Below are positions 1 through 64,000 of a stretch of DNA of 64,000 nt, one piece after another. The stretch spans positions 62,001 to 126,000 of the forward strand of contig JQKK01000004.1 in NCBI GenBank assembly GCA_000746015.1, read 5' to 3'. Origin of the DNA: Lachnospiraceae bacterium MA2020. GTDB taxonomy: Bacteria; Bacillota; Clostridia; Lachnospirales; Lachnospiraceae. A model generated the notes under the pieces. The model was given only the letters and a program-made list of their open reading frames with translations. It did no database searches and had not been told where the DNA came from. The position numbers and the translations under genes are program-made. The number at the start of each line of letters is the position of its first letter. The stretch's first letter is position 1.

Positions 1-2
1 AC

Positions 3-107
3 AGGAATATGAAAGATATTACCTGGGCAACAGTTATAGTGCTAGTGATAGCAGTAAGTATCTTACAGCTTATTGGAGATAGTATTGCTAAGAAAAATAC
101 ACACTAA
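3..107 (+). CDS. metI: Methionine ABC transporter permease, C-terminal end (partial)
   Basis: Only the last 34 codons are in the window; the gene begins upstream. The frame ends at TAA 105-107 and encodes a hydrophobic stretch followed by a short basic tail (QLIGDSIAKKN), which is how MetI-type permeases of D/L-methionine importers end. The MetQ binding protein begins 32 bases downstream, giving the usual metN-metI-metQ order. In the family, MetI forms the membrane channel driven by the MetN ATPase. The identification rests mainly on the neighbour because so little of the protein is visible. Confidence 0.7.
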   Translation, partial: RNMKDITWATVIVLVIAVSILQLIGDSIAKKNTH

Positions 108-139
108 GTTTTATGAGGAAAAAACGGAGGAAAAATATT

Positions 140-1141
140 ATGAAAAAGAATATCATCGCAGCATTTATCGGAACAGCTTTAATTGCATCTTCACTTACAG
201 GATGCGGCTCTACAGCAAGTGCAGCTAAGAGCACAGAGAGCGCAAGTACATCATCAGAAGCGCAGGGAGCTGCAGCATCTTCTGAGGCAGCTTCAAGTGA
301 GGCAGCTTCAAGTGAGGTAGCTTCAAGTGAGGTAGCTTCAAGCGAGGCGGCAGGAGAGTATGATTTCACAGCTGATCCAATAGATCTCAAGATTGGTGTT
401 GTAGGTTCACTTTATGAAGACCTTTGGAAGAATGCAGTAGATACTCTTAAGGGAGAGGGCATCAACCTTGAGATCGTACAGTTTTCTGACTATGTAACAC
501 CAAATAATGCACTCGCCAATGGCGAGATCGACTTGAATGCATTCCAGCATCAGATTTATCTTAAGTCTGAGATTGACCAGTATGGATATGATCTTACAAA
601 TATAGGAAATACTTTCATCATCCCACTTAATCTTTATTCTGAAAAGATCAAGTCAGTAGATGAACTGAAGGATGGAGACACTATCGCAGTACCAAACGAT
701 CCGACAAATGAGGGACGTGCACTCAAGGTTCTTTCAGCTGCAGGAATCATTACACTTAAGGATAATGACAATTTCAATCCAACACTTGATGACATCGAGA
801 GCTACAAGGTAAATGTAAAGATAGAGGAGCTTGCTGCAAATACTATTCCTTCTACACTTCCTGATGTTACTGCAGCTATCGTAAATGGTAACTATGCTCT
901 TGATTTTGGCCTTAAGACAGATGAGGCTGTATATAAGGACAGTGTACTTGATCAGGAAGAGTACTGGAACCTTATCGCAGCAAAGACAGCAGATCTTTCA
1001 GACGCAAGACTTGTTGCAGCTTATGAAAAGGTTGTAAAGGCATTCCAGTCTGAGGCAACAGAAAAGGTATTTAACGATGACTTTGGCGGATATTTCATCA
1101 AGGCAGGATGGGATCAGGACAGACTTGCTGATTTCAAATAA
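140..1141 (+). CDS. metQ: Methionine-binding lipoprotein MetQ
   Basis: This is the extracellular substrate-binding lipoprotein of the methionine importer (NlpA/MetQ family). The start at ATG 140 is chosen because GGAGG lies at 126-130; an in-frame ATG at 113 has no such site. A signal peptide ends in the lipobox LTGC near residue 22, so the mature protein is lipid-anchored. A low-complexity Ser/Ala/Glu linker follows (about residues 45-70), encoded partly by a 15-bp tandem repeat. The binding domain then carries family features such as KIGVVGS, the NAFQHQIYL region and the IAVPNDPTNEGRAL segment. It follows metI directly. Substrate is inferred as methionine from family and context. Confidence 0.9.
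   Translation: MKKNIIAAFIGTALIASSLTGCGSTASAAKSTESASTSSEAQGAAASSEAASSEAASSEVASSEVASSEAAGEYDFTADPIDLKIGVVGSLYEDLWKNAVDTLKGEGINLEIVQFSDYVTPNNALANGEIDLNAFQHQIYLKSEIDQYGYDLTNIGNTFIIPLNLYSEKIKSVDELKDGDTIAVPNDPTNEGRALKVLSAAGIITLKDNDNFNPTLDDIESYKVNVKIEELAANTIPSTLPDVTAAIVNGNYALDFGLKTDEAVYKDSVLDQEEYWNLIAAKTADLSDARLVAAYEKVVKAFQSEATEKVFNDDFGGYFIKAGWDQDRLADFK
272..346 (+). repeat. 15-bp in-frame tandem repeat in metQ linker
   Basis: Five 15-bp units lie in the metQ reading frame, each encoding A/V-A-S-S-E. The first (272-286) is diverged; the four at 287-346 are nearly identical (GCA/GTA GCT TCA AGT GAG). Unit length is a multiple of three, so changes in copy number would lengthen or shorten the linker between lipid anchor and binding domain without breaking the frame. 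Confidence 0.85.
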
Positions 1142-1161
1142 TTATATCAAAGGGGCTTGAC

Positions 1162-2328
1162 ATGAGAGCATTATCAGAGAGGACATCCAGGTTTACAGAT
1201 TCGGTCATCAGAAGGATGACAAGAGTTTCAAATAAGTATGGTGCAGTTAATCTTTCTCAAGGATTTCCGGATTTTGAACCTCCTCGCGAGATTCTTGAGA
1301 GACTAAAAGAAGTCGCAGACGAAGATTATCATCAGTACTCTATCACATGGGGAGCGCAAAATACGAGAGAGGCGCTTGCTGCAAAAGAGTCACGTTTCAT
1401 GGGAATCGATATCGATCCAGAGAAGGAAGTCGTGATAACCTGCGGCGGCACAGAGGCTATGATGGCAGCGGTCATGACAGTCTGCAATCCGGGCGACAAG
1501 GTGGCGATTTTCTCACCATTTTATGAGAATTATGGCGCAGATACTATCCTTTCCGGAGCCCAGCCTATATATGTACCACTCATACCACCGGAGTTTAACT
1601 TTGATGCAAATGTTCTTGAGCAGGCTTTTAAGGATGGGGCAAAGGCATTGATCCTTTGCAATCCATCCAATCCTTCGGGAAAAGTCTTTACCCTTGAAGA
1701 AATGCAGATCATTGCTGATATAGCGATAAAGTATGATGCGTATGTGATCACAGACGAGGTCTATGAGCATATTGTCTATAAGCCTAATAAAATGATATAC
1801 ATGGCATCGCTGCCGGGAATGAGAGAGAGGACTATCAGCACAGGATCTCTTTCAAAGACATATTCCATCACAGGCTGGAGACTTGGATATACGATCGCTC
1901 CGGCAGAAATCACAGACAGGATAAGGAAGGTACATGACTTTTTGACTGTTGGTGCAGCGGCTCCACTACAGGAAGCTGTCGTTACGGGTCTGCGTTTTGG
2001 GCAGGATTACTATGATGCATTACTTGATAAGTATACCCATAAAAGAGACCTCTTCTGTGATGGACTAAGGAGTGCCGGACTTAACTTTCATAAACCTGAG
2101 GGCGCATACTATGTGATGGTAGATATATCTGAGTGGAATTATGACAGTGACTTGGATTTTTGCTACAACCTTGCAGAAAAGGTTGGCGTAGGAGCAGTCC
2201 CGGGATCGAGTTTCTTCCATGAAAATGTAAATAATCTTATCCGCTTTCATTTTGCAAAAAAAGATGAGACTTTGAGAGAGGCTCTTTCGAGATTGCAGGA
2301 CATTCGAAAGAAGATGGAGAGAAGATAA
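1162..2328 (+). CDS. PLP-dependent aminotransferase (class I/II)
   Basis: A fold-type I aminotransferase of 388 residues, full length for the family. The PLP-binding lysine is K232 in SLSKTYSITGWRLGY, and the upstream CNPSNPSGKV and ITDEVYEHI segments are the usual asparagine and aspartate contacts to the cofactor. It starts 20 bases after metQ behind AAAGGGG and overlaps the next gene by one base (TAATG). It lies between a methionine importer and a 2-hydroxyacid dehydrogenase, so it may convert methionine or another hydrophobic amino acid to its 2-oxo acid. That substrate is an inference; the sequence itself only shows an aminotransferase of the methionine/aromatic/aspartate group. Confidence 0.88.
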   Translation: MRALSERTSRFTDSVIRRMTRVSNKYGAVNLSQGFPDFEPPREILERLKEVADEDYHQYSITWGAQNTREALAAKESRFMGIDIDPEKEVVITCGGTEAMMAAVMTVCNPGDKVAIFSPFYENYGADTILSGAQPIYVPLIPPEFNFDANVLEQAFKDGAKALILCNPSNPSGKVFTLEEMQIIADIAIKYDAYVITDEVYEHIVYKPNKMIYMASLPGMRERTISTGSLSKTYSITGWRLGYTIAPAEITDRIRKVHDFLTVGAAAPLQEAVVTGLRFGQDYYDALLDKYTHKRDLFCDGLRSAGLNFHKPEGAYYVMVDISEWNYDSDLDFCYNLAEKVGVGAVPGSSFFHENVNNLIRFHFAKKDETLREALSRLQDIRKKMERR

Positions 2329-3287
2329 TGGGTGATTTACGAGTAGGTATAATCGGACTTGGACATGTGGGCGCGCATGTTCTTTACACTATCGCATTGC
2401 AGGGGCTTTCGGATGACTTTGTACTTGTTGACTTGGACGACAATAAGGAAAAAGTCATTGCAGAGCGTCAGGATGTGCTTGATGCAACAGAGTTTTTACC
2501 GCATAGGGTAAATATCAAAATTGGCAGCATTGAGGACTTAAAGGACAGAGATGTGATAGTAAATGCAGTTGGAAATATTGCTGCATTGAGAGGTACGAAC
2601 ACGAGATTGTCTGAGATGGAATTTAATATGAATGCCATTCAGACTTATGCAAAAAGACTTAAGGATTCCGGATTTAATGGCATTCTTATTAATATTTCAA
2701 ACCCGTGTGATGTAATTACAAAGTGGCTTGCAGATTTCCTTGATCTGCCGGCAGGCCATGTACTTGGTACAGGAACAGGTCTTGATACGGCAAGACTTAA
2801 GTGGAGATTGCAGGATAGTACGGGAGTTTCATCCCACTCGATAACCGCATATATGATGGGAGAGCATGGAAGTGCACAGATAACACCGTGGTCGCAGGTA
2901 AGCTTTAATGGCTTAAGCCTTGAAGAAGCTGCAAAAACTGATGAGAGATTCAGGTTTGATAAAGATGCGATCGAGCAGGGCGCGAGAGAAGGCGGCTGGA
3001 TAACATTTAACGGTAAATTCTGTACAGAATACGCAATAGCACTTACTGCGGCGAGACTTGTTCGAATTGTTAAATATGATGAGAAAGAGATAATCCCGGT
3101 AAGTACAAAGCTTGACGGAGAGTACGGAGAAAAGGGACTTTTTGCAGGTGTTCCTGCACTTATAGGAAAGAATGGAGTGGAAAAAGTTATAGAACTGCCA
3201 CTTACCGATACAGAAAAAGAAAAATTTCATGCATGCTGCGAAGGAATTCGTGCTAATATAGAGGAGTCAAAAAAATTCTTGAGATGA
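2328..3287 (+). CDS. L-2-hydroxyacid dehydrogenase of the lactate/malate dehydrogenase family
   Basis: A 319-residue NAD-dependent dehydrogenase of the LDH/MDH superfamily. The N-terminus has the dinucleotide motif GIIGLGHVGAH, then a VDLD acidic end for the ribose, a substrate-loop segment (ALRGTNTR), INISNPCDVIT, and the catalytic histidine H180 in MMGEHGS. The divergent loop suggests a larger substrate than pyruvate, as in L-2-hydroxyisocaproate dehydrogenases. Its ATG overlaps the stop of the aminotransferase, so the two are translated together; a likely route is amino acid to 2-oxo acid to 2-hydroxy acid, which would reoxidise NADH. The exact substrate is not shown by the sequence. Confidence 0.85.
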   Translation: MGDLRVGIIGLGHVGAHVLYTIALQGLSDDFVLVDLDDNKEKVIAERQDVLDATEFLPHRVNIKIGSIEDLKDRDVIVNAVGNIAALRGTNTRLSEMEFNMNAIQTYAKRLKDSGFNGILINISNPCDVITKWLADFLDLPAGHVLGTGTGLDTARLKWRLQDSTGVSSHSITAYMMGEHGSAQITPWSQVSFNGLSLEEAAKTDERFRFDKDAIEQGAREGGWITFNGKFCTEYAIALTAARLVRIVKYDEKEIIPVSTKLDGEYGEKGLFAGVPALIGKNGVEKVIELPLTDTEKEKFHACCEGIRANIEESKKFLR

Positions 3288-3301
3288 AGGAAAAAACATT
3301 A

Positions 3302-4213
3302 ATGACTCTTCAGCAACTACAGCAGATAATCACGATCGCAGATTCAAATTCTATGAATGAGGCTGCAAAGAAGCTTTTTATTTCTCAGCCAAATTTATCA
3401 CAGGTAGTAAAGGATGTTGAGCAGAGCATCGGTACTACGATCTTTATACGTTCCAACAGAGGCATAAAGCTTACACCGGAGGGCATAGAGTTTATCGGCT
3501 ATGCCCGCCAGGTTGTAGAGCAATATGCGCTTCTTGAAAAAAAGTACATAGGCAAAGAGACAAAAAAGATTTTTTCTGTTTCCACACAGCATTACAGTTT
3601 TGCGGTTAAAGCATTCGTTGAAACAGTGAAGCTTGTTGGAATGGAAAACTTTGAATATGCAATTCATGAGACAAGGACACATACCGTTATTGATAATGTA
3701 AAGAATTTTAAGAGTGAGATAGGTGTTCTGTATCTTTCTGATTTTAATAAAAATGTCCTTACAAAGATATTCAGTGAAAATGGATTGAAATTTAAGGAGC
3801 TGTTTACATGTGATACCTATGTCTATATGTGGAACGGTCATCCGCTGGCAGGAAAGTCAGCCATATCAATGGAAGAGCTTAAGGGATACCCGTGTCTTGC
3901 TTTTGAGCAGGGATCTTCAAATTCATTCTATTTTGCAGAGGAGATGAAGAGCACTGACGAGTACATTAAACTGATAAGAGCTGATGACAGGGCGACTATG
4001 CTGAATCTTATGGTGGGACTGAATGGATATACCCTCTGCTCAGGTATCATAAGTGAGGAACTGAATGGTACAGACTATGTAGCGATACCGCTTGTTGCTG
4101 AAGAAAATGAAAAAATGCATATAGGATACATAAAGCACAAAGCTGCTAAATTATCCGACCTTGGGGAAATATATATACAGGAATTATTGAAAATAGGGAA
4201 AAATAATCTTTAA
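3302..4213 (+). CDS. LysR-family transcriptional regulator
   Basis: A LysR-type regulator: N-terminal winged helix-turn-helix (MTLQQLQQIITIAD, then MNEAAKKLFISQPNLSQVVK) and a C-terminal substrate-binding-like domain. I prefer ATG 3302, because the protein then begins like other LysR proteins and AAGGA lies about ten bases upstream; ATG 3284, which overlaps the dehydrogenase stop, is also in frame. It is the last gene of the metQ-aminotransferase-dehydrogenase run and lies just before an amino acid permease gene. It probably senses a metabolite of this pathway and controls these genes, but the effector is unknown. Confidence 0.88.
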   Translation: MTLQQLQQIITIADSNSMNEAAKKLFISQPNLSQVVKDVEQSIGTTIFIRSNRGIKLTPEGIEFIGYARQVVEQYALLEKKYIGKETKKIFSVSTQHYSFAVKAFVETVKLVGMENFEYAIHETRTHTVIDNVKNFKSEIGVLYLSDFNKNVLTKIFSENGLKFKELFTCDTYVYMWNGHPLAGKSAISMEELKGYPCLAFEQGSSNSFYFAEEMKSTDEYIKLIRADDRATMLNLMVGLNGYTLCSGIISEELNGTDYVAIPLVAEENEKMHIGYIKHKAAKLSDLGEIYIQELLKIGKNNL

Positions 4214-4382
4214 TCTTCATAAATATGGTAAAAATTAACAAAATTTATTGATCAATTTTGACTTGTTAGGTGCATAAGATTGTGATAAAATTACTCTTTG
4301 CTTGGACAAATATAACATTGTATAAATAATTGTACAAAATTAAAATAGTTCAAGGATATATATGTAACAGGAGAGTAAATTT

Positions 4383-5831
4383 ATGGACGACAAGAAACGT
4401 ATCACATGGCTGACGCTGGCATTTATGGCGTTCTCAACGGTATGGGGATTTGGAAACATCTTAAATGGTTTCATCTACTTCAATGGTATTCAGGTAATAT
4501 TCAGCTGGATACTTATGTTTGTGCTTTATTTCATTCCTTATGCACTCATGGTTGGTGAGCTTGGCTCAGCTTTCAAGACAAGCGGCGGTGGTGTAAGCTC
4601 ATGGATACACGACACTACAAACAAGAAGCTTGCTTACTATGCGGGATGGACATACTGGGCTGTACATATCCCATATATAGCAAGTAAGGGAAGTGGAAGC
4701 CTTAAGGCTCTCAGCTGGGCTATTTTCCGTAATGCTGAGACTTATGATACTTTCCCTACACATGCTGTACAGATCGCAACTTTGGCAGTATTCCTGGTAG
4801 GATGCTTTATCGCAAGCCGTGGTCTTAACCCACTTAAGAAGCTCCTTTCAATCGCCGGTACAAGCATGTTCGTTATGTCTTTACTTTATATTGTTATGCT
4901 CTTTGCAGCACCTGCGATCAATCCTGGCGCACACTATGTGACAATGGATTTCAGCATCAAGAATCTTATTCCTACATTTAACGTAGGATACTTTACATCA
5001 CTTTCTATCCTTGTATTTGCAGTTGGTGGATGCGAGAAGATCTCACCATATGTAAACAAGATGGACAAGCCAAGCAAGAGCTTCCCTAAGGGAATCATCG
5101 CAATGGCTATCATGGTTTTAGTATGCGCAATGCTTGGTACAGTAGCAATGGGAATGATGTTTGACCCAACTGTTATCAACGAGAGCAAGGAGTCATTCAA
5201 CTCATATGCAGCAAATGGTTCATACTGGGCATTCCAGAAGCTTGGTGAGTACTATCACGTTGGTGATCTGTTCCTTGTAATTTACGCTATCTGTAATGTT
5301 ATCGGACAGTTCTCAGTACTTATCCTCAGCATTGATGCTCCGCTTCGTATGCTTCTTGATAACGAGCAGATCCAGGAGTACATTCCTACAGGACTTCGTA
5401 AGAAGAACCAGTATGGCGTTTACATCAATGGTATCTGGATGGTAGTTGTGCTTTCAGGTCTTATCATCGTTCTTCAGACATTTGTACCTGGTGCAGCAGC
5501 AGTACTTCAGCAGCTTACAAGACTTAATTCGGTATGTATGCCGCTTCGTTACCTCTGGGTATTTGCAGCATACATTGCACTTCGTCAGCATTACAATACA
5601 ATCCATGCTGACTACAGATTTGTAAAGAATCAGGGCGTTGCATTGTTCTTTGGCGCATGGTGCTTTATAGTTACAGCAGCAAGCTGCCTGCTTGGAATGT
5701 ACAATGAAGATAAGTTCACAATGGTGCTCAACATCTGCACACCACTTGTACTTACAGGACTTGGTCTTATCCTTCCTCAGATCGCCAAGAAGGAAAAGTC
5801 ATCAAAAAGAGAAACTGCAGTTAATAATTGA
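4383..5831 (+). CDS. Amino acid permease of the APC superfamily (GadC/YjeM-like)
   Basis: A 482-residue membrane protein with about twelve hydrophobic segments. The start (ITWLTLAFMAFSTVWGFGN) has the unwound first helix typical of the APC fold, and GGGVSSWIHD fits the glutamate:GABA antiporter-related branch. A strong site AACAGGAGAG precedes ATG 4383. It follows the LysR gene after 169 bases and a hairpin terminator lies directly behind it, so it is probably its own unit or the end of the upstream one. In this setting it might export the 2-hydroxy acid or exchange amino acids; the substrate is not visible. Confidence 0.85.
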   Translation: MDDKKRITWLTLAFMAFSTVWGFGNILNGFIYFNGIQVIFSWILMFVLYFIPYALMVGELGSAFKTSGGGVSSWIHDTTNKKLAYYAGWTYWAVHIPYIASKGSGSLKALSWAIFRNAETYDTFPTHAVQIATLAVFLVGCFIASRGLNPLKKLLSIAGTSMFVMSLLYIVMLFAAPAINPGAHYVTMDFSIKNLIPTFNVGYFTSLSILVFAVGGCEKISPYVNKMDKPSKSFPKGIIAMAIMVLVCAMLGTVAMGMMFDPTVINESKESFNSYAANGSYWAFQKLGEYYHVGDLFLVIYAICNVIGQFSVLILSIDAPLRMLLDNEQIQEYIPTGLRKKNQYGVYINGIWMVVVLSGLIIVLQTFVPGAAAVLQQLTRLNSVCMPLRYLWVFAAYIALRQHYNTIHADYRFVKNQGVALFFGAWCFIVTAASCLLGMYNEDKFTMVLNICTPLVLTGLGLILPQIAKKEKSSKRETAVNN

Positions 5832-5845
5832 TATTAAATTTTAAG

Positions 5846-5875
5846 AAAGAGATCGCATAAGGCGGTCTCTTTTTA
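5846..5875 (+). terminator. Rho-independent terminator
   Basis: Inverted repeat AGAGA-CGC / GCG-TCTCT around a short ATAAG loop, followed by TTTTT, fourteen bases after the permease stop. Confidence 0.85.
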
Positions 5876-5977
5876 CTTGTAAACAATGAATGGTTGTGAG
5901 ATACTATAATAATAGCGGGGAGATAAATTCGTTTCATTATTGCATTAAAGAATATACTGATTCAGAGGTCAAAGAAT

Positions 5978-7294
5978 ATGAATTACAAACAGATTATCCC
6001 TTGTATTTATCTGAAGAATGGCGAAGCGGTTGAATGGTTTGGATGTACGGAAAGGATTACTGAAAGTGCTGTTAATCTTGCGATCAACTATTCAAACTAT
6101 GGGGCAGATGCGATAATTGTTTTTGATCTGTCTGAGGATTCAGATGAGCATGCGGTAAATATTACTGTCATAAGAAGTATCTGCAGAGCAGTTGATGTAC
6201 CTGTGATCGGTGCAGGTCATGTGGAGAAGCTCAGCGATATCAAGAGGTTTATCTATGCCGGTTGTGCAAAAGCATGCCTTAATTATGCAAAGGCAAATAA
6301 TATTGCACTTACAGATGAGGCAGGAAAACGCTTTGGAAGAGATCATATTGCCGTATGCATCGAGAATGTAGATCAGCTTAATGCAGGCATAAATCAGGTT
6401 AAAAATTATGTCAGCGAGATAATTCTTATTCCGGAGTTTAATCTTCGTGAATGTGCTGACTGGGTAATGATAAACTGCACAAGGAATGCTCATCCGATAA
6501 AGATAGATCTTATACCGGTATTTCGTAATAAGACATTTCATGATCTGGCTGCAGATCTTCGAAAGTTTGAGATATCGGGAATCGCGGGCGGTGATCTGAA
6601 TACAAATTACAGAGATTTCATGAGCCTTAAGCGTCAGTGCAACGGACTCGGGATCCCTATGAATACTTTGAGCAGTAAGCTTTCATGGAGTGACTTTAAG
6701 CTTAATTCTGACGGGATGATACCTGTGATAGTGCAGGACTATAAGACAGATGATGTGCTCATGATGGCCTATATGAATCAGGAAGCTTTTGAGACTACTG
6801 TGATGACGGGGATAATGACCTATTGGAGCAGAAGTCGCAATGAGCTTTGGATAAAGGGAGATACTTCCGGACACTATCAGTTTGTAAAGAGTTTGACAGC
6901 TGATTGTGATAACGATACAATACTTGCGAAAGTTTACCAGGTTGGAGCAGCATGCCATACCGGCAGACGCTCATGTTTCTTTAATGAGATGGCTAAAAGA
7001 CCTTATGAAGAGACAAATCCGGTGAAAGTCTTTACGGAAGTATATCAAAACATAAGTAACAATCGCGGAAAGCAAAAGGACAGTTCCTACACTAATTATC
7101 TTTTTGATAAGGGTGTTGACAAGCTGCTGAAAAAGCTTGGTGAGGAGTGTACCGAGATAATCGTTGCAGCAAAGAATCCTGATCCTGAAGAGCTTAAGTA
7201 CAGCATAGCTGACTGGCTTTATCATGCGATGATCCTTATGGTTGAGAAAGGTGTCACATGGGAGGACATCACAAAAGAGATAGGTCACAGATGA
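5978..7294 (+). CDS. hisIE: HisF-like/HisI/HisE fusion: phosphoribosyl-AMP cyclohydrolase and phosphoribosyl-ATP pyrophosphatase
   Basis: Three histidine-pathway domains in one 438-residue chain. Residues 1-225 resemble the HisF/HisA TIM barrel ([15 protein letters not shown], later [14 protein letters not shown]). Residues 240-335 are HisI, with [11 protein letters not shown], a DCDND metal site and the CHTGRRSC cysteines. Residues 345-438 are HisE ([19 protein letters not shown]). HisE and HisI carry out steps two and three of histidine synthesis. The barrel lacks the first HisF catalytic Asp, which is Y11 here, and the second appears as Glu in VCIENVD, so it is probably not an active cyclase. 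It stands alone, without other his genes, behind a TATAAT at 5905-5910. Confidence 0.88.
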
Positions 7295-7333
7295 CCTTTC
7301 AGCAATGTTAGAAAGAATAGGTAGTAAAGTTGT

Positions 7334-9202
7334 ATGAAAAAAACAGCAATTGATGATGAGATCCTGCTGTCTATCGAAAAGCCGGAAAGATATATCGGCA
7401 ATGAGATAAACGCGATATTTAAGGATAAGTCCAAGGTGGATATACGATTTGCAATGTGTTTTCCAGACGTATATGAGATCGGTATGTCACACCTTGGCAT
7501 ACAGATTTTATATGATATGTTCAATAAGCGGGAAGATGTTTGGTGCGAGAGAGTCTACTCTCCTTGGATTGATCTGGACCGGGAAATGCGCACACGACAT
7601 ATCCCGCTTTTTGCGCTGGAGTCACAGGATCCGATAAAGGATTTTGATTTCCTTGGTATCACTCTGCAGTATGAGATGTGCTACACAAATATCCTGCAGG
7701 TGCTTGATCTTTCCGGTATCGCTCTCAAAGCGGTAGAGAGGACAGATGATGATCCGATCGTGATCGGTGGAGGTCCGTGTACTTATAATCCTGAGCCAAT
7801 CGCTGATTTCTTTGATATGTTCTATATCGGAGAGGGCGAGATATCTTATGATGAGATTTTTGACACTTATAAAAAGATAAAATCTGAGGGAGGAAGTCGT
7901 CAGGATTTCCTACGTGCAGCATGCCAGATACCGGGCATCTATGTTCCTCAGTTTTATGAGGCAACATACAATGAGGATGGCACATTAAAGTCATTTGATG
8001 CGACAATTCCGGAGGCTCCGCTTACAGTTAAAAAGCAGATCGTCATGGATATGGATGATGTATCATATCCTGATAAGCCGCTTGTGCCGTTCATCAGAGT
8101 TACACAGGACAGAGTAGTGCTTGAGGTCATGCGTGGCTGTATACGTGGCTGCAGATTTTGCCAGGCAGGACAGATCTACAGACCGGTAAGAGAGAGAAGC
8201 CTTGATTTCCTTAAGAAAAAGGCACAGGCTATGCTTGACTCCACAGGACAGGATGAGATCACGCTTAGCTCACTCAGTTCGTCGGACTATTCTCATCTTG
8301 GAGAGCTCGTGCTTTGGCTCATAGAGAATTATCGTGACAAGTATATAAATATTTCACTTCCTTCACTGCGTATAGACTCTTTTGCTCTTGATATCATGAG
8401 CAGGGTACAGGACGTTAAGAAGGGATCGCTCACATTTGCTTCTGAGGCCGGTTCACAGAGGCTTAGAAATGTTATTAACAAGGGAATTACCGAAGAAGAT
8501 ATCATGCGCGGATCTGCCGAGGCATTCAAGGGCGGATGGAATAAGGTTAAGCTTTACTTCATGCTCGGACTTCCGACAGAGACAGATGAGGATGTCAAGG
8601 CTATAGCGCAGCTTTCAGATGCCGTAGCAATGAACTACTATGATACAGTTCCGAAGGAGGATCGCAAGGGAATCCGCGTGCAGGTTACAGCATCAGCATC
8701 CTTCTTCATACCAAAGCCATTTACACCGTTTGAGTGGGCACCTATGTGTACAGCAGAGGAGTTCCAGAGAAAGGCATATGTACTTAGCGACGAGTTTACC
8801 AAACAGCTCAATCGTAAGTCACTTAAGTTCCAGTATCACGAGAATTATCTTAGTGAGTTGGAGGGACTTTTTGCCCGTGGCGACAGAAAGCTTTCTGAGC
8901 TTTTGATAAATGCTTATAAGAAGGGATGTATCTACGATTCATGGTCTGAATGCTTTGACATTGATAAGTGGCATGCAGCAATTGAAGAGTGTGGAGTAGA
9001 TGTTGCTTTTTATACCCAGAGAGAAAGATCACTTGATGAGCTTTTCCCTTGGGATTTCATAGATATAGGTGTTACAAAGAAATTCCTCAAAGATCAATGG
9101 CTTGAGGCCAAAGCTGAGAGAGTTACACCTAACTGCCGCCAGCAGTGTTCGGGCTGTGGCGCAGCTTGCTTTGGAGGAGGTGTCTGCTTTGAGCGAAGAT
9201 AA
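7334..9202 (+). CDS. B12-binding-domain radical SAM protein (TIGR03960 type)
   Basis: A 622-residue radical SAM protein. The N-terminal third has a cobalamin-binding-like region (DVYEIGMSHLGIQILYD, later VIGGGPCTYNPEPI). The 4Fe-4S site is C269, C273, C276 in GCIRGCRFCQAG, followed by the SAM-binding SLSSSDY and SLRIDSF strands, and a cysteine-rich tail (CRQQCSGCGAACFGGG). In Clostridia this protein is always found beside a DUF2344 protein, as here, and RNase E/G. The pair is suspected to act in RNA or ribosome modification but no reaction is established to my knowledge. The next gene starts inside its last codons. Confidence 0.9.
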   Translation: MKKTAIDDEILLSIEKPERYIGNEINAIFKDKSKVDIRFAMCFPDVYEIGMSHLGIQILYDMFNKREDVWCERVYSPWIDLDREMRTRHIPLFALESQDPIKDFDFLGITLQYEMCYTNILQVLDLSGIALKAVERTDDDPIVIGGGPCTYNPEPIADFFDMFYIGEGEISYDEIFDTYKKIKSEGGSRQDFLRAACQIPGIYVPQFYEATYNEDGTLKSFDATIPEAPLTVKKQIVMDMDDVSYPDKPLVPFIRVTQDRVVLEVMRGCIRGCRFCQAGQIYRPVRERSLDFLKKKAQAMLDSTGQDEITLSSLSSSDYSHLGELVLWLIENYRDKYINISLPSLRIDSFALDIMSRVQDVKKGSLTFASEAGSQRLRNVINKGITEEDIMRGSAEAFKGGWNKVKLYFMLGLPTETDEDVKAIAQLSDAVAMNYYDTVPKEDRKGIRVQVTASASFFIPKPFTPFEWAPMCTAEEFQRKAYVLSDEFTKQLNRKSLKFQYHENYLSELEGLFARGDRKLSELLINAYKKGCIYDSWSECFDIDKWHAAIEECGVDVAFYTQRERSLDELFPWDFIDIGVTKKFLKDQWLEAKAERVTPNCRQQCSGCGAACFGGGVCFERR

Positions 9203-9890
9203 TATTAAATTAAGAGTTAAATTTTCAAAGCATGGCCTTATGAAATATATAGGCCATCTTGATGTGATGCGTTATTTCCAGAAGCTTATCAGACGATGTG
9301 GGCTTGATATTGCATATTCAGCAGGTTATTCACCGCACCAGATCATGTCTTTTGCACAGCCTCTTGGTGTTGGACTTGAGAGTGACGGTGAGTACATGGA
9401 TATCGAGGTGCATAGTGCCGAGAGCTCAGAGAAGGTCATGGAAATGATGAATTCCACACAGGCTGAGGGTATGTGGGTTACAGATGTGGTAAGGCTTGGA
9501 GATGGCATCGGTAACGCGATGGCAAGTGTAGCTCAGGCTGAGTACAATGTCCGCATAAGACCTGGCAAAGAGCCTGCATTTGATATGAAAGAAGCGATTG
9601 ACTGGTTTAATTCTTCTGAAGAAGTGATCATTGAGAAAAAGACCAAAAAGTCAACAAGAGAAGTAAACTTAAAGGAGCTTGTATATAAACTTGAGAGCTG
9701 TGAAGACGGCTCTGTGCAGATGAGGCTTTGTGCCGGAAGCGGCAGCAATATCAAGCCGGGACTTTTGTACAATGCGATATACGAGCATTATGGTGTGGGT
9801 GAATGTGGACCTACAGACCTTCTTATCACAAGATGCGATATTTTTGATGAGAACGGTAAGCCATTGATCGAGGCTGGTGAGCACTTTTGA
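9189..9890 (+). CDS. DUF2344 / TIGR03936 protein, partner of the radical SAM protein
   Basis: About 234 residues, beginning LSEDNIKLRVKFSKHGLM and containing YIGHLDVMRYFQKLIRR and SPHQIMSFAQPLG, the hallmarks of the TIGR03936 family. The open frame runs further upstream, but the start is put at TTG 9189 because GGAGGAGG lies at 9173-9180, inside the end of the radical SAM gene; this makes a 14-base overlap and tight coupling. In many bacteria the two proteins are one fused chain. Function is unknown; a role with the radical SAM enzyme on RNA is inferred from the linked RNase E/G gene. Confidence 0.85.
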   Translation: MSEDNIKLRVKFSKHGLMKYIGHLDVMRYFQKLIRRCGLDIAYSAGYSPHQIMSFAQPLGVGLESDGEYMDIEVHSAESSEKVMEMMNSTQAEGMWVTDVVRLGDGIGNAMASVAQAEYNVRIRPGKEPAFDMKEAIDWFNSSEEVIIEKKTKKSTREVNLKELVYKLESCEDGSVQMRLCAGSGSNIKPGLLYNAIYEHYGVGECGPTDLLITRCDIFDENGKPLIEAGEHF

Positions 9891-11068
9891 AGACGAAATT
9901 TGTAATTACAAAATACAACGATATACTTTTGTGTGCGGTTTATGAAGATGATAAACTCATGGAGTTTATATTTCCGGAAACCGACAGTGTTCCTGTAGGA
10001 AGCATCTATATAGGTCATATAAAAGATATCGCAAAGAATATAAATGCTGCTTTTGTAGACATCGGCGGAGGTACCATAGGGTATCTTCCGCTCGATAAGT
10101 CCCACGACTATCATGTTGAGCAGGATATCATGGTGCAGGTCGCAAAAGAAGCTGTAAAGACAAAAGATATGGTACTTACCACTGATATTTCATTGGCTGG
10201 TAAGTACCTTGCTCTGTCTGCTGACAGACCGGGGATCGGTATATCCAAAAAGATCACAAGCGATGAAACGCGTGACAGACTTAAAAATCTGATCATTGAG
10301 ACGATCGAGTCTGAGTCAGAATATACAGATTTCCTAAAAAATATAGGCGTAATAGTCAGGACAAATGCAGCAGAAGCTCCAGAAGATGAGCTTAAGCATG
10401 AACTTATGGAGCTTGCGGCGACCTTTGTTGATATCAAGACAAAGGCACCTATGAGAAAGTGCTATTCAAGGCTCTATGCACCGGTCAGTGAATATCTTGC
10501 ACGGATACGTGACAGCCGCGGAACAGTAGAAAAGATAGTGACTGATATTCCGGAAATATATGAGGAATGTAAGCAATATTTTGAAGGCAGCAGCGATATT
10601 CTCGATGTGATATCTTTGTATGATGATGAAGTTTTGCCATTGATCAAGCTGTATAGTATTGAGACAGATATTAAAGTGGCGCACAATCGTACAGTATGGC
10701 TCAAGTCGGGTGGTTATCTTGTGATAGAGCATACAGAGGCGCTTACAGTAATAGATGTAAATACCGGTAAAAACATTAAAGGTAAGAATAAAGAAAAGGT
10801 TTTTCTTGAGACTAACCTTGAGGCAATAGCAGAGTCTGCAAGGCAGATGAGACTGAGAAATATTTCCGGGATAATCATTATAGATCTGATAAACCTGCAC
10901 TATCAGTCTGATAATAAAAAAATGATCTCAGCCTTAAAGGATGAGCTTAAAAAAGACAGAGTACATGTAAAGTTTATCGATATAACACCGCTTGGACTTG
11001 CAGAGATCACAAGGGAAAAGATACATAGATCGATTAACGAAATATTAAGAACCTATAAAAAAGATTAA
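9887..11068 (+). CDS. rng: Ribonuclease E/G family protein, short form
   Basis: RNase E/G catalytic region of 393 residues. An S1 RNA-binding domain is inserted near residues 38-120 (VGSIYIGHIKDIAKNINAAFVDI), and the DNase I-like subdomain carries the two metal-binding aspartates in LTVIDVNTGK and IIIIDLINL. The chain stops just after ITPLGLAEITREKIHRS, before the zinc-link CPxC motif and small domain found in the Escherichia coli enzymes. The start is TTG 9887, overlapping the TGA of the DUF2344 gene. It probably processes or degrades RNA with 5'-monophosphate preference; the missing zinc-link may change how it assembles. Confidence 0.85.
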   Translation: MKTKFVITKYNDILLCAVYEDDKLMEFIFPETDSVPVGSIYIGHIKDIAKNINAAFVDIGGGTIGYLPLDKSHDYHVEQDIMVQVAKEAVKTKDMVLTTDISLAGKYLALSADRPGIGISKKITSDETRDRLKNLIIETIESESEYTDFLKNIGVIVRTNAAEAPEDELKHELMELAATFVDIKTKAPMRKCYSRLYAPVSEYLARIRDSRGTVEKIVTDIPEIYEECKQYFEGSSDILDVISLYDDEVLPLIKLYSIETDIKVAHNRTVWLKSGGYLVIEHTEALTVIDVNTGKNIKGKNKEKVFLETNLEAIAESARQMRLRNISGIIIIDLINLHYQSDNKKMISALKDELKKDRVHVKFIDITPLGLAEITREKIHRSINEILRTYKKD

Positions 11069-11181
11069 TGTAGGTATTGCTTTTTGATGCGTTAGGCATT
11101 AAAGTATAAAAGGTGAGTATTATGTGTATTATATTTAATACATAAAAGCCAAAATTTTGAAGGGTAGTAGGTGGAAATAGT

Positions 11182-12078
11182 ATGAAAACAGCTTTAGTAA
11201 TTATGGCAGCAGGAATTGGTTCACGTTTTGGAGGCGGGATCAAGCAGCTTGAGAAGGTAGATGATAATGGTCATATTATCATGGATTATTCAGTACATGA
11301 TGCTGTAGAAGCAGGCTTCGATAAAGTTATTTTCGTTATCCGTAAGGATATTGAAAAGGAGTTCAAGGATATCATTGGTGATAGAATTGAAAAAGAGTGT
11401 GGTATCGAAGTTGCTTATGCTTTTCAGGATATCAACGATATTCCGGGTGAGCTTCCGGCAGGACGTACAAAGCCATGGGGAACATGTCAGGCGGTACTTG
11501 CAGCTAAGGAGCTTATAGATACTCCATTCTGCGTTATCAATGCAGATGATTACTATGGCAAAGAAGGCTTTAAGGTAGTACATGACGAGCTTGTTAAGGG
11601 CAATGATGAGTACTGCATGGCAGGCTTTGTTCTTAAGAATACACTTTCTGATAACGGTGGTGTTACAAGAGGTGTCTGCAACATGGAAAACGGCTATCTT
11701 ACAGATGTACAGGAGACATCAAACATCATTAAGACAGCTGAAGGTGCTGAAGCAGACGGAAAGAAGATTGATATTGAGAGCCTTGTTTCTATGAATTTCT
11801 GGGGATTTACACCAGACTTCATCGGAATAATGGAAAAGGGCTTTGAGACATTCTTCAAGGAAGTAGTTCCAACAAATCCAGAGAAGTGCGAGTTCCTTAT
11901 CCCAACATTTGTTGGAGAGCTTCTTGAGCAGGGTAAGGTAAAGGTAAAGGTTCTTAAGAGTAACGATACATGGTATGGCATGACATACAAAGAGGATGTT
12001 CCTGTTGTTAAGGAAAGCTTCAAAGAAATGATCGAGAGCGGCAAGTATAAGGCTGATCTCTACGAGGATCTTCACTAA
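11182..12078 (+). CDS. Sugar-phosphate nucleotidyltransferase family protein
   Basis: A 298-residue NTP-transferase. The N-terminal nucleotide-binding loop is ALVIMAAGIGSRFGGGIKQ, and FCVINADDYYG carries the metal-binding aspartates of the GT-A-like fold. AGGTGG-type sequence precedes ATG 11182. The family joins a sugar phosphate to a nucleotide, but this branch is not clearly one of the well-known glucose or mannose enzymes, and no sugar pathway gene lies beside it. A terminator follows directly, so it is probably transcribed alone. Confidence 0.8.
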   Translation: MKTALVIMAAGIGSRFGGGIKQLEKVDDNGHIIMDYSVHDAVEAGFDKVIFVIRKDIEKEFKDIIGDRIEKECGIEVAYAFQDINDIPGELPAGRTKPWGTCQAVLAAKELIDTPFCVINADDYYGKEGFKVVHDELVKGNDEYCMAGFVLKNTLSDNGGVTRGVCNMENGYLTDVQETSNIIKTAEGAEADGKKIDIESLVSMNFWGFTPDFIGIMEKGFETFFKEVVPTNPEKCEFLIPTFVGELLEQGKVKVKVLKSNDTWYGMTYKEDVPVVKESFKEMIESGKYKADLYEDLH

Positions 12079-12097
12079 ATATTAAGACAAAGAAAAA

Positions 12098-12126
12098 CCA
12101 GTAGATGCGAGTCTACTGGCTTTTCT
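12098..12126. terminator. Bidirectional terminator between convergent genes
   Basis: CCAGTAGA (12098) pairs with TCTACTGG (ending 12119); TTTTCTT follows on the plus strand and a run read as TTTTTCTTTG on the minus strand. It sits between the nucleotidyltransferase and the convergent yfbR gene. Confidence 0.85.
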
Positions 12127-12130
12127 TATA

Positions 12131-12718
12131 TCATGGCTTTATTTCATCAAGAGTTTTTGAATATGCAGGTAAAAACTCTTTTATAAAGATCTCAACTTCT
12201 TCAAGATCTAATGCATGCAGTGCCTTAAGTGTAGAGGCTTCTGCACTCTTAAATTCACTGTTTCCCGTCTTTAATTCATCAACGCATTTAATATATGCTG
12301 AAAGCTTGTCTGCGCCTTTAACAAGACGCTTCTCGTATGCGTAAGCATCATTCGATGGCATCATGGCTTCGCTGTAAGCATCTTTTAAGTCGTCAGGAAG
12401 CAGCTGCAGGAGTTTTTGACAGGCGCTTTTTTCTATATCTTTATAAGCGTTGGAAATCTCGGGATTGAAATATTTGACAGGTGTAGGCATGTCACCAGTC
12501 AGTATCTCAGATACATCGTGGTACATGCCAAATATGGCTGCTTTTTCCGCATTGAGCGACTTGCCGAGGCGGGTATTGCCGATGAGGGCAAGCGCATGAG
12601 AAAGCATAGCTACATCAAGAGAATGCTCGCTAAGGTTTTCATTAGATGAATTACGCATAAGCGCCCATCTGTCGATCCAGCGGAGCCTTGCGATCATTGC
12701 GAAAAAAGCATAGTCCAT
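12131..12718 (-). CDS. yfbR: HD-domain 5'-deoxynucleotidase (YfbR family)
   Basis: A 195-residue HD phosphohydrolase. The motif SEHSLDVAMLSHALA near residue 31 and MYHDVSEILTGD near residue 65 provide the metal-binding His/His-Asp, and a later Asp (KGADKLSAYI) completes the site. YfbR-type enzymes remove phosphate from deoxynucleoside 5'-monophosphates. The gene lies 11 bases downstream of prs on the same strand, so they form a nucleotide-metabolism operon. Length and motifs match the family closely. Confidence 0.85.
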   Translation of the reverse strand: MDYAFFAMIARLRWIDRWALMRNSSNENLSEHSLDVAMLSHALALIGNTRLGKSLNAEKAAIFGMYHDVSEILTGDMPTPVKYFNPEISNAYKDIEKSACQKLLQLLPDDLKDAYSEAMMPSNDAYAYEKRLVKGADKLSAYIKCVDELKTGNSEFKSAEASTLKALHALDLEEVEIFIKEFLPAYSKTLDEIKP

Positions 12719-12729
12719 AAAGCCACCTC

Positions 12730-13899
12730 TTATTTATTATAATATGAAAGAACTTTACGAATCTTATCTGTAGGTGTTGTAACCTTTTCCATAGATACGT
12801 CGTGGTTAGAGAAGTCAATGATAGAAGCAAGGAACTTTGACATATCTGCTTCAATGAAGTACTCGCGCTCGTAAAGCTCAGGAATCCTGTAAGTAAGATT
12901 TGTTGTGATGACTCTGTCAAAGATACCTTCTTCGTAAGCGTCATCAAAAGCCTCAAGTCCATCTGTGAAAATACCGAATGTACAGCAGATGAATACTCTC
13001 TTTGCCTTCATCTTCTTGAGCTGACGTGCAGTATCGATCATACTTCCGCCTGAAGAGATCATATCGTCAACGATGATGACATCCTTGCCCTCTACATTGT
13101 CACCGAGGAACTCATGTGCAACGATAGGATTCTTACCGTTTACTACCTGAGTGTAATCACGTCTCTTGTAGAACATACCTGTGTCAACACCGAGAACGTT
13201 TGCAAAGTATACGGCTCTGTTAAGGGCACCTTCATCTGGAGAAATTACAAGCATGTGATCTTTGTCGATAGTCAGATCAGTGATGTTTGAAAGAAGAGTG
13301 CGCAAAAACTGATAAAAAGGTGTGAAGTTATCAAAACCGCAAAGTGGAGCAGAATTCTGTACGGACGGATCGTGAGCATCGAAAGTGATAACACGATTAA
13401 CACCCATTCCATAAAGCTCCTCAAGCATTGTGGCACAGTCAAGTGACTCTCTGTCTGTACGCTTGTGCTGACGGCTCTCATACATGAAAGGCATGATAAC
13501 TGTTACTCTGTGTGCCTTGCCGGCTGTGGCAGCGATGACACGTTTGAGATCCTGGAAATGATCGTCTGGAGAGTAATGATTTTTATAACCATGCATCTCA
13601 TAAGTAAGGGAATTGTTGAGAACATCAAGCATGATGTAAAGATCCTTACCTCTGATGGTTTCATTCAAGATGGCTTTACCTTCACCTGAACCAAACCTTG
13701 GAACCTGAAACCTGATGGTGTAGTTGTCCATCGTATAGCCTTCAAAAGCTGGGGAATCATGATAAGGCTGATTGATCTCACGACGGAACTCAACAAGGTA
13801 ATCATTTACCTTTTCACCGAGGTCTTTGATGCTGTCCATAACAATGATCTTTAATGGGGCAGCAGGCATCTTGTTTTCAAGAAATTTGTTAATCTTCAT
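12730..13899 (-). CDS. prs: Ribose-phosphate pyrophosphokinase (PRPP synthetase)
   Basis: A 389-residue PRPP synthetase, longer than the usual 310-320 because of extra segments at both ends, as in a divergent clostridial branch. The ATP/Mg region has FMYESRQHKRTDRES and TFDAHDPSVQNS, and the PRPP loop is VIIVDDMISSGGSM. It makes PRPP from ribose 5-phosphate and ATP for nucleotide, histidine and tryptophan synthesis. GAGGTAAG lies just ahead of its ATG. A promoter-like pair lies upstream, and yfbR follows. Confidence 0.9.
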   Translation of the reverse strand: MKINKFLENKMPAAPLKIIVMDSIKDLGEKVNDYLVEFRREINQPYHDSPAFEGYTMDNYTIRFQVPRFGSGEGKAILNETIRGKDLYIMLDVLNNSLTYEMHGYKNHYSPDDHFQDLKRVIAATAGKAHRVTVIMPFMYESRQHKRTDRESLDCATMLEELYGMGVNRVITFDAHDPSVQNSAPLCGFDNFTPFYQFLRTLLSNITDLTIDKDHMLVISPDEGALNRAVYFANVLGVDTGMFYKRRDYTQVVNGKNPIVAHEFLGDNVEGKDVIIVDDMISSGGSMIDTARQLKKMKAKRVFICCTFGIFTDGLEAFDDAYEEGIFDRVITTNLTYRIPELYEREYFIEADMSKFLASIIDFSNHDVSMEKVTTPTDKIRKVLSYYNK

Positions 13900-13945
13900 T
13901 CTTACCTCTTATATTGGACTTAGGATACGTTATTACAACTCTTTA

Positions 13946-13974
13946 ATGTTAGCATGTTGATGTGAGATAGGCAA
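13946..13974 (-). promoter_or_regulatory. Probable promoter of prs-yfbR
   Basis: On the minus strand TTGCCT (13974-13969) and TAACAT (13951-13946) are separated by 17 bases, 47 bases before the prs ATG. No operator was seen. Confidence 0.45.
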
Positions 13975-14012
13975 GTGCGATTTTTGCTTTTTGAATACAT
14001 TAAATAATGTCG

Positions 14013-14041
14013 TTGTATAGTAAATTTGAATGATGTAAAAT
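14013..14041 (+). promoter_or_regulatory. Probable promoter of the DUF362 gene
   Basis: TTGTAT (14013-14018) and TAAAAT (14036-14041) with 17-base spacing, in the divergent gap with prs, about 50 bases upstream of ATG 14092. Confidence 0.4.
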
Positions 14042-14091
14042 TGTATTGATGGCAAGATGTATGTTGTGGGTACTATTTAATAGGAGGAGAA

Positions 14092-15213
14092 ATGGCTGGC
14101 TCAAAGGTATATTTTACAGATTTTAGGACAACTGTAGGAACATCACTGACCGTCAAGATGCAGAAGCTTATCCGAAAGGCAGGGATAGGCGATATAGACA
14201 TGGACGGTAAATTTGTAGCTATCAAAATGCACTTTGGAGAACTTGGCAATCTGTCATATTTAAGACCGAATTATGCCAAGGCTGTAGCTGATGTAGTGAA
14301 AGAGCAGGGCGGACTGCCGTTTCTGACGGATTGCAATACGCTTTATCCCGGCTCACGTAAGAATGCGCTAGAGCATATGGACTGCGCAAATATCAATGGT
14401 TTCAACACCATTACTACCGGATGTCAGATAATCATTGGAGATGGTCTCAGAGGAACTGACGATATAGAAGTGCCTGTACCAAATGGTGAATACTGTAAGG
14501 AGGCATATATCGGCAGAGCAGTGATGGATGCTGATATATTTATCTCTCTTACACATTTCAAGGGACATGAGTCTACCGGTTTTGGCGGCGCGCTCAAAAA
14601 TATAGGCATGGGATGCGGAAGCCGCGCGGGCAAGATGCAGCAGCATAATAGTGGGCATCCGACAGTTCATGAGGATAAGTGCCGCGGATGTGGTCGCTGT
14701 GCAAAGGAATGTGGCTCAAATGCAATATATTATGAAAATAAGAAGGCTCATATAGATCAGGATCTCTGTAAAGGCTGCGGACGATGTATAGGCGCCTGCG
14801 CATTTGATGCGATCGAAAACATGAATTGGGATGCCAACGAGATACTTGGACGTAAGATTGCGGAGTATAGTGCGGCAGTATGCGCGGACAGACCATGTTT
14901 TCATATAAGTCTGGTACGCGATATTTCGCCAAACTGCGACTGTCATGGTGAAAATGATGCTCCGATCCTGCCGGATGTTGGATTTTTTGCTTCATTTGAT
15001 CCGGTCGCACTTGATCAGGCTTGTGTGGATGCCTGCCTCAAGTCAGCACCTATGCCAAACAGCCAGCTTTCTGATAATTTAAGCAAGCCTGACTGGCATC
15101 ACCACCATGATCATTTCTTTGATTCCAATCCTAATATCAGATGGAAAGAGACACTTGAGCATGCTGAGAAGATAGGTCTTGGAACGCGAGAGTATGAATT
15201 GATAACTATGTAA
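14092..15213 (+). CDS. DUF362 protein with two 4Fe-4S clusters
   Basis: A 373-residue protein: an N-terminal DUF362 domain (VAIKMHFGELGN near residue 44; LTHFKGHESTGFGGALKNIGMG near 155) with a ferredoxin insert carrying two CxxCxxCxxxC sites, C197/C200/C203/C207 and C226/C229/C232/C236, each placed to bind a 4Fe-4S cluster. The tail is rich in histidine (WHHHHDHFF). TAGGAGGAG precedes the ATG. It is a cytoplasmic electron-transfer or redox protein of unknown partner; DUF362 proteins are common in anaerobes and have no agreed role. Confidence 0.85.
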   Translation: MAGSKVYFTDFRTTVGTSLTVKMQKLIRKAGIGDIDMDGKFVAIKMHFGELGNLSYLRPNYAKAVADVVKEQGGLPFLTDCNTLYPGSRKNALEHMDCANINGFNTITTGCQIIIGDGLRGTDDIEVPVPNGEYCKEAYIGRAVMDADIFISLTHFKGHESTGFGGALKNIGMGCGSRAGKMQQHNSGHPTVHEDKCRGCGRCAKECGSNAIYYENKKAHIDQDLCKGCGRCIGACAFDAIENMNWDANEILGRKIAEYSAAVCADRPCFHISLVRDISPNCDCHGENDAPILPDVGFFASFDPVALDQACVDACLKSAPMPNSQLSDNLSKPDWHHHHDHFFDSNPNIRWKETLEHAEKIGLGTREYELITM

Positions 15214-15237
15214 ATTTTATTCTGAGGTGAAAAGAGT

Positions 15238-15807
15238 ATGAAGGGAAATCAAATCAAAAAAATGACACTGACAGCTATGTTTTTGGCGATAGGGATCATA
15301 CTTCCATTTTTTACAGGACAGATTCCTGAGATTGGAAGTATGCTCCTGCCAATGCATATTCCGGTATTTTTGAGCGCTTTGATCTGCGGCGAGAAGTGGG
15401 GCACACCAATGGCATTTGTTTTGCCTATACTCAGGTCGGCTCTATTTGGAATGCCACCTATGTATCCTACTGCGATCGCTATGGCTTTTGAGCTTGCTGC
15501 ATACGCATTTGTCGCAGGTTATCTTTATAGCCATTCAAAATGGCAGTGCAGCAAAGCTCTGCTCAGATGTCTTGTGATAGCAATGATTGCAGGCAGAGTA
15601 GTATGGGGCATTGCACAGGTAGCTCTTTTGGGAATTGCCGGCAACGCATTTACAGTACAGGCTTTCCTTGCAGGTGCATTATTTAAGGCTATACCGGGTA
15701 TCGTTCTCCAGCTCATACTGATACCGGCAGTTATGATAGCATTAAACCGCACAAAGTTGGTTCCATTTAATTCAGGCAGAAGTGAAAATGTTGACTATGC
15801 AAAGTGA
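15238..15807 (+). CDS. ECF transporter S component
   Basis: A 189-residue, very hydrophobic protein with about six membrane segments. The beginning (KKMTLTAMFLAIGIILPFF, then LLPMHIPVFLSALICG) is typical of the substrate-binding S components of energy-coupling factor vitamin importers. AGGTGAAAAG precedes ATG 15238. No EcfA/T genes are nearby, so it would use a shared energising module encoded elsewhere. It overlaps a kinase gene at its 3' end, suggesting the imported compound is phosphorylated inside the cell. The substrate is not known. Confidence 0.82.
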   Translation: MKGNQIKKMTLTAMFLAIGIILPFFTGQIPEIGSMLLPMHIPVFLSALICGEKWGTPMAFVLPILRSALFGMPPMYPTAIAMAFELAAYAFVAGYLYSHSKWQCSKALLRCLVIAMIAGRVVWGIAQVALLGIAGNAFTVQAFLAGALFKAIPGIVLQLILIPAVMIALNRTKLVPFNSGRSENVDYAK

Positions 15808-16390
15808 AGTTAAGAAATGGGACTACATAGTTGAAAAGATCAGCCGTCTGGCAGAAAATGCAGACAAAAAAATGCTGATAGCGATAGACGGCAGGTGTGC
15901 CTCCGGCAAGACGACATTTGCAGGTTATGTTTCGAAGGCACTGGATTGCAATGTTTTCCATATGGATGACTATTTCCTTAGACCTGAGCAGCGCACAGCG
16001 GAGCGATTAAAAGAACCCGGAGGAAATGTAGACCGTGAGCGATTCAATGATGAATTATTGATACCGCTTACAAAAGGCACGGAAACAATTGAATATAGAA
16101 AGTTTGACTGCCATACGATGTCACTTCAGCTTCCCGTCACAGTAAGCTCCAAAAAGATTAACATAGTAGAAGGCGCATATAGCTGCCATCCTGACCTAAT
16201 CGATAAATATGATTTAAAGATATTTTTCGACATAACAAAAGAGCTCCAAAGAGAACGGATACTTAACAGAAATGGCTCAAAACAATGGGAAGTATTCCGT
16301 GACAGATGGATACCGATGGAAGAGAGGTATTTTGAGGAGTTTGGGATTCGGGAGAGGTGTGATATGTGCGTAAATGGTTATTCGAAGTAA
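15788..16390 (+). CDS. Uridine kinase-like P-loop kinase
   Basis: About 200 residues with a Walker A motif GRCASGKTTF near residue 40 and FHMDDYF, as in the uridine kinase/phosphoribulokinase family. It overlaps the end of the ECF S component by about 20 bases. ATG 15788 is chosen; GTG 15782 and ATG 15797 are also in frame. It should phosphorylate a small hydroxylated substrate; next to an S component, a vitamin or nucleoside brought in by that transporter is the simplest guess. Confidence 0.75.
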   Translation: MLTMQSEVKKWDYIVEKISRLAENADKKMLIAIDGRCASGKTTFAGYVSKALDCNVFHMDDYFLRPEQRTAERLKEPGGNVDRERFNDELLIPLTKGTETIEYRKFDCHTMSLQLPVTVSSKKINIVEGAYSCHPDLIDKYDLKIFFDITKELQRERILNRNGSKQWEVFRDRWIPMEERYFEEFGIRERCDMCVNGYSK

Positions 16391-16467
16391 GGTTATCTGG
16401 ATATAAACAAACTGCATGGTGTAGTTGAGTTTTATAAAGGCTTAAAAAGAATAGGAGGAACCCAAAA

Positions 16468-16983
16468 ATGAAAATTGTAATTCTGAACGGAAGCCCTCAT
16501 CCAACAGGCAACACAAAGGCTCTTGTGGATGCCTTCACAAAGGGTGCGAAGAGTGCCGGACATGAGGTTGTGGAATGCCCTGTAGGAACCATGAACATCA
16601 AAGGCTGTCTTGCCTGTGAGTATTGTCATACTAAAGGTGAAGGCAAGTGCGTACAGCAGGATGATATGCAGAAGGTATATCCGGAACTGGCTACTGCCGA
16701 TGTAGTAGTACTGGCATCATCGGTTCACTACTTTGCTGTGACGGGACAGCTACAGTCTGCAATTGCAAGATTTTATGCTCCGGGCAAGCCAAAGGCTCAG
16801 AAATATGCTATGCTTATAAGCTCCGCATCACCTAATGTTTATGCCGGAATTGAAGGTCAGTACAAGAGTATGCTGGGATACTTCCAGGCAGAAGACCTCG
16901 GAATAAAAGAGGTCTACGGAGATGCAAATAAATCAGAGGCTACACTTGCTGAAATCGAGGCATTTGGTGCTTCGATAAAATAA
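16468..16983 (+). CDS. Flavodoxin-like NAD(P)H-dependent FMN reductase family protein
   Basis: A 171-residue flavodoxin-fold protein beginning KIVILNGSPHPTGNTKALV, the FMN-phosphate loop of the NADPH-dependent FMN reductase family, with the cysteine-rich stretch GCLACEYCHTKGEGKC seen in multimeric flavodoxin/iron-sulfur flavoprotein relatives. AGGAGG precedes the ATG. A cytoplasmic electron carrier or quinone/flavin reductase is likely. It is followed by a strong terminator, which separates it from the CRISPR locus. Confidence 0.85.
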   Translation: MKIVILNGSPHPTGNTKALVDAFTKGAKSAGHEVVECPVGTMNIKGCLACEYCHTKGEGKCVQQDDMQKVYPELATADVVVLASSVHYFAVTGQLQSAIARFYAPGKPKAQKYAMLISSASPNVYAGIEGQYKSMLGYFQAEDLGIKEVYGDANKSEATLAEIEAFGASIK

Positions 16984-17010
16984 AAGGTAATATGTGCGTG
17001 ATAGCATGAT

Positions 17011-17060
17011 AAAAGCCATGAATGACTGGTCGTAAGGGACTGGCGTTCATGGCTTTTTTA
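17011..17060 (+). terminator. Rho-independent terminator
   Basis: AAAAGCCATGAA (17011) pairs with TTCATGGCTTTT, followed by more T residues, with a roughly 20-base loop that may itself fold (ACTGGTCG/GGGACTGG). It ends the flavodoxin gene upstream of the CRISPR locus. Confidence 0.85.
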
Positions 17061-17089
17061 TTGTACATGGGAATGAATTGTGTGGATGG

Positions 17090-17098
17090 TGATATAAT
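17090..17098 (+). promoter_or_regulatory. Extended -10 promoter candidate for cas9
   Basis: TGATATAAT, an extended -10 element (TG one base before TATAAT at 17093-17098), with no good -35. Transcription from it would start near 17105 and run across the whole tracrRNA locus in antisense before reaching cas9. Confidence 0.5.
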
Positions 17099-17130
17099 TA
17101 AAATGAAATGTGATACACAATTGTTTAAAA

Positions 17131-17220
17131 TAAAAAATGCCCTACAACGGGCAGCCACAAGGGCGATTTCGATAAATCTTTATTTGAACGTGTGTAAAAA
17201 AGAATAGTAGTCAACTATTC
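17131..17220 (-). ncRNA. tracrRNA of the type II-A CRISPR system
   Basis: Reading the minus strand from about 17220, the RNA begins GAATAGTTGACTACTATTC and continues with an anti-repeat (17215-17183) that pairs with almost the whole CRISPR repeat. In the processed part, repeat GUUUGA pairs with anti-repeat UUCAAAU, then a bulge (GAA on the crRNA, G on the tracrRNA), then GUGUGUAAAAAAG with CUUUUUUACACAC. A small nexus-like hairpin GATTT-ATCG-AAATC follows (about 17178-17165), then a GC-rich hairpin GCCC..GGGC with TTTTTTA (17131-17139) as terminator. In this family tracrRNA is needed for crRNA maturation and Cas9 loading. The strand and ends are inferred from pairing, promoter and terminator. 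Confidence 0.9.
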
Positions 17221-17226
17221 AAATAC

Positions 17227-17255
17227 ATCATAGTTTATAAGAAGGGATATGTCAA
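17227..17255 (-). promoter_or_regulatory. tracrRNA promoter overlapping the cas9 start
   Basis: On the minus strand TTGACA (17255-17250) and TATGAT (17232-17227) stand exactly 17 bases apart, a near-consensus sigma-A promoter that would start the tracrRNA at about 17220. It covers the cas9 ribosome binding site (17241-17246) and both candidate start codons. Confidence 0.85.
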
Positions 17256-20200
17256 TGGGGGATAAGAAAAATCATAGTAGAAAAGAATTTGAAGATTATT
17301 ATTTAGGCTTGGATATTGGTACGGATTCTGTTGGTTGGTGTGTAACGGATAAAGATTATAATGTGTTGAAGTTTAATGGTAAAGCTATGTGGGGAGTAAG
17401 GCTGTTTGCTAAGGCCGCTACTGCTGCGAAGCGTAGGAGCTTTAGAACAGCTAGAAGAAGATTGCAGAGGAGAAGGAATAGGGTTTTACTGGTTGAAGAA
17501 TTGTTGTCCGAGGAAGTGGCTAAGGTTGACCCGTTATTTTTTACGAGATTAAAAGAGAGTAAATTCTATCTTGAAGATAAGGACGAGAAAGTTAGGCAGC
17601 CTTATTGTCTTTTTGCAGATCAAAATTATACTGATGTACAGTACCACAAAGACTATCGCACAATTTATCATCTGAGAAACGCTCTTATGGAGCATGACAG
17701 GAATTATGATATCAGATTGTATTATCTTGCTATAAGTAACTTTATGAAACATAGGGGGCATTTCTTTTTTAATGGGGATATATCTGAAGTAACATTATTT
17801 GAAGCTGTATTTGACAGCTTAAAAGAATATCTGGTGAATGAATTTGAAGTATCATTAGAAACTGATGATATCGAAGAAGTTAAAAATGTTTTATTGGATA
17901 AAAAGATAGGACGTGCGGATAAAAAACGCAAGCTGATTGATCTATTTGATGCTAAAAAATCACAAATTAAGTCGGAAATTTTAGGTGCAATTTGCGGTTT
18001 AAACGTTAGCCTTGATAAGCTTTTTGATGATGAGAGCTTAAAGGATGCAGGAATAGATAAGATTTCTTTTTATGATGGAATTGATGATGAAAAGAATGAT
18101 GAGCTACTTGAAGTGCTTTCAGACAGATTTGAAATGATGATCAGACTAAAGGCAGTATATGATTGGAGTGTGCTTGCTAATATTCTGGCTGATAGCACGT
18201 CAATATCTAAGGCACAGATTAAAGTTTATGAGAAGCATAAAAAAGATCTTCAAGATTTGAAATATGTGGTGAAGAAATATGTTCCTAACGAGTACGATGA
18301 AATATTTAAGGATTCAGGAGTGAAGGAAAACTATACTTCATACGTGGCGCATGTTTTTGAAAAGGGGAATACTTTAACAGAAAAGCGAATCACTGAACAA
18401 AGCGATTTTTGTAAGTATATTAAGAAAAAGCTTGAGAAGGTTGATGCAGAGGATGAAGTACTTGCTAGGATAAAGACAGAAGTGAAAAATTACATCTTTA
18501 TGCCTAAGCAGATATCCAAAAATAATAGTGTGATACCTTATCAGGTACATTTGCAAGAACTAAAGAAGATTGTAGATAACATGGGCATTGATTATCCATT
18601 ATTAAAGGAAAAAGATACTGATGGTTTATCAGTATGCGATAAAATACTAAAAATATTTGAGTTTAGGATACCTTATTATGTAGGACCATTGAATGATTAT
18701 CACAGCGAAAATGGTGGAAATAGCTGGGTAATCAGGAAGGAGTCAGGAAGAGTACTTCCTTGGAATTTTGATTCAAAGGTTGATATAAAGGCCAGTGCTA
18801 GGGCTTTTATGAGTAATCTTACAAATAAATGTACTTATCTGCTTGATGAAGATGTATTGCCAAAGGATTCATTATTGTATTCAAAGTATATGCTTTTGAA
18901 TGAACTCAATAATATCAGAATTAATGGAGACCGACTAGATGTTGATGTGAAACAACGAATATACAATGAGATTTTCAAGACCAGAAGTGGAAAGTTTAGT
19001 CTGAAAAAGCTTACCGATTGGCTGGTTAAAGAAAATATAGCATCAAGAGAGGATAAGGTATCAGGAATAGATAAAGTTTTTCAGACTACATTGAAATCAT
19101 ATCAGGATTTTTACAGAATACTTGGAAGCAGAGTCGAAACGGAACCACAATTTATTGATAAACTAATCGAAAATATCCTCATATTTGGAAATGATAAGAG
19201 GATGCTTAAAGAATTGTTAACTGATGAGTATTCAGATAGGCTTTCTACAGAGGAAATAGAGAGTATTTCAAAGCTTAAGTATTCTGGATGGGGACGTTTT
19301 TCTTCAAAACTCTTAAATGGTATTGAAGATATAGATAAAGAGACCGGAGAAATTAAGACCATTATAAATTTCATGTGGAATGGAAACGAAAACTTCATGG
19401 AATTGATGAGCTCAAAACATGGATTTGCTGAGAAAATACGGCAACAAAATGATGAATTTAAAGGGAACTCAGCGGAAATTAGTTATGACCTTGTATATGA
19501 TTCTTATGCTTCGCCTGCGGTAAAGAGGGGAATATGGCAGACTCTTTTGATAGTTAAGGAAATCATGAAAGTGAAGGGAAAATCTCCTAAGAGGATATTT
19601 GTAGAGGTTGCCAGAGAAAAGGAAAAGAATCCGAAACGTAAAGAGACAAGAAAGGAAAGGCTTTTAGCACCATATAAGTCGATTGAGTGTGAGCGACGTA
19701 ATTGGTATGATGAAATTAATAAACGTAAAGATTGGGAATTTGATGATACAAAGCTATATTTATATTACACACAGTTAGGAAGGGATATGTATTCTGATGA
19801 GGAAATTCCCTTGGAAGAACTGTTTACTGGAAAATATAGTAAAGAACATATTTATCCTCAATCAAAAACAAAAGATGATAGCATAATCAACAATCTTGTC
19901 TTAGTGAGAACAGATTATAATAACGAAAGACAAGATAAAATGCCAATACCTGAAAAATTCAGACAACCTCAGCTGTGGACAAGATTAAAAAAATTAAATT
20001 TGATTTCTGAAGAAAAGTATAAGAGACTTATGCGTAAAGAAGATTTTTCAGATGAAGAGCTTACTGGTTTTATAGCTCGTCAGCTAGTTGAAACAAGGCA
20101 ATCGACAAAAATAGTTGCACAAATCCTAGAACAAACTTTACCGGAAACGAAGGTTGTATATTCTAAAGCAATCAATGTATCGGATTTTAGATATATGGAT

Positions 20201-21298
20201 AAAAAGTATAAATTGGTAAAAACCAGATCAATTAATGACTTTCATCATGCGAAGGACGCATATTTGAGCATAGTTGTTGGAAATGTCTATTATACTAAGT
20301 TCACTGATAATCCGAAAAACTTTATTGCCGGCAAAAAAGAATATAACCTCAAAAAATTATTTGACCATGATGTTACACGTAATGGTGAAATTGCATGGAA
20401 ACAAGGGGAAGAAGGCACTATTGCAACAGTTAGAAAGTATATGGCCAAGAATAACATATTGTTTACGAGGTATGCAACAGAAAATAGGGGCAAACTATTT
20501 GAACAGCCATCAAAGAAAAACTCTAAGAATTTGACGCCGTTAAAATTATCGGATTCAAGAATGAATGTTAAAAAATATGGTGGATACAGTGGCTTAGGTT
20601 ATCAGTATTTTTCTGTTGTTGAACACGAGAAGAATATGAAGAATAAGAAGGCTGTTAGGGCTTTAGTAGCAGTACCTGAATACTTGGGAGATTCTCACGA
20701 AGCTTTTATAGAATATTGTGAGCGTGTACTTAAGTTCAACAGTCCTAGAGTTGTTTATGAAAAGATTAAGATTGATTCATTTTTGAAGATAGATGGATAC
20801 CCTGTTCATCTTGCATGTAATAAGGATTTGACTAGATTTGTGGCTAAAAATGCAGTTCAATTATGCCTAAACAGAGAAAGCGAGGCAGTTATACATAATA
20901 TTGAAAAAGTTATTAAAAAGAAGGATGAAAACAAGGATTACAAGATAACCAGCTATGATAAAATTAGCGAGGAAGAAGTTATTTCTATTTATGATATATT
21001 GCTGGACAAATTGAAGAATGGCATTTTTTCAAATATGAAGGGAGTGTCAGCTGATAAGATTGAGGTGGCAAGGGAGAAATTCATGCTATTATCTATTGAT
21101 GATAAATGTGAGGTTATAAGGCAATTATTGTTTGTATTTAAATGCGATAGAAAAAATGCCAATTTGGCAGTGATAGGAATAGGTGGGGATATAGGAGAAA
21201 TACGGTATAATAAAAACTTATCGGATTATAAATCTTTTAAATTGGTTTCACAATCTGTAACAGGCCTTTTTGAAAATGAAATTGATTTGTTGAAGTAA
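17255..21298 (+). CDS. cas9: CRISPR-associated endonuclease Cas9 (type II-A)
   Basis: An RNA-guided DNA nuclease of 1347 residues. Order: RuvC-I (D20 in GLDIGTDSVGW), Arg-rich bridge helix (about residues 57-75), recognition lobe, RuvC-II (E784 in RIFVEVAREK), HNH (SKEHIYPQSKTKDDS, catalytic H865), RuvC-III (DFHHAKDAYL, H998, D1001), and the PAM-interacting end (KKYGGYSGLGYQYFSV; ending SVTGLFENEIDLL). The HNH metal-ligand Asp before the His is E864 here. At the PAM-reading pair of the Streptococcus pyogenes enzyme, only the second Arg is kept (R1317); the first aligns with E1315. ATG 17255 is preferred because GAAGGG is eight bases away; ATG 17249 lies only two bases from it. cas1 follows one base after the stop. 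Confidence 0.97.
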   Translation: MGDKKNHSRKEFEDYYLGLDIGTDSVGWCVTDKDYNVLKFNGKAMWGVRLFAKAATAAKRRSFRTARRRLQRRRNRVLLVEELLSEEVAKVDPLFFTRLKESKFYLEDKDEKVRQPYCLFADQNYTDVQYHKDYRTIYHLRNALMEHDRNYDIRLYYLAISNFMKHRGHFFFNGDISEVTLFEAVFDSLKEYLVNEFEVSLETDDIEEVKNVLLDKKIGRADKKRKLIDLFDAKKSQIKSEILGAICGLNVSLDKLFDDESLKDAGIDKISFYDGIDDEKNDELLEVLSDRFEMMIRLKAVYDWSVLANILADSTSISKAQIKVYEKHKKDLQDLKYVVKKYVPNEYDEIFKDSGVKENYTSYVAHVFEKGNTLTEKRITEQSDFCKYIKKKLEKVDAEDEVLARIKTEVKNYIFMPKQISKNNSVIPYQVHLQELKKIVDNMGIDYPLLKEKDTDGLSVCDKILKIFEFRIPYYVGPLNDYHSENGGNSWVIRKESGRVLPWNFDSKVDIKASARAFMSNLTNKCTYLLDEDVLPKDSLLYSKYMLLNELNNIRINGDRLDVDVKQRIYNEIFKTRSGKFSLKKLTDWLVKENIASREDKVSGIDKVFQTTLKSYQDFYRILGSRVETEPQFIDKLIENILIFGNDKRMLKELLTDEYSDRLSTEEIESISKLKYSGWGRFSSKLLNGIEDIDKETGEIKTIINFMWNGNENFMELMSSKHGFAEKIRQQNDEFKGNSAEISYDLVYDSYASPAVKRGIWQTLLIVKEIMKVKGKSPKRIFVEVAREKEKNPKRKETRKERLLAPYKSIECERRNWYDEINKRKDWEFDDTKLYLYYTQLGRDMYSDEEIPLEELFTGKYSKEHIYPQSKTKDDSIINNLVLVRTDYNNERQDKMPIPEKFRQPQLWTRLKKLNLISEEKYKRLMRKEDFSDEELTGFIARQLVETRQSTKIVAQILEQTLPETKVVYSKAINVSDFRYMDKKYKLVKTRSINDFHHAKDAYLSIVVGNVYYTKFTDNPKNFIAGKKEYNLKKLFDHDVTRNGEIAWKQGEEGTIATVRKYMAKNNILFTRYATENRGKLFEQPSKKNSKNLTPLKLSDSRMNVKKYGGYSGLGYQYFSVVEHEKNMKNKKAVRALVAVPEYLGDSHEAFIEYCERVLKFNSPRVVYEKIKIDSFLKIDGYPVHLACNKDLTRFVAKNAVQLCLNRESEAVIHNIEKVIKKKDENKDYKITSYDKISEEEVISIYDILLDKLKNGIFSNMKGVSADKIEVAREKFMLLSIDDKCEVIRQLLFVFKCDRKNANLAVIGIGGDIGEIRYNKNLSDYKSFKLVSQSVTGLFENEIDLLK

Positions 21299-21299
21299 A

Positions 21300-22172
21300 A
21301 TGAGTTGGAGAATAGTTGTTATATCTAATAGGGCAAAGCTTGATTATAAGCTTGGCTATATGGTGGTTCGTGGGGAAGAGACTGTAAAAGTGCACATTAC
21401 AGAGATATCTACGTTGATAATAGAGTCAACGGAGGTATCTCTGACTGCTGCGCTTTTGTCTGAACTTACCAAGAAAAAGGTAAAAGTTATATTTTGTGAT
21501 GAGAAAAGAAATCCGTCATCAGAGCTTATAAGCTATTACGGATGCCATGATTCAAGCTCAAAGATAAGGCAGCAGATACAATGGGATGAAGATATAAAGT
21601 GTAGTGTGTGGACTGAGATAGTAACAGAAAAAATCCGTAATCAGAAGAAAGTTCTAGAGGATTATGGAAAAGGTGAGTCTTCTCTTCTTGATGAATATTT
21701 AAGAGAAATTGAATTTAATGATGCAACAAATCGAGAAGGTCATTCTGCTAAAGTATATTTCAATGCCTTATTTGGAAAAGATTTTTCTCGCTCTCTGGAC
21801 GTTCCGATAAATGCTGCATTGAATTATGGATATTCGTTATTATTATCTGCAGTTAATAGAGAAATTGTTAAGTCCGGGTATATTACGCAATTGGGTTTGT
21901 TTCATGATAATATGTTTAATCCATTTAACCTTGGTTCAGATCTTATGGAACCTTTTAGAACATTAGTGGATAGAAAAGTTCTGGAAATATCGCCAGATAG
22001 ATTTGAACATGATGAAAAAATGCAGATGGTCAATATATTGAATTCTCAAGTTTTTATTGATGGAAGGGAACAATATGTAAATAATGCAATAGGAATATAT
22101 TGTAGGAGTGTCTTTGATGCCATAAATGATAAAGACGTGTCTTTGATAAGGTTTTATAGAAATGAGTTATAG
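21300..22172 (+). CDS. cas1: CRISPR-associated endonuclease Cas1
   Basis: The integrase that inserts new spacers together with Cas2. The 290-residue chain has the all-beta N-terminal domain ([20 protein letters not shown]) and a helical catalytic domain with the three metal ligands E146 ([10 protein letters not shown]), H202 ([13 protein letters not shown]) and E217 (SDLMEPFR). Length and sequence fit type II Cas1. It begins one base after the cas9 stop and overlaps cas2 by eleven bases, so the four cas genes form one operon. Confidence 0.95.
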
Positions 22173-22482
22173 GTATATGCGAGTATTGGTATTTTTTGAT
22201 CTTCCGGTTCTGACACAGGAAAATAGGAGGAACTATGCGTGTTTTAGAAAGTTTCTGATAAAGAATGGCTTTATTATGATGCAAGAGTCGGTGTACAGTA
22301 AACTTGCATTAAATCCGTCCATAGCAAATAGCATAGTCGATAGTGTCAAGAAGAATAAACCTCCTGAGGGACTAGTGCAAATGATGACTATAACCGAGAA
22401 ACAGTATCAAAAGATGGAATTTGTTGTAGGAGAGGCAAAAAGTAGCGTTCTTGAGAGTGATGAGAGGCTAGTGATTTTATGA
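22162..22482 (+). CDS. cas2: CRISPR-associated protein Cas2
   Basis: A 106-residue ferredoxin-fold protein. [20 protein letters not shown] carries the conserved Asp at the end of the first strand (D13 from ATG 22162; ATG 22177 is a possible shorter start). It forms the dimeric core of the Cas1-Cas2 integrase. It overlaps cas1 at its start and csn2 at its end (ATGA). Confidence 0.93.
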
Positions 22483-23147
22483 AACTTGTTAATTCTGATT
22501 GGAAGACATGTATAGATTTTGATGAAGAAAAAGTTCAGGTAATATGTATTGAAAATCCGAAATATTATGCAGAAGTAGTTAATGAGCTTTTGCATGAATT
22601 GTCTGGTAACGATGGTAAATTCATATTGTCTGAAAAAGATAAAATATATGATCTGTCGAAGAAGGCGGATATCATACTATCGCCATTTCTGCTTGATTTT
22701 GAAAATAAGAAATTTCAAAATGCTATGACGAAGAAGTTAGTGCAGATTGCAAATGAAGAAGAATATGCAGAAACGAAAGAGTTATCGGGGCAGATACTTG
22801 AATACATATACAAACTGTCGGATTATCTTGATTATGATGTTTCAATCTCTGATGAAGTGGATATTTCGCAATTGCTGAAAACAGTGGGAATGAAGGTGTC
22901 AAAATCAGAAGGAGAGCTTGTAGAACAGATTGTTGATTACATGTTTTTAATGAAAAATGTTCTTGGAATAGAACTTATAATTGGAGTTAATTTTAGGTCA
23001 TTTATATCTGTACATGATCTGGAAAAATTGTATCAAACTTTATTACTGAAGAAGATTAAATTATTATTGTTGGAAAATAAAGTAGTTGATGATAAACTTG
23101 AATGTGAGAAGTGGTTGATTATAGATTCAGATTTATGCGAAATATAG
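22479..23147 (+). CDS. csn2: Type II-A adaptation protein Csn2
   Basis: A 222-residue protein that begins at ATG 22479, overlapping the cas2 stop. It begins [19 protein letters not shown] and has the alpha/beta head and long helical arms of Csn2, a calcium-stabilised ring that holds DNA ends during spacer acquisition in type II-A systems. Its position between cas2 and the array, together with its sequence, places the locus in subtype II-A. The 3' end runs into the CRISPR leader. Confidence 0.88.
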
Positions 23148-23201
23148 CAGTTTTCCTAGTCAGCTAACGGCTATATGAACTCATCCTCATGTTAATTTGA
23201 G
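23148..23201 (+). promoter_or_regulatory. CRISPR leader with ATTTGAG anchoring motif
   Basis: The 54 bases between csn2 and the first repeat end in ATTTGAG (23195-23201), touching repeat 1. This heptamer is the leader-anchoring sequence described for a group of streptococcal type II-A arrays, where it directs integration to the first repeat. The array promoter must lie here or in the end of csn2; I found only weak matches for it. Confidence 0.75.
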
Positions 23202-23888
23202 GTTTGAGAAGTGTGTAAAAAAGAATAGTAGTCAAACGACAAACCACATTTTAGCCCATACGCACAGTTTGAGAAGTGTGTAAAAAAGAATAGTAGTCAA
23301 ACACATGTAGTCCCGAGTATATGTCTCAACTTGTTTGAGAAGTGTGTAAAAAAGAATAGTAGTCAAACGAGCCTGCCAATGTAAGAGCAGCTATTAAAGT
23401 TTGAGAAGTGTGTAAAAAAGAATAGTAGTCAAACACAAAGTGCATATAGGCACGAATGTCGAAGTTTGAGAAGTGTGTAAAAAAGAATAGTAGTCAAACC
23501 ATCAGAACGATTAAAGGTTTCAAGGAAAAGTTTGAGAAGTGTGTAAAAAAGAATAGTAGTCAAACTAATTTTTCCGGCTTGCTCTTTCAGAAGGGTGTTT
23601 GAGAAGTGTGTAAAAAAGAATAGTAGTCAAACACAAGCTCTGCGCTTGTCCAATCCGTTAGAGTTTGAGAAGTGTGTAAAAAAGAATAGTAGTCAAACGT
23701 ACAGCAATGACTTACTTTCTCGTAGTACGTTTGAGAAGTGTGTAAAAAAGAATAGTAGTCAAACTATCACCCTAATTATAGCACCTTTTTTTCGTTTGAG
23801 AAGTGTGTAAAAAAGAATAGTAGTCAAAACGTTAATTCTACGTTTGTGCCCGGCGTTATGTTTGAGAAGTGTGTAAAAAGAATAGTAA
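23202..23888 (+). CRISPR. Type II-A CRISPR array, 10 intact repeats plus a degenerate terminal one
   Basis: Ten 36-bp repeats begin at 23202, 23267, 23333, 23399, 23464, 23530, 23597, 23663, 23729 and 23794; they start GTTTGAGAAGTGTGTAAAA and end GAATAGTAGTCAAAC. The tenth ends in A rather than C. An eleventh at 23860 has lost one A and its last bases. Ten spacers of 29-31 bp lie between, all different. The degenerate end lies far from the leader, so transcription and growth run on the plus strand from the csn2 side. The repeats match the tracrRNA anti-repeat at 17183-17215. Confidence 0.98.
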
Positions 23889-23930
23889 TACTAGGTTTTA
23901 CAGGACTGAGTAACATAAGAATTCTAGAAA

Positions 23931-24139
23931 TCAGGTGCAAGATGGGATACACACCCAAAGAGCAACATCATTTGGAAACCGCCCAACGAAATCAGCTTTT
24001 TACGTAGACTTGCACCACAGGCGAAGAACTCTTAATCTTGAGTGAATCGTCTGTGGTGCTATGTCGGAGTTAAAAGGAAGTTCGTTGGAAAGTCGGTTTC
24101 CCGTGTTGCGTTGGATGTGTATCCCCAATTGCGCCGTCA
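23931..24139. repeat. Structured repeat element, full copy A
   Basis: A 209-bp element that folds end to end: GGTGCAA (23934) with TTGCGCC (24135), GGGATACACA with TGTGTATCCC, GCAACA with TGTTGC, GGAAACCG with CGGTTTCC, CCAACGAA with TTCGTTGG, and a central hairpin GCACCACAG (24012-24020) with CTGTGGTGC (24051-24059) topped by ACTC/GAGT. Copy B at 61128-61334 has the same fold with paired changes. It lies between the CRISPR array and the end of the binding-protein gene on the other strand. Which strand is transcribed, if any, is unknown. Confidence 0.85.
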
Positions 24140-24175
24140 TGTCATTGTATATCAATAAAAAGTATAGCAATCATC

Positions 24176-25159
24176 TTAGTGATACTTGCTCACATTACTA
24201 GCATCTACAGCCTCGAAAGGCACAAGCACGTATTTGCCGTCGGAGGTTGCGCCTTCGAGTGAAGTTACACTTTTTCCATTCATCATATTCAATGCGGCTT
24301 TTACGGCGGCTGTCGACTGACCTTCTGAATTTTGCATTACTGTGAAATCCATATCGCCTGCCTCGATAGCTGCGCATCCGTCAGCTGTTGCGTCAACTCC
24401 GCAGATAGGAATAGACTTAGGATCAATCCCAGCTTCTTTGAGTGCGCTTATTACGCCGAGCGCTATCGTATCATTGTTGCACATGATAATATCATAGTCC
24501 TGTCCTGTGCGCAGAAAAGCCTTCATTTTCTTGGCTGACAGGTCATAGAGCCAGTCTCCGTAATCGGTGAAAACATAATGAGCTTCAATTCCTGCATCAT
24601 CAAAAGTATATTTAATGGCTCTGGTACGTCCGACGGTCGCTGAATGTCCCTTTTCGCCCTTCATGACAACAACATTTATAGGACTTTTATTTTTGAGAGC
24701 TTTTATTGCCCATTCTGCCTGGAGTTCACCGGCTTCAGTCTCCATAGAGCCTGCAAACACAAATCTGTCTTTTTTAAGTACAGAGTCATCAGGCTGGCTG
24801 TTTACGAACACCATCGGAAGATCCCCTGCTGCTATTTCAAGCTGCAGTGCGGCACTTGCCTCGGCAGGTCTGATGATGATCGCGCCATACCCTTCGGATT
24901 TAGCTTTTTTGATCTTCTCAACCTGATCGGATATCGTAGGCTCACCTTCATATATGTCTACGGTAACGCCATTGTTTTTGCCGGCCTTCACAGCTTCCTG
25001 AGCAAGCATGCCTCTGAAAGTATCAGTCAGGTCAAAGGTACAGTATAGTATCTTGCTTCCTGCACTGGCAGAGGATTTTGGTGAACACCCGCTAAGTGCA
25101 GTAATTATAAGTGAAGTTACTAAAATGAGTCCTAATATTTTTTTCTGTGATTTTCTCAA
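24176..25159 (-). CDS. Sugar-type ABC transporter substrate-binding lipoprotein
   Basis: A periplasmic-binding-protein-like (Peripla_BP_4, ribose/galactose type) lipoprotein of about 327 residues. The start is TTG 25159, six bases after AAGGGAGGT; an upstream ATG at 25177 overlapping the MCP stop lacks a site. The signal peptide ends in the lipobox ALSGC. The two lobes show GAIIIRPAEASA, FAGSMETEAGELQAEWA and MCNNDTIALGVISAL typical of sugar-binding members. No permease or ATPase genes are nearby. Directly behind a chemoreceptor gene, it probably presents a ligand to that receptor. Confidence 0.85.
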   Translation of the reverse strand: MRKSQKKILGLILVTSLIITALSGCSPKSSASAGSKILYCTFDLTDTFRGMLAQEAVKAGKNNGVTVDIYEGEPTISDQVEKIKKAKSEGYGAIIIRPAEASAALQLEIAAGDLPMVFVNSQPDDSVLKKDRFVFAGSMETEAGELQAEWAIKALKNKSPINVVVMKGEKGHSATVGRTRAIKYTFDDAGIEAHYVFTDYGDWLYDLSAKKMKAFLRTGQDYDIIMCNNDTIALGVISALKEAGIDPKSIPICGVDATADGCAAIEAGDMDFTVMQNSEGQSTAAVKAALNMMNGKSVTSLEGATSDGKYVLVPFEAVDASNVSKYH

Positions 25160-25173
25160 AATAGTACCTCCCT

Positions 25174-27180
25174 TCAAATCTTAAACCGCTGAACATAAGA
25201 TGCAAGTATATCAGAAGTGTACGCCAATTCATGAGAATTTTCGGCTACATCATGGCTGCTCTTACTGATATTTTCTGCTTGAACTACCATATCTTTAGAC
25301 GCGGACAATATTTCATCAGCACTTGCGGCTTGTTCTTCTGAAATTGTTGCGACACTTGCTGCGACATCACTGACCCTGCTGATCTCGTGGATCATATCAC
25401 TCATAAGATTATTTGAAACCTGAATATTTTTGAAGATATTTTCAAAGGTTTCAACAGCGGTAACGATGAGTTCTGTATTCTTTTGGATATTTTTTGCATT
25501 TTCATCAGACTGCTGTACAACATTTGCGATCAGTCCTCTGACTTCCTCTATCAGATCGGCAATATGTTGCGAGCTCTCTGTACTGGTCTGAGCGAGTTTA
25601 CCGATCTCAGTTGCTACTACAGCAAATCCTTTACCTGCCTCACCGGCTCTGGCTGCCTCGATAGAAGCATTTAATGAAAGGAGATTTGTTTCTTCTGAAA
25701 TATTTCCAATCAATGCAACGATATTTACGATCTGATCAGATGCCTCGCCAACCTTTCCGATTGAGCTTACAAGTTTTTCGTTGGAGTTATAGATTTCTTC
25801 CATCGCGACTCTGAGCTGCTCCATATCGTCTTTGCCTTTTTGCGACATCCGGACAGTTTCCTGCATGCTCTGATCTGCCTTGTTGGAATTTTTTCTCGTT
25901 TCCGATACGATACTTGCCAGAACAGAAGCATTTTCTGCAATTCCGTTTGCGGCAACAGCCAGCTGATCCACAGTGGTATTTAATTTGCGCATGGCCTCTG
26001 CCTGACTATTAGAGGCATCAGACATTGTTTTTGATACTTCGTCACTTCTTATCGACTCATCCTTGAGCTTTTCGGATGCTTTGAAGATACTGGAGATCAT
26101 ATTTTTCATATTTTCGACGAAGTCTTTTAATTGATCTCCCATGACACCGATTTCGTCATTACTATGTGTCTCAACGTTGATCGTGAAATCTCCCTCGGAC
26201 ATATCTTTTATGTAGCGAGACATTGGTGTAAGTGGTGCGATAACGCTGTTAACTATTCTTATCGTCAGCAGTACCATGATGACAATGGCGATCAAACCTA
26301 TGATCAGCATGATATTTCTGAGCTTTATAACATCAGCGAGGATCTTGTTCTCATCGATATAAGATACAAGTATCCAGTCGGCATTATCCAAAAGCTTAAA
26401 TCCGACGATTTTTCCGGCAATCTTACATGTATCAAATTTATGAGCACGTATGGTTTTATAGATTTCAGCTAAAAATGGATCAGCATTTTTATCATCAAGT
26501 TTTGTGGAAATGAGAGAAACATCTTGGTGTGATAGTATATTCCAGGTGCTGAAGTCGAGAAGGAATGCACTTGCACCTTCCATTTTTACGCCTGAGTTGA
26601 CGATTATGTTCAGATAATCAAGGTAAACATCTGCAGCAAGAACTTCGACATCCTCTGTATCAGAGTCTATTATTCCGGATGCTGTAACGACATAGCGGTT
26701 GTTCTCGTCTTTATAAGGCGTGCCATAGTCCATATCTACCTTTTGAAGTCCCTGCTTAAATTCGGTAGAGTTTGCAGGATCCTTTAATTCCTTTGTGGAA
26801 TTCTGGGCTTTGTAAAATTTACCCCCGGAAGTAATTACATACAATCCGTCAGGTGAATTTTTGAAATAACCATAGAAAGAGTCAAGAGTATTCTGTAATT
26901 CTTCAGGGGTAAGATTGTTAGACTCTATCTGCTTTTTGGCAGTGGCATAAGATTGAAGACTCTTATCCATCCACGCAGTGATATTGTCGGCCTGATTTGA
27001 CATGGAAGACTCAAGCTCTGATTTCGACTTTTTCTCGAGGTTCTGGCTTGAAATTACCATGGTAATGATGACCAGCGCCGCTACAAGTAAAATTGCTGTA
27101 GGCATTATGAAGAAAAGCAGCTTATTTCGTATTCTCCCCAGTCGTCTTTTCTTTTTCTTTGTTTCACCCTTATTATCCAT
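25174..27180 (-). CDS. Methyl-accepting chemotaxis protein
   Basis: A 668-residue chemoreceptor. The start at ATG 27180 follows GAGGAGG at six bases. After a basic N-terminus there is a membrane helix (about 23-45), an extracellular dCache-like sensor (45-285), a second membrane helix ([21 protein letters not shown]), a HAMP domain, and a long cytoplasmic helical hairpin with the conserved tip (EEIYNS to [20 protein letters not shown]) that contacts CheA/CheW. The gene for a binding lipoprotein begins just after its stop on the same strand, so a bound sugar or similar ligand may be sensed through that protein. Confidence 0.92.
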
Positions 27181-27309
27181 CAAATCCTCCTCATAAAAAT
27201 ACACCCATAAGTATGACAAAGATATCCATATATAGAAAATTATATCAAATCGGCAACTTTTTTGTGGTTTTTATGGCATACACAATGATCGATGATAGTG
27301 TGATAGCAC

Positions 27310-27337
27310 TTGCTACTTTTTCAAATTCATGTATAAT
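27310..27337 (+). promoter_or_regulatory. Probable promoter of the miaB operon
   Basis: TTGCTA (27310-27315), 16 bases, TATAAT (27332-27337), 56 bases upstream of miaB in the divergent gap with the chemoreceptor gene. Confidence 0.6.
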
Positions 27338-27393
27338 TATATGGTTAGTCTTATGATCAGTATTAAAGTATTATTCTAGAAAGGTTTTTATTA

Positions 27394-28857
27394 ATGAGTT
27401 ATTTGGAAGATATGGCAAAACAGATTGATACTATCGATATAAACGGGCCGGAGCCGACAAAAGAGCCTGAGAGACAGTATTACTTCATGGCAAAGATGAA
27501 ACATGTCGTAAAGGAGAAGTCTGAGAGGCTTGGTCGTCCACTTAAGGCATTAATAAACACCTTCGGTTGTCAGATGAATGAGCGTGACTCTGAGAAGCTT
27601 CTCGGAGTGCTTCAGCAGATAGGATATGAAGTTGCTGAGGGCGAAGATGATGCTGATATCATCCTTTTCAATACATGTACAGTTCGAGATAATGCAGACC
27701 AGAGAGTATTTGGTCGTTTGGGAGTACTTAAGCATAAAAAAGAGAAGAATCCTGAGCTTATCATCGGTCTTTGCGGATGTATGATGCAGGAGACACTTGT
27801 CATACAGAAGATCCAGAAGAGCTATCCATACGTGGATCTTATTTTCGGAACACATAATCTCTACAAGCTTGCAGAGCTTTTGTACACAATTCATGAGACA
27901 GATGCTCCTGTAGTTGATATCTGGGAGGATGCAAAAGAGATCATCGAGGATCTTCCGGTTGAGAGAAAATATAAGTTTAAGAGCGGCGTAAATATCATGT
28001 TTGGCTGCAATAATTTCTGCAGTTACTGCATAGTTCCGTATGTAAGAGGACGTGAGAGGAGCCGTAATCCTAAGGACATCATAAGAGAAATTGAGAACCT
28101 TGTCGCTGATGGCGTTAAGGAAGTAATGCTTCTTGGACAGAATGTCAATTCTTATGGTAAGGGACTTGAGCCTAATGTTACTTTTGCTGAGCTTTTGCAG
28201 GAAGTGGTAAAGATAGAAGGTCTTGAGAGAGTAAGATTTATGTCTTCGCATCCAAAGGATCTTTCAGACGATCTTATAAAGGTAATGGCATCATCAGATA
28301 AGATCTGCAGACATATGCATCTTGCGCTCCAGTCCGGAAGTGACAGACTTCTTGAGAAGATGAACCGCCACTACACAAAGGAGAAGTATCTTGAAATCGT
28401 AAGAAAGATGCGTGAGGCTATGCCTGATCTTGCTATCACTACTGATATCATCGTTGGTTTCCCCGGCGAGACTGTCGAGGATGTCAATGAGACTATAGAT
28501 ATCGTTAAGAAGGCGAAGTTTGATGGCGCGTTTACATTTATATATTCAAAGCGTACAGGTACGCCGGCAGCGGCAATGCCAGACCAGTGCAGCGAGGAGT
28601 TTGTCAAGGAGCAGTTTGACAGAGTGCTCACTACAGTACAGGAGACTGCAAAGGAGCAGGCAGCACGTTTTACAGGACAGACTGTGAAGGTCATGGTAGA
28701 GGGCAGAAATGATAAGGATGAATCAATGGTTACCGGAAGGATGAGCCAGAATACTGTTGTTCATTTCAAGGGAGATGCATCTCTTATCGGATCTATCGTA
28801 GATGTTCATCTTGATGAATGTCTTGGATTTTACTACATGGGTACTAAAAAGTCATAA
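27394..28857 (+). CDS. miaB: tRNA-2-methylthio-N6-(dimethylallyl)adenosine synthase MiaB
   Basis: A radical SAM methylthiotransferase of 487 residues. The N-terminal UPF0004 domain has its three cluster cysteines in TFGCQMNERDSE, FNTCTVRDNA and GLCGCMMQE; the radical SAM site is GCNNFCSYCIVPYVRGRE; a TRAM domain ends the chain. It adds the methylthio group to i6A37 of tRNAs reading UNN codons. The isopentenyl step is done by MiaA, encoded four genes downstream in the same run. An N-terminal extension of about 50 residues is typical of clostridial MiaB. Confidence 0.95.
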   Translation: MSYLEDMAKQIDTIDINGPEPTKEPERQYYFMAKMKHVVKEKSERLGRPLKALINTFGCQMNERDSEKLLGVLQQIGYEVAEGEDDADIILFNTCTVRDNADQRVFGRLGVLKHKKEKNPELIIGLCGCMMQETLVIQKIQKSYPYVDLIFGTHNLYKLAELLYTIHETDAPVVDIWEDAKEIIEDLPVERKYKFKSGVNIMFGCNNFCSYCIVPYVRGRERSRNPKDIIREIENLVADGVKEVMLLGQNVNSYGKGLEPNVTFAELLQEVVKIEGLERVRFMSSHPKDLSDDLIKVMASSDKICRHMHLALQSGSDRLLEKMNRHYTKEKYLEIVRKMREAMPDLAITTDIIVGFPGETVEDVNETIDIVKKAKFDGAFTFIYSKRTGTPAAAMPDQCSEEFVKEQFDRVLTTVQETAKEQAARFTGQTVKVMVEGRNDKDESMVTGRMSQNTVVHFKGDASLIGSIVDVHLDECLGFYYMGTKKS

Positions 28858-28883
28858 TTAAATAAAGGTGATGATTAAACTAT

Positions 28884-31556
28884 ATGTTAAACGGGAAAGA
28901 AATAGACAAAAGTAAACTTTCTCCTATGATGCAGCACTATCTGGAGACAAAGGAAAGGTATCCGGGAAGCATCCTGTTTTACAGACTTGGTGACTTCTAT
29001 GAGATGTTTTTTGAGGATGCAGAGATTGTTTCAAAAGAGCTGGAATTAACACTTACAGGTAAGGCATGTGGACTTGAGGAAAGGGCTCCAATGTGCGGAG
29101 TTCCTTTTCATGCTGTCGACACCTATCTTAATAAACTGGTAAATAACGGTCATAAAGTGGCGATATGTGAGCAGCTTGAAGATCCAAAAGAGGCAAAGGG
29201 CATAGTTAAGAGAGATGTCATACGAGTAGTGACACCGGGAACCAACTTAAATATGCAGTCGCTTGATGAGGGTAAGAATAATTACCTCATGTGTATAGTA
29301 TATTTTGCTGATACTTTTGGCATGGCGGTTGCGGATATTTCGACTGGTGATTTCTTTGTGACAGAGCTGGGGTCAAAGCGACAGCTGATGGACGAGATCA
29401 CTAAATATATGCCGAGCGAATTGATCGCAAACAATGCATTTTTTATGAGTGGCGTAGATACTGATGAGCTTAGGACACGCCACAATATTTCGCTCAACAG
29501 ACTTGACGAGACATACTTTACAGATAGTGCCGCAATCGGTGCTATAAAGGATCATTTCAAGGTTCTCGGCCTTGAGGGACTTGGCCTTGCAGAGTATGAA
29601 ATAGGAGCACACGCATCAGGCGCGCTGCTCATATACTTAAAAGAGACACAAAAAACCGAGCTTGATAATATCACAAAGATCGTGCCGTATACTCAGGCAA
29701 ACTACATGATAGTAGATACTTCCACAAGGCGAAATCTTGAGCTTACCGAGACTTTGCGTGAGAAGCAGAAGAGAGGAAGCCTTTTGTGGGTTCTTGATAG
29801 CACAAGGACTGCAATGGGAGCCAGACTTCTTAGAAGTATCATAGAGCAGCCTCTCATCAATCCGGACGATATAAGTGCCAGACTTGATGCGGTCGAGGAG
29901 CTCAATGGACGCATCATGGATCGTGATGAGCTTAGGGAGTATTTAAATGCCGTTTATGATCTTGAAAGACTTTTAAGTAAGGTCAGCTATGGCTCTGCAA
30001 ATCCGCGTGATCTTATAGCTCTTAAGCAGTCACTTGGCATGATGCAGCCTATAAAGAGCATTGTTGCTGATATGGACTCGGCGCTTTTTAAGCAGCTTGA
30101 CAGCAATATAGATGCGCTTAGAGATATATTTGAGCTTATAGAAGCTTCAATAATTGATGAGCCGCCGATCGCAATGAAGGATGGAGGTATCATCAAGACC
30201 GGGTATAATGAAACGGTTGATGAGCTCAGAAGTGCAAGTACCAATGGTAAGCAGTGGCTTGCAGAGCTTGAGGAAAGAGAAAGGGAAAAGACAGGCATCA
30301 AGAACTTAAAAATCAAGTTCAGCAAGGTCTTTGGATATTCTATAGAAGTTACTAATTCATTCCTTTCACAGGTTCCTGAGCACTATGTGAGAAAGCAGAC
30401 GCTTACCGGCGGAGAGCGATTTATCACAGATGAGCTTAAAAAGATGGAAGATACGATACTTAATTCGCAAGAACGCCTTACTGCACTTGAGTATGAAGTA
30501 TTTTCTAATGTCAGAGATACCATTAAGGCAGAGATATCAAGGATCCTTGATACGGCAAAAGCTGTTGCAATGGTGGATGTACTGCAGTCTCTTTCTTATG
30601 TTGCAGATCACAATGGGTTTGTGCGTCCGTCTATCAACGACAAGGGTATAATCAATATAAAAAATGGTCGTCATCCGGTTGTGGAGAAGATGATTGGAGA
30701 CAGCTCATTTGTACCTAATGATGTTTATCTTGACCAGAAGAAAAATCTGATCACTATCATCACCGGTCCTAACATGGCAGGTAAATCAACTTACATGAGG
30801 CAGTGTGCGCTTATCGTATTGATGGCGGCTATAGGTTCTTTTGTTCCGGCTGAGAGCGCTGATGTATGTATCGTGGATCGTATTTTTACAAGAGTAGGCG
30901 CATCTGATGATCTTGCTTCCGGACAGTCTACATTCATGGTAGAAATGAGTGAGGTGGCAAATATCCTTAGAAATGCCACATCAAAGAGCCTTCTGATACT
31001 CGATGAGATAGGTCGTGGAACATCTACCTATGATGGATTATCTATAGCGTGGGCAGTTGTCGAGTATATAGCTAATACGCATCTGCTTGGTGCCAAGACA
31101 TTGTTTGCGACTCATTACCATGAACTTACAGAGCTTGAGGGCAAGATACCAAGCGTAAATAATTATTGCTTTGCGGTAAAAGAAAATGGAGAGGATGTTG
31201 TTTTCCTGCGCAAGATCGTAAGAGGCGGTGCTGATAAGTCATACGGAATCCATGTAGCAAGACTTGCTGGAGTACCGGCATCAGTTATCGACAGAGCAAA
31301 TGAGATAGTTTTTGAATTATCAGATAATGATATAGCGGCAAAGGTGAGAGATATCGAGATAAATGGTGCTCCAAAGCCAAAGAAGCGCCGCATGGATACG
31401 GTAGATTTAAATCAGATGTCGTTCTTTGGGGCTGTAAGCGATGAGGATGTGCTTAAAGAGCTGAGAGAGGCTGATCTTGCGCATATGACACCGATGGACG
31501 CATTAAATACACTATATAAGCTGCAGAATGAATTAAATAACAGATGGTCGCTATAG
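28884..31556 (+). CDS. mutS: DNA mismatch repair protein MutS
   Basis: MutS1 of 890 residues. Mismatch-recognition Phe-x-Glu lies in RLGDFYEMFFEDAE near residue 38; the connector, lever and clamp domains follow; the ATPase has ITGPNMAGKSTYMRQ (Walker A), the LILDEIGRGTSTYDG Walker B and the ATHYHEL switch. The C-terminus is full length. It recognises base mismatches and recruits MutL, encoded next. It lies 26 bases after miaB in one transcript. Confidence 0.96.
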   Translation: MLNGKEIDKSKLSPMMQHYLETKERYPGSILFYRLGDFYEMFFEDAEIVSKELELTLTGKACGLEERAPMCGVPFHAVDTYLNKLVNNGHKVAICEQLEDPKEAKGIVKRDVIRVVTPGTNLNMQSLDEGKNNYLMCIVYFADTFGMAVADISTGDFFVTELGSKRQLMDEITKYMPSELIANNAFFMSGVDTDELRTRHNISLNRLDETYFTDSAAIGAIKDHFKVLGLEGLGLAEYEIGAHASGALLIYLKETQKTELDNITKIVPYTQANYMIVDTSTRRNLELTETLREKQKRGSLLWVLDSTRTAMGARLLRSIIEQPLINPDDISARLDAVEELNGRIMDRDELREYLNAVYDLERLLSKVSYGSANPRDLIALKQSLGMMQPIKSIVADMDSALFKQLDSNIDALRDIFELIEASIIDEPPIAMKDGGIIKTGYNETVDELRSASTNGKQWLAELEEREREKTGIKNLKIKFSKVFGYSIEVTNSFLSQVPEHYVRKQTLTGGERFITDELKKMEDTILNSQERLTALEYEVFSNVRDTIKAEISRILDTAKAVAMVDVLQSLSYVADHNGFVRPSINDKGIINIKNGRHPVVEKMIGDSSFVPNDVYLDQKKNLITIITGPNMAGKSTYMRQCALIVLMAAIGSFVPAESADVCIVDRIFTRVGASDDLASGQSTFMVEMSEVANILRNATSKSLLILDEIGRGTSTYDGLSIAWAVVEYIANTHLLGAKTLFATHYHELTELEGKIPSVNNYCFAVKENGEDVVFLRKIVRGGADKSYGIHVARLAGVPASVIDRANEIVFELSDNDIAAKVRDIEINGAPKPKKRRMDTVDLNQMSFFGAVSDEDVLKELREADLAHMTPMDALNTLYKLQNELNNRWSL

Positions 31557-31631
31557 TACGTATCGCTATGAGCACTTCATGAGACCGAATCGAAGACGTA
31601 AGTTGAATTTCAGAAAGGCGGTAATTTTATT

Positions 31632-33608
31632 TTGAGTGAAATCAGAGTACTTGATGATAGAACAATTGACAAGATTGCAGCCGGAGAAGTTATAGAGCGC
31701 CCGGCGTCTGTAGTGAAAGAGCTTGTTGAAAATGCTATAGATGCCGGCGCAACAAGTGTGTCGATAGAGATAAAAAATGGTGGGAGTGATTTCATAAGGG
31801 TGACCGATAATGGCTCAGGTATCCCGGGAAATCAAGTCAGAACGGCGTTTTTGCCGCATGCAACAAGTAAGTTAAGGAAGATTGAGGATCTTGAAAATCT
31901 TTCAAGCCTTGGTTTTAGAGGAGAGGCTCTTCCAAGTATCGCAGCTGTAGCGCAGGTAGAGCTTATGACAAAGACAGCAGACGCTCTGACGGGCTATAGA
32001 TACTGCATAGATGGCGGGACAGAGCAGTCGCTTGACGAGGTTGGCGTACCTGATGGTACTACATTTGTAGTAAGGAATCTTTTTTATCATACGCCGGCGC
32101 GTAAGAAGTTCCTTAAAACAGCTATGACAGAGGCAGGATATGTCACAGAGCTTGTCGAAGAAATGGCATTGGCAAGACCTGATATCGCGTTTAAGTACAT
32201 AGTAAATAATAACAATAAACTTGTAACGACCGGTAATGGTGAGTTGAAAGATGTTGTTTACAGAATTTTTGGAAGAGATATCACAGAAGCGCTTCTCGAA
32301 ATAGAGCGTGAAGAAGATGGTATGACTGTCCATGGTTACATAGCAAAGCCGGTCATAGCACGTTCAAGCCGCGGTATGGAAAACTATTTTGTAAATGGCA
32401 GATATGTTAAGGATAAGGTAGTTGCCAAGGCGATAGAGGATGCGTATGCGGGATTTCTCATGCAGCATAAGTTTCCGTTTGTCGTATTAAATATCAATGT
32501 GCCGCCTGAGCTGCTTGATGTGAATGTCCATCCGCGCAAGATGGAAGTAAAGTTTGGCGAGAGTGAGACAGTATATGACTTTTTGCGAAATGCTGTCAAA
32601 GAGACACTTTCAGGTAAGGAGTTTATAAATAATTTTACTTTTGGTACACAGAGGCAGTCAGTTGCGCCTGTTGTGCCAAAGTCAGCGCCGGAGCCTTTTG
32701 AGAAAAAGCGCCTTGATGCACTTATGCAGAGGCATCCGGTCGCAACGGGCAAAGCAGTGCTGAATGCTGCTTCGGAAGTGGCAAAGCGTGTAGATGCTGA
32801 TATGAAAGCAGCAGAAAGACCGGAGCCTGTCAGATATGATGCACCTATTAAACACGAAAACGTGGTTTTGAAAGAGCCGGAGGTAAGAAGTGCGCCTCAG
32901 ATGCCGGATGAGCCAAAAGTTGAGAAAAAGGCTGAAGAAGTCCCTGTTGAGCAGGCTGCTAAAGAGATAAAGATAGAGAATCCTCAGCAGTTGAATCTGT
33001 TTGAGGAGAAGATTCTCACAAGGACAGCTGCGCAGGAGTTTACTATTGTAGGTCAGATATTTGATACCTACTGGATAGTGCAGTATCGTGATACTATGCT
33101 TGTGATAGATCAGCATGCGGCTCATGAGAAAGTAAACTACGAAAACTTCATGGAGAAGTTTGAGAAAAGGGAAGTCACAAAGCAGATCTGCTCGCCACCG
33201 GTCATAGTTACACTGGATGGCGCGCATCAGAGAATACTCGAAAAGCACTTAGAGCGCTTTGAAGAGATGGGCTTTGAGATAGAGTCTTTTGGCGGAAATG
33301 ATTATGCAATAAGGGCAGTTCCAGAAGACCTTTATGGTCTTACGGAAAATGAAGTATTCATATCACTGCTTGATGAGCTGTCAGATGGTGTAAAGGCGGG
33401 AGAGGTTAGCGTGATACATGACAAGATCGCCTCAATGTCCTGCAAGGCTGCTGTCAAAGGAAATATGAGGCTTTCACTTAAAGAAGCAGAAGTTCTTATA
33501 GAGAGGCTTCTTGAGCTGAAAGATCCGTATAACTGTCCACACGGCAGACCGACTATTATCAAGATGACTAAGTACGAATTAGAGAAAAAGTTTAAGCGTA
33601 TCTTATGA
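31632..33608 (+). CDS. mutL: DNA mismatch repair protein MutL
   Basis: MutL of 658 residues starting at TTG 31632 behind AAAGGCGG. The GHKL ATPase has VENAIDAGATS, VTDNGSGIP and LGFRGEALPSI; a Pro/Glu/Lys-rich linker spans about residues 345-450; the C-terminal domain has the DQHAAHEKVNYE endonuclease motif and CPHGRPT, so this is a nicking MutL of the kind found in bacteria without MutH. Its last bases overlap miaA (ATGA). Confidence 0.95.
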   Translation: MSEIRVLDDRTIDKIAAGEVIERPASVVKELVENAIDAGATSVSIEIKNGGSDFIRVTDNGSGIPGNQVRTAFLPHATSKLRKIEDLENLSSLGFRGEALPSIAAVAQVELMTKTADALTGYRYCIDGGTEQSLDEVGVPDGTTFVVRNLFYHTPARKKFLKTAMTEAGYVTELVEEMALARPDIAFKYIVNNNNKLVTTGNGELKDVVYRIFGRDITEALLEIEREEDGMTVHGYIAKPVIARSSRGMENYFVNGRYVKDKVVAKAIEDAYAGFLMQHKFPFVVLNINVPPELLDVNVHPRKMEVKFGESETVYDFLRNAVKETLSGKEFINNFTFGTQRQSVAPVVPKSAPEPFEKKRLDALMQRHPVATGKAVLNAASEVAKRVDADMKAAERPEPVRYDAPIKHENVVLKEPEVRSAPQMPDEPKVEKKAEEVPVEQAAKEIKIENPQQLNLFEEKILTRTAAQEFTIVGQIFDTYWIVQYRDTMLVIDQHAAHEKVNYENFMEKFEKREVTKQICSPPVIVTLDGAHQRILEKHLERFEEMGFEIESFGGNDYAIRAVPEDLYGLTENEVFISLLDELSDGVKAGEVSVIHDKIASMSCKAAVKGNMRLSLKEAEVLIERLLELKDPYNCPHGRPTIIKMTKYELEKKFKRIL

Positions 33609-34528
33609 AAAAGAAATTATATATTTTAGGTGGGCCGACTGCCGTTGGAAAAACTGAATTATCGATAAGCTTTGCAAAGAAGTTTGGGTGCGAGATAATC
33701 TCTGCGGATTCGATGCAGGTTTATAAATATATGGATATCGGTTCTGCGAAGATCACAAAGGAAGAAATGGACGGAGTGCCTCATTACCTTGTGGACTGTC
33801 TTGAGCCTACAGAGAATTTTAATGTGGCAAGATTTCAGGAAATGGCAAAATCTGCCATGGAAGAGATATATGCTCATGGAAATACTCCACTCATTGTGGG
33901 CGGAACGGGCTTTTATACGCAGGCAATAATTAAAGACATCGATTTTACTGAAAACGAAGTTGATGCTCAGCTCAGAGAAGAAATTGACAGGATTGCTGTC
34001 GAAAAAGGAGCTGAGTACATGCATGAGGAGCTTAAAAAGATCGATCCGGAGTCAGCTGACGCTATCCCTGCGGGCAATGTAAAGCGTGTTTGCCGTGCCA
34101 TCGAGTTTTACAGGGCAACGGGAAAGAAGATCTCAGTGCATAATGCCGAGGAGAGGGCGAAAGAGTCGCCTTATGATTACAGATATTTTGTGCTTGATCT
34201 GCCGCGTGAAGTGCTTTACGAGAGGATAGACCGACGTGTAGATATCATGATGGAAAAGGGACTTCTTGATGAGGTTAAGCTCTGCCTTGAAAAAGGCTGC
34301 ACAAAGGATATGAACTCTATGCAGGGGCTTGGCTATAAGCAGATCATTAGATATCTTGACGGGCTTTGCAGTCTTGAACAGGCAGTGGATGATGTCAAAA
34401 AAGAGACAAGACACTTTGCAAAACGCCAGCTTACATGGTTCAGACGCGAAAAGGAAGTAATCTGGATAAATAAAGATAAGTATAAAGATACAGAAGAAAT
34501 TTTGAGTTATATGGAAGGAATGCTTTAA
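33605..34528 (+). CDS. miaA: tRNA dimethylallyltransferase MiaA
   Basis: A 307-residue P-loop enzyme that transfers dimethylallyl to A37 of tRNAs. LGGPTAVGKTELSISFAKKF is the nucleotide loop; DSMQVYKYMDIGSAK holds the catalytic Asp and DMAPP contacts; the tRNA-binding helical insert follows (TRHFAKRQLTWFR near the end). ATG 33605 overlaps the mutL stop, so the two are coupled. The product is the substrate of MiaB. Confidence 0.96.
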   Translation: MKKKLYILGGPTAVGKTELSISFAKKFGCEIISADSMQVYKYMDIGSAKITKEEMDGVPHYLVDCLEPTENFNVARFQEMAKSAMEEIYAHGNTPLIVGGTGFYTQAIIKDIDFTENEVDAQLREEIDRIAVEKGAEYMHEELKKIDPESADAIPAGNVKRVCRAIEFYRATGKKISVHNAEERAKESPYDYRYFVLDLPREVLYERIDRRVDIMMEKGLLDEVKLCLEKGCTKDMNSMQGLGYKQIIRYLDGLCSLEQAVDDVKKETRHFAKRQLTWFRREKEVIWINKDKYKDTEEILSYMEGML

Positions 34529-34533
34529 GAGAA

Positions 34534-35817
34534 ATGGAAACAGCTAGTCAGTATGGAAAAATGGGGATCAGCGAGAAGGTATACTCTTTTGGGGAGAAAA
34601 TATGCTCGGAGCTTAAAGAAAGGTTTGAAAAGATCGATCAGACAGCCGAGTATAACCAGTTACGAGTTATCGATGCGATGCACAAAAATAATGTCGGAGA
34701 AGCTTGCCTGTCCGGCACGACAGGCTACGGGTACAATGATCTTGGCCGCGATACGCTCGAGCGCGTATGGGCTGACCTCTTTGGCTGCGAGGATGCACTT
34801 GTTCGTCCACAGATTACCTGCGGCACCCACGCTCTTGCGCTGGCTCTTTTCTCGAATCTGAGACCTGGTGATGAGCTTTTGAGTGCTGCCGGCAAGCCAT
34901 ATGATACACTTGAAGAAGTTATAGGTATAAGACCTTCACAGGGCTCACTTGCTGAGTACGGTATCACTTATGCGCAGGCAGATCTTACAGCAGATGGAGA
35001 GTTTGACTTTGAGGCTATCAGATCAAAGATAAATGAGAGAACAAAACTTGTAACTATCCAGCGTTCAAAGGGATACCAGACAAGAAAGACTCTTTCAGTC
35101 ACACAGATCGGTGAGGCTATAAAGTTTATAAAGAGCATCCGTTCAGATATACTTGTAATGGTTGACAACTGCTACGGTGAATTTGTTGAAAGAATCGAGC
35201 CTTCACACCTCGGTGCAGATATGACTGTCGGATCACTTATTAAGAATCCGGGCGGCGGACTTGCTCCTATAGGTGGATATATCGTAGGTAAAAAAGAATG
35301 TGTTGAAAATGCGGCACACAGACTTACTTCTCCGGGACTTGGAAAAGAGGTTGGTGCTTCACTTGGTATCCTGCCTCAGTTTTATCAGGGACTTTTTCTT
35401 GCTCCGATAGTTACTGCATCAGCCCTTAAGGGAGCTATTTTTGCAGCAAATATCTATGAGAGACTTGGTTTTAGCTGTGTACCGAATGCAACAGAGGACA
35501 GACATGATATCATTCAGGCTATCACTTTTGGTAAGCCAGAGGGTGTAATTGCATTCTGTAAGGGTGTGCAGGCTGCATCCCCGGTTGACAGCTTCGCAAC
35601 ACCGGAGCCATGGCCAATGCCGGGATATGACAGCAACGTCATAATGGCAGCGGGAAACTTTGTTTCTGGTTCTTCAATCGAGCTTTCAGCAGATGGCCCT
35701 ATCAAGCCTCCATATGCCGTATACTTTCAGGGTGGCCTTACATGGGCTCATGCCAAGTACGGTATATTGAATACACTGCAGTTTTTGATAAATGACGGTG
35801 TAGTAACATTGAATTGA
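34534..35817 (+). CDS. Methionine gamma-lyase family protein (aluminium-resistance/YnbB type)
   Basis: A 427-residue PLP enzyme of the Cys/Met-metabolism fold (family once called aluminium resistance protein). GTTGYGYNDLGRDTLERVWA, the CGTHALALALFS loop and the lysine in GSLIKNPGGGLAP, the likely PLP attachment, are family signatures. It follows miaA by five bases. In Firmicutes it commonly lies beside miaA/hfq, but its substrate is not agreed; a carbon-sulfur lyase is inferred from the fold. Confidence 0.9.
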   Translation: METASQYGKMGISEKVYSFGEKICSELKERFEKIDQTAEYNQLRVIDAMHKNNVGEACLSGTTGYGYNDLGRDTLERVWADLFGCEDALVRPQITCGTHALALALFSNLRPGDELLSAAGKPYDTLEEVIGIRPSQGSLAEYGITYAQADLTADGEFDFEAIRSKINERTKLVTIQRSKGYQTRKTLSVTQIGEAIKFIKSIRSDILVMVDNCYGEFVERIEPSHLGADMTVGSLIKNPGGGLAPIGGYIVGKKECVENAAHRLTSPGLGKEVGASLGILPQFYQGLFLAPIVTASALKGAIFAANIYERLGFSCVPNATEDRHDIIQAITFGKPEGVIAFCKGVQAASPVDSFATPEPWPMPGYDSNVIMAAGNFVSGSSIELSADGPIKPPYAVYFQGGLTWAHAKYGILNTLQFLINDGVVTLN

Positions 35818-35910
35818 TGGATCGGCATGGTACAGTCCGAATTATGATGAGATTTTGGGTATACATCGAAAAATATTTGTGATAAGATACTAGAATGTAT
35901 GGGGTGGAGT

Positions 35911-36165
35911 ATGATGAAGATCAGGGGAAATTTTACACTTGCATTGTTGATAATGGCTGGAATTGTTATCGGTACTCTTATAGGAAATGTTTTAGGTCAG
36001 ATGCCTCCGCTCGACTGGCTTGCATACGGCATTAATTTTGGTATGCCTGAGCCGTGGGTGCTTAATCTTGGTGTTATGACCGTTACATTCGGAGTTTCGA
36101 TAAACTTTACGGTTGCCAGTATTTTTGGTGTGATACTGGGTATCATTGTGTATAAAAAGCTTTAA
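35911..36165 (+). CDS. DUF4321 small membrane protein
   Basis: About 84 residues with two hydrophobic segments (LALLIMAGIVIGTLIGNVLG and SIFGVILGIIVYK) joined by a Pro/Trp-rich loop. GGGGTGGAG lies just before ATG 35911. The family is found near radC and mreB in Clostridia, as here. Function is unknown; the position suggests an envelope or cell-shape link. Confidence 0.8.
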   Translation: MMKIRGNFTLALLIMAGIVIGTLIGNVLGQMPPLDWLAYGINFGMPEPWVLNLGVMTVTFGVSINFTVASIFGVILGIIVYKKL

Positions 36166-36207
36166 TTCAGCCAAAATTCGGGGTTCTCCTTAAATTAAAG
36201 GAGAAAA

Positions 36208-36900
36208 ATGAATTGTATAGTTAAAGAACTGCCGGAGTCCGAGAGACCTTACGAAAAGTGCAGAAAATATGGAGTGCAGATACTTAGTGATGCAGAGCTT
36301 TTGGCTGTGATAATGCGTACCGGCACATCTGGGATGAATTCACTTGAGCTTGCCCATAAGGTGCTGAGTGCCTGTGACAGGGACAATTCTATTGCTGGGC
36401 TTGAAAGTCTTGGCTTGGAAGAACTTATGGCTATCAAGGGCATAGGCTTTGTAAAGGCGATACAGCTTAAGTGTCTGACAGAGTTTTCCAAAAGGCTTTG
36501 GAGATCGAGAAGAGCAGAGTCAAGGCAGTTTGTCATGCCAAGTGACTGCGCTGATTATTATATGGAGCAGCTTAGGTATCTTGACCACGAAGAAGCATAT
36601 ATCATGATGCTTGATAATAAGTGCTCATTTATCGGAGACTACAGGCTTTCTCAGGGAACGGTAAATGCCGCGATCGTGTCGACAAGAGATATTTTTATAA
36701 CGGCTCTCAAGCGGCATGCAGTAAAGATAATCCTCGTTCACAATCATCCGAGTGGTGATCCGGAGCCCAGCAGTGCAGACATCAGCCTTGCCGAGAAAGT
36801 TGCAGAGGCTGGCAAGATTTTGGATATCACGCTGAATGATTCTATCATTATAGGCGATGGTAAATATATTAGTTTAAGAGAAAAAAAGATCCTTATATAG
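36208..36900 (+). CDS. radC: RadC/JAB-domain protein
   Basis: A 230-residue RadC: an N-terminal helix-hairpin-helix region (LMAIKGIGFVKAIQLKC) and a JAMM metalloprotease-like domain with HNHPSGDPEPSSAD, which binds zinc. RadC is classically but doubtfully linked to DNA repair. It lies between DUF4321 and mreB, the usual clostridial order. AAGGAGAAAA precedes the ATG. Confidence 0.92.
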   Translation: MNCIVKELPESERPYEKCRKYGVQILSDAELLAVIMRTGTSGMNSLELAHKVLSACDRDNSIAGLESLGLEELMAIKGIGFVKAIQLKCLTEFSKRLWRSRRAESRQFVMPSDCADYYMEQLRYLDHEEAYIMMLDNKCSFIGDYRLSQGTVNAAIVSTRDIFITALKRHAVKIILVHNHPSGDPEPSSADISLAEKVAEAGKILDITLNDSIIIGDGKYISLREKKILI

Positions 36901-36919
36901 TTTTGAAAGGGGAATGCAG

Positions 36920-37951
36920 ATGCAGAATAGTGCATTCGGTATTGATCTTGGTACCGGAAACATCAAAATTTACAACAATATGGACGGCACGATCTTAAAT
37001 CAGAAGAACATGATCGCCGTTATGAACAAGACAAACTTATTTGCTTATGGTGATGAAGCTTTTGAAATGTATGAAAAAGCTCCTTCAAATATCCGTATTT
37101 CATATCCACTTACATATGGTGTTATTGCTGATATCAAGGATATGCAGGAGGTACTTAAGTGTTTTATCACTGATCTTACAGCTAGTTCTAAGTATTCCGG
37201 CGGTGATTTCTACATTTCTGTTCCTAAGGACATCACAGAAGTTGAGAAGCGCGCTTTCTATGACCTTGTAAAAGATTCAAATGTCAAGGCAAAGAAGATC
37301 ATGATAGTTGAGAAGGCTATAGCTGACGGACTTGGACTTGATATTGATGTCAAGAATTCACAGGGTGTGATGGTGGTAGACGTTGGATTTGATACATCTG
37401 AGATATCTATCCTTTCACTTGGTGGTATTGTTCTTTCAAAGCTTATAAAGGTCGGCGGACGTAAGTTTGACAGCGCTATTCAGGCTGCAGTTCGTAAGGA
37501 GTTTAATCTTATGATCGGTGGTAAGACAGCTGAGAAGGTAAAGATCGACCTTTCAAACAAAGAGACTTCAGGAGAGCCTGCAGTAGTATACGGACGAGAT
37601 ATCGTTACAGGTCTTCCTGTTGAGCGTCAGATCCCTACTGAGATAATCGATGCTGCTCTAAATGAGAATATTGCAAGTATCGTTGAAAACATTAAAGTTA
37701 TACTTGAGCGTACTCCACCAGAGCTTGCTGCAGATATTTACAGACACGGTATTTATCTTACAGGCGGATCTGCTCATCTTAAAAACCTTGATGTTCTTAT
37801 CAATAAGGGAACAAACCTTAGGGTAAATCTCGCAGAGAATTCTCAGGAAAGTGTTGCAAACGGACTTGCACGTATCATCCAGGATGATAATTTTAAGTCA
37901 CTTGCATATTCATTAGAAGGAATGACTGCAAAGGGAACAGGATTAAAGTAA
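36920..37951 (+). CDS. mreB: Rod shape-determining protein MreB
   Basis: An actin-like ATPase of 343 residues; phosphate loops are FGIDLGTGNIKIY and VVDVGFDTSEIS, and adenosine contacts lie in GIYLTGGSAHLKNLD. MreB filaments guide lateral wall synthesis with MreC, MreD, PBP2 and RodA, all encoded directly downstream. ATG 36920 is preferred to ATG 36914, since GAAAGGGG is eight bases from the former and too near the latter. The sequence is more divergent than standard MreB, so it could be a paralogue. Confidence 0.88.
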   Translation: MQNSAFGIDLGTGNIKIYNNMDGTILNQKNMIAVMNKTNLFAYGDEAFEMYEKAPSNIRISYPLTYGVIADIKDMQEVLKCFITDLTASSKYSGGDFYISVPKDITEVEKRAFYDLVKDSNVKAKKIMIVEKAIADGLGLDIDVKNSQGVMVVDVGFDTSEISILSLGGIVLSKLIKVGGRKFDSAIQAAVRKEFNLMIGGKTAEKVKIDLSNKETSGEPAVVYGRDIVTGLPVERQIPTEIIDAALNENIASIVENIKVILERTPPELAADIYRHGIYLTGGSAHLKNLDVLINKGTNLRVNLAENSQESVANGLARIIQDDNFKSLAYSLEGMTAKGTGLK

Positions 37952-37960
37952 GAGGTAATA

Positions 37961-38830
37961 ATGGCAAAGCTACATTTGAAACGTAAAAGATTTGTTATAC
38001 CAGACCGATACGTACTTCTGATAGTGACTGCTGTATGCATTATACTGATGTTCCTCACATATTTTACTGATGCTGTTTCAACACCATTGTCGTATGTGGC
38101 TGCATACACTATAGTTCCGTTTGAGAAGGGCCTCAATACTGTAGGACGCAGGATAGAGGATAAACTTGAGCAGCTTAAAGACATAAATGATGTTATGGAA
38201 AAGAACGAAGCGCTTCAGGCTGAAGTAGACAGGCTCACTATCGAGAATAATCAGCTTTCTGAGGATCGATATGAGCTTTCAGAGCTTCGTTCATTGTATC
38301 AGTTAGATGATAAGTTTTCTGCTTATGACAAGGTGGGTGCCAGGGTAATTGGAAAGGACACAGGAAACTGGTTCTCGACATTTACTATTGATAAAGGAAA
38401 AAATGACGGCATTGAAGTTAATATGAATGTCATTTCCGGAAGTGGTCTTGTAGGTATAGTTACAGAGGTAGGACCAAACTGGGCTTCTGTCCGTTCCTGT
38501 ATAGATGATTCAAGCAACATTTCCGGAATGGTGCTTTCAACATCAGATACCCTCATGGTAAGCGGTGATCTGAAACTTATGGAAAATGGAGACATCAGAT
38601 TCAGTCAGCTTACGGATGATGGCGATAAGGTCGGTGTGGGAGATGAGATAGTTACATCAAATGTTTCTAATAAGTTTCTTCCGGGCATTACGATAGGCTA
38701 TATCAGCTCTATTGAAACTGATGCAAATAATCTGACAAAATCGGGATCGTTGACACCTACAGTTGATTTCAGACATATCAATACAGTACTTGTTATAAAG
38801 GAACTGAAGCAGTCAAAAAAGTCTGAGTAG
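37961..38830 (+). CDS. mreC: Rod shape-determining protein MreC
   Basis: A 289-residue bitopic protein: basic N-terminus, one membrane helix (about 17-38), a coiled coil (about 60-110, EKNEALQAEVDRLTIENNQL) and the external beta domains with GSGLVGIVTEVGPNWASVR. It activates PBP2/RodA as part of the elongasome. It starts nine bases after mreB behind AAGAGGTAA. Confidence 0.93.
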   Translation: MAKLHLKRKRFVIPDRYVLLIVTAVCIILMFLTYFTDAVSTPLSYVAAYTIVPFEKGLNTVGRRIEDKLEQLKDINDVMEKNEALQAEVDRLTIENNQLSEDRYELSELRSLYQLDDKFSAYDKVGARVIGKDTGNWFSTFTIDKGKNDGIEVNMNVISGSGLVGIVTEVGPNWASVRSCIDDSSNISGMVLSTSDTLMVSGDLKLMENGDIRFSQLTDDGDKVGVGDEIVTSNVSNKFLPGITIGYISSIETDANNLTKSGSLTPTVDFRHINTVLVIKELKQSKKSE

Positions 38831-38844
38831 AGGCGGAGCAGGTT

Positions 38845-39354
38845 TTGAAAAGAAAGATTATAGAATTAATACTGATATTTGTATGCTTCATACTGCAGTG
38901 TACTTTTTTTAAGGCGATAGCACTAGGAGGCATAGTTCCTAACTTACTGGTTATCATTACGGCATCATTCGGCCTTATGCATGGTCAGAAAGAAGGCATG
39001 TATGTGGGCTTTATTTCGGGACTTCTGACAGATATCATGTTTGGAAACGGCATAATAGGTCTTTATGCCCTCATATATGTATTTGTAGGATATTTTAATG
39101 GCCTGCTGAGCAGGATATTTTATCCCGAGGACATAAAGCTTCCGCTGTTTTTGATAACCATAAGCGATTTCCTTTATTGCTTTATCTGCTACATACTGAC
39201 ATTTCTGCTGAGATCAAGACTTGATCTTGGCTATTATCTCATCCATATTATATTTCCTGAGATGATATTTACCGTGCTCATAACACTGGTAGTGTATAAA
39301 GGAATACTGAATCTGGAAACATGGATAGAAGAGACAGAAGATGAGGAGAATTGA
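38845..39354 (+). CDS. mreD: Rod shape-determining protein MreD
   Basis: A 169-residue membrane protein with five or six helices and the MreD-like segment GGIVPNLLVIITASFGLMHG. It starts at TTG 38845 behind GGCGGAGCAGG. It lies in order between mreC and the PBP2 gene and anchors MreC in the elongasome. Confidence 0.88.
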   Translation: MKRKIIELILIFVCFILQCTFFKAIALGGIVPNLLVIITASFGLMHGQKEGMYVGFISGLLTDIMFGNGIIGLYALIYVFVGYFNGLLSRIFYPEDIKLPLFLITISDFLYCFICYILTFLLRSRLDLGYYLIHIIFPEMIFTVLITLVVYKGILNLETWIEETEDEEN

Positions 39355-39361
39355 TTAACGG

Positions 39362-42247
39362 ATGTTAGAAGATATAAAGGATAAGCTGATAAGCATATTC
39401 ACATCAAGAATCTTCGTGCTTGCGGCAGTGATAGTGGCGCTGTTTGGCGTGATCACCTATCGCCTTTTCGTGCTGCAGATCATCAATGGTGAGTCATATC
39501 TTGACAATTTTACCCTAAGGATCGAGAGAGAAAAGATAATTTCCAGTACTCGAGGAAAAATCTATGATAGAAACGGAAATGTGCTGGCTTCTGATAAGCT
39601 GGCATATTCTGTTACTATCACAGATAATTATGATACTGATGAAGGCTATAATAAAAACTTAAATGAAACAATATATAAGCTTACACAGATTGTCGAGAAA
39701 AATGGCGATAAGCTCAATAATGACTTTGATATAATCGTTGACGAAACCGGAGAATTTGCATTTACTATTGAGGGTAAGCAGCTTCAGAGATTTTTGGCAG
39801 ATATTTATGGACACACTCTTATTGATGACCTTGCCTATAAAGAGTCAACTGCTACACCAAAGGAAGTAATTGACTATCTTTGCAGTAAGAAAAAGTTTGG
39901 TATAGGTGAATATAAAGATAAGGGCGATGGCACTTATTCATTTGAAGCTGAAAAAGGTTATACAAATTCTGAGCTATTAAAGATAGTTATCGTAAGATAT
40001 AATCTCAGCTTGAATGGTTTCCAAAAGTATCTTGCAACAACAGTGGCTACAAATGTCAGCAAGAAAACTGTTGCAGAAGTAATGGAAAATAAAGATGTCC
40101 TTCAGGGCGTTGATATTTCAGAAGATACAATAAGAACATATATTGATGATCCAAGCTTTTCGCATATATTAGGATATACCGGAAAGATTTCTGAAACCGA
40201 GCTTCAGAAGTACAATGAAGACAAGGGAGAGAAATCATACGACAGATATGTGCTCAATGATATGGTCGGTAAGACGGGAATTGAGCAGTATATGGAGTCA
40301 GAACTTCAGGGTAAGAAAGGCCATCAGACAATATTTGTAGATAACCTTGGACGTATCACTGAGACGGGTAAAAAGACTGAGCCGGAGGCAGGAAATGATC
40401 TCTATCTTACGATCGATTCCGATCTGCAGAAGGCTATATACCAGATACTTGAGCAGAAGATAGCCGGAATAGTTTTGTCGAAGATACGAGATGTCAAGAA
40501 GTATGAATCGAGCGGAAGTTCATCAGATATCATCATTCCTATAAGCGATGTATATTTTGCACTTTTTGATAATGGATTTATAGATATCGCTTCTATGGGC
40601 GACAGAGATGCAGGAGAGTACGAAAGGGCTGTCTATAGTGCTTTTGAGACCAGAAAGTCAAGTGTACTCAGCCAGTTAAATGATGAGCTTTTGAATTTAC
40701 ATACGAAGTATGAAGGTCTGTCAGAAGATATGCAGGTTTATGAGACTTATATGGTCAGCATGCTTCAGTCACAGAATGTTGGTATTTTTGACAGCTCAAA
40801 GGTAGATACTGACAATGAAGTTTATCTGAACTGGAAACAGGAAAAGATCTCTTTGGCTGATTATCTCAGAGAAGCTATAGCAAAGGGCTGGATTGATAGC
40901 ACTAAGCTTGATTCAGAAGAGAAATATCTTGATTCTGACGAGATTTATAATAAGCTTATTGAGTATTCGATGAGCAGGCTTTCAAATGATACAGCTTTTG
41001 CCAAAAAGATTATTAAGTATATGATCCTGGATGATACTATCACAGGAAAGCAGATATGCCATATACCTTATGAGCAGGGAAAGCTTAAAGATCCGGATGG
41101 CAGACTTGCAAAGCTTGACAGCGGAGAAACAAGTGCCTATTCATTTATCCTAAACAGGATTCGTTCACTTGAGATAACTCCTGCAAATCTTGCACTTGAT
41201 CCATGTTCTGGATCAACAGTAGTTACTGATGTAAAGACGGGAGAAGTACTTGCAATCGTATCTTATCCAAGCTATGACAACAGCAAGCTTGCAAATTCAA
41301 TCGATGCAGCTTACTATAGTTCACTTACAGTTGATAAGTCATTGCCTCTTTATAACTTTGCAACTCAGCAGCAGACGGCTCCGGGTTCTACATTTAAGCC
41401 GGTATCTGCAACAGCTGCACTTGAGGAGCATGTTATTACAAATGGTGAGACGATTAATTGTCTTGGTGTATTTGATAAAATAGCGGATCATCCGCCTAAG
41501 TGCTGGATCTATCCGCATGGCACCCATGGACCGCTTGATGTTGCAGGTGCTATACAGAATTCATGTAACTTCTTCTTCTATGAGGTGGGTTACAGATTAT
41601 CCTCAGTTGGTGGAAGATATGACAGCGACAGAGGTCTTGCAACACTCAAAAAATATGCTGAGATGTTTGGACTTTTGGATAAATCAGGAATAGAGATCGC
41701 TGAAACTGAGCCACATATGTCAGAGCAGGATGCAGTACGTTCTGCAATCGGACAGGGTAATCATACATATTCAACAGTAGGACTTGCCCGTTATGTAAAT
41801 ACTATTGCCAATAGTGGAACATGTTACAATCTGAGCCTTTTGGATAAGGTCACAGATTCTGATGGCAGTGTATTAAAAGATTTCTCGCCAAGTATAAGAA
41901 ATCAGATCGATGTTGCAAGTTCAACATGGGCTAGTGTCCATGATGGTATGCGACGAGTTGTTACAGAAGAATCTGATGCATTTGAAGGTTTTCCAATGAC
42001 TGCAGCAGGTAAGACAGGTACAGCCCAGCAGATCACCACAAGACCAAACCATGCGCTCTTTATTGGATTTGCGCCATATGATGCACCTGAGATAGCGATC
42101 GCAACACGTATAGCATATGGTTACACATCAGCATACGCTGCAGAAGTATCACGAGATGTGTTTAAGTATTACTTCAAGCTTTCAGATAAGGATGACATCA
42201 TTACAGGTGCTGCAGTTCTGCCAGACAGTGCTGCAATGAGCGACTGA
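39362..42247 (+). CDS. mrdA: Penicillin-binding protein 2 (elongasome transpeptidase), with large insert
   Basis: A class B PBP of 961 residues, against about 600-700 for most. One membrane helix (13-35) is followed by the dimerisation domain (STRGKIYDRNGNVLA). After LTIDSDLQKAIYQILEQKI an extra stretch of about 250 mostly helical residues (about 365-615) precedes the transpeptidase core, which resumes at STVVTDVKTGEVLAIVSYP. Active-site serine S676 lies in APGSTFKPVSA, and KTGT begins at K884. It cross-links peptidoglycan outside the membrane in partnership with RodA, encoded next. Confidence 0.93.
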   Translation: MLEDIKDKLISIFTSRIFVLAAVIVALFGVITYRLFVLQIINGESYLDNFTLRIEREKIISSTRGKIYDRNGNVLASDKLAYSVTITDNYDTDEGYNKNLNETIYKLTQIVEKNGDKLNNDFDIIVDETGEFAFTIEGKQLQRFLADIYGHTLIDDLAYKESTATPKEVIDYLCSKKKFGIGEYKDKGDGTYSFEAEKGYTNSELLKIVIVRYNLSLNGFQKYLATTVATNVSKKTVAEVMENKDVLQGVDISEDTIRTYIDDPSFSHILGYTGKISETELQKYNEDKGEKSYDRYVLNDMVGKTGIEQYMESELQGKKGHQTIFVDNLGRITETGKKTEPEAGNDLYLTIDSDLQKAIYQILEQKIAGIVLSKIRDVKKYESSGSSSDIIIPISDVYFALFDNGFIDIASMGDRDAGEYERAVYSAFETRKSSVLSQLNDELLNLHTKYEGLSEDMQVYETYMVSMLQSQNVGIFDSSKVDTDNEVYLNWKQEKISLADYLREAIAKGWIDSTKLDSEEKYLDSDEIYNKLIEYSMSRLSNDTAFAKKIIKYMILDDTITGKQICHIPYEQGKLKDPDGRLAKLDSGETSAYSFILNRIRSLEITPANLALDPCSGSTVVTDVKTGEVLAIVSYPSYDNSKLANSIDAAYYSSLTVDKSLPLYNFATQQQTAPGSTFKPVSATAALEEHVITNGETINCLGVFDKIADHPPKCWIYPHGTHGPLDVAGAIQNSCNFFFYEVGYRLSSVGGRYDSDRGLATLKKYAEMFGLLDKSGIEIAETEPHMSEQDAVRSAIGQGNHTYSTVGLARYVNTIANSGTCYNLSLLDKVTDSDGSVLKDFSPSIRNQIDVASSTWASVHDGMRRVVTEESDAFEGFPMTAAGKTGTAQQITTRPNHALFIGFAPYDAPEIAIATRIAYGYTSAYAAEVSRDVFKYYFKLSDKDDIITGAAVLPDSAAMSD

Positions 42248-42266
42248 TATATAGAAGGGTTTTATT

Positions 42267-43382
42267 ATGTCCAGAAAGTACCATTTAAAAAATTATGATT
42301 TCTTACTGGTGATTTTTTCTATACTGATATCGATATTTGGAATTGTTATCATAGGCAGTGCAAAAACTGCATTCCAGCCAAGGCAGATAATAGGTCTCTG
42401 TCTTGGACTGGTCATGATGGTCATATTATCATTGGTTGATTATCAGGTAGTTCTGAATTTTTACTGGATTTTTTATGTTGTTAATATTTTACTTTTGCTA
42501 TCGGTAAAACTGTTTGGACGTGAAGTAAACAACGCTCAAAGATGGATCTCAATAGCTGGTATACAGTTTCAGCCATCTGAAGCGACAAAGTTTTTGTTGA
42601 TTTTATTTTTTGCAAAGCTTATTATGAAGTATAGGGATAAAATCAGTCGTCCTATAGTTATCATTATATTGTGTGCGCTCTTTGCTGTTCCGTGGTATCT
42701 TGTATACAGCCAGCCCGACCTTTCGACAAGTATAGTTATATTTTTGATATTTGCGACTTTGGTATTTATTGGAGGTATTAGCTGGAAGTTTGTAGGAGGA
42801 GTATTTGCAATAGCGATTCCTGTAGTTGTTATTGGACTCGTGCTTGTCCTTCAGCCAAATCAGGAGATCATCAAAGGATATCAGCAGACACGTATCCTTG
42901 CATGGCTGAATCCTGAAAAGTATTCCAATCAGGAAGGATATCAGCAGCAAAATTCCATAATTGCCATTGGTTCAGGTCAGTTAGTGGGAAAAGGTTATAA
43001 GAATAACGAGGTAGCATCCGTAAAGAATGCAAACTTTATTTCGGAGCCGCAGACAGATTTTATTTTTGCGATAGTAGGAGAAGAGCTTGGTTTTATTGGC
43101 TCTATGACAGCGGTATTATTGATACTCGCGGTCATACTAAGAATAGTCCGGATAGGCCTTGGATCGGAGGATCTGTCGGGGACACTTGTATGTGCCGGTG
43201 TTGCAGCGCACATCGGCTTTCAGACATTTATGAATATCGCAGTTACCACGGGACTGATGCCAAATACTGGATTGCCATTGCCGTTCATAAGCTATGGAAT
43301 GACTTCATTGGTAAGTCTTTTCATGGAGCTTGGTGTGGTTTTGAACGTTGGATTGCAGCGCATCAGAGATGTGAGATATTAG
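42267..43382 (+). CDS. rodA: Peptidoglycan glycosyltransferase RodA
   Basis: A SEDS-family polymerase of 371 residues with about ten membrane helices. Family marks include AQRWISIAGIQFQPSE, the FIFAIVGEELGFIG loop with the conserved Glu, and LPFISYGMTSLVSLFMELG near the end. It makes glycan strands during elongation as partner of PBP2. It starts 19 bases after mrdA. Confidence 0.95.
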   Translation: MSRKYHLKNYDFLLVIFSILISIFGIVIIGSAKTAFQPRQIIGLCLGLVMMVILSLVDYQVVLNFYWIFYVVNILLLLSVKLFGREVNNAQRWISIAGIQFQPSEATKFLLILFFAKLIMKYRDKISRPIVIIILCALFAVPWYLVYSQPDLSTSIVIFLIFATLVFIGGISWKFVGGVFAIAIPVVVIGLVLVLQPNQEIIKGYQQTRILAWLNPEKYSNQEGYQQQNSIIAIGSGQLVGKGYKNNEVASVKNANFISEPQTDFIFAIVGEELGFIGSMTAVLLILAVILRIVRIGLGSEDLSGTLVCAGVAAHIGFQTFMNIAVTTGLMPNTGLPLPFISYGMTSLVSLFMELGVVLNVGLQRIRDVRY

Positions 43383-43416
43383 TTCAGTACATTGACCAAG
43401 GGAGGTTTCATAGAAA

Positions 43417-43812
43417 ATGAATATAGGTTTAGTAGCACATGATGCTAAAAAGAAGCTTATGCAGAATTTTTGCATAGCATATAGAGGAATACTTGCAAAG
43501 AATGACTTATTTGCTACGGGAACAACAGGCAGACTCATCGAAGAGGTTACAAATCTCAGCATCCATAAGTTTCTTGCAGGACATCTCGGAGGAGAGCAGC
43601 AGCTTGGCGCACAGATCGAGCACAATGAGATCGATCTTGTTATTTTCCTTAGAGATCCACTTACATCAAAGAAAAGCGAGCCGGATGTAAACAATATAGT
43701 CAGACTTTGCGATACACATAATATACCGCTTGCGACTAACCTTGCTACGGCTGAGCTTTTGATCAAATCTCTTGACAGAGGAGACCTTGAGTGGCGTGAA
43801 ATGTACAAGTAA
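43417..43812 (+). CDS. mgsA: Methylglyoxal synthase
   Basis: A 131-residue enzyme turning dihydroxyacetone phosphate into methylglyoxal and phosphate. NIGLVAHDAKKKLM with the active-site His/Asp, ATGTTGRLIEE for phosphate binding, GGEQQLGAQI and FLRDPL match the family. GGGAGG lies ahead of ATG 43417. Clostridia often place mgsA behind rodA. The next gene begins inside its last codons. Confidence 0.94.
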   Translation: MNIGLVAHDAKKKLMQNFCIAYRGILAKNDLFATGTTGRLIEEVTNLSIHKFLAGHLGGEQQLGAQIEHNEIDLVIFLRDPLTSKKSEPDVNNIVRLCDTHNIPLATNLATAELLIKSLDRGDLEWREMYK

Positions 43813-44782
43813 GATAAGGGTTATTGCCCTCATAACTGCTGCAGCGGCATTAGTTTCGGGCTGTGGCAGTAAATCATATGAATATGCATTTGATGTAAAT
43901 AATAATAAAAGTGCTTTCAGGTATGAAACATCAAATAAAAACGATACAGTATCTTCCTTTGCAGAGGATCTTGCAGTAGTGAGTGGAGATATCATAGCTG
44001 GTGACGAAGTTGCTACCGGAGAAAATTCGTATGGCTCAGCATTGCTTGTAAATGCAGATACGAATGACGTGCTGTTTTCAAAGAATGCTACAGCCCAGAT
44101 GTATCCTGCCAGTATGACAAAGGTCATGACGGCGATAGTTGCACTTGAAAATGAAGATGTAGATAAAGTTCTTACAGCTGATGCCGCATGTGTCATGACT
44201 GCAGGCGATGTGCAGAAGATAGGCCTTCAGGTCGGAGATACTATGACACTTGATCAGGCACTGCACATTCTTCTTATATATTCAGCAAATGATGTCGCAG
44301 TACTTATAGCGGATAATATTGCAGGCTCAGTAGATGCATTTGCTGATATGATGAATGAGAAGGCTAAAGAAATTGGTGCGACAAATACTCATTTTGTCAA
44401 CCCGCATGGTCTTCATGATGAAAACCATTATACAACTGCGTATGACATGTATCTTATGTTCAATGAAGCATGTAAAAGTGATCTGTTTACACAGATAATC
44501 AATATGCAGGAGTATTCCACAGAGTATAAAAATTCTTCTGGAACTGCAGTGGGATTTAGCTGCAGCAATACAAACAGATTTCTTAAGGGACTTGTGAAAG
44601 CTCCTACAAATATAACACCGATAGGTGGTAAGACGGGTACGACGCTTGCGGCGGGTTCCTGTCTGGTTATGCTTTCAAAAGATACTAAGGGAGCATCCTA
44701 TATTAGCTGTGTAATGAAGGGATATAATATAGATGCAACTTATGGTAAGACCACAAAAATGCTTGAAATTATCGAAAGATAG
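43796..44782 (+). CDS. D-alanyl-D-alanine carboxypeptidase (DacF/PBP5 type), lipoprotein
   Basis: A serine peptidase S11 of about 329 residues. I prefer GTG 43796, overlapping the end of mgsA with GAGGAGA upstream; TTG 43787 is also possible. The signal ends in LVSGCG, so the protein is lipid-anchored. Active site: S106-x-x-K109 in PASMTKVMT, SAN in IYSANDVAVL, and GGKTGTT. It trims the terminal D-alanine from wall peptides, matching the elongation genes just upstream. Confidence 0.92.
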   Translation: MKCTSKIRVIALITAAAALVSGCGSKSYEYAFDVNNNKSAFRYETSNKNDTVSSFAEDLAVVSGDIIAGDEVATGENSYGSALLVNADTNDVLFSKNATAQMYPASMTKVMTAIVALENEDVDKVLTADAACVMTAGDVQKIGLQVGDTMTLDQALHILLIYSANDVAVLIADNIAGSVDAFADMMNEKAKEIGATNTHFVNPHGLHDENHYTTAYDMYLMFNEACKSDLFTQIINMQEYSTEYKNSSGTAVGFSCSNTNRFLKGLVKAPTNITPIGGKTGTTLAAGSCLVMLSKDTKGASYISCVMKGYNIDATYGKTTKMLEIIER

Positions 44783-44852
44783 GACTTTTGTGTGAAAACT
44801 CTTGAGAATAAATAAAAATTTATGTTTTGTTTGTGGATTTGCACATAATAGG

Positions 44853-44881
44853 TTGTACTATTTGCCTTGTTATTGTATAAT
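44853..44881 (+). promoter_or_regulatory. Probable promoter of the P-loop protein gene
   Basis: TTGTAC (44853-44858), 17 bases, TATAAT (44876-44881). The gene starts 60 bases further on, behind GGAGG. Confidence 0.7.
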
Positions 44882-44941
44882 ATATCTATACAAAAGACCG
44901 AAATATCATGAGATATTTGAACGGCGAAGGAGGACAAGGAT

Positions 44942-45364
44942 ATGGTACAATTGATTGTAGGGGAAAAAGGAAAAGGAAAGACAAAGATTCTGCTCGACAG
45001 AGTTAACGAGGCAGTGGAAGAAGTGAAGGGTAACATTGGATTCGTAGACAAGGATCTTTCACACATGTATGAACTCAAGAATTCTATCCGCCTTGTTAAC
45101 ATCAGTGACTACAGCATCTCTAATGCTGATGAGTTTGTGGGATTCATCAGTGGTATCATTTCAGCAGACCACGACCTTGAGGAGCTTTATATTGATAGGT
45201 TTTTAAAGGTTTCTTTCCTAGACAGCATTGAATCATCGGCTGACTTCCTCCGAAAGCTTGATACAATAAGTTCTAAGTTTAATGTAAAGGTTACTATCAG
45301 TTTGTCTGGTGGAAAAGATGAGCTTCCTGCAGATCTTTCTGATAAAGTTGCTGTTGCATTGTAA
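44942..45364 (+). CDS. Small P-loop protein of unknown function
   Basis: A 140-residue protein beginning MVQLIVGEKGKGKTKILLD, a Walker A loop, followed by an alternating alpha/beta pattern (IGFVDKDLSHM, LYIDRFLKVSF). Relatives in Lachnospiraceae are often labelled as PilT-like, but it lacks the body of a type IV pilus ATPase and is too short for one. It has its own promoter and terminator, and its codon use is that of a well-expressed gene. Function not known. Confidence 0.75.
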   Translation: MVQLIVGEKGKGKTKILLDRVNEAVEEVKGNIGFVDKDLSHMYELKNSIRLVNISDYSISNADEFVGFISGIISADHDLEELYIDRFLKVSFLDSIESSADFLRKLDTISSKFNVKVTISLSGGKDELPADLSDKVAVAL

Positions 45365-45396
45365 TGAATTTAGTTCGCGCGAGAAACGTATTTCAG

Positions 45397-45427
45397 GCTG
45401 CCTGTGCAAAAAACACAGGCAGCTTTT
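45397..45427 (+). terminator. Rho-independent terminator
   Basis: GCTGCCTGTG pairs with CACAGGCAGC around a CAAAAAA loop, followed by TTTTA; 33 bases after the P-loop gene. Confidence 0.92.
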
Positions 45428-45466
45428 ACTGTATAAAAAATAAGAAACAATAGGGAAATAATAATA

Positions 45467-46969
45467 ATGGCTAACAATCGGCGCAGAAAATCGAATAGGA
45501 GACCGGCTTCAAGGAGGAGACCTGAAAGGAATCCTGAAGCGAGAGAAAGAAGACGCCGATATGCCGAGCGTCGTAAGAAAGTTACAAGGATGCCAAGGAG
45601 GGGGATACTAAATCTTCATCTTGGTTCAGTAATATTTTTATTTATAGCGGTATACCTTGTATTTATAGTGATATCGTATGCAAGCACAACTCAGATTGCC
45701 GGATACGAGGTAAAAAATGGCTCGCTTGCACTTGATACAAAGGCAAGGGCAGTAGCAGTAAGAGATGAAGAGGTATATGGTGCAAAGGCAGCCGGATACA
45801 TCAATTACTATGCAAGAGAAGGCGAAAGGGTTGCAGGAAACGAGCTGGTATACGCGATTGATGAGAGCGGGGATCTTTCTGACAGGATCATAGAAAGTCA
45901 GTCGGTCAGCTCGAATATTAAAGAAAGTGACCTTTCCGGTGTAAAGGCAACAATACAGGGCTTTAAGAATAATTTTAAAGACAGCAATTTTGGTACAGTT
46001 TACGATCTTAAGTATGATGTAAAGGGTGACATAGAGCAGGTTACTCATGAGAGCATACTCAATGTGCTGCAGAGCATGTCGGGCAATAAAGCAGGATCTG
46101 CGATCGCAATGGGATATGCTTCAACAAGTGGTATTTTGGTGTATTCAACAGACGGGCTTGAAGGCATAAGACCATCAGATATCACGGCTGATACATTTGA
46201 TGAAGAAAAGCATGCAAAGAAAAAGCTTGTAAATGGTGATCTTGTCTCGGTAAGCGACAATGCTTTTAAGCTTTCCACAAATGAGAATTGGAGTATTGTG
46301 GTAAAGTGGAACGAGGATTGGGCAGATCAGATAGAAGACGGAGAGTATATTCAGGTATGCTTTTTGAAAACCGGAGATGTAATATGGGGTAAAGCAGCAT
46401 TTTTGGAAAATGCTGACGGAAAATATCTGCAGCTGAGTTTTACAAATTCTATGCTTACCTATGCAACAGACAGATATCTCGATGTAGAACTGATGACAGA
46501 TGCTAAAAGTGGACTTAAGATCCCTAATTCATCAATTATTCAGAAAGAATTTTATCTGATTCCGGAAGGATTTCTTACAAAGGGCGGAGACTCTGATACT
46601 GATGGTTTTATCCGTAAGACATGGATGGAAAATGGCACTGAGACTACAGAGTTTGTGCAGGCTGAGATTTATAATAAAGAAGACGGCAAGTTGTATGTGG
46701 GAACAGAGATATTTAACAGTGGTGACGTGCTTGTGATGCCGGATTCGACAGAGCAGTTTACTGTAGGTGAAAAGGCATCACTTACGGGTGTTTACAACAT
46801 GAACAATGGTTATGCTGATTTCAGAATGATCAACGTCATATATCAGAACAAGGAATATGCGATAGTACGCTCTGGAACCAATTATGGACTCAGAGTTTAT
46901 GATCATATAGTACTTAACGGAGAAGGAGTTTCTGAGAGCGATTTCATGTTTTCAAATAAACGAAATTAA
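45467..46969 (+). CDS. HlyD-like membrane-anchored protein of the sepF locus
   Basis: A 500-residue protein: a very basic N-terminus of about 45 residues, one membrane helix (HLGSVIFLFIAVYLVFIVISY), then a large outside region with a lipoyl/barrel-sandwich-like start (ARAVAVRDEEVYGAKAAGYINYYAREGERV) as in HlyD-type adaptors. In Clostridia such a protein is encoded just before yggS-sepF, as here, which hints at a job in envelope or division, though no transporter is attached. The final codons lie inside a duplicated 34-bp unit. Confidence 0.75.
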   Translation: MANNRRRKSNRRPASRRRPERNPEARERRRRYAERRKKVTRMPRRGILNLHLGSVIFLFIAVYLVFIVISYASTTQIAGYEVKNGSLALDTKARAVAVRDEEVYGAKAAGYINYYAREGERVAGNELVYAIDESGDLSDRIIESQSVSSNIKESDLSGVKATIQGFKNNFKDSNFGTVYDLKYDVKGDIEQVTHESILNVLQSMSGNKAGSAIAMGYASTSGILVYSTDGLEGIRPSDITADTFDEEKHAKKKLVNGDLVSVSDNAFKLSTNENWSIVVKWNEDWADQIEDGEYIQVCFLKTGDVIWGKAAFLENADGKYLQLSFTNSMLTYATDRYLDVELMTDAKSGLKIPNSSIIQKEFYLIPEGFLTKGGDSDTDGFIRKTWMENGTETTEFVQAEIYNKEDGKLYVGTEIFNSGDVLVMPDSTEQFTVGEKASLTGVYNMNNGYADFRMINVIYQNKEYAIVRSGTNYGLRVYDHIVLNGEGVSESDFMFSNKRN

Positions 46970-47021
46970 AAATTGTCGCTTACGATTAAATAAACGAAAT
47001 TAAAAATTGTCGCTTACGATT
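46954..47021 (+). repeat. 34-bp tandem duplication across the gene end
   Basis: Two identical 34-bp units, 46954-46987 and 46988-47021, beginning AAATAAACGAAATTAAAAAT and ending TTGTCGCTTACGATT. The first contains the stop codon of the upstream gene and its last four sense codons; the second repeats them untranslated. Confidence 0.95.
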
Positions 47022-47050
47022 TAATAAGACAGGCGGAGGAAAGGACTAAT

Positions 47051-47749
47051 ATGTCGATCAAAGGCAATTTAGAGGCAGTAGAAAAGAACATTGAAAATGC
47101 ATGCAAAGCTTCAGGCAGAGACAGAAGTGAAGTGACACTTATTGCTGTAAGCAAGACAAAACCTGTAGAGATGCTTCAGGAAGCCTATGATGCAGGCATA
47201 AGGGATTTTGGTGAAAACAAGGTCCAGGAGCTTACAGACAAATACGATATGATGCCGTCAGACATTAAATGGCACATGATCGGACACCTTCAGCGCAATA
47301 AGGTAAAGTATATTGTAGACAAGGTTGCGATGATACACAGCGTAGATTCAGTGGCTCTTGCTGAGGAGATAAGTAAGCAGGCAGTTAAGAAGGGTGTCGA
47401 TAATGTAGATATACTTGTCGAGGTTAATATTGGTGATGAAGACAGCAAATTTGGCATTGTATACAATCAAGCTGCTGAATTTGTAGAGAAAATTATGAGT
47501 TTTTCCAATATAACTGTGCGAGGATTCATGTGTGTTGCACCTATTGCCCTAAATCCGGACGAAAATAGGCAGTATTTTACCCAAATGAAGCAATTATGTG
47601 TTGACATAAATGCAAAAATGGGTAATAATAGTTCTGTGAATGTTTTATCAATGGGAATGACCGGTGATTACCAGGTGGCAATTGAAGAAGGAGCTACTCT
47701 GGTGCGTGTGGGAACAGGCATTTTCGGAGAAAGAGATTATAGCATTTGA
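47051..47749 (+). CDS. yggS: YggS-family pyridoxal phosphate homeostasis protein
   Basis: A 232-residue single-domain alanine-racemase-like barrel. The PLP lysine is in LIAVSKTKPVEMLQEAY near residue 37; DFGENKVQEL, WHMIGHLQRNK and the C-terminal SMGMTGDYQVAIEEGATLVRVG are family signatures. It helps hold PLP balance and has no known catalytic activity. It precedes sepF, an arrangement conserved across Firmicutes. AGGCGGAGGAAAGG precedes the ATG. Confidence 0.94.
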   Translation: MSIKGNLEAVEKNIENACKASGRDRSEVTLIAVSKTKPVEMLQEAYDAGIRDFGENKVQELTDKYDMMPSDIKWHMIGHLQRNKVKYIVDKVAMIHSVDSVALAEEISKQAVKKGVDNVDILVEVNIGDEDSKFGIVYNQAAEFVEKIMSFSNITVRGFMCVAPIALNPDENRQYFTQMKQLCVDINAKMGNNSSVNVLSMGMTGDYQVAIEEGATLVRVGTGIFGERDYSI

Positions 47750-47798
47750 TATCCAATAATCGGGTATGGGGTGTGTAATTCACAAAGGAGGGATATCT

Positions 47799-48305
47799 AT
47801 GAATATTTTAGACAAGTTCGTTAAAGCAATGAATATTAATGATGAAGACGATTACGATGATTTTGATGACGACTACTTAGACGATGAGGACGAGGAGCTC
47901 GAAGACAGAAAGAGATTTTCACGTCGCGAAGAGCCTAAGGTAGTTGAGCCAAAAGTATCATCAAGAAGCAAGATCACACCAATGCGTCAGGTTAGAAAGA
48001 GAGCAGACGGTGCGAGAGAAGTATGCATGTTCAGGCCATCAAATTCTGATGAAGCATGTGACATCATGGATGCACTTCTTTCAGACAGGACTGTTGTTCT
48101 CAACCTTGAGGGCATTAACGATGAGATCGCTCAGAAGATCATCGATACTATTTCAGGTGCTTGCTATGCACTTAACGGAAATATGGTTAAGATTTCAAAC
48201 TACATCTTTATTGTTGCTCCAAAGAGCGTAGAGCTTTCTGGAGATTCTCAGGGAGATGTGCTTAAGAATGCGTTTGATATGCCATTGGCAGTTGGACGTA
48301 TGTAA
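47799..48305 (+). CDS. sepF: Cell division protein SepF
   Basis: A 168-residue protein: a short amphipathic membrane-binding start (MNILDKFVKAMNIN), a highly acidic Asp/Glu linker, then the SepF domain (VCMFRPSNSDEACDIMDALL, LEGINDEIAQKIIDTISGACYALNG). It bundles FtsZ filaments and ties them to the membrane. ATG 47799 is chosen because AAAGGAGGG lies eight to nine bases upstream; the upstream in-frame ATG at 47766 has no site. Confidence 0.93.
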   Translation: MNILDKFVKAMNINDEDDYDDFDDDYLDDEDEELEDRKRFSRREEPKVVEPKVSSRSKITPMRQVRKRADGAREVCMFRPSNSDEACDIMDALLSDRTVVLNLEGINDEIAQKIIDTISGACYALNGNMVKISNYIFIVAPKSVELSGDSQGDVLKNAFDMPLAVGRM

Positions 48306-48337
48306 TTGTTGTTTAATTTTCATAGAACTATTTTACG

Positions 48338-48360
48338 GGCGGGGCGCTTTGTACCCCGCC
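48338..48360 (+). terminator. Hairpin terminator after sepF
   Basis: GGCGGGG (48338-48344) pairs with CCCCGCC (48354-48360); the T tract behind it is broken (TAATTCTTT), so termination may be partial. Confidence 0.65.
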
Positions 48361-48396
48361 TAATTCTTTGTATAACTGATAGAAAGGGTTAATAAG

Positions 48397-49500
48397 ATGT
48401 CCGAGATAGTTTCCATACCAAAGACTGCTTCGGGAGAAGCATACGACATTTTGATTGAAAACGATTTTGAAAAGCTTGCAGAGGCAGTTTCTAAGCTTGG
48501 AATCAACGACAGAAAGTTTTGTGTTATCACAGATTCAAATGTCGAGGGCCTTTATGCAGATGAAGTAGAGTCAAAATTAAAGGATATAGCTAAGCTTGTT
48601 GTGAGATATACAGTTTCAGCGGGTGAAGCTAATAAAACTCTTGCAAATATTGCAGAGATATATAAATTTCTTATCGAGAATCATTTTGACAGAAATGACT
48701 GTATTTTTGCGCTTGGTGGCGGCGTGATAGGAGATATGGCAGGATTTGCTGCTGCAACATATCTCAGAGGCATTAAATTTGTGCAGATACCTACATCATT
48801 GCTTGCACAGACAGACAGCTCTATCGGAGGCAAGACTGGTGTTGATCTCGATGCTTACAAAAATATGGTAGGAGCTTTCCATCAGCCTTCACTTGTATAT
48901 ATGAATATGTCAGTGCTTAAAAGTCTTCCTGCACGTGAGTATGCAGCAGGAATGGCTGAGATACTTAAGCATGGACTTATAAAGGATAATTCATACTATG
49001 GATGGCTTGTAAATAACTTCTCAGAGATCATGGATATGGAGAGTGATTATGTAGCCAAGATGATCAAGCGCAGCTGCGAGATCAAGGCTAGAGTTGTCAC
49101 AGAGGATGCACTTGAGCATGGCGAGAGAGCTCTTTTGAATTTTGGCCATACTATCGGTCATGCAATCGAGAAATATATGGATTTCAAGCTTCTACACGGA
49201 GAATGTGTCGCACTTGGAATGATAGCTGCAAGCTGGATCTCATACAAGAGAGGTAAGCTTGATACGGAAGAGTTTTACGAGATCAGAGATATGTTCCTTC
49301 CGTTTGGACTTCCACTTACTCTGGATGACGATGCTGATGCTGAGGAGATTCTGAGTCTCACAAAGTCAGATAAGAAGATGGATGGAGACAAGGTTAAGTT
49401 TGTGCTTCTCAAGAAGCCAGGGAAGGCTTATATTGATACTTCTGTAACTGATGATGAGATACTTGACGCAATCAGGCAGCTCATACTTACAGATGACTAA
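48397..49500 (+). CDS. aroB: 3-dehydroquinate synthase
   Basis: A 367-residue NAD- and zinc-dependent enzyme of the shikimate pathway, converting DAHP to 3-dehydroquinate. LGGGVIGDMAGFAAATYLRG is the NAD loop; PTSLLAQTDSSIGGKTGVD and the metal ligands in AEILKHGLIKD, LNFGHTIGHAIEK and LLHGECVALGM are intact. GAAAGGG precedes the ATG. No other aro gene is next to it. Confidence 0.96.
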   Translation: MSEIVSIPKTASGEAYDILIENDFEKLAEAVSKLGINDRKFCVITDSNVEGLYADEVESKLKDIAKLVVRYTVSAGEANKTLANIAEIYKFLIENHFDRNDCIFALGGGVIGDMAGFAAATYLRGIKFVQIPTSLLAQTDSSIGGKTGVDLDAYKNMVGAFHQPSLVYMNMSVLKSLPAREYAAGMAEILKHGLIKDNSYYGWLVNNFSEIMDMESDYVAKMIKRSCEIKARVVTEDALEHGERALLNFGHTIGHAIEKYMDFKLLHGECVALGMIAASWISYKRGKLDTEEFYEIRDMFLPFGLPLTLDDDADAEEILSLTKSDKKMDGDKVKFVLLKKPGKAYIDTSVTDDEILDAIRQLILTDD

Positions 49501-49519
49501 AAGATAAAAAGGATTTGAT

Positions 49520-50071
49520 ATGAAACGCGTAAATACACTTTTGTTTTTTATACTTGATGTTATTTTGGTGGCTGTTTTGGTATTTTTGGATCAGTTTACC
49601 AAATCACTTGCTGTAAAGCACCTTATGAATCAGGCGCCTTATCCTATTATTAAAAATTTTCTGATACTTGAGTATCTTGAGAATCGTGGGGCAGCCTTTG
49701 GCATGCTGCAAAATCAGAGCCTGTTTTTTATAATCATAGGCACGGTTTTTGTTCTTCTGATGGTAGTTGCACTTATAAGGATACCGGCATATGGTAAGTA
49801 TCATCTTTTGAGATTTTTCTTAAGTTTGATAACAGCCGGTGCTATCGGAAATATGATCGACAGAGTTCTTTTGAAATATGTAGTTGATTTTATATATGTG
49901 ATATATATAAATTTCCCGGTTTTCAATGTTGCAGATATTTATGTAACAGTTGGAACTGCTGCACTTTTAGTGCTTATACTGTTTGTGTGGAAAGATGATG
50001 ATCTTGATATGGACAAGGCGCGTCATCCAAAGATTCATTCCGCTTTTAAGCCAAAGGATTCAGATGAGTGA
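49520..50071 (+). CDS. lspA: Lipoprotein signal peptidase (signal peptidase II)
   Basis: A 183-residue membrane aspartic protease with four helices. The catalytic Asps are in GAIGNMIDRVLLKYVVDF and FPVFNVADIYVTVG; EYLENRGAAFGML is the substrate-facing loop. It removes the signal peptide from lipoproteins, several of which are encoded in this window. A soluble acidic tail of about 25 residues follows the last helix. The rluD gene starts inside its last codons. Confidence 0.95.
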   Translation: MKRVNTLLFFILDVILVAVLVFLDQFTKSLAVKHLMNQAPYPIIKNFLILEYLENRGAAFGMLQNQSLFFIIIGTVFVLLMVVALIRIPAYGKYHLLRFFLSLITAGAIGNMIDRVLLKYVVDFIYVIYINFPVFNVADIYVTVGTAALLVLILFVWKDDDLDMDKARHPKIHSAFKPKDSDE

Positions 50072-50975
50072 TATTAATTCAAAAAAGTATAATTTTATAG
50101 TTGATGCAGATGATGCAGATGTAAGGATAGATAAGTATCTTTCAGCTGCATGCAATGATCTTTCGAGGTCATATATACAAAAGATCATTACAAATGGTGG
50201 TGTACTCTTAAACGGAGAAGTACCAAAGACCAAGACTATAGTAAATGAGGATGATGTTATAGAGATCACTGTGCCGGAAAGTGTTATCCCTGAGATAGCT
50301 CCAGAGGATATTCCACTTGATATTCTTTACGAAGACAGCGATGTGATCGTTGTAAATAAGCCAAAGGGTATCGTAGTGCATCCGGCAGCAGGACATTACA
50401 CAGGAACCCTTGTAAATGCACTGCTTTATCATTGCAAGGATCTGTCAGGGATAAATGGCGTTATGCGCCCAGGTATAGTGCATAGGATAGATATGAATAC
50501 TACAGGATCTCTGATCATCTGTAAGAATGATTTTGCCCATAACGACATTGCAGCTCAGCTTAAGGAGCACTCTATAAAGCGCAGATATGTTGCTATCGTA
50601 GAAGGCAATATAAAAGAGGATGAGGGCACGATAGATGCGCCTATAGGCAGAAGTCAGAAGGACCGCAAGAAGATGGCGGTCGTAATGAATGGCAAGAATG
50701 CTGTCACTCATTTTAAGGTACTTAAACGCTCTGCCAAGTACACATATGTGGAATGTGCCCTTGAAACCGGAAGGACACATCAGATAAGAGTTCATATGGC
50801 ACATATACATCATCCGCTTCTGGGTGACGATGTATATGGCAAGGCTGTGAAGGGACTTGAAGGACAGACACTTCACGCGCGCACACTTGGGTTCGTACAG
50901 CCTCACACTAAAGAGTATATTGAAGTAGATGCTCCAATTCCGGAGTATTTTGAGCATATTTTACAGACATTTTAA
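50064..50975 (+). CDS. rluD: 23S rRNA pseudouridine synthase, RluD family
   Basis: About 303 residues: an N-terminal S4 RNA-binding domain (RIDKYLSAACNDLSRSYIQK) and the RluA-family catalytic domain with VVNKPKGIVVHPAAGHYTGTLVNAL (split here by position) and the catalytic Asp in HRIDMNTTGSLII. ALETGRTHQIRVHMAHIHHP is the family's uridine-binding region. ATG 50064 overlaps the lspA stop and has AAAGGA upstream. lspA-rluD order is common in Firmicutes. Target uridines are not shown by sequence alone. Confidence 0.93.
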   Translation: MSDINSKKYNFIVDADDADVRIDKYLSAACNDLSRSYIQKIITNGGVLLNGEVPKTKTIVNEDDVIEITVPESVIPEIAPEDIPLDILYEDSDVIVVNKPKGIVVHPAAGHYTGTLVNALLYHCKDLSGINGVMRPGIVHRIDMNTTGSLIICKNDFAHNDIAAQLKEHSIKRRYVAIVEGNIKEDEGTIDAPIGRSQKDRKKMAVVMNGKNAVTHFKVLKRSAKYTYVECALETGRTHQIRVHMAHIHHPLLGDDVYGKAVKGLEGQTLHARTLGFVQPHTKEYIEVDAPIPEYFEHILQTF

Positions 50976-50993
50976 CTAAATCTCCTTGTTTTA

Positions 50994-51002
50994 TGATATA
51001 AT
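50994..51002 (+). promoter_or_regulatory. Extended -10 promoter candidate
   Basis: TGATATAAT with no clear -35, about 90 bases upstream of the cytidylate kinase-like gene. Confidence 0.4.
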
Positions 51003-51093
51003 TGTACTAGGAAGTGCCACGGGTATTGATGGTTTTTCCGGATTGTTGGTAAAATTATCGGTACTACTTTATACATAAAGGAAGGTGACTGAT

Positions 51094-51729
51094 ATGAATA
51101 CGATCATCACTATAGGAAGGCAGTTTGGTTCCGGTGGAAGAGAGATAGGCGAGAAGATAGCAGAGAAGTTTGGTATTAAGTGCTATGATAAGGAGCTTTT
51201 GACGCAAGCTGCACAGAACAGTGGATTATGTCAGGAAGTTTTTGAAAATCACGATGAGAGACCTACAAGCTCATTTCTTTACAATCTTGTAATGGATACC
51301 TATTCTTTCGGTTATACAAGTTCTACTTATATGGATATGCCTGTCTCGCACAAGGTATTCTTAGCTCAGTTTGATACTATTAAGAAGATAGCTTCAGAAG
51401 GTCCATGCGTATTGGTAGGAAGATGTGCTGACTATGCGCTTCAGGATTTCCCGAATGTGTTGAATCTGTTTATTTATGCAAAGCTTGAAGACAGGATCAA
51501 GCGTGTAATGGGAAGATTTGAAGATGTGGATACCCCTGAAAAAGCCAAGGATATGATAAAGAAGAAGGATAAGCAGCGCAGAAGCTATTATGATTATTAT
51601 TCTTCAAAACGTTGGGGACATGTAGACACCTACAATCTTTCAATAGATAGCTCAGTACTTGGAATTGATGGTACAGTGAAGCTTATATGTCAGTATATTG
51701 AGGATTTTGAAGCAAGAGATAAACAGTAA
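51094..51729 (+). CDS. Cytidylate kinase-like family protein
   Basis: A 211-residue P-loop kinase of the cytidylate kinase-like (Cytidylate_kin2) family. TIITIGRQFGSGGREIGEKIAEK holds the phosphate loop, and the lid Arg-rich helix follows (RIKRVMGRFEDVDTPEKAKDMI). AGGAAGGTG precedes ATG 51094. Clostridia have several such proteins beside the true Cmk; the natural substrate is not established. A strong terminator follows. Confidence 0.85.
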   Translation: MNTIITIGRQFGSGGREIGEKIAEKFGIKCYDKELLTQAAQNSGLCQEVFENHDERPTSSFLYNLVMDTYSFGYTSSTYMDMPVSHKVFLAQFDTIKKIASEGPCVLVGRCADYALQDFPNVLNLFIYAKLEDRIKRVMGRFEDVDTPEKAKDMIKKKDKQRRSYYDYYSSKRWGHVDTYNLSIDSSVLGIDGTVKLICQYIEDFEARDKQ

Positions 51730-51746
51730 GTTAATTGGAAATAGTA

Positions 51747-51779
51747 GTGCCGCAGCAATAAAAAGCTGCGGCACTTTTT
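51747..51779. terminator. Rho-independent terminator, probably bidirectional
   Basis: GTGCCGCAGC pairs with GCTGCGGCAC around AATAAAAA, followed by TTTTTA. It separates the kinase-like gene from the convergent M50-like gene, whose stop is only five bases away. Confidence 0.92.
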
Positions 51780-51783
51780 ATGT

Positions 51784-52398
51784 TTAAACTTTAAAGGGTG
51801 CATGCGCACGGATCAGGGCAAGCATAGAACCTAAATCCGGTTTGAAGAATAAGAATATTATAAATAGTATAAGCAGGCATATCGGAAATCCTTTGAGAAA
51901 GTTTACTATATCCTGCGTGCTCATAGTCATGTGGAAGAAAATACTTATGAAAATATATATGAACAGAATATAGTGCCATACTTCGCGACAATGTGGAAGG
52001 ACTGCATATATCATTAGTATTAATGATGTGGCGCCGCAGATAACAGGTGCGATAGCTGACAGAGAGAGCTGGATTGATTTTTGTATAAAGTTGCCTCGCG
52101 CCCTGAATTCGACACTACCTAGCATGGTTCCCTTTGGAATTAGATTTATTTTTTCAAGCTTTGCTCCTGTGATAAGCACAAAAAGAGCATGCGAAAGCTC
52201 GTGATGAATCGTGCCGGGATAGGTCAGGTAGTTTCTAATGATAAAAGCAACAGCACTATTTGTGACTCTTGCAATTAAATCAGTAAGAAACGAATCAAGA
52301 AAGTGGATTATAAGACCTAAAACTACAAGGATAACCGGCACAGCGATCGCATATTTTGCTGCTTCGATCATGTTTGCTGTTGAGAATAGATTAGACAT
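51784..52398 (-). CDS. M50-type membrane metalloprotease-like protein
   Basis: A 204-residue membrane protein with about five hydrophobic segments. HHELSHALFVLITGAKLEKI (about residues 65-84) has the HExxH zinc motif placed in a membrane segment, as in M50 site-2 proteases; no obvious PDZ domain and no clear third-ligand NPDG motif is seen. It may be a minimal M50 relative or a structural protein. It has no same-strand neighbour and is divergent from the next gene across a large palindrome. Confidence 0.7.
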   Translation of the reverse strand: MSNLFSTANMIEAAKYAIAVPVILVVLGLIIHFLDSFLTDLIARVTNSAVAFIIRNYLTYPGTIHHELSHALFVLITGAKLEKINLIPKGTMLGSVEFRARGNFIQKSIQLSLSAIAPVICGATSLILMIYAVLPHCREVWHYILFIYIFISIFFHMTMSTQDIVNFLKGFPICLLILFIIFLFFKPDLGSMLALIRAHAPFKV

Positions 52399-52424
52399 TT
52401 ATATTTTCCTCTTTGATGTTATAA

Positions 52425-52502
52425 TGATACCAACGGTCATAAGGTCTTTTACCCATTGACAAGCAAGCTTGTCATGGGATAAGACCTTTGACCCTGGTAT
52501 CA
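52425..52502. repeat. 78-bp near-perfect palindrome
   Basis: The arms TGATACCA..GGTCA.AAGGTCTT..CCCA.TGACAAGC (52425-52463) and their complement (52466-52502) meet with only two or three unpaired bases at the tip (GCAAGC). A few single-base bulges interrupt a stem of about 35 pairs. There is no T tract, so it is not a simple terminator. It lies in the divergent gap between the M50-like gene and a lipoprotein gene. Confidence 0.9.
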
Positions 52503-52570
52503 TAATAATAATACATATGGAAATTGGACACAATAGAATTGTAATTTTTTGTATGAAAAGGGAGGCAGTT

Positions 52571-53602
52571 TTGAAGAAAAATTTTTTGATCGTCTTGGGG
52601 ATTATTACAATTACATTGATTTGCGCATGCTCAAAAAGTGCGGCAGAAGCGGATAAATATGAGCAGACTTATGCATCCGAGCAGACAGAAGCTACTCAGG
52701 AGGAAAACGAAACTGATGAATCAGATCAAACAGAGGAAGTATCATCGGATTCGGATGAAAATGAAGAATCTATAGAACGTGATCGGGTTGAAATGGAAGA
52801 TAAATTGAAAGAAGTATTGGAAACAAAAGCTGAGATCACTGAGGAAAAAATCCGATTGTTTGAGATGGATGATTTTGACAATAATGGTGAGTACGAAGCT
52901 TTTGCGCTGGTAGGAGAGGAACCGGAATACGATTTTGACGAGGAGGGAATTGTAGCCGGAGACGTATGGTTTATAAATGAAAAAGATGCAACAAAACTTA
53001 CTGATCAGTATGGTATGGGATTTCAGTGTAAGGACAGGGTTCTTGATTTCGGCACTACTAAGTATGTTATTTTTGCTGATGAGTATGCAACAGGAGTAAT
53101 GACATATGCTTTTGAGGTTAAAGGAAATAATGTGGAAGAAGCACCATTTTCAAAGTGCGGAGCAGTGCAGGTGACGGACCAGGAGGATGACTGCTTTAGG
53201 ATAGTAGACAGCAGTTATGATGCAGAATATGATCCAGAGCTCGACTCTACGCTTGGTCATACATGGAAGAGCTATTATTTTTTCTATGACAGAGATACCG
53301 ATAGTGTAAAAGAATATGGCGGTTCGGAGATCACTGATGAAAAAGCGAAGGAATTAGCAGGACGTGACCTCGCAGCAGAGTGCTTAAAGTCTGATGACAA
53401 ACTTGAAAGTATTTACTATCGCAAGAATGGCATCATCAATATCAACTATTCGAGACCAGGTGAAAATGGATGCATTTCATATCTCCATCGTACTTGGGAT
53501 ATCGAAAAAGAATGTTACATAGACGATTATACTGAAGCAAGTGATGAAGAACAGGCGGGCACATATCTGCCGGCGCTGTGTCCGGAAATTGCAACGTATT
53601 GA
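52571..53602 (+). CDS. Lipoprotein with acidic linker, unknown function
   Basis: About 343 residues. The start is TTG 52571, five bases after GGGAGG; the open frame runs upstream through the palindrome but without a site. The signal peptide ends in LICAC, fitting a lipoprotein. A Glu/Ser/Asp/Thr-rich linker of about 45 residues precedes a domain with DDFDNNGEYEAFAL, an acidic repeat-like motif seen in calcium-binding and FG-GAP-like surface proteins. I do not recognise the rest. Confidence 0.75.
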   Translation: MKKNFLIVLGIITITLICACSKSAAEADKYEQTYASEQTEATQEENETDESDQTEEVSSDSDENEESIERDRVEMEDKLKEVLETKAEITEEKIRLFEMDDFDNNGEYEAFALVGEEPEYDFDEEGIVAGDVWFINEKDATKLTDQYGMGFQCKDRVLDFGTTKYVIFADEYATGVMTYAFEVKGNNVEEAPFSKCGAVQVTDQEDDCFRIVDSSYDAEYDPELDSTLGHTWKSYYFFYDRDTDSVKEYGGSEITDEKAKELAGRDLAAECLKSDDKLESIYYRKNGIININYSRPGENGCISYLHRTWDIEKECYIDDYTEASDEEQAGTYLPALCPEIATY

Positions 53603-53638
53603 AAAACTTAGAATTTGAATTCAGGAAGAAAGGTTTGT

Positions 53639-54031
53639 ATGTCAGAAGTAATTATAATTAGACCACATCATGGAATGTGTTTTCAATTCTATGAAGGAAA
53701 AGGATATAGCGAAGAGTTTACCGATCATATGGGGAAGGTTATCCATATGCTTGAAAAAGAACCTGATACTAAGTTAAAAATAAGTATCAGAGAGGATGCC
53801 GTATGTGGGAATTGTCCCAATAATGCGGAGGGCAGCTGCAAGAGCCGTGATAAGGTTATTCGGTATGATAAGGCAGTTTTGGATATCTGTGGAATACAGA
53901 ATGATGCCGAGCTTAGCTATAGGGATTTTTTGGAACTAGTAAGCAGGAAGATCATAAAAACCGGTAAAAGGAAAGATGTCTGTGGTGATTGTGAATGGGA
54001 TTATATATGTGGAAAAAACGATGGTTTCTGA
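53639..54031 (+). CDS. DUF1284 protein, probable iron-sulfur protein
   Basis: A 130-residue protein of the DUF1284 family: RPHHGMCFQFYEGKGYSEEF near the start, then cysteines in DAVCGNCPNNAEGSCKSR and VCGDCEWDYICG, enough to bind a metal or cluster. AGAAAGG precedes ATG 53639. Its end overlaps the metallophosphoesterase gene by 37 bases. Function unknown. Confidence 0.82.
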   Translation: MSEVIIIRPHHGMCFQFYEGKGYSEEFTDHMGKVIHMLEKEPDTKLKISIREDAVCGNCPNNAEGSCKSRDKVIRYDKAVLDICGIQNDAELSYRDFLELVSRKIIKTGKRKDVCGDCEWDYICGKNDGF

Positions 54032-55128
54032 TAGTTTTTGCCATAGTGGCTATTATATTAATAACGATCATTGTGAAAAGGAGAATAGGACGCAATAATA
54101 GCGTAACTTCCGAACTGACTTATATGAAAATATGTGTTGCCTCAGATATTCATTATATTTCTCCAGAGCTTACAGATAAAGGTATGTATTTCATTCAGCT
54201 TATTGAGAATAGTGATGGCAAGGCTATGCAGTATTGCGAAGAAATAACAGATACTTTTGTTGCTGAGATAATTGAGCAAAAGCCCGATGTACTTGTTATA
54301 TCGGGCGATCTGACATTTAACGGAGCAAAGGCAAGTCATCAAGCTTTTTCAGCTAAAATCAGGAAAATACAAGAAGCAGGAACCAAAGTCCTTGTGATTC
54401 CGGGAAATCATGATATTAACTGTAATATGGCTGCTTCATTCAAAGGGGATAGTTACGAACTGGTCGAAAGTATAAATTCGGACGAATTTGCATCAATTTA
54501 TTCTGATTTTGGATATGCCGGAGCTTTATCTCGTGACAATTCTTCGCTGAGCTATACATACGAGGCTGTACCGGGGCTTATCATGCTTATGGTAGATGTA
54601 AATACGGAAGATTCCCAAGGAGTTTTAAAAGATTCTACATATCAATGGATAAGTAAGCAGCTTGAAGAAGCTTCAAAATCCGGAAAACATGTTATAGCGG
54701 TAAGCCATCAGAACCTGCTTGCACATAATAGTTTGTTCGTTGACGGCTTTATAATGGGCGACAGCGGCCGTTTGTGCACTCTTTACGAGAAGTATGGAGT
54801 TATGTGTAATCTTAGCGGTCACATGCATATTCAACATATAGCTGAAAGCAACGGTGGAGTTAAGGATATTGCAACATCATCACTTGTGGTATCTCCATGC
54901 CAATATGGCGTGATCGATATAAGTGAAAACGGAGCTGATTATCATACTGAGCCATTAAAGTTTCATCATGCGAATGAAGCAGAGCTCTTTATGAGAGAGA
55001 CTTCGTTCAGACTTATCAGAAAGAATATAGATAATCCGTCGATAGAAACATGCAATTATTTTGCAGATTTAAATGGCGCGTATTTTTCCGGCAGGACAGA
55101 TCTGATAAATTGGGATGAAAGTATTTAA
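53995..55128 (+). CDS. Membrane-anchored metallophosphoesterase
   Basis: A 377-residue protein: one N-terminal membrane helix (about 11-27) and a calcineurin-like phosphoesterase domain with the full metal set, ASDIHY, VISGDLTFNG, IPGNHDIN, AVSHQN and LSGHMHIQH. The catalytic domain should face outside, where it could hydrolyse a phosphoester or nucleotide. The start overlaps DUF1284; ATG 54007 is a second possible start. The C-terminal 70 residues lie outside the domain. Confidence 0.85.
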   Translation: MGLYMWKKRWFLIVFAIVAIILITIIVKRRIGRNNSVTSELTYMKICVASDIHYISPELTDKGMYFIQLIENSDGKAMQYCEEITDTFVAEIIEQKPDVLVISGDLTFNGAKASHQAFSAKIRKIQEAGTKVLVIPGNHDINCNMAASFKGDSYELVESINSDEFASIYSDFGYAGALSRDNSSLSYTYEAVPGLIMLMVDVNTEDSQGVLKDSTYQWISKQLEEASKSGKHVIAVSHQNLLAHNSLFVDGFIMGDSGRLCTLYEKYGVMCNLSGHMHIQHIAESNGGVKDIATSSLVVSPCQYGVIDISENGADYHTEPLKFHHANEAELFMRETSFRLIRKNIDNPSIETCNYFADLNGAYFSGRTDLINWDESI

Positions 55129-55270
55129 GAAGAGATTAGACAGAAAGATTCCCTTACCGGAATTTATATGAAATCTGTGCATGATGATGGATTTCGTGAT
55201 CATACTAAGTGTATTTTTTGAGTGGAAATTATAGTGTATCAATTCATGTGAATTGGAGAGAGGTTGCTAA

Positions 55271-56029
55271 ATGATACTGGGATTGTATTTGAGTGGAACA
55301 GGTAATACTAAACACTGCATAGAGAAACTGACAAATCTGCTGGATAAAAATGCAGCGGTACTTCCTTTGGAAGATAGGAATGTAATTGATGCAGTAAAGG
55401 AATCTGACACAATTATAATCGGTTATCCGACGCAGTTTTCAAACGCTCCTGTAATGGTCAGGGATTTTATAAAGAATTATGATATATGGCATAATAAAAA
55501 AGTCTTATGTGTTACAACAATGGGAGCTTTCAGTGGAGATGGTGCAGGATGTACGGCAAGGCTTCTTAAGAAAAAAGGTGCTGTTATCTTAGGTGGATTA
55601 CAGATAAAAATGCCGGATTCTGTATGTGATGTTAAGTTACTAAAGAAGTCTTTAGAGGTGAATAGAAAAATCATATTAGAGGCTGATAAAAAGATAGAGC
55701 GTGTTGCTGATGAGATAATGCATGGGAAATATCCGCAGGAAGGTGTAACGTTCATATCGCATATTGCAGGATTATTTGGCCAGCGATTGTGGTTTTACGG
55801 AAAGACAGCACATTATTCGGATCAGCTGAAAATAAGTGATGCCTGCATGGGATGTGGCTTGTGCAGCAGCATTTGCCCTATGAATAATATAAAAATCGAA
55901 AATGGTAAGGCTGTTGCCGGTGGTAAATGCACCATGTGCTATCGCTGCATAAGTCGATGCCCACAGATGGCTATAACACTTTTGGGCAAGAAAGTTGAAG
56001 AACAGTGCCAGTTTACGAAGTATGCATGA
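55271..56029 (+). CDS. EFR1-type flavodoxin-ferredoxin fusion protein
   Basis: A 252-residue protein: an N-terminal flavodoxin-like domain (LGLYLSGTGNTKHCIEKL; MGAFSGDGAG) and a C-terminal ferredoxin with two cluster sites, CMGCGLCSSICP and CTMCYRCISRCP. Such fusions pass electrons between flavin and 4Fe-4S clusters in anaerobes; the partner is unknown. GGAGAGAGG lies upstream of ATG 55271. Confidence 0.9.
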   Translation: MILGLYLSGTGNTKHCIEKLTNLLDKNAAVLPLEDRNVIDAVKESDTIIIGYPTQFSNAPVMVRDFIKNYDIWHNKKVLCVTTMGAFSGDGAGCTARLLKKKGAVILGGLQIKMPDSVCDVKLLKKSLEVNRKIILEADKKIERVADEIMHGKYPQEGVTFISHIAGLFGQRLWFYGKTAHYSDQLKISDACMGCGLCSSICPMNNIKIENGKAVAGGKCTMCYRCISRCPQMAITLLGKKVEEQCQFTKYA

Positions 56030-56377
56030 ATAAGGGAACTAAATATTGATCAAATTTGCGAAAAAGTGAAATTATGTAAGTGAACGCGGATGATTTTTAT
56101 GAATTTTCATGATGGTGCGAGATAGAAAATATCTAACGCAACAAGGGAAAAGAGTTTTCCACATGTTGTTGCTCGCTGGATATATTTTTATTTCGCACCT
56201 TAGTATTTTAAATAACTAAAATTTAAATTGCTAAATAACTAGATTCTAGGAGATTCATAAGGAACAATTATCTTTACATATGTACATAATAATGCACATT
56301 CAATCTGATACGATCGATACAACAAAAGAGCTATAATAGTTAAAGATAAGTATTGAAATTGCTTGAGAGGACTAAGT
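56030..56377. other. Intergenic region with a hairpin element and possible operators
   Basis: This AT-rich gap holds the 86-bp hairpin element at 56114-56199, a 10-bp direct repeat TAAATAACTA at 56209-56218 and 56232-56241, and a TATAAT at 56332-56337 that could serve the macro-domain/WYL genes. No -35 of note and no coding frame was seen. Confidence 0.6.
56114..56199 (-). repeat. Short hairpin element D, internally deleted relative of elements A-C
   Basis: GGTGCGA (56114-56120) pairs with TCGCACC (56193-56199), and the arms pair inwards through AACGCAACA with TGTTGTTGC and GGAAAA with TTTTCC. Read on the minus strand, 56174-56155 is GAGCAACAACATGTGGAAAA, 17 of 20 identical to element B near 61156, and the opposite arm (TTTTCCCTTGTTGCGTTAGATAT, broken here: TTGTTGCGTTAGATAT) also matches. 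The central hairpin and middle stems of A and B are absent. Confidence 0.8.
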
Positions 56378-56956
56378 ATGCAGATATATTTGTTAGACAT
56401 AGATAATCGTATGACGGCATTATGGAAGATTTATTTTGATGCTATAGAGGATGTGCATATAGTATGTAATGATTTTAAGCACTTCATGGGTGTTTATTCT
56501 GTTGATTGTGTAGTATCGCCGGCAAATTCCTATGGTTTGATGGATGGTGGATATGATTTGGCTATAACTGAATACTTTGGTACCCAGCTTATGGAGCGTG
56601 TGCAAAAATACATAATAGAAAAGTGTTATGGCGAGCAGCCGGTAGGAACAAGCATTGTGGTGGATACAGGAATAAATAATATAAAGTTGATTCATACGCC
56701 TTCAATGAGAGTTCCGTCTAATATTTTGGATCCTATGGTAGTTTATTTCTGTATGAGAACATGCTTGATAGAGGCACTTAGGCAAGGTGTTAAGAAAATA
56801 GTGATACCTGCATTTGGTGGCGGGTGCGGAAAAGTTCCGGGACAAAGTATTGCTAAGCTTATGTATGAAGCATACATGCAGGTAATGAATCCACCCAAAG
56901 AACTGAATTGGAATTATGCATTAAGATGGGAGCCGGAGAGAAACGGTTTTTTATAG
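56378..56956 (+). CDS. Macro-domain (ADP-ribose-binding) protein
   Basis: A 192-residue protein with a macro-domain core: DCVVSPANSYGLMDGGYDLAI (about residues 43-63, split at Y) matches the ADP-ribose loop, and IVIPAFGGGCGKVPGQSIAK the second loop. The branch resembles phage tail/Appr-1''-P processing-like macro domains. ATG 56378 follows GAGGA. It precedes a WYL regulator and a nuclease gene, so a role in ADP-ribose signalling or reversal during stress or phage attack is possible but unproven. Confidence 0.82.
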   Translation: MQIYLLDIDNRMTALWKIYFDAIEDVHIVCNDFKHFMGVYSVDCVVSPANSYGLMDGGYDLAITEYFGTQLMERVQKYIIEKCYGEQPVGTSIVVDTGINNIKLIHTPSMRVPSNILDPMVVYFCMRTCLIEALRQGVKKIVIPAFGGGCGKVPGQSIAKLMYEAYMQVMNPPKELNWNYALRWEPERNGFL

Positions 56957-56978
56957 AATTTTGGAACGGAGACAAGCT

Positions 56979-57968
56979 ATGTATGCAACAGGAAATAAGA
57001 AAATGTTAAATATGCTGATACTTGAAATACTTAAGAAATATACAGACGAGGAACATGCGTTGACTCAACAGGAGATAATAAAGCTTCTTGACAAGAATTA
57101 TGGTATGGAATGTGATCGACGTTCTGTGAAAAGCAATGTCCTTTCGTTAAAAGAAATGGGATATGATATTTCGATGGATAAAGGTTATAGATTACTTTCA
57201 AGAGAGTTTGATGATTCCGAACTGCGTATCTTGATAGATAGTATTCTCTTTTCCAAATCTATTTCTAAAAGACAGGCTAAGGACCTGATCAGTAAAATAA
57301 GAAATCTCGCGAGTAACTATTTCAATGCAAAAGTATCTCATGTCAGCAACCTTCCAGAACTTAATCGTACAATAAACAAACAGTCAATGTATTCATTGGA
57401 TACAATAAATGATGCTATAGCATACAGAAAGAAAATAAGTTTTGTTTACAATCAGATGGGTATAGATTTCAAGTTACACCCTAAAAGAGAGGAGAAGTAT
57501 AAGGTTAATCCTTACCAAATTGTTGCTAACAATGGAAGATTCTATCTTATTGGCAACTATGATAAGTACGATAATATTGCTCATTTCAGAATTGATAGGA
57601 TGACTGAAGTAAGGGTGTTGGAAGAAAAAATAAAACCAATGAATAAGGTGCCTGAGATTGAGCATGGACTTAATTTACCAAAACATATGACAGAGCATAT
57701 TTATATGTTTAGTGGCAAGAGTGACTCGATTAAGCTGAGGACTACAGAAGATATGATGTCAGAGCTTGTGGATTGGTTTGGAACAGACTTCAAGATAGTA
57801 GAGAGGTCAGACAATTATATTGACATTAGGGTAGTTTGTAATGTAGAAGCAATGAGGTATTGGGCATTGCAGTACGGGCCGTATGTGGAAGTAATTGAAC
57901 CTGAGTGCCTGAGAAAGAAGGTGATAGGGGATATAGAAGAAATGTATCAGAAATATATTGAGAACTGA
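56979..57968 (+). CDS. WYL-domain transcriptional regulator
   Basis: A 329-residue regulator: N-terminal winged HTH (HALTQQEIIKLLDKNYGMECDR, split at each motif) and a WYL domain (KVNPYQIVANNGRFYLIGNYD, then NIAHFRIDRMTEVRVLE) plus the C-terminal extension. WYL proteins often bind nucleic acid ligands and control defence islands. It starts 22 bases after the macro gene and lies ahead of an Mrr-like nuclease gene, so it probably controls one or both. Confidence 0.88.
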   Translation: MYATGNKKMLNMLILEILKKYTDEEHALTQQEIIKLLDKNYGMECDRRSVKSNVLSLKEMGYDISMDKGYRLLSREFDDSELRILIDSILFSKSISKRQAKDLISKIRNLASNYFNAKVSHVSNLPELNRTINKQSMYSLDTINDAIAYRKKISFVYNQMGIDFKLHPKREEKYKVNPYQIVANNGRFYLIGNYDKYDNIAHFRIDRMTEVRVLEEKIKPMNKVPEIEHGLNLPKHMTEHIYMFSGKSDSIKLRTTEDMMSELVDWFGTDFKIVERSDNYIDIRVVCNVEAMRYWALQYGPYVEVIEPECLRKKVIGDIEEMYQKYIEN

Positions 57969-58007
57969 ATCACGTTTAGCATTGTTATTGTGTGTTGGAG
58001 GAAAATG

Positions 58008-59066
58008 ATGGATAAACAGTATTATTTACACAGGATTTCTTATGAAGGAAATGTTTCATATAGCCTTTTGGAAAATGGCTATCTTACGCTAGGGTGGGGC
58101 ATATTTGCAGGGACAAGAATCCTTGAGGCAGCGAGAGAAAGTACAACTATAGAATTTGAAAAAATAACACAGGAAAAGGGATGTGATAAGATTCGTTCAA
58201 GGTGGGCAATGTGGTATTTTGCACAGATGAAGGTAGATGATTGTATAGTAGTTCCATTGTATGATGGAAAGTTTTCTGTATATGAAATAGAGGAACCAGC
58301 AAAGTCAATTTCTGAGCTAGAAAAAGAATTGGATAGCTTAAAAGGAATGTGGGATAAGCATGAGATTATTTGGCAAAATCATATGTTGTATGATAATGAT
58401 AGCCAAAGAGAGATTGATTTAGGTTTTTGTATTAAGGTTAAGCCTGTTATAGAAAATGCCTTGAGAAAGTATTGTGATGGCAAGTTGACATCTAGAATGA
58501 AAATCAGGAATACAACGGCGAATATTTCAGATCTGGCAGACAATATTTGTGAATCACAAAAAGCTTGGGAAGAAAAAAGGCCAATTAGCCTTTATGATAA
58601 TGTAATTGATGACATGATCACAAAGCTTCAAAAAGAAATTAATGAAAAACTTGATCCAGATAAATTTGAAAACTTGATTAAGTGGTATATGAAAAAATGC
58701 GGAGCCAGTTCATTTATACCTGCAAAAAATGAGCCGGGCAAAAAAGACGGAGCTGATGCAGATATAATTGCAGCATTTGATAACCTTAAGTTTATTGTTT
58801 ATGTCCAGGCAAAATGGCATGTTGGAACAACAGAGGAGTGGGCTGTATTGCAGATTGCTAATTATAAATTGCAAAAATGTGAAGATAAAGGTGATCCCGG
58901 TTATAAATATGCTTCATGGGTTATTTCTTCTGCTGATTCATTTTCGCAATTAGCTGTTAAAGAGGCAGAGGACAGAGGCGTTAGGCTTATCAATGGAAAA
59001 GAATTTGCTAAACTACTTATTGATGCAGGGCTTTTAAACATAGATGATGCATGGAATAACGTTTGA
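58008..59066 (+). CDS. Mrr-like restriction endonuclease family protein
   Basis: About 352 residues. The N-terminal 150 residues are of unknown type with aromatic content (MWYFAQMKVDDCIVVPLYDG). The C-terminal part has a PD-(D/E)XK core of the Mrr kind: GKKDGADADIIAAF then FIVYVQAKWH, i.e. the Asp and Q-x-K of the active site. GGAGGAAAA precedes ATG 58008 (58005 also possible). Mrr relatives cut modified foreign DNA; alone beside a WYL regulator it is a likely type IV-like defence nuclease. Confidence 0.75.
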   Translation: MDKQYYLHRISYEGNVSYSLLENGYLTLGWGIFAGTRILEAARESTTIEFEKITQEKGCDKIRSRWAMWYFAQMKVDDCIVVPLYDGKFSVYEIEEPAKSISELEKELDSLKGMWDKHEIIWQNHMLYDNDSQREIDLGFCIKVKPVIENALRKYCDGKLTSRMKIRNTTANISDLADNICESQKAWEEKRPISLYDNVIDDMITKLQKEINEKLDPDKFENLIKWYMKKCGASSFIPAKNEPGKKDGADADIIAAFDNLKFIVYVQAKWHVGTTEEWAVLQIANYKLQKCEDKGDPGYKYASWVISSADSFSQLAVKEAEDRGVRLINGKEFAKLLIDAGLLNIDDAWNNV

Positions 59067-59602
59067 CATCAATCTGTTTTAATTTATATTTCACTTTTTA
59101 TTTGTACATTATTTTGTACCTTGTGTTTGTTATATTGGATATGAGAAGTAAAACATTGTCTTATATGAAAGCACAGGTAAAAATGGAGACAAAGATATTG
59201 TACATATTAACTGTTAAGTGCTCGCAAGATGATTGCGAATTAGATTTGGAATGTCATGGTATATATGAGATTGATTCGAACTATATTTATTTGAAGGCAG
59301 ACAAAATTTCCAGAGAAAAAATCATGCAGGTTGAGGTGTTGGAGGATGGAAAAAAGGAAAGGAGCGAAAGCAGAAAACAGATTATAGTCAGAATTGCATT
59401 TTTGATCAAGGAGGCAGCTATCGTTTGGGTTAGGGAATGCTTTATGTATATCAAGAAAAACGGCACTAAAAACATGGCGGAAGCATGTACTGATGAATGG
59501 ATTAAAATCTTAAATCCTAATTATGATACAGCATGGTTTACCGGTGGTAAAAAAGTTGATCAATGGAAAGAAGAAATGCGTTTATTGGCTGACAATCTAT
59601 GA
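59063..59602 (+). CDS. Protein of unknown function
   Basis: A 179-codon open frame whose first possible start (TTG 59063) overlaps the nuclease stop; ATG 59141 or ATG 59168 are more likely. The longer form would begin with a hydrophobic segment. The later part is mixed and charged (KADKISREKIMQVEVLEDGKK, broken after 20) with a Trp-containing end (DTAWFTGGKKVDQWKEEM). I do not recognise it. Codon use is as AT-rich as the neighbours. Confidence 0.5.
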   Translation: MTSICFNLYFTFYLYIILYLVFVILDMRSKTLSYMKAQVKMETKILYILTVKCSQDDCELDLECHGIYEIDSNYIYLKADKISREKIMQVEVLEDGKKERSESRKQIIVRIAFLIKEAAIVWVRECFMYIKKNGTKNMAEACTDEWIKILNPNYDTAWFTGGKKVDQWKEEMRLLADNL

Positions 59603-59648
59603 TATGGCTGATGATAAATAAAATGTCGTATTAAAGATTATCATACAT

Positions 59649-60338
59649 ATGTATCGGAGAGATAGTGTGTTTGAACAATTATTTGAAGGTCCATGATTAT
59701 ATGTGATTGCAGGTGTTAAAGGGGTTGGAAAAACTTCGTTATTGATCAATTTGACGAGTGAACTGTCAGAACTATGTAGTGACAAATTTTGCCTATATTG
59801 TTATAGCAGTGCTAATGCATTCAAATTACCGGAAAAATCGGACAGGATAAAGATTCTTGAACTATTGGAGCTACCTATGCAGACAGGACATATCTATTTG
59901 GAATCTAAGTGGGCAAAAGAGGACCATGGGTTATCTGCTGTGATTGTTGATGATTATCGATTCTTGCTTAGAACAGAATCTTTTCATGAAATTGATCTTA
60001 CAAAGAGTGAAAAGATTTTGTATCTGTTAACAAGGTTTAAGACATTGGCAGAAGTATATGATGTTCCGGTAATAATTACATGCGGAGTAGATGATGACTA
60101 TATATATGGTCGCAAGGATAAGAGACCACTGATATCAGATGTTCAGGATTGTCAATACATAAATGCCTTCGCAGATCGAATAATACTAATGCACAGGGAA
60201 GATATATTTCATTCTAATACTGAGAAGACAGGGATAGCAGATTTTATGATAATTGAACCATATAATGATTTATATCATAATCATAGATTTGCGTATTTCT
60301 CTGGGGTAAATAAGTTTTGTGAAGTGCAAAGTAAATGA
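59649..60338 (+). pseudogene. DnaB-like (helicase C-terminal) ATPase interrupted by TGA
   Basis: From ATG 59649 or GTG 59667 the frame reads VFEQLFEGP, then TGA at 59694-59696, then LYVIAGVKGVGKTSLLINL in the same frame. The continuation has Walker A, a Walker B-like AVIVDDYRFL and RPLISDVQDCQYINAFADRI, typical of the RecA-like domain of DnaB helicases, to a stop at 60338. Related proteins have Gly at the broken position, so a single GGA-to-TGA change explains it. The rest (211 codons) is intact. Without readthrough a shortened product could start at GTG 59703. Confidence 0.75.
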
Positions 60339-60384
60339 TTAATACATCTCTAAATATATTTTTTATCGGATAAAGGAGCAGAAA

Positions 60385-60927
60385 ATGTCAAAGTATAGTT
60401 TTGAGAATTTCTATTTAAATATGAATAATAAACAGGCATTTTTTGCTGCAAGAAAAGTGGCTGAAAATCCAGGTTGATACGTCAATCCTCTCTATATTTA
60501 TGGTGATTCAGGAACTGGCAAAACGCATATTCTGTACGATGTTGAAGAGTTCATAAAAGAACGAAATCCAAAAATGAATATTGCTCATGTTACATCTGAG
60601 GCTTTTGAAAAAGACTTAATTTCAGCGCTTAAATCTGGAGGAAAGAGTATTGAATTATTCGGGGACTTTTATTTGAAATCTGATATTCTTATGTTTGATA
60701 ATATAGATTTCTTAGCGGGAAAAGAAAGTGGAAAAATAGAGTTTCTTACCATATTTAATAATCTGTACGAGAGTGGAAAACAGATTATCATAACTGGTAA
60801 TCGCTCACCTAAAAAATATAGGGAAAAAGATTTTTCGGACAACATTATTTCAAGATTGGAGTGGTGGAAGGTAGTAGAAATACCTTCTAATATGTATCAT
60901 TCGCTTTGTGATGATGTAAAAGTCTAG
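60385..60927 (+). pseudogene. DnaA-like AAA+ ATPase interrupted by TGA
   Basis: ATG 60385, behind AAAGGAGCAG, begins MSKYSFENFYLN and runs to AENPG, then TGA at 60475-60477, then YVNPLYIYGDSGTGKTHIL in the same frame. This is the start of a DnaA AAA+ domain with its Walker A; LMFDNIDFLAGK is the Walker B, IITGNRSP and NIISRLEWW the sensor regions. The frame ends at 60927 without the DnaA helix-turn-helix domain, so it is a DnaA-like partial protein (Hda/DnaC size). Only one nonsense codon is seen. Confidence 0.75.
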
Positions 60928-60960
60928 GGCTATGCATTAGAAATTTCGGAAAGGATATTT

Positions 60961-61050
60961 ATGGCGATTAAGGGAGCAATTCTAGGAGATATTTTAGGCT
61001 CACAGTAAGAATCTTTAGATGAATATTTGATGGATATAGTTATAAGCTAA
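60961..61050 (+). pseudogene. Fragment of an ADP-ribosylglycohydrolase gene
   Basis: ATG 60961 behind GGAAAGG reads MAIKGAILGDILGSQ, then TAA (61003-61005), then ESLDEYLMDIVIS and TAA. The first 15 residues match the N-terminus of ADP-ribosylglycohydrolase (DraG) family proteins, which continue with a Tyr at the broken place. Almost all of the gene is missing. A second ribosome-site-like AAAGGAGCAG with a five-codon frame follows at 61061. Confidence 0.55.
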
Positions 61051-61127
61051 AGGAGCAGCAAATGAACAGTAAACTTTAAGTTCTAGTATTTAGCGGGGAT
61101 TATTAATCAACATAAAGCAGATAAAAA

Positions 61128-61334
61128 TCAGGCGTAAGGTGGGAACATATCCAAAGAGCAACATCATTTGGAAACCGCCCAACGAAATCGGATTTTTACG
61201 TAGACTTGTATCACAGACGAAGAGCTCTTAATCTTGAGCGAATCGTCTGTGATGCTATGTCGGAGTTAAAAGAAAGTTCGTTGGAAAGTCGGTTTCCTGT
61301 GTTGCGTTGGATATGTCCCTGACTTACACCGTCA
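61128..61334. repeat. Structured repeat element, full copy B
   Basis: A 207-bp copy of the element at 23931-24139 in the same orientation. GGCGTAAG (61131) pairs with CTTACACC (61323-61330), CATATCC with GGATATG, GCAACA with TGTTGC, GGAAACCG with CGGTTTCC, CCAACGAA with TTCGTTGG, and the central GTATCACAG (61208-61216) with CTGTGATGC (61247-61255), capped by GCTC/GAGC. Relative to copy A, several pairs change on both sides together. It lies between the broken-gene row and the PD-(D/E)XK gene. Confidence 0.85.
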
Positions 61335-61534
61335 TGTTAAAGAAAAAATTAACGCAACCACTTTTAAAACTATGAAAAAGATAGTATGATGTGATTATCT
61401 AATATCAAGTCCATAATCAAAGGATCTTCTATTTTCAAATTTCCGAGTACAAATTTACGCTGCCTGAGCTGATTCAGCTATTTTCTAATTGTAAGTCATG
61501 TGGTAAGATGATACTATTAACTTGAGGAGCAATT

Positions 61535-62371
61535 ATGGCTAAAGAAACATATAAGGATACAAATAATAATACGCAAAGAGATTCTGAAGTAATCAAGATT
61601 GTAGATGATATGACGCTCTTTGACGATGAGCTGATGAGCAAGGTGTTTGATAAGAACATCGAGGCAACAGAGCTTCTTCTGAGGATTATATTGGAGCGTG
61701 ATGATATTAAGGTTATCAAAGTAAAAGGTCAGGTAGAAATGAAAAGTCCTTATCCAAAAGGACGTAACATAAGGCTTGATATTCATGCAGTTGATGGAAA
61801 TGGTGTAGAGTTTGACGTTGAAGTTCAGCGTAATGTAAGAGGCTCGCACATCCGCCGGGCAAGATTCAATGGAAGCATGATGGATGCGAGAATGCTGAAA
61901 GAAAAGCAGGACTTTAAGGAGTTAAAGGATAGCTATATTATTTTTATTTGTCAGCATGATAAGTTTAAAAAGAATAAGCCAGTGTATCATGTAGATAAGA
62001 TTGTAAGAGAAACAGGCGAGATATTTGCTGATGGAGCACATATAATTTATGTGAATGGCAAATATCGAGGAGATGATGCGTTTGGAAAGCTTGCACATGA
62101 TTTTAATTGCAAGAAATCCAAAAATATGTATTATAAGCCGTTTGCTGATGGCGTTAGACACTTTAAGGAAACGGAGAAAGGTAGGGAAGAAATGTGTGAG
62201 TCTGTTGAAAAATATGCAGATAAAAAATCTGAAAAAAGTAGAATGGATACACTTATCAATAATGTAAGCTTAATGATGAAAAATATGAAATGCTCATTGG
62301 AAGACGCTCTTAATGCGTTAGAAATCAGTGGTAAAGAAAGAACGCTTATTACTAAGCAGCTTCAAAAGTGA
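61535..62371 (+). CDS. PD-(D/E)XK nuclease family transposase (Rpn type)
   Basis: A 278-residue protein of the Rpn/PDDEXK-transposase family that is multiplied in Lachnospiraceae. The nuclease core is in IRLDIHAVDGNGVEFDVEVQ (Asp, then Glu-x-Gln), after LFDDELMSKVFDKNIEATEL. The C-terminus is a charged helical tail. TTGAGGAG lies upstream of ATG 61535. It sits between element copies B and C, which have the same orientation. Rpn proteins are linked to recombination-promoting DNA cleavage. Confidence 0.88.
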   Translation: MAKETYKDTNNNTQRDSEVIKIVDDMTLFDDELMSKVFDKNIEATELLLRIILERDDIKVIKVKGQVEMKSPYPKGRNIRLDIHAVDGNGVEFDVEVQRNVRGSHIRRARFNGSMMDARMLKEKQDFKELKDSYIIFICQHDKFKKNKPVYHVDKIVRETGEIFADGAHIIYVNGKYRGDDAFGKLAHDFNCKKSKNMYYKPFADGVRHFKETEKGREEMCESVEKYADKKSEKSRMDTLINNVSLMMKNMKCSLEDALNALEISGKERTLITKQLQK

Positions 62372-62398
62372 AACTAAATAACGAATATAAAGTATGGA

Positions 62399-62428
62399 AA
62401 GCAGTGGACAATAAGTCTACTGCTTTTT
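62399..62428 (+). terminator. Rho-independent terminator
   Basis: GCAGTGGAC pairs with GTCTACTGC (one G-T) around AATAA, followed by TTTTT. Its T tract is also the left edge of element copy C. Confidence 0.88.
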
Positions 62429-62566
62429 ATGTAGACTAGCACCACAGACGAAGAGTTCTTGATCTTGAGCGAATCGTCTGCGGTGCTATGTCGGAGTTAA
62501 AAGAAAGTTCGGTGGAAAGTCGGTTTCCTGTGTTGCGTTGGATATGTGTCCCGGCTTACGCCGTCA
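62425..62566. repeat. Structured repeat element, 5'-truncated copy C
   Basis: From TTTTATGTAGACTAGCACC onward this matches copies A and B to the end (GCCGTCA at 62566), including the central hairpin GCACCACAG/CTGCGGTGC with one A-C mismatch. The left arm of about 70 bases is missing and replaced by the terminator of the PD-(D/E)XK gene, so the outer stems cannot form. Confidence 0.85.
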
Positions 62567-62599
62567 TGTTATCAAATCAGTGAAATTAAGAGTGAATCT

Positions 62600-63802
62600 T
62601 TATTTCTCCCTATCTTGATTCATATAGTGCTCAACTGCAGTTGGCAGTCCTTTTGACTCCAGCTTTCTATTTACCTTTCGCTTGAGAAGAGTATAGATCA
62701 CTGCGAAGGTAGGAACTCCAAGGTACATGCCGAGGGCTCCGAAGAATCCACCGCCTACAAGGATTGAGAAGATTACCCAGAAGCCGCTGAGCCCGGTCGA
62801 ATCTCCAAAAAGCTTTGGCTTGATGATATTTCCGTCACACTGCTGCAGGATAAGTATCATTATCAAAAAGTACAGTGCCTTGATAGGACTGATGAGCAAT
62901 ATGATAATGGCACTTGGTATAGCGCCGAGGTAAGGACCAAAAAACGGAATAATGTTTGTAACACCAACGATAACACTTATCAGGACCGGATAAGGAATAT
63001 TGATAAAGATGCAAAGCACGAAGCAGATACCTCCGATAAGGAGAGAATCTATGAGGCTGCTCTTGATATAGTCCTGGAAGGTTTTGTTTGTATAGTGGAA
63101 AAACTCTCCAAGCGCTTCAACTTTTTCGGTTGTGAAAAGTGCATTGAATATCTTGTTAACCTGTCCGTAAAAGTGCTCCCTCATGCCCATGATGTAGCAG
63201 GAGAGTATCATACCAAGCAGAAGATTCCAAAGGAAAGAAAAACCGGAAGAAATACCGCTTGCTATGCCAGTGGAAACATTTGTAACTATAGATTTTAACT
63301 GCGGCAGAAGATTGTCGGAAATCCATACTCCAATGTCATATGAGTTTTGATTCAAATAACTTTCAATTTCCGGATAATCACTAAATACCTTGTCAGCAGT
63401 CGCCATGAGATTGTTGTAGTAGGTAGGAAATGATCCTGCGATACTGTTGATACTGGAGACAAGCTGAGGAACAAGGATGCTTATGAACAGGTAAACCGCC
63501 AGTATGATACAGAGCATCGTACAGAAAATAGATATGTTTCTGACTGATTTTTTACTTAGGCGGATTTTAATCTTTTCTAGAAGTTTTGGTATGTTGACAT
63601 CAAAATAATCTAAAAGCGGAGAAAAAAGATAAGTGATCAAAAAGCCATTAAAAATCGGCAGCATGATCTTAAAGAATCCGCGAAATCCCTTAGAAAAACT
63701 GGAAAAATTAAACATAACAAAGCATACTGCTATACTTGCGATAATTACAAAGAAAGCAGTAATTCCCATATTAATATACTTTCTATCTACTTTGAATCGC
63801 AT
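62600..63802 (-). CDS. AI-2E family transporter / permease
   Basis: A 400-residue membrane protein of the AI-2E (PerM/YdiK) family with about eight helices, an extracellular helical domain (about residues 130-190), and the conserved VGVTNIIPFFGPYLGAIPSA and GLSGFWVIFSILVGGGFFG segments. The start is ATG 63802 just after AGGAGGCTCCCT on the minus strand; a longer frame to 63844 lacks a site. The family is variously given as quorum-signal exporter or sodium/proton antiporter; the substrate here is unknown. Confidence 0.9.
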   Translation of the reverse strand: MRFKVDRKYINMGITAFFVIIASIAVCFVMFNFSSFSKGFRGFFKIMLPIFNGFLITYLFSPLLDYFDVNIPKLLEKIKIRLSKKSVRNISIFCTMLCIILAVYLFISILVPQLVSSINSIAGSFPTYYNNLMATADKVFSDYPEIESYLNQNSYDIGVWISDNLLPQLKSIVTNVSTGIASGISSGFSFLWNLLLGMILSCYIMGMREHFYGQVNKIFNALFTTEKVEALGEFFHYTNKTFQDYIKSSLIDSLLIGGICFVLCIFINIPYPVLISVIVGVTNIIPFFGPYLGAIPSAIIILLISPIKALYFLIMILILQQCDGNIIKPKLFGDSTGLSGFWVIFSILVGGGFFGALGMYLGVPTFAVIYTLLKRKVNRKLESKGLPTAVEHYMNQDREK

Positions 63803-63909
63803 AGGGAGCCTCCTAAAAGAATAATTATAAAATGATTTTAGCACAATAAAGCATTTATTTCTATTAAATAAAGCTTAAGGTATTGCATAAAACACAAATA
63901 TGATATATA

Positions 63910-63947
63910 TTTAGATATAACAAAAGTAGTTTAGATATAACTATAAT
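63910..63947 (+). promoter_or_regulatory. Direct repeats and -10 upstream of the last gene
   Basis: TTTAGATATAAC occurs at 63910 and again at 63930, exactly 20 bases (two helical turns) apart, and TATAAT follows at 63942-63947. The second copy covers the space just upstream of the -10, a position typical of an activator or repressor site. Confidence 0.5.
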
Positions 63948-63977
63948 ATATTTTTTATAAAGGGAGCAGGTATAGTC

Positions 63978-64000
63978 ATGTTACAGTACAATGAAGAATG
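63978..64000 (+). CDS. Start of an unidentified gene (partial)
   Basis: ATG 63978 is preceded by AAGGGAGCAGG at about ten bases; seven codons (MLQYNEE) are visible before the window ends. Nothing can be said of its function. Confidence 0.45.

Follow-up and report, generated by a model that had tools for sequence, protein, structure and literature searches.

Rod-shaped palindromes with a selected single-strand fold in Lachnospiraceae: a dispersed repeat family of presumably mobile origin

We analyzed a stretch of 64,000 nucleotides from contig JQKK01000004.1 of Lachnospiraceae bacterium MA2020 (here called the window). It carries a type II CRISPR-Cas locus (17181 to 23890; of the subtype II-A type by its Csn2) with Cas9 (17249 to 21298; TIGR01865, 906.6 bits), Csn2 (22479 to 23147; PF09711), and a CRISPR repeat array whose last repeat is degenerate (23202 to 23890). 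A repeat-like stretch before cas9 (17181 to 17234) may be a tracrRNA anti-repeat. About 40 bp beyond the end of the array starts a complete rod-shaped palindrome on the + strand (copy A; 23932 to 24138), bounded by the feet CAG (23932 to 23934) and CGTC (24135 to 24138). Rods were scored with two covariance models, i.e., R1, a model of the core of the rod, and R2, a broader model of 38 sequences (a first collection of 69 copies, less 2 removed by hand, was reduced to 44 at a similarity cut, and 6 more were then removed by hand). Copy A scores 56.3 bits with R2, which models its core, apical hairpin included, at 23974 to 24101. Within this core, the sequence and the 38-sequence alignment place a GNA/GNA 3x3 internal loop (5' side, 24004 to 24006; partner, 24066 to 24068; alignment columns 32 to 34 and 102 to 104) that is among the most conserved loops of the family.

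A second complete rod on the + strand (copy B; 61129 to 61333; R2, 49.7 bits) has its CAG foot at 61129 to 61131 and its CGTC foot at 61330 to 61333. Directly behind it lies an ISLre2-like right-end remnant (61334 to 61464, + strand) with the same terminal sequence as an insertion sequence (IS) of another genome, G033; the window from 61123 to 61464 gives a 77% alignment with the IS right end in locus L025. Farther right is a PDDEXK_2/Rpn-like gene (61535 to 62371, + strand; Pfam PF12784, 48.2 bits, cut-off 27.4; NCBIfam TIGR01784, 50.4 bits, under the cut-off of 52.1). It has the orientation of the rods that flank it, which we note as context only. Directly after this gene comes copy C (about 62422 to 62565, + strand; R2, 24.8 bits), which retains the right part of the core and the right arm with its CGTC foot (62562 to 62565). 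A preliminary description of the window had delimited A and B at 23931 to 24139 and 61128 to 61334, limits that we trimmed by one base at each end to run from foot to foot; its copy C does belong to the family, although as a 5'-truncated and not a complete copy. Elsewhere in the window, an exact 34-bp tandem duplication was seen at 46954 to 47021.

The end-to-end rod fold proposed for A and B was borne out, with z scores of about -10 for both. The minimum free energy (MFE) of copy A (23911 to 24159) is -104.3 kcal/mol, whereas its shuffles average -57.7 (z, -9.95); copy B (61108 to 61354) reaches -95.0 kcal/mol, with a shuffle average of -52.3 (z, -9.52). In neither case was any of 200 shuffles as good. 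The asymmetric loop with a TCATTT side is conserved in both copies, as had been described. Four base pairs reported to have changed on both sides proved to be read correctly and to be paired in the MFE folds of both copies (C23952-G24117 in A versus T61148-A61313 in B; C23938-G24131 versus T61135-A61326; C24015-G24056 versus T61211-A61252; and A24028-T24043 versus G61224-C61239). Among the 71 pairs of A alignable to B, 61 are identical; 5 changed on both sides (4 still paired, 1 broken) and 5 on one side (3 still paired, 2 broken). By permutation, 0.79 coincident double changes would be expected against the 5 observed (P = 1e-4).

The same signal extends to the family. A covariance model and a search of Lachnospiraceae genomes, the check that the preliminary description had suggested, gave double changes at 23 of the 26 core pairs in the 38 sequences. 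This core alignment contains 181 double-change cells versus 49.5 after shuffling, and 89.6% of its cells are paired versus 73.5%; in an alignment of 94 model-fitted matches, which leans to the model, the count was 442 versus 103. Double changes this far above the shuffled level agree with the original proposal of a selected RNA structure or DNA cruciform rather than a random repeat. The proposal that no named RNA family fits also held in an Rfam search: there was no match at gathering score in the window (for copy A, none up to E 5), and 12 other rod loci yielded five matches, every one of them under the gathering score.

As far as sequence comparison goes, the rod is a member of a dispersed family in Lachnospiraceae with units of about 185 to 210 bp. 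The outer ends of the unit are the unpaired left foot CAG and the unpaired right foot CGTC. Next come arms of about 20 to 36 bp (by eye), which are near-perfectly complementary and often differ between copies, followed inward by the conserved asymmetric loop and by a core in which conserved loops alternate with compensating variable helices. The core loops comprise GARATCC opposite TTAG, usually with a T.T mismatch, and the GNA/GNA loop. Six columns (A19, T20, C21, T29, A30, and A34) are invariant in the 38 sequences, distant cores keep the same loops on different helices, and the apical hairpin varies in length and sequence. Both feet were found in 51 copies of the first collection, and these rods measure 183 to 209 bp. 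A larger set of 146 copies was formed from 84 of the 94 model matches (10, mostly at locus ends, were left out) and from the first collection of 69, which contributed 62 copies once 7 identical ones were removed; the CGTC 3' foot occurs in 91 of the 146, the 91 being defined by both feet with complementary arms.

The CAG/CGTC feet are specific. In 400 kb of genome G186, nine palindromes have these feet, and eight of the nine have the core. Random foot pairs (n = 60) gave no palindrome in 58 cases and 1 and 5 in the other two (mean, 0.1). Eight of ten chosen foot pairs likewise gave none; the high counts for CAG/CTGC (12) and AAG/CTTC (11) are trivial because those feet complement each other. 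We also considered whether rods are inserts into pre-existing hairpins and rejected this origin: coreless CAG/CGTC hairpins are rare (one of the nine), and the single example is a deletion relative to genome G477. In three rods (L205, G186:C1:1156210-1156406, and L369), an unrelated hairpin of about 50 nt stands in place of the GNA/GNA loop and the apical stem, and rods such as L205 constitute a second type, with another upper hairpin, in G186 and G477. The sequences suggest that the upper domain behaves as if it were exchangeable. In genome G040, a second hairpin family with CAG/CGTC-like feet and a different core lies left of the rods (L080, L082, L084 to L086, and L223) and by eye is their divergent partner. 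Similarity among the left flanks of rods was dismissed as a signal of its own, since divergent partner rods account for it, as does this second family in G040.

The window's genome itself contains 10 to 12 copies and thus further rods beyond the three described at first (18 R1 matches, 6 of which hit an already counted rod on its other strand, leaving 12 distinct places; 10 R2 matches). R1 matched 25 of 397 Lachnospiraceae genomes (including that of the window) at E 1e-4, and a class-wide draw gave matches in 3 of 391 genomes, all of them Lachnospiraceae and one of them the window's genome; since both surveys scored 8 to 9 candidates per genome, the copy numbers and perhaps the numbers of positive genomes are lower bounds. 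With R2, 13 of 16 chosen genomes gave 7 to 49 matches each, while G314 gave 5, G346 gave 3, and G480 gave none. Within one genus, taken as Oliverpabstia, four genomes have 39, 49, 28, and 23 matches, and G480, a fifth genome of that genus that is 91% complete, is the one with no R2 match. A pattern scan of named genomes found at least 119 stretches. Among the matches listed, all 80 records are from Lachnospiraceae (e.g., Blautia schinkii, Oliverpabstia intestinalis, and Dorea) or from unplaced Clostridia, Eubacteriales, and similar metagenome-assembled genomes (MAGs), and the model matched all 80, the pattern itself being part of the model. All rods found come from Lachnospiraceae or unplaced Clostridia MAGs. 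Carriage by viruses was discarded as an explanation: four pattern matches turned up in viral contigs, of which a single one scored with the model, and weakly so (12.9 bits; E, 0.45); two further patterns gave no match, and neither copy A nor one second rod had a match in phages and plasmids.

The two strands of the rod are not equivalent. The + strand fold is the more stable one in 49 of 51 copies, by a mean of 7.9 kcal/mol, an excess due in part to the shared core. The arms provided a test independent of the core. Over the outermost 26 bases per arm, 90 unique arm pairs contain 1,992 Watson-Crick positions, 27 gaps, and 158 mismatches, 95 of which are isolated. The isolated mismatches on the + strand include 49 G.T and 21 A.C, and among 48 clusters 18 favor G.T and 4 favor A.C (26 ties). 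A first count, based on 51 copies and longer arms, had been even (23 G.T versus 21 A.C); the later one was limited to the outer 26 bases and drew on more genomes. Within the alignment, G.U exceeds A.C in the apical helix (37 versus 8) and in the core helices (11 versus 5), and at one apical pair 30 of 93 sequences have G.U; an early pattern-based count of apical stems (5 G.T, 7 A.C) was too crude for use. The excess of G.T over A.C in the arms indicates selection on one folded strand, which may be RNA or single-stranded DNA; the bias fits both alike and does not tell them apart. Compensatory changes beyond chance and strand-asymmetric wobble pairs thus identify the rod as a selected single-strand structure, in which one strand is kept foldable.

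These counts bear on an explanation that needs no selection, i.e., that template switching during replication copies one arm onto the other and so maintains a passive palindrome. The arms are indeed near-perfect (the 1,992 Watson-Crick positions against 158 mismatches) and mostly unrelated across copies, and the internal deletions found in some rods resemble those of long palindromes. Template-switch correction is strand symmetric, however, and would erase internal loops, whereas several loop columns are invariant in 38 diverse sequences, distant cores hold their loops on different helices, and G.T exceeds A.C in arms counted independently of the core. We consider this explanation unlikely for the rod as a whole, and for the core it is already largely refuted.

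The position of the rods relative to genes was determined for 80 copies (i.e., the 91 with both feet minus 8 at contig edges and 3 inside open reading frames; locus L120, identical to L242, is counted twice, and three orthologous pairs are counted separately; a repeat under slightly altered neighbor rules again left 80). Of 16 rods between convergent genes, 15 have a smaller gap on the right than on the left (medians, 36.5 versus 279 bp). The median right gap is 32.5 bp (left, 268.5 bp) between codirectional genes when the stop of the right gene faces the rod; in the two arrangements in which the right gene starts beside the rod, it is 124.5 and 161 bp (left, 192 and 281.5 bp), so that the rod adjoins the promoter region. 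The rods thus have a set orientation, with the right foot against a gene border. Some rods form divergent pairs, left sides facing, at distances of about 50 to 400 bp; these include, outside convergent settings, two G186 pairs between codirectional genes. With respect to replication, 15 of 39 G186 rods are co-directional and 24 head-on by a hand count (dnaA at base 1069 of contig C1; terminus assumed near 1.8 Mb). We therefore set aside a strong bias toward insertion into the lagging strand.

One reading of this placement is that the rod acts at the RNA level as a boundary element. Read-through RNA coming from the left would fold into the rod and be stopped, trimmed, or protected before the right-hand gene or its promoter, so that antisense RNA into that gene would be avoided; the rod might be mobile in origin and kept for this use. 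The right gap, smaller by median in all four gene arrangements, is consistent with such a role, as are the G.U excess on the + strand (including the apical pair that is G.U in 30 of 93 sequences), the divergent pairs with facing left sides, and an orthologous site (L116/L202) at which the arms are kept beside intergenic DNA that no longer aligns. Against it, a flank profile of 51 copies has no U-tract behind the right foot CGTC, which excludes an ordinary intrinsic terminator; the left gene is directed away from the rod in 38 of the 80 copies, so that no + strand transcript reaches the rod from its left neighbor there; and the element is dispensable, since G480 lacks it despite belonging to the rod-rich genus. 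As regards a possible displacement of terminators by rods, sites resembling terminators lie no more than 140 bp beyond the rod in 4 of 37 cases; at G186 gene ends that lack a rod and were scanned over 180 bp, the counts are 8 of 46 for convergent and 18 of 116 for codirectional genes, a comparison that speaks neither way. We hold the boundary role to be possible but not probable, and it is the main rival to a mobile origin.

The wider space on the left could alternatively hold a promoter, which would make each rod a stand-alone small RNA gene present in many copies. The strand-specific fold and the conserved loops would suit such a gene, and 28% of the left flanks have promoter-like scores above 7, compared with 17% of the shuffled means. 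These sites have no fixed position, however, and the mean score in the 130 bp left of 88 rods (5.89) equals that of shuffled sequence (5.91) and of the opposite strand (5.59); scores are raised in the right flank only. Some divergent rods leave only about 50 bp between them, there is no terminator, and the arms vary among copies. A small RNA gene is accordingly a very unlikely account of the family.

Comparisons between genomes provided information on the history of the sites. Rods of G186 and G477 occupy the same place at most of the compared sites. At one orthologous site (L131/L205), the arms differ by compensated changes; at another (L117/L126), they have diverged, and in L128 the changes of the left arm are not fully compensated. 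At several sites, the arms are kept while the core or apical hairpin is swapped for other versions. That orthologous sites retain their arms suggests that the copies are old and possibly useful and speaks against active spread. No clean empty site was found; the near-empty ones (the L129 site, 1156210, and 946073) are all internal deletions of a rod, and no target-site duplication emerged. At site 1122308, G477 is without a rod, but the neighboring DNA is missing too. Two further kinds of repeats were seen in the flanks. The right arm with the CGTC foot and some flank is repeated beside several rods (right flanks of L117, L090, L092, and L115), as can be seen in the comparison of G186 and G477 at the L117/L126 site. 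The left flank of L114 contains a stretch of about 115 bp that has dozens of copies in G186 and G477, partly on the opposite strand, and is, to judge from these copies, another high-copy repeat of that genus.

In contrast to these sites, copy A and a second copy, A2, have 95% identity across the whole rod and lie at unrelated sites, their flanks being unrelated except for a few bases beside the feet; the rods have thus been dispersed to unrelated sites. In G033, which belongs to the same genus as the window's genome, a 2.37-kb IS of the ISLre2 family (NF033529, 209.1 bits; cut-off, 200) carries a rod in its noncoding tail, and its six copies share their ends and are flanked by 9-bp direct repeats. 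Copy B keeps the right end of the IS behind the rod; A and A2 do not, and their similarity to the G033 IS is limited to the rod plus a few adjacent bases. Occurring both with an IS tail (B and G033) and alone (A and A2), the rod can travel as a passenger or stand by itself. The preliminary description had named a perfect match to a known MITE or IS end, with a transposase in other genomes, as one finding that would count against its proposal. This is half the case: the rod does lie inside an ISLre2-family IS in a genome of the same genus, but it sits in the noncoding tail rather than at the IS end, and A and A2 have no IS sequence.

Several known systems resemble the rod in part. The hallmarks of ISLre2 elements are an ISLre2 transposase, terminal inverted repeats, and a duplication of about 9 bp. 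The carrier IS of G033 shows the transposase match, shared ends, and 9-bp direct repeats; the rod, unlike such an IS, sits in the noncoding tail and not at the ends and occurs alone elsewhere. MITEs and the ERIC, RUP, and Correia repeats are noncoding, intergenic, and palindromic, as is the rod, and measure 100 to 200 bp. MITEs carry the terminal repeats of their parent IS and target duplications; for the rod, we found no such terminal repeats, and the sites available for comparison, near-empty ones that are internal deletions, revealed no target duplication. A MITE of ISLre2, considered with respect to the G033 element only, was rejected because the ends of that IS differ from the rod feet. 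REPIN/RAYT systems, which like the rods are hairpin forming, nonautonomous, and dispersed, need a REP-associated Y1 transposase. Of the 26 rod-positive genomes then known, 22 were searched for Y1_Tnp; 15 gave a match and 7 (e.g., G448, which has 10 rods) did not, and a REP/RAYT origin was rejected on this ground.

REPs bear their tag on the 5' side; the CGTC of the rod is the 3' foot of the folding strand, and the polarity may thus differ from that of REP tags. In those parts of Di Nocera et al. 2013 (PMC3733652) on which we draw, CGTC- and GTAG-tagged REPs are dispersed intergenic palindromes of 20 to 40 bp with an unpaired tag, and the CGTC type has stems of 8 to 9 bp, loops of 4 to 5 nt, and a short, mostly CCA tail. 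The CGTC-tagged REPs are the nearest described group that we found. They share with the rods an unpaired CGTC tag at one end, pairs in opposite orientation, a location near gene 3' ends, G.T pairs in stems, and the absence of a dedicated transposase (PMC3733652). Membership in this superfamily was nevertheless rejected on size and anatomy: the tag agrees, but the rods (183 to 209 bp in 51 copies; 185 to 210 bp per unit) have arms of 20 to 36 bp (by eye), a multiloop core, and a 5' CAG foot. The terms "Clostridi," "Firmicutes," and "Lachnospir" are absent from the main text of PMC3733652. Candidate RNAs that are palindromic and found on both strands have also been described, as far as the consulted sections indicate; 230 of 250 were predicted terminators, and the examples come mainly or wholly from Bacteroidetes (PMC8040213). 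A further palindromic candidate adjoins CRISPR arrays, i.e., those of type I-G loci in Proteobacteria and Actinobacteria, in the part of the survey consulted (PMC9067536). Both kinds share the palindromic character of the rod and differ from it in taxa, the rod being found in Lachnospiraceae. Searches of open-access papers gave no description of the rod; the supplements of candidate-RNA surveys lay outside this search, and the rod may figure there as an unnamed candidate (PMC8040213 and PMC9067536). The family is thus apparently undescribed.

Taking these lines of evidence together, we lean, with modest confidence, toward the view that the rods are a family of dispersed, REP/MITE-like structured palindromes that are mobile in origin and whose folded + strand is the selected form. 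The many copies and the patchy occurrence of the family (25 of 397 genomes; 39, 49, 28, and 23 matches versus none within one genus) count for a mobile origin, as do the identity of A and A2 at unrelated sites and the presence of the rod with or without an IS tail. The points against it are that no clean empty site was found, that no target duplication was seen, and that no transposase is linked. The unit extends from the unpaired CAG to the unpaired CGTC, and its + strand folds as a single rod in which helices drift while some loop positions stay fixed. Having no gene of its own, the unit would, according to the mobile-origin reading, spread in trans, via a factor that reads the folded single strand and not the duplex sequence, with the feet and the core loops as probable recognition features. 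Inserted copies might be tolerated, or they might come to serve as boundary hairpins where genes end, in a lifestyle comparable to that of REP/BIME or MITE elements. A mobile palindrome and an RNA boundary can both be true of the same rods. A more far-reaching proposal, which we regard as doubtful, would unite them in a class of mobile elements that have no gene of their own, are recognized in trans by their fold, combine drifting helices and fixed loops with exchangeable apical domains, and sit in a set orientation at the borders of transcription units, where their RNA would shield the right-hand gene.

The rods would add a large and apparently undescribed repeat family to the gut Lachnospiraceae, together with a ready covariance model for annotating it. 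They would also supply a case, with many covarying natural variants, in which mobility or a boundary function rests on a folded single strand. Should the boundary role be borne out, the rod would serve as a natural insulator that keeps out antisense and read-through transcripts, in a bacterial family for which few tools exist.
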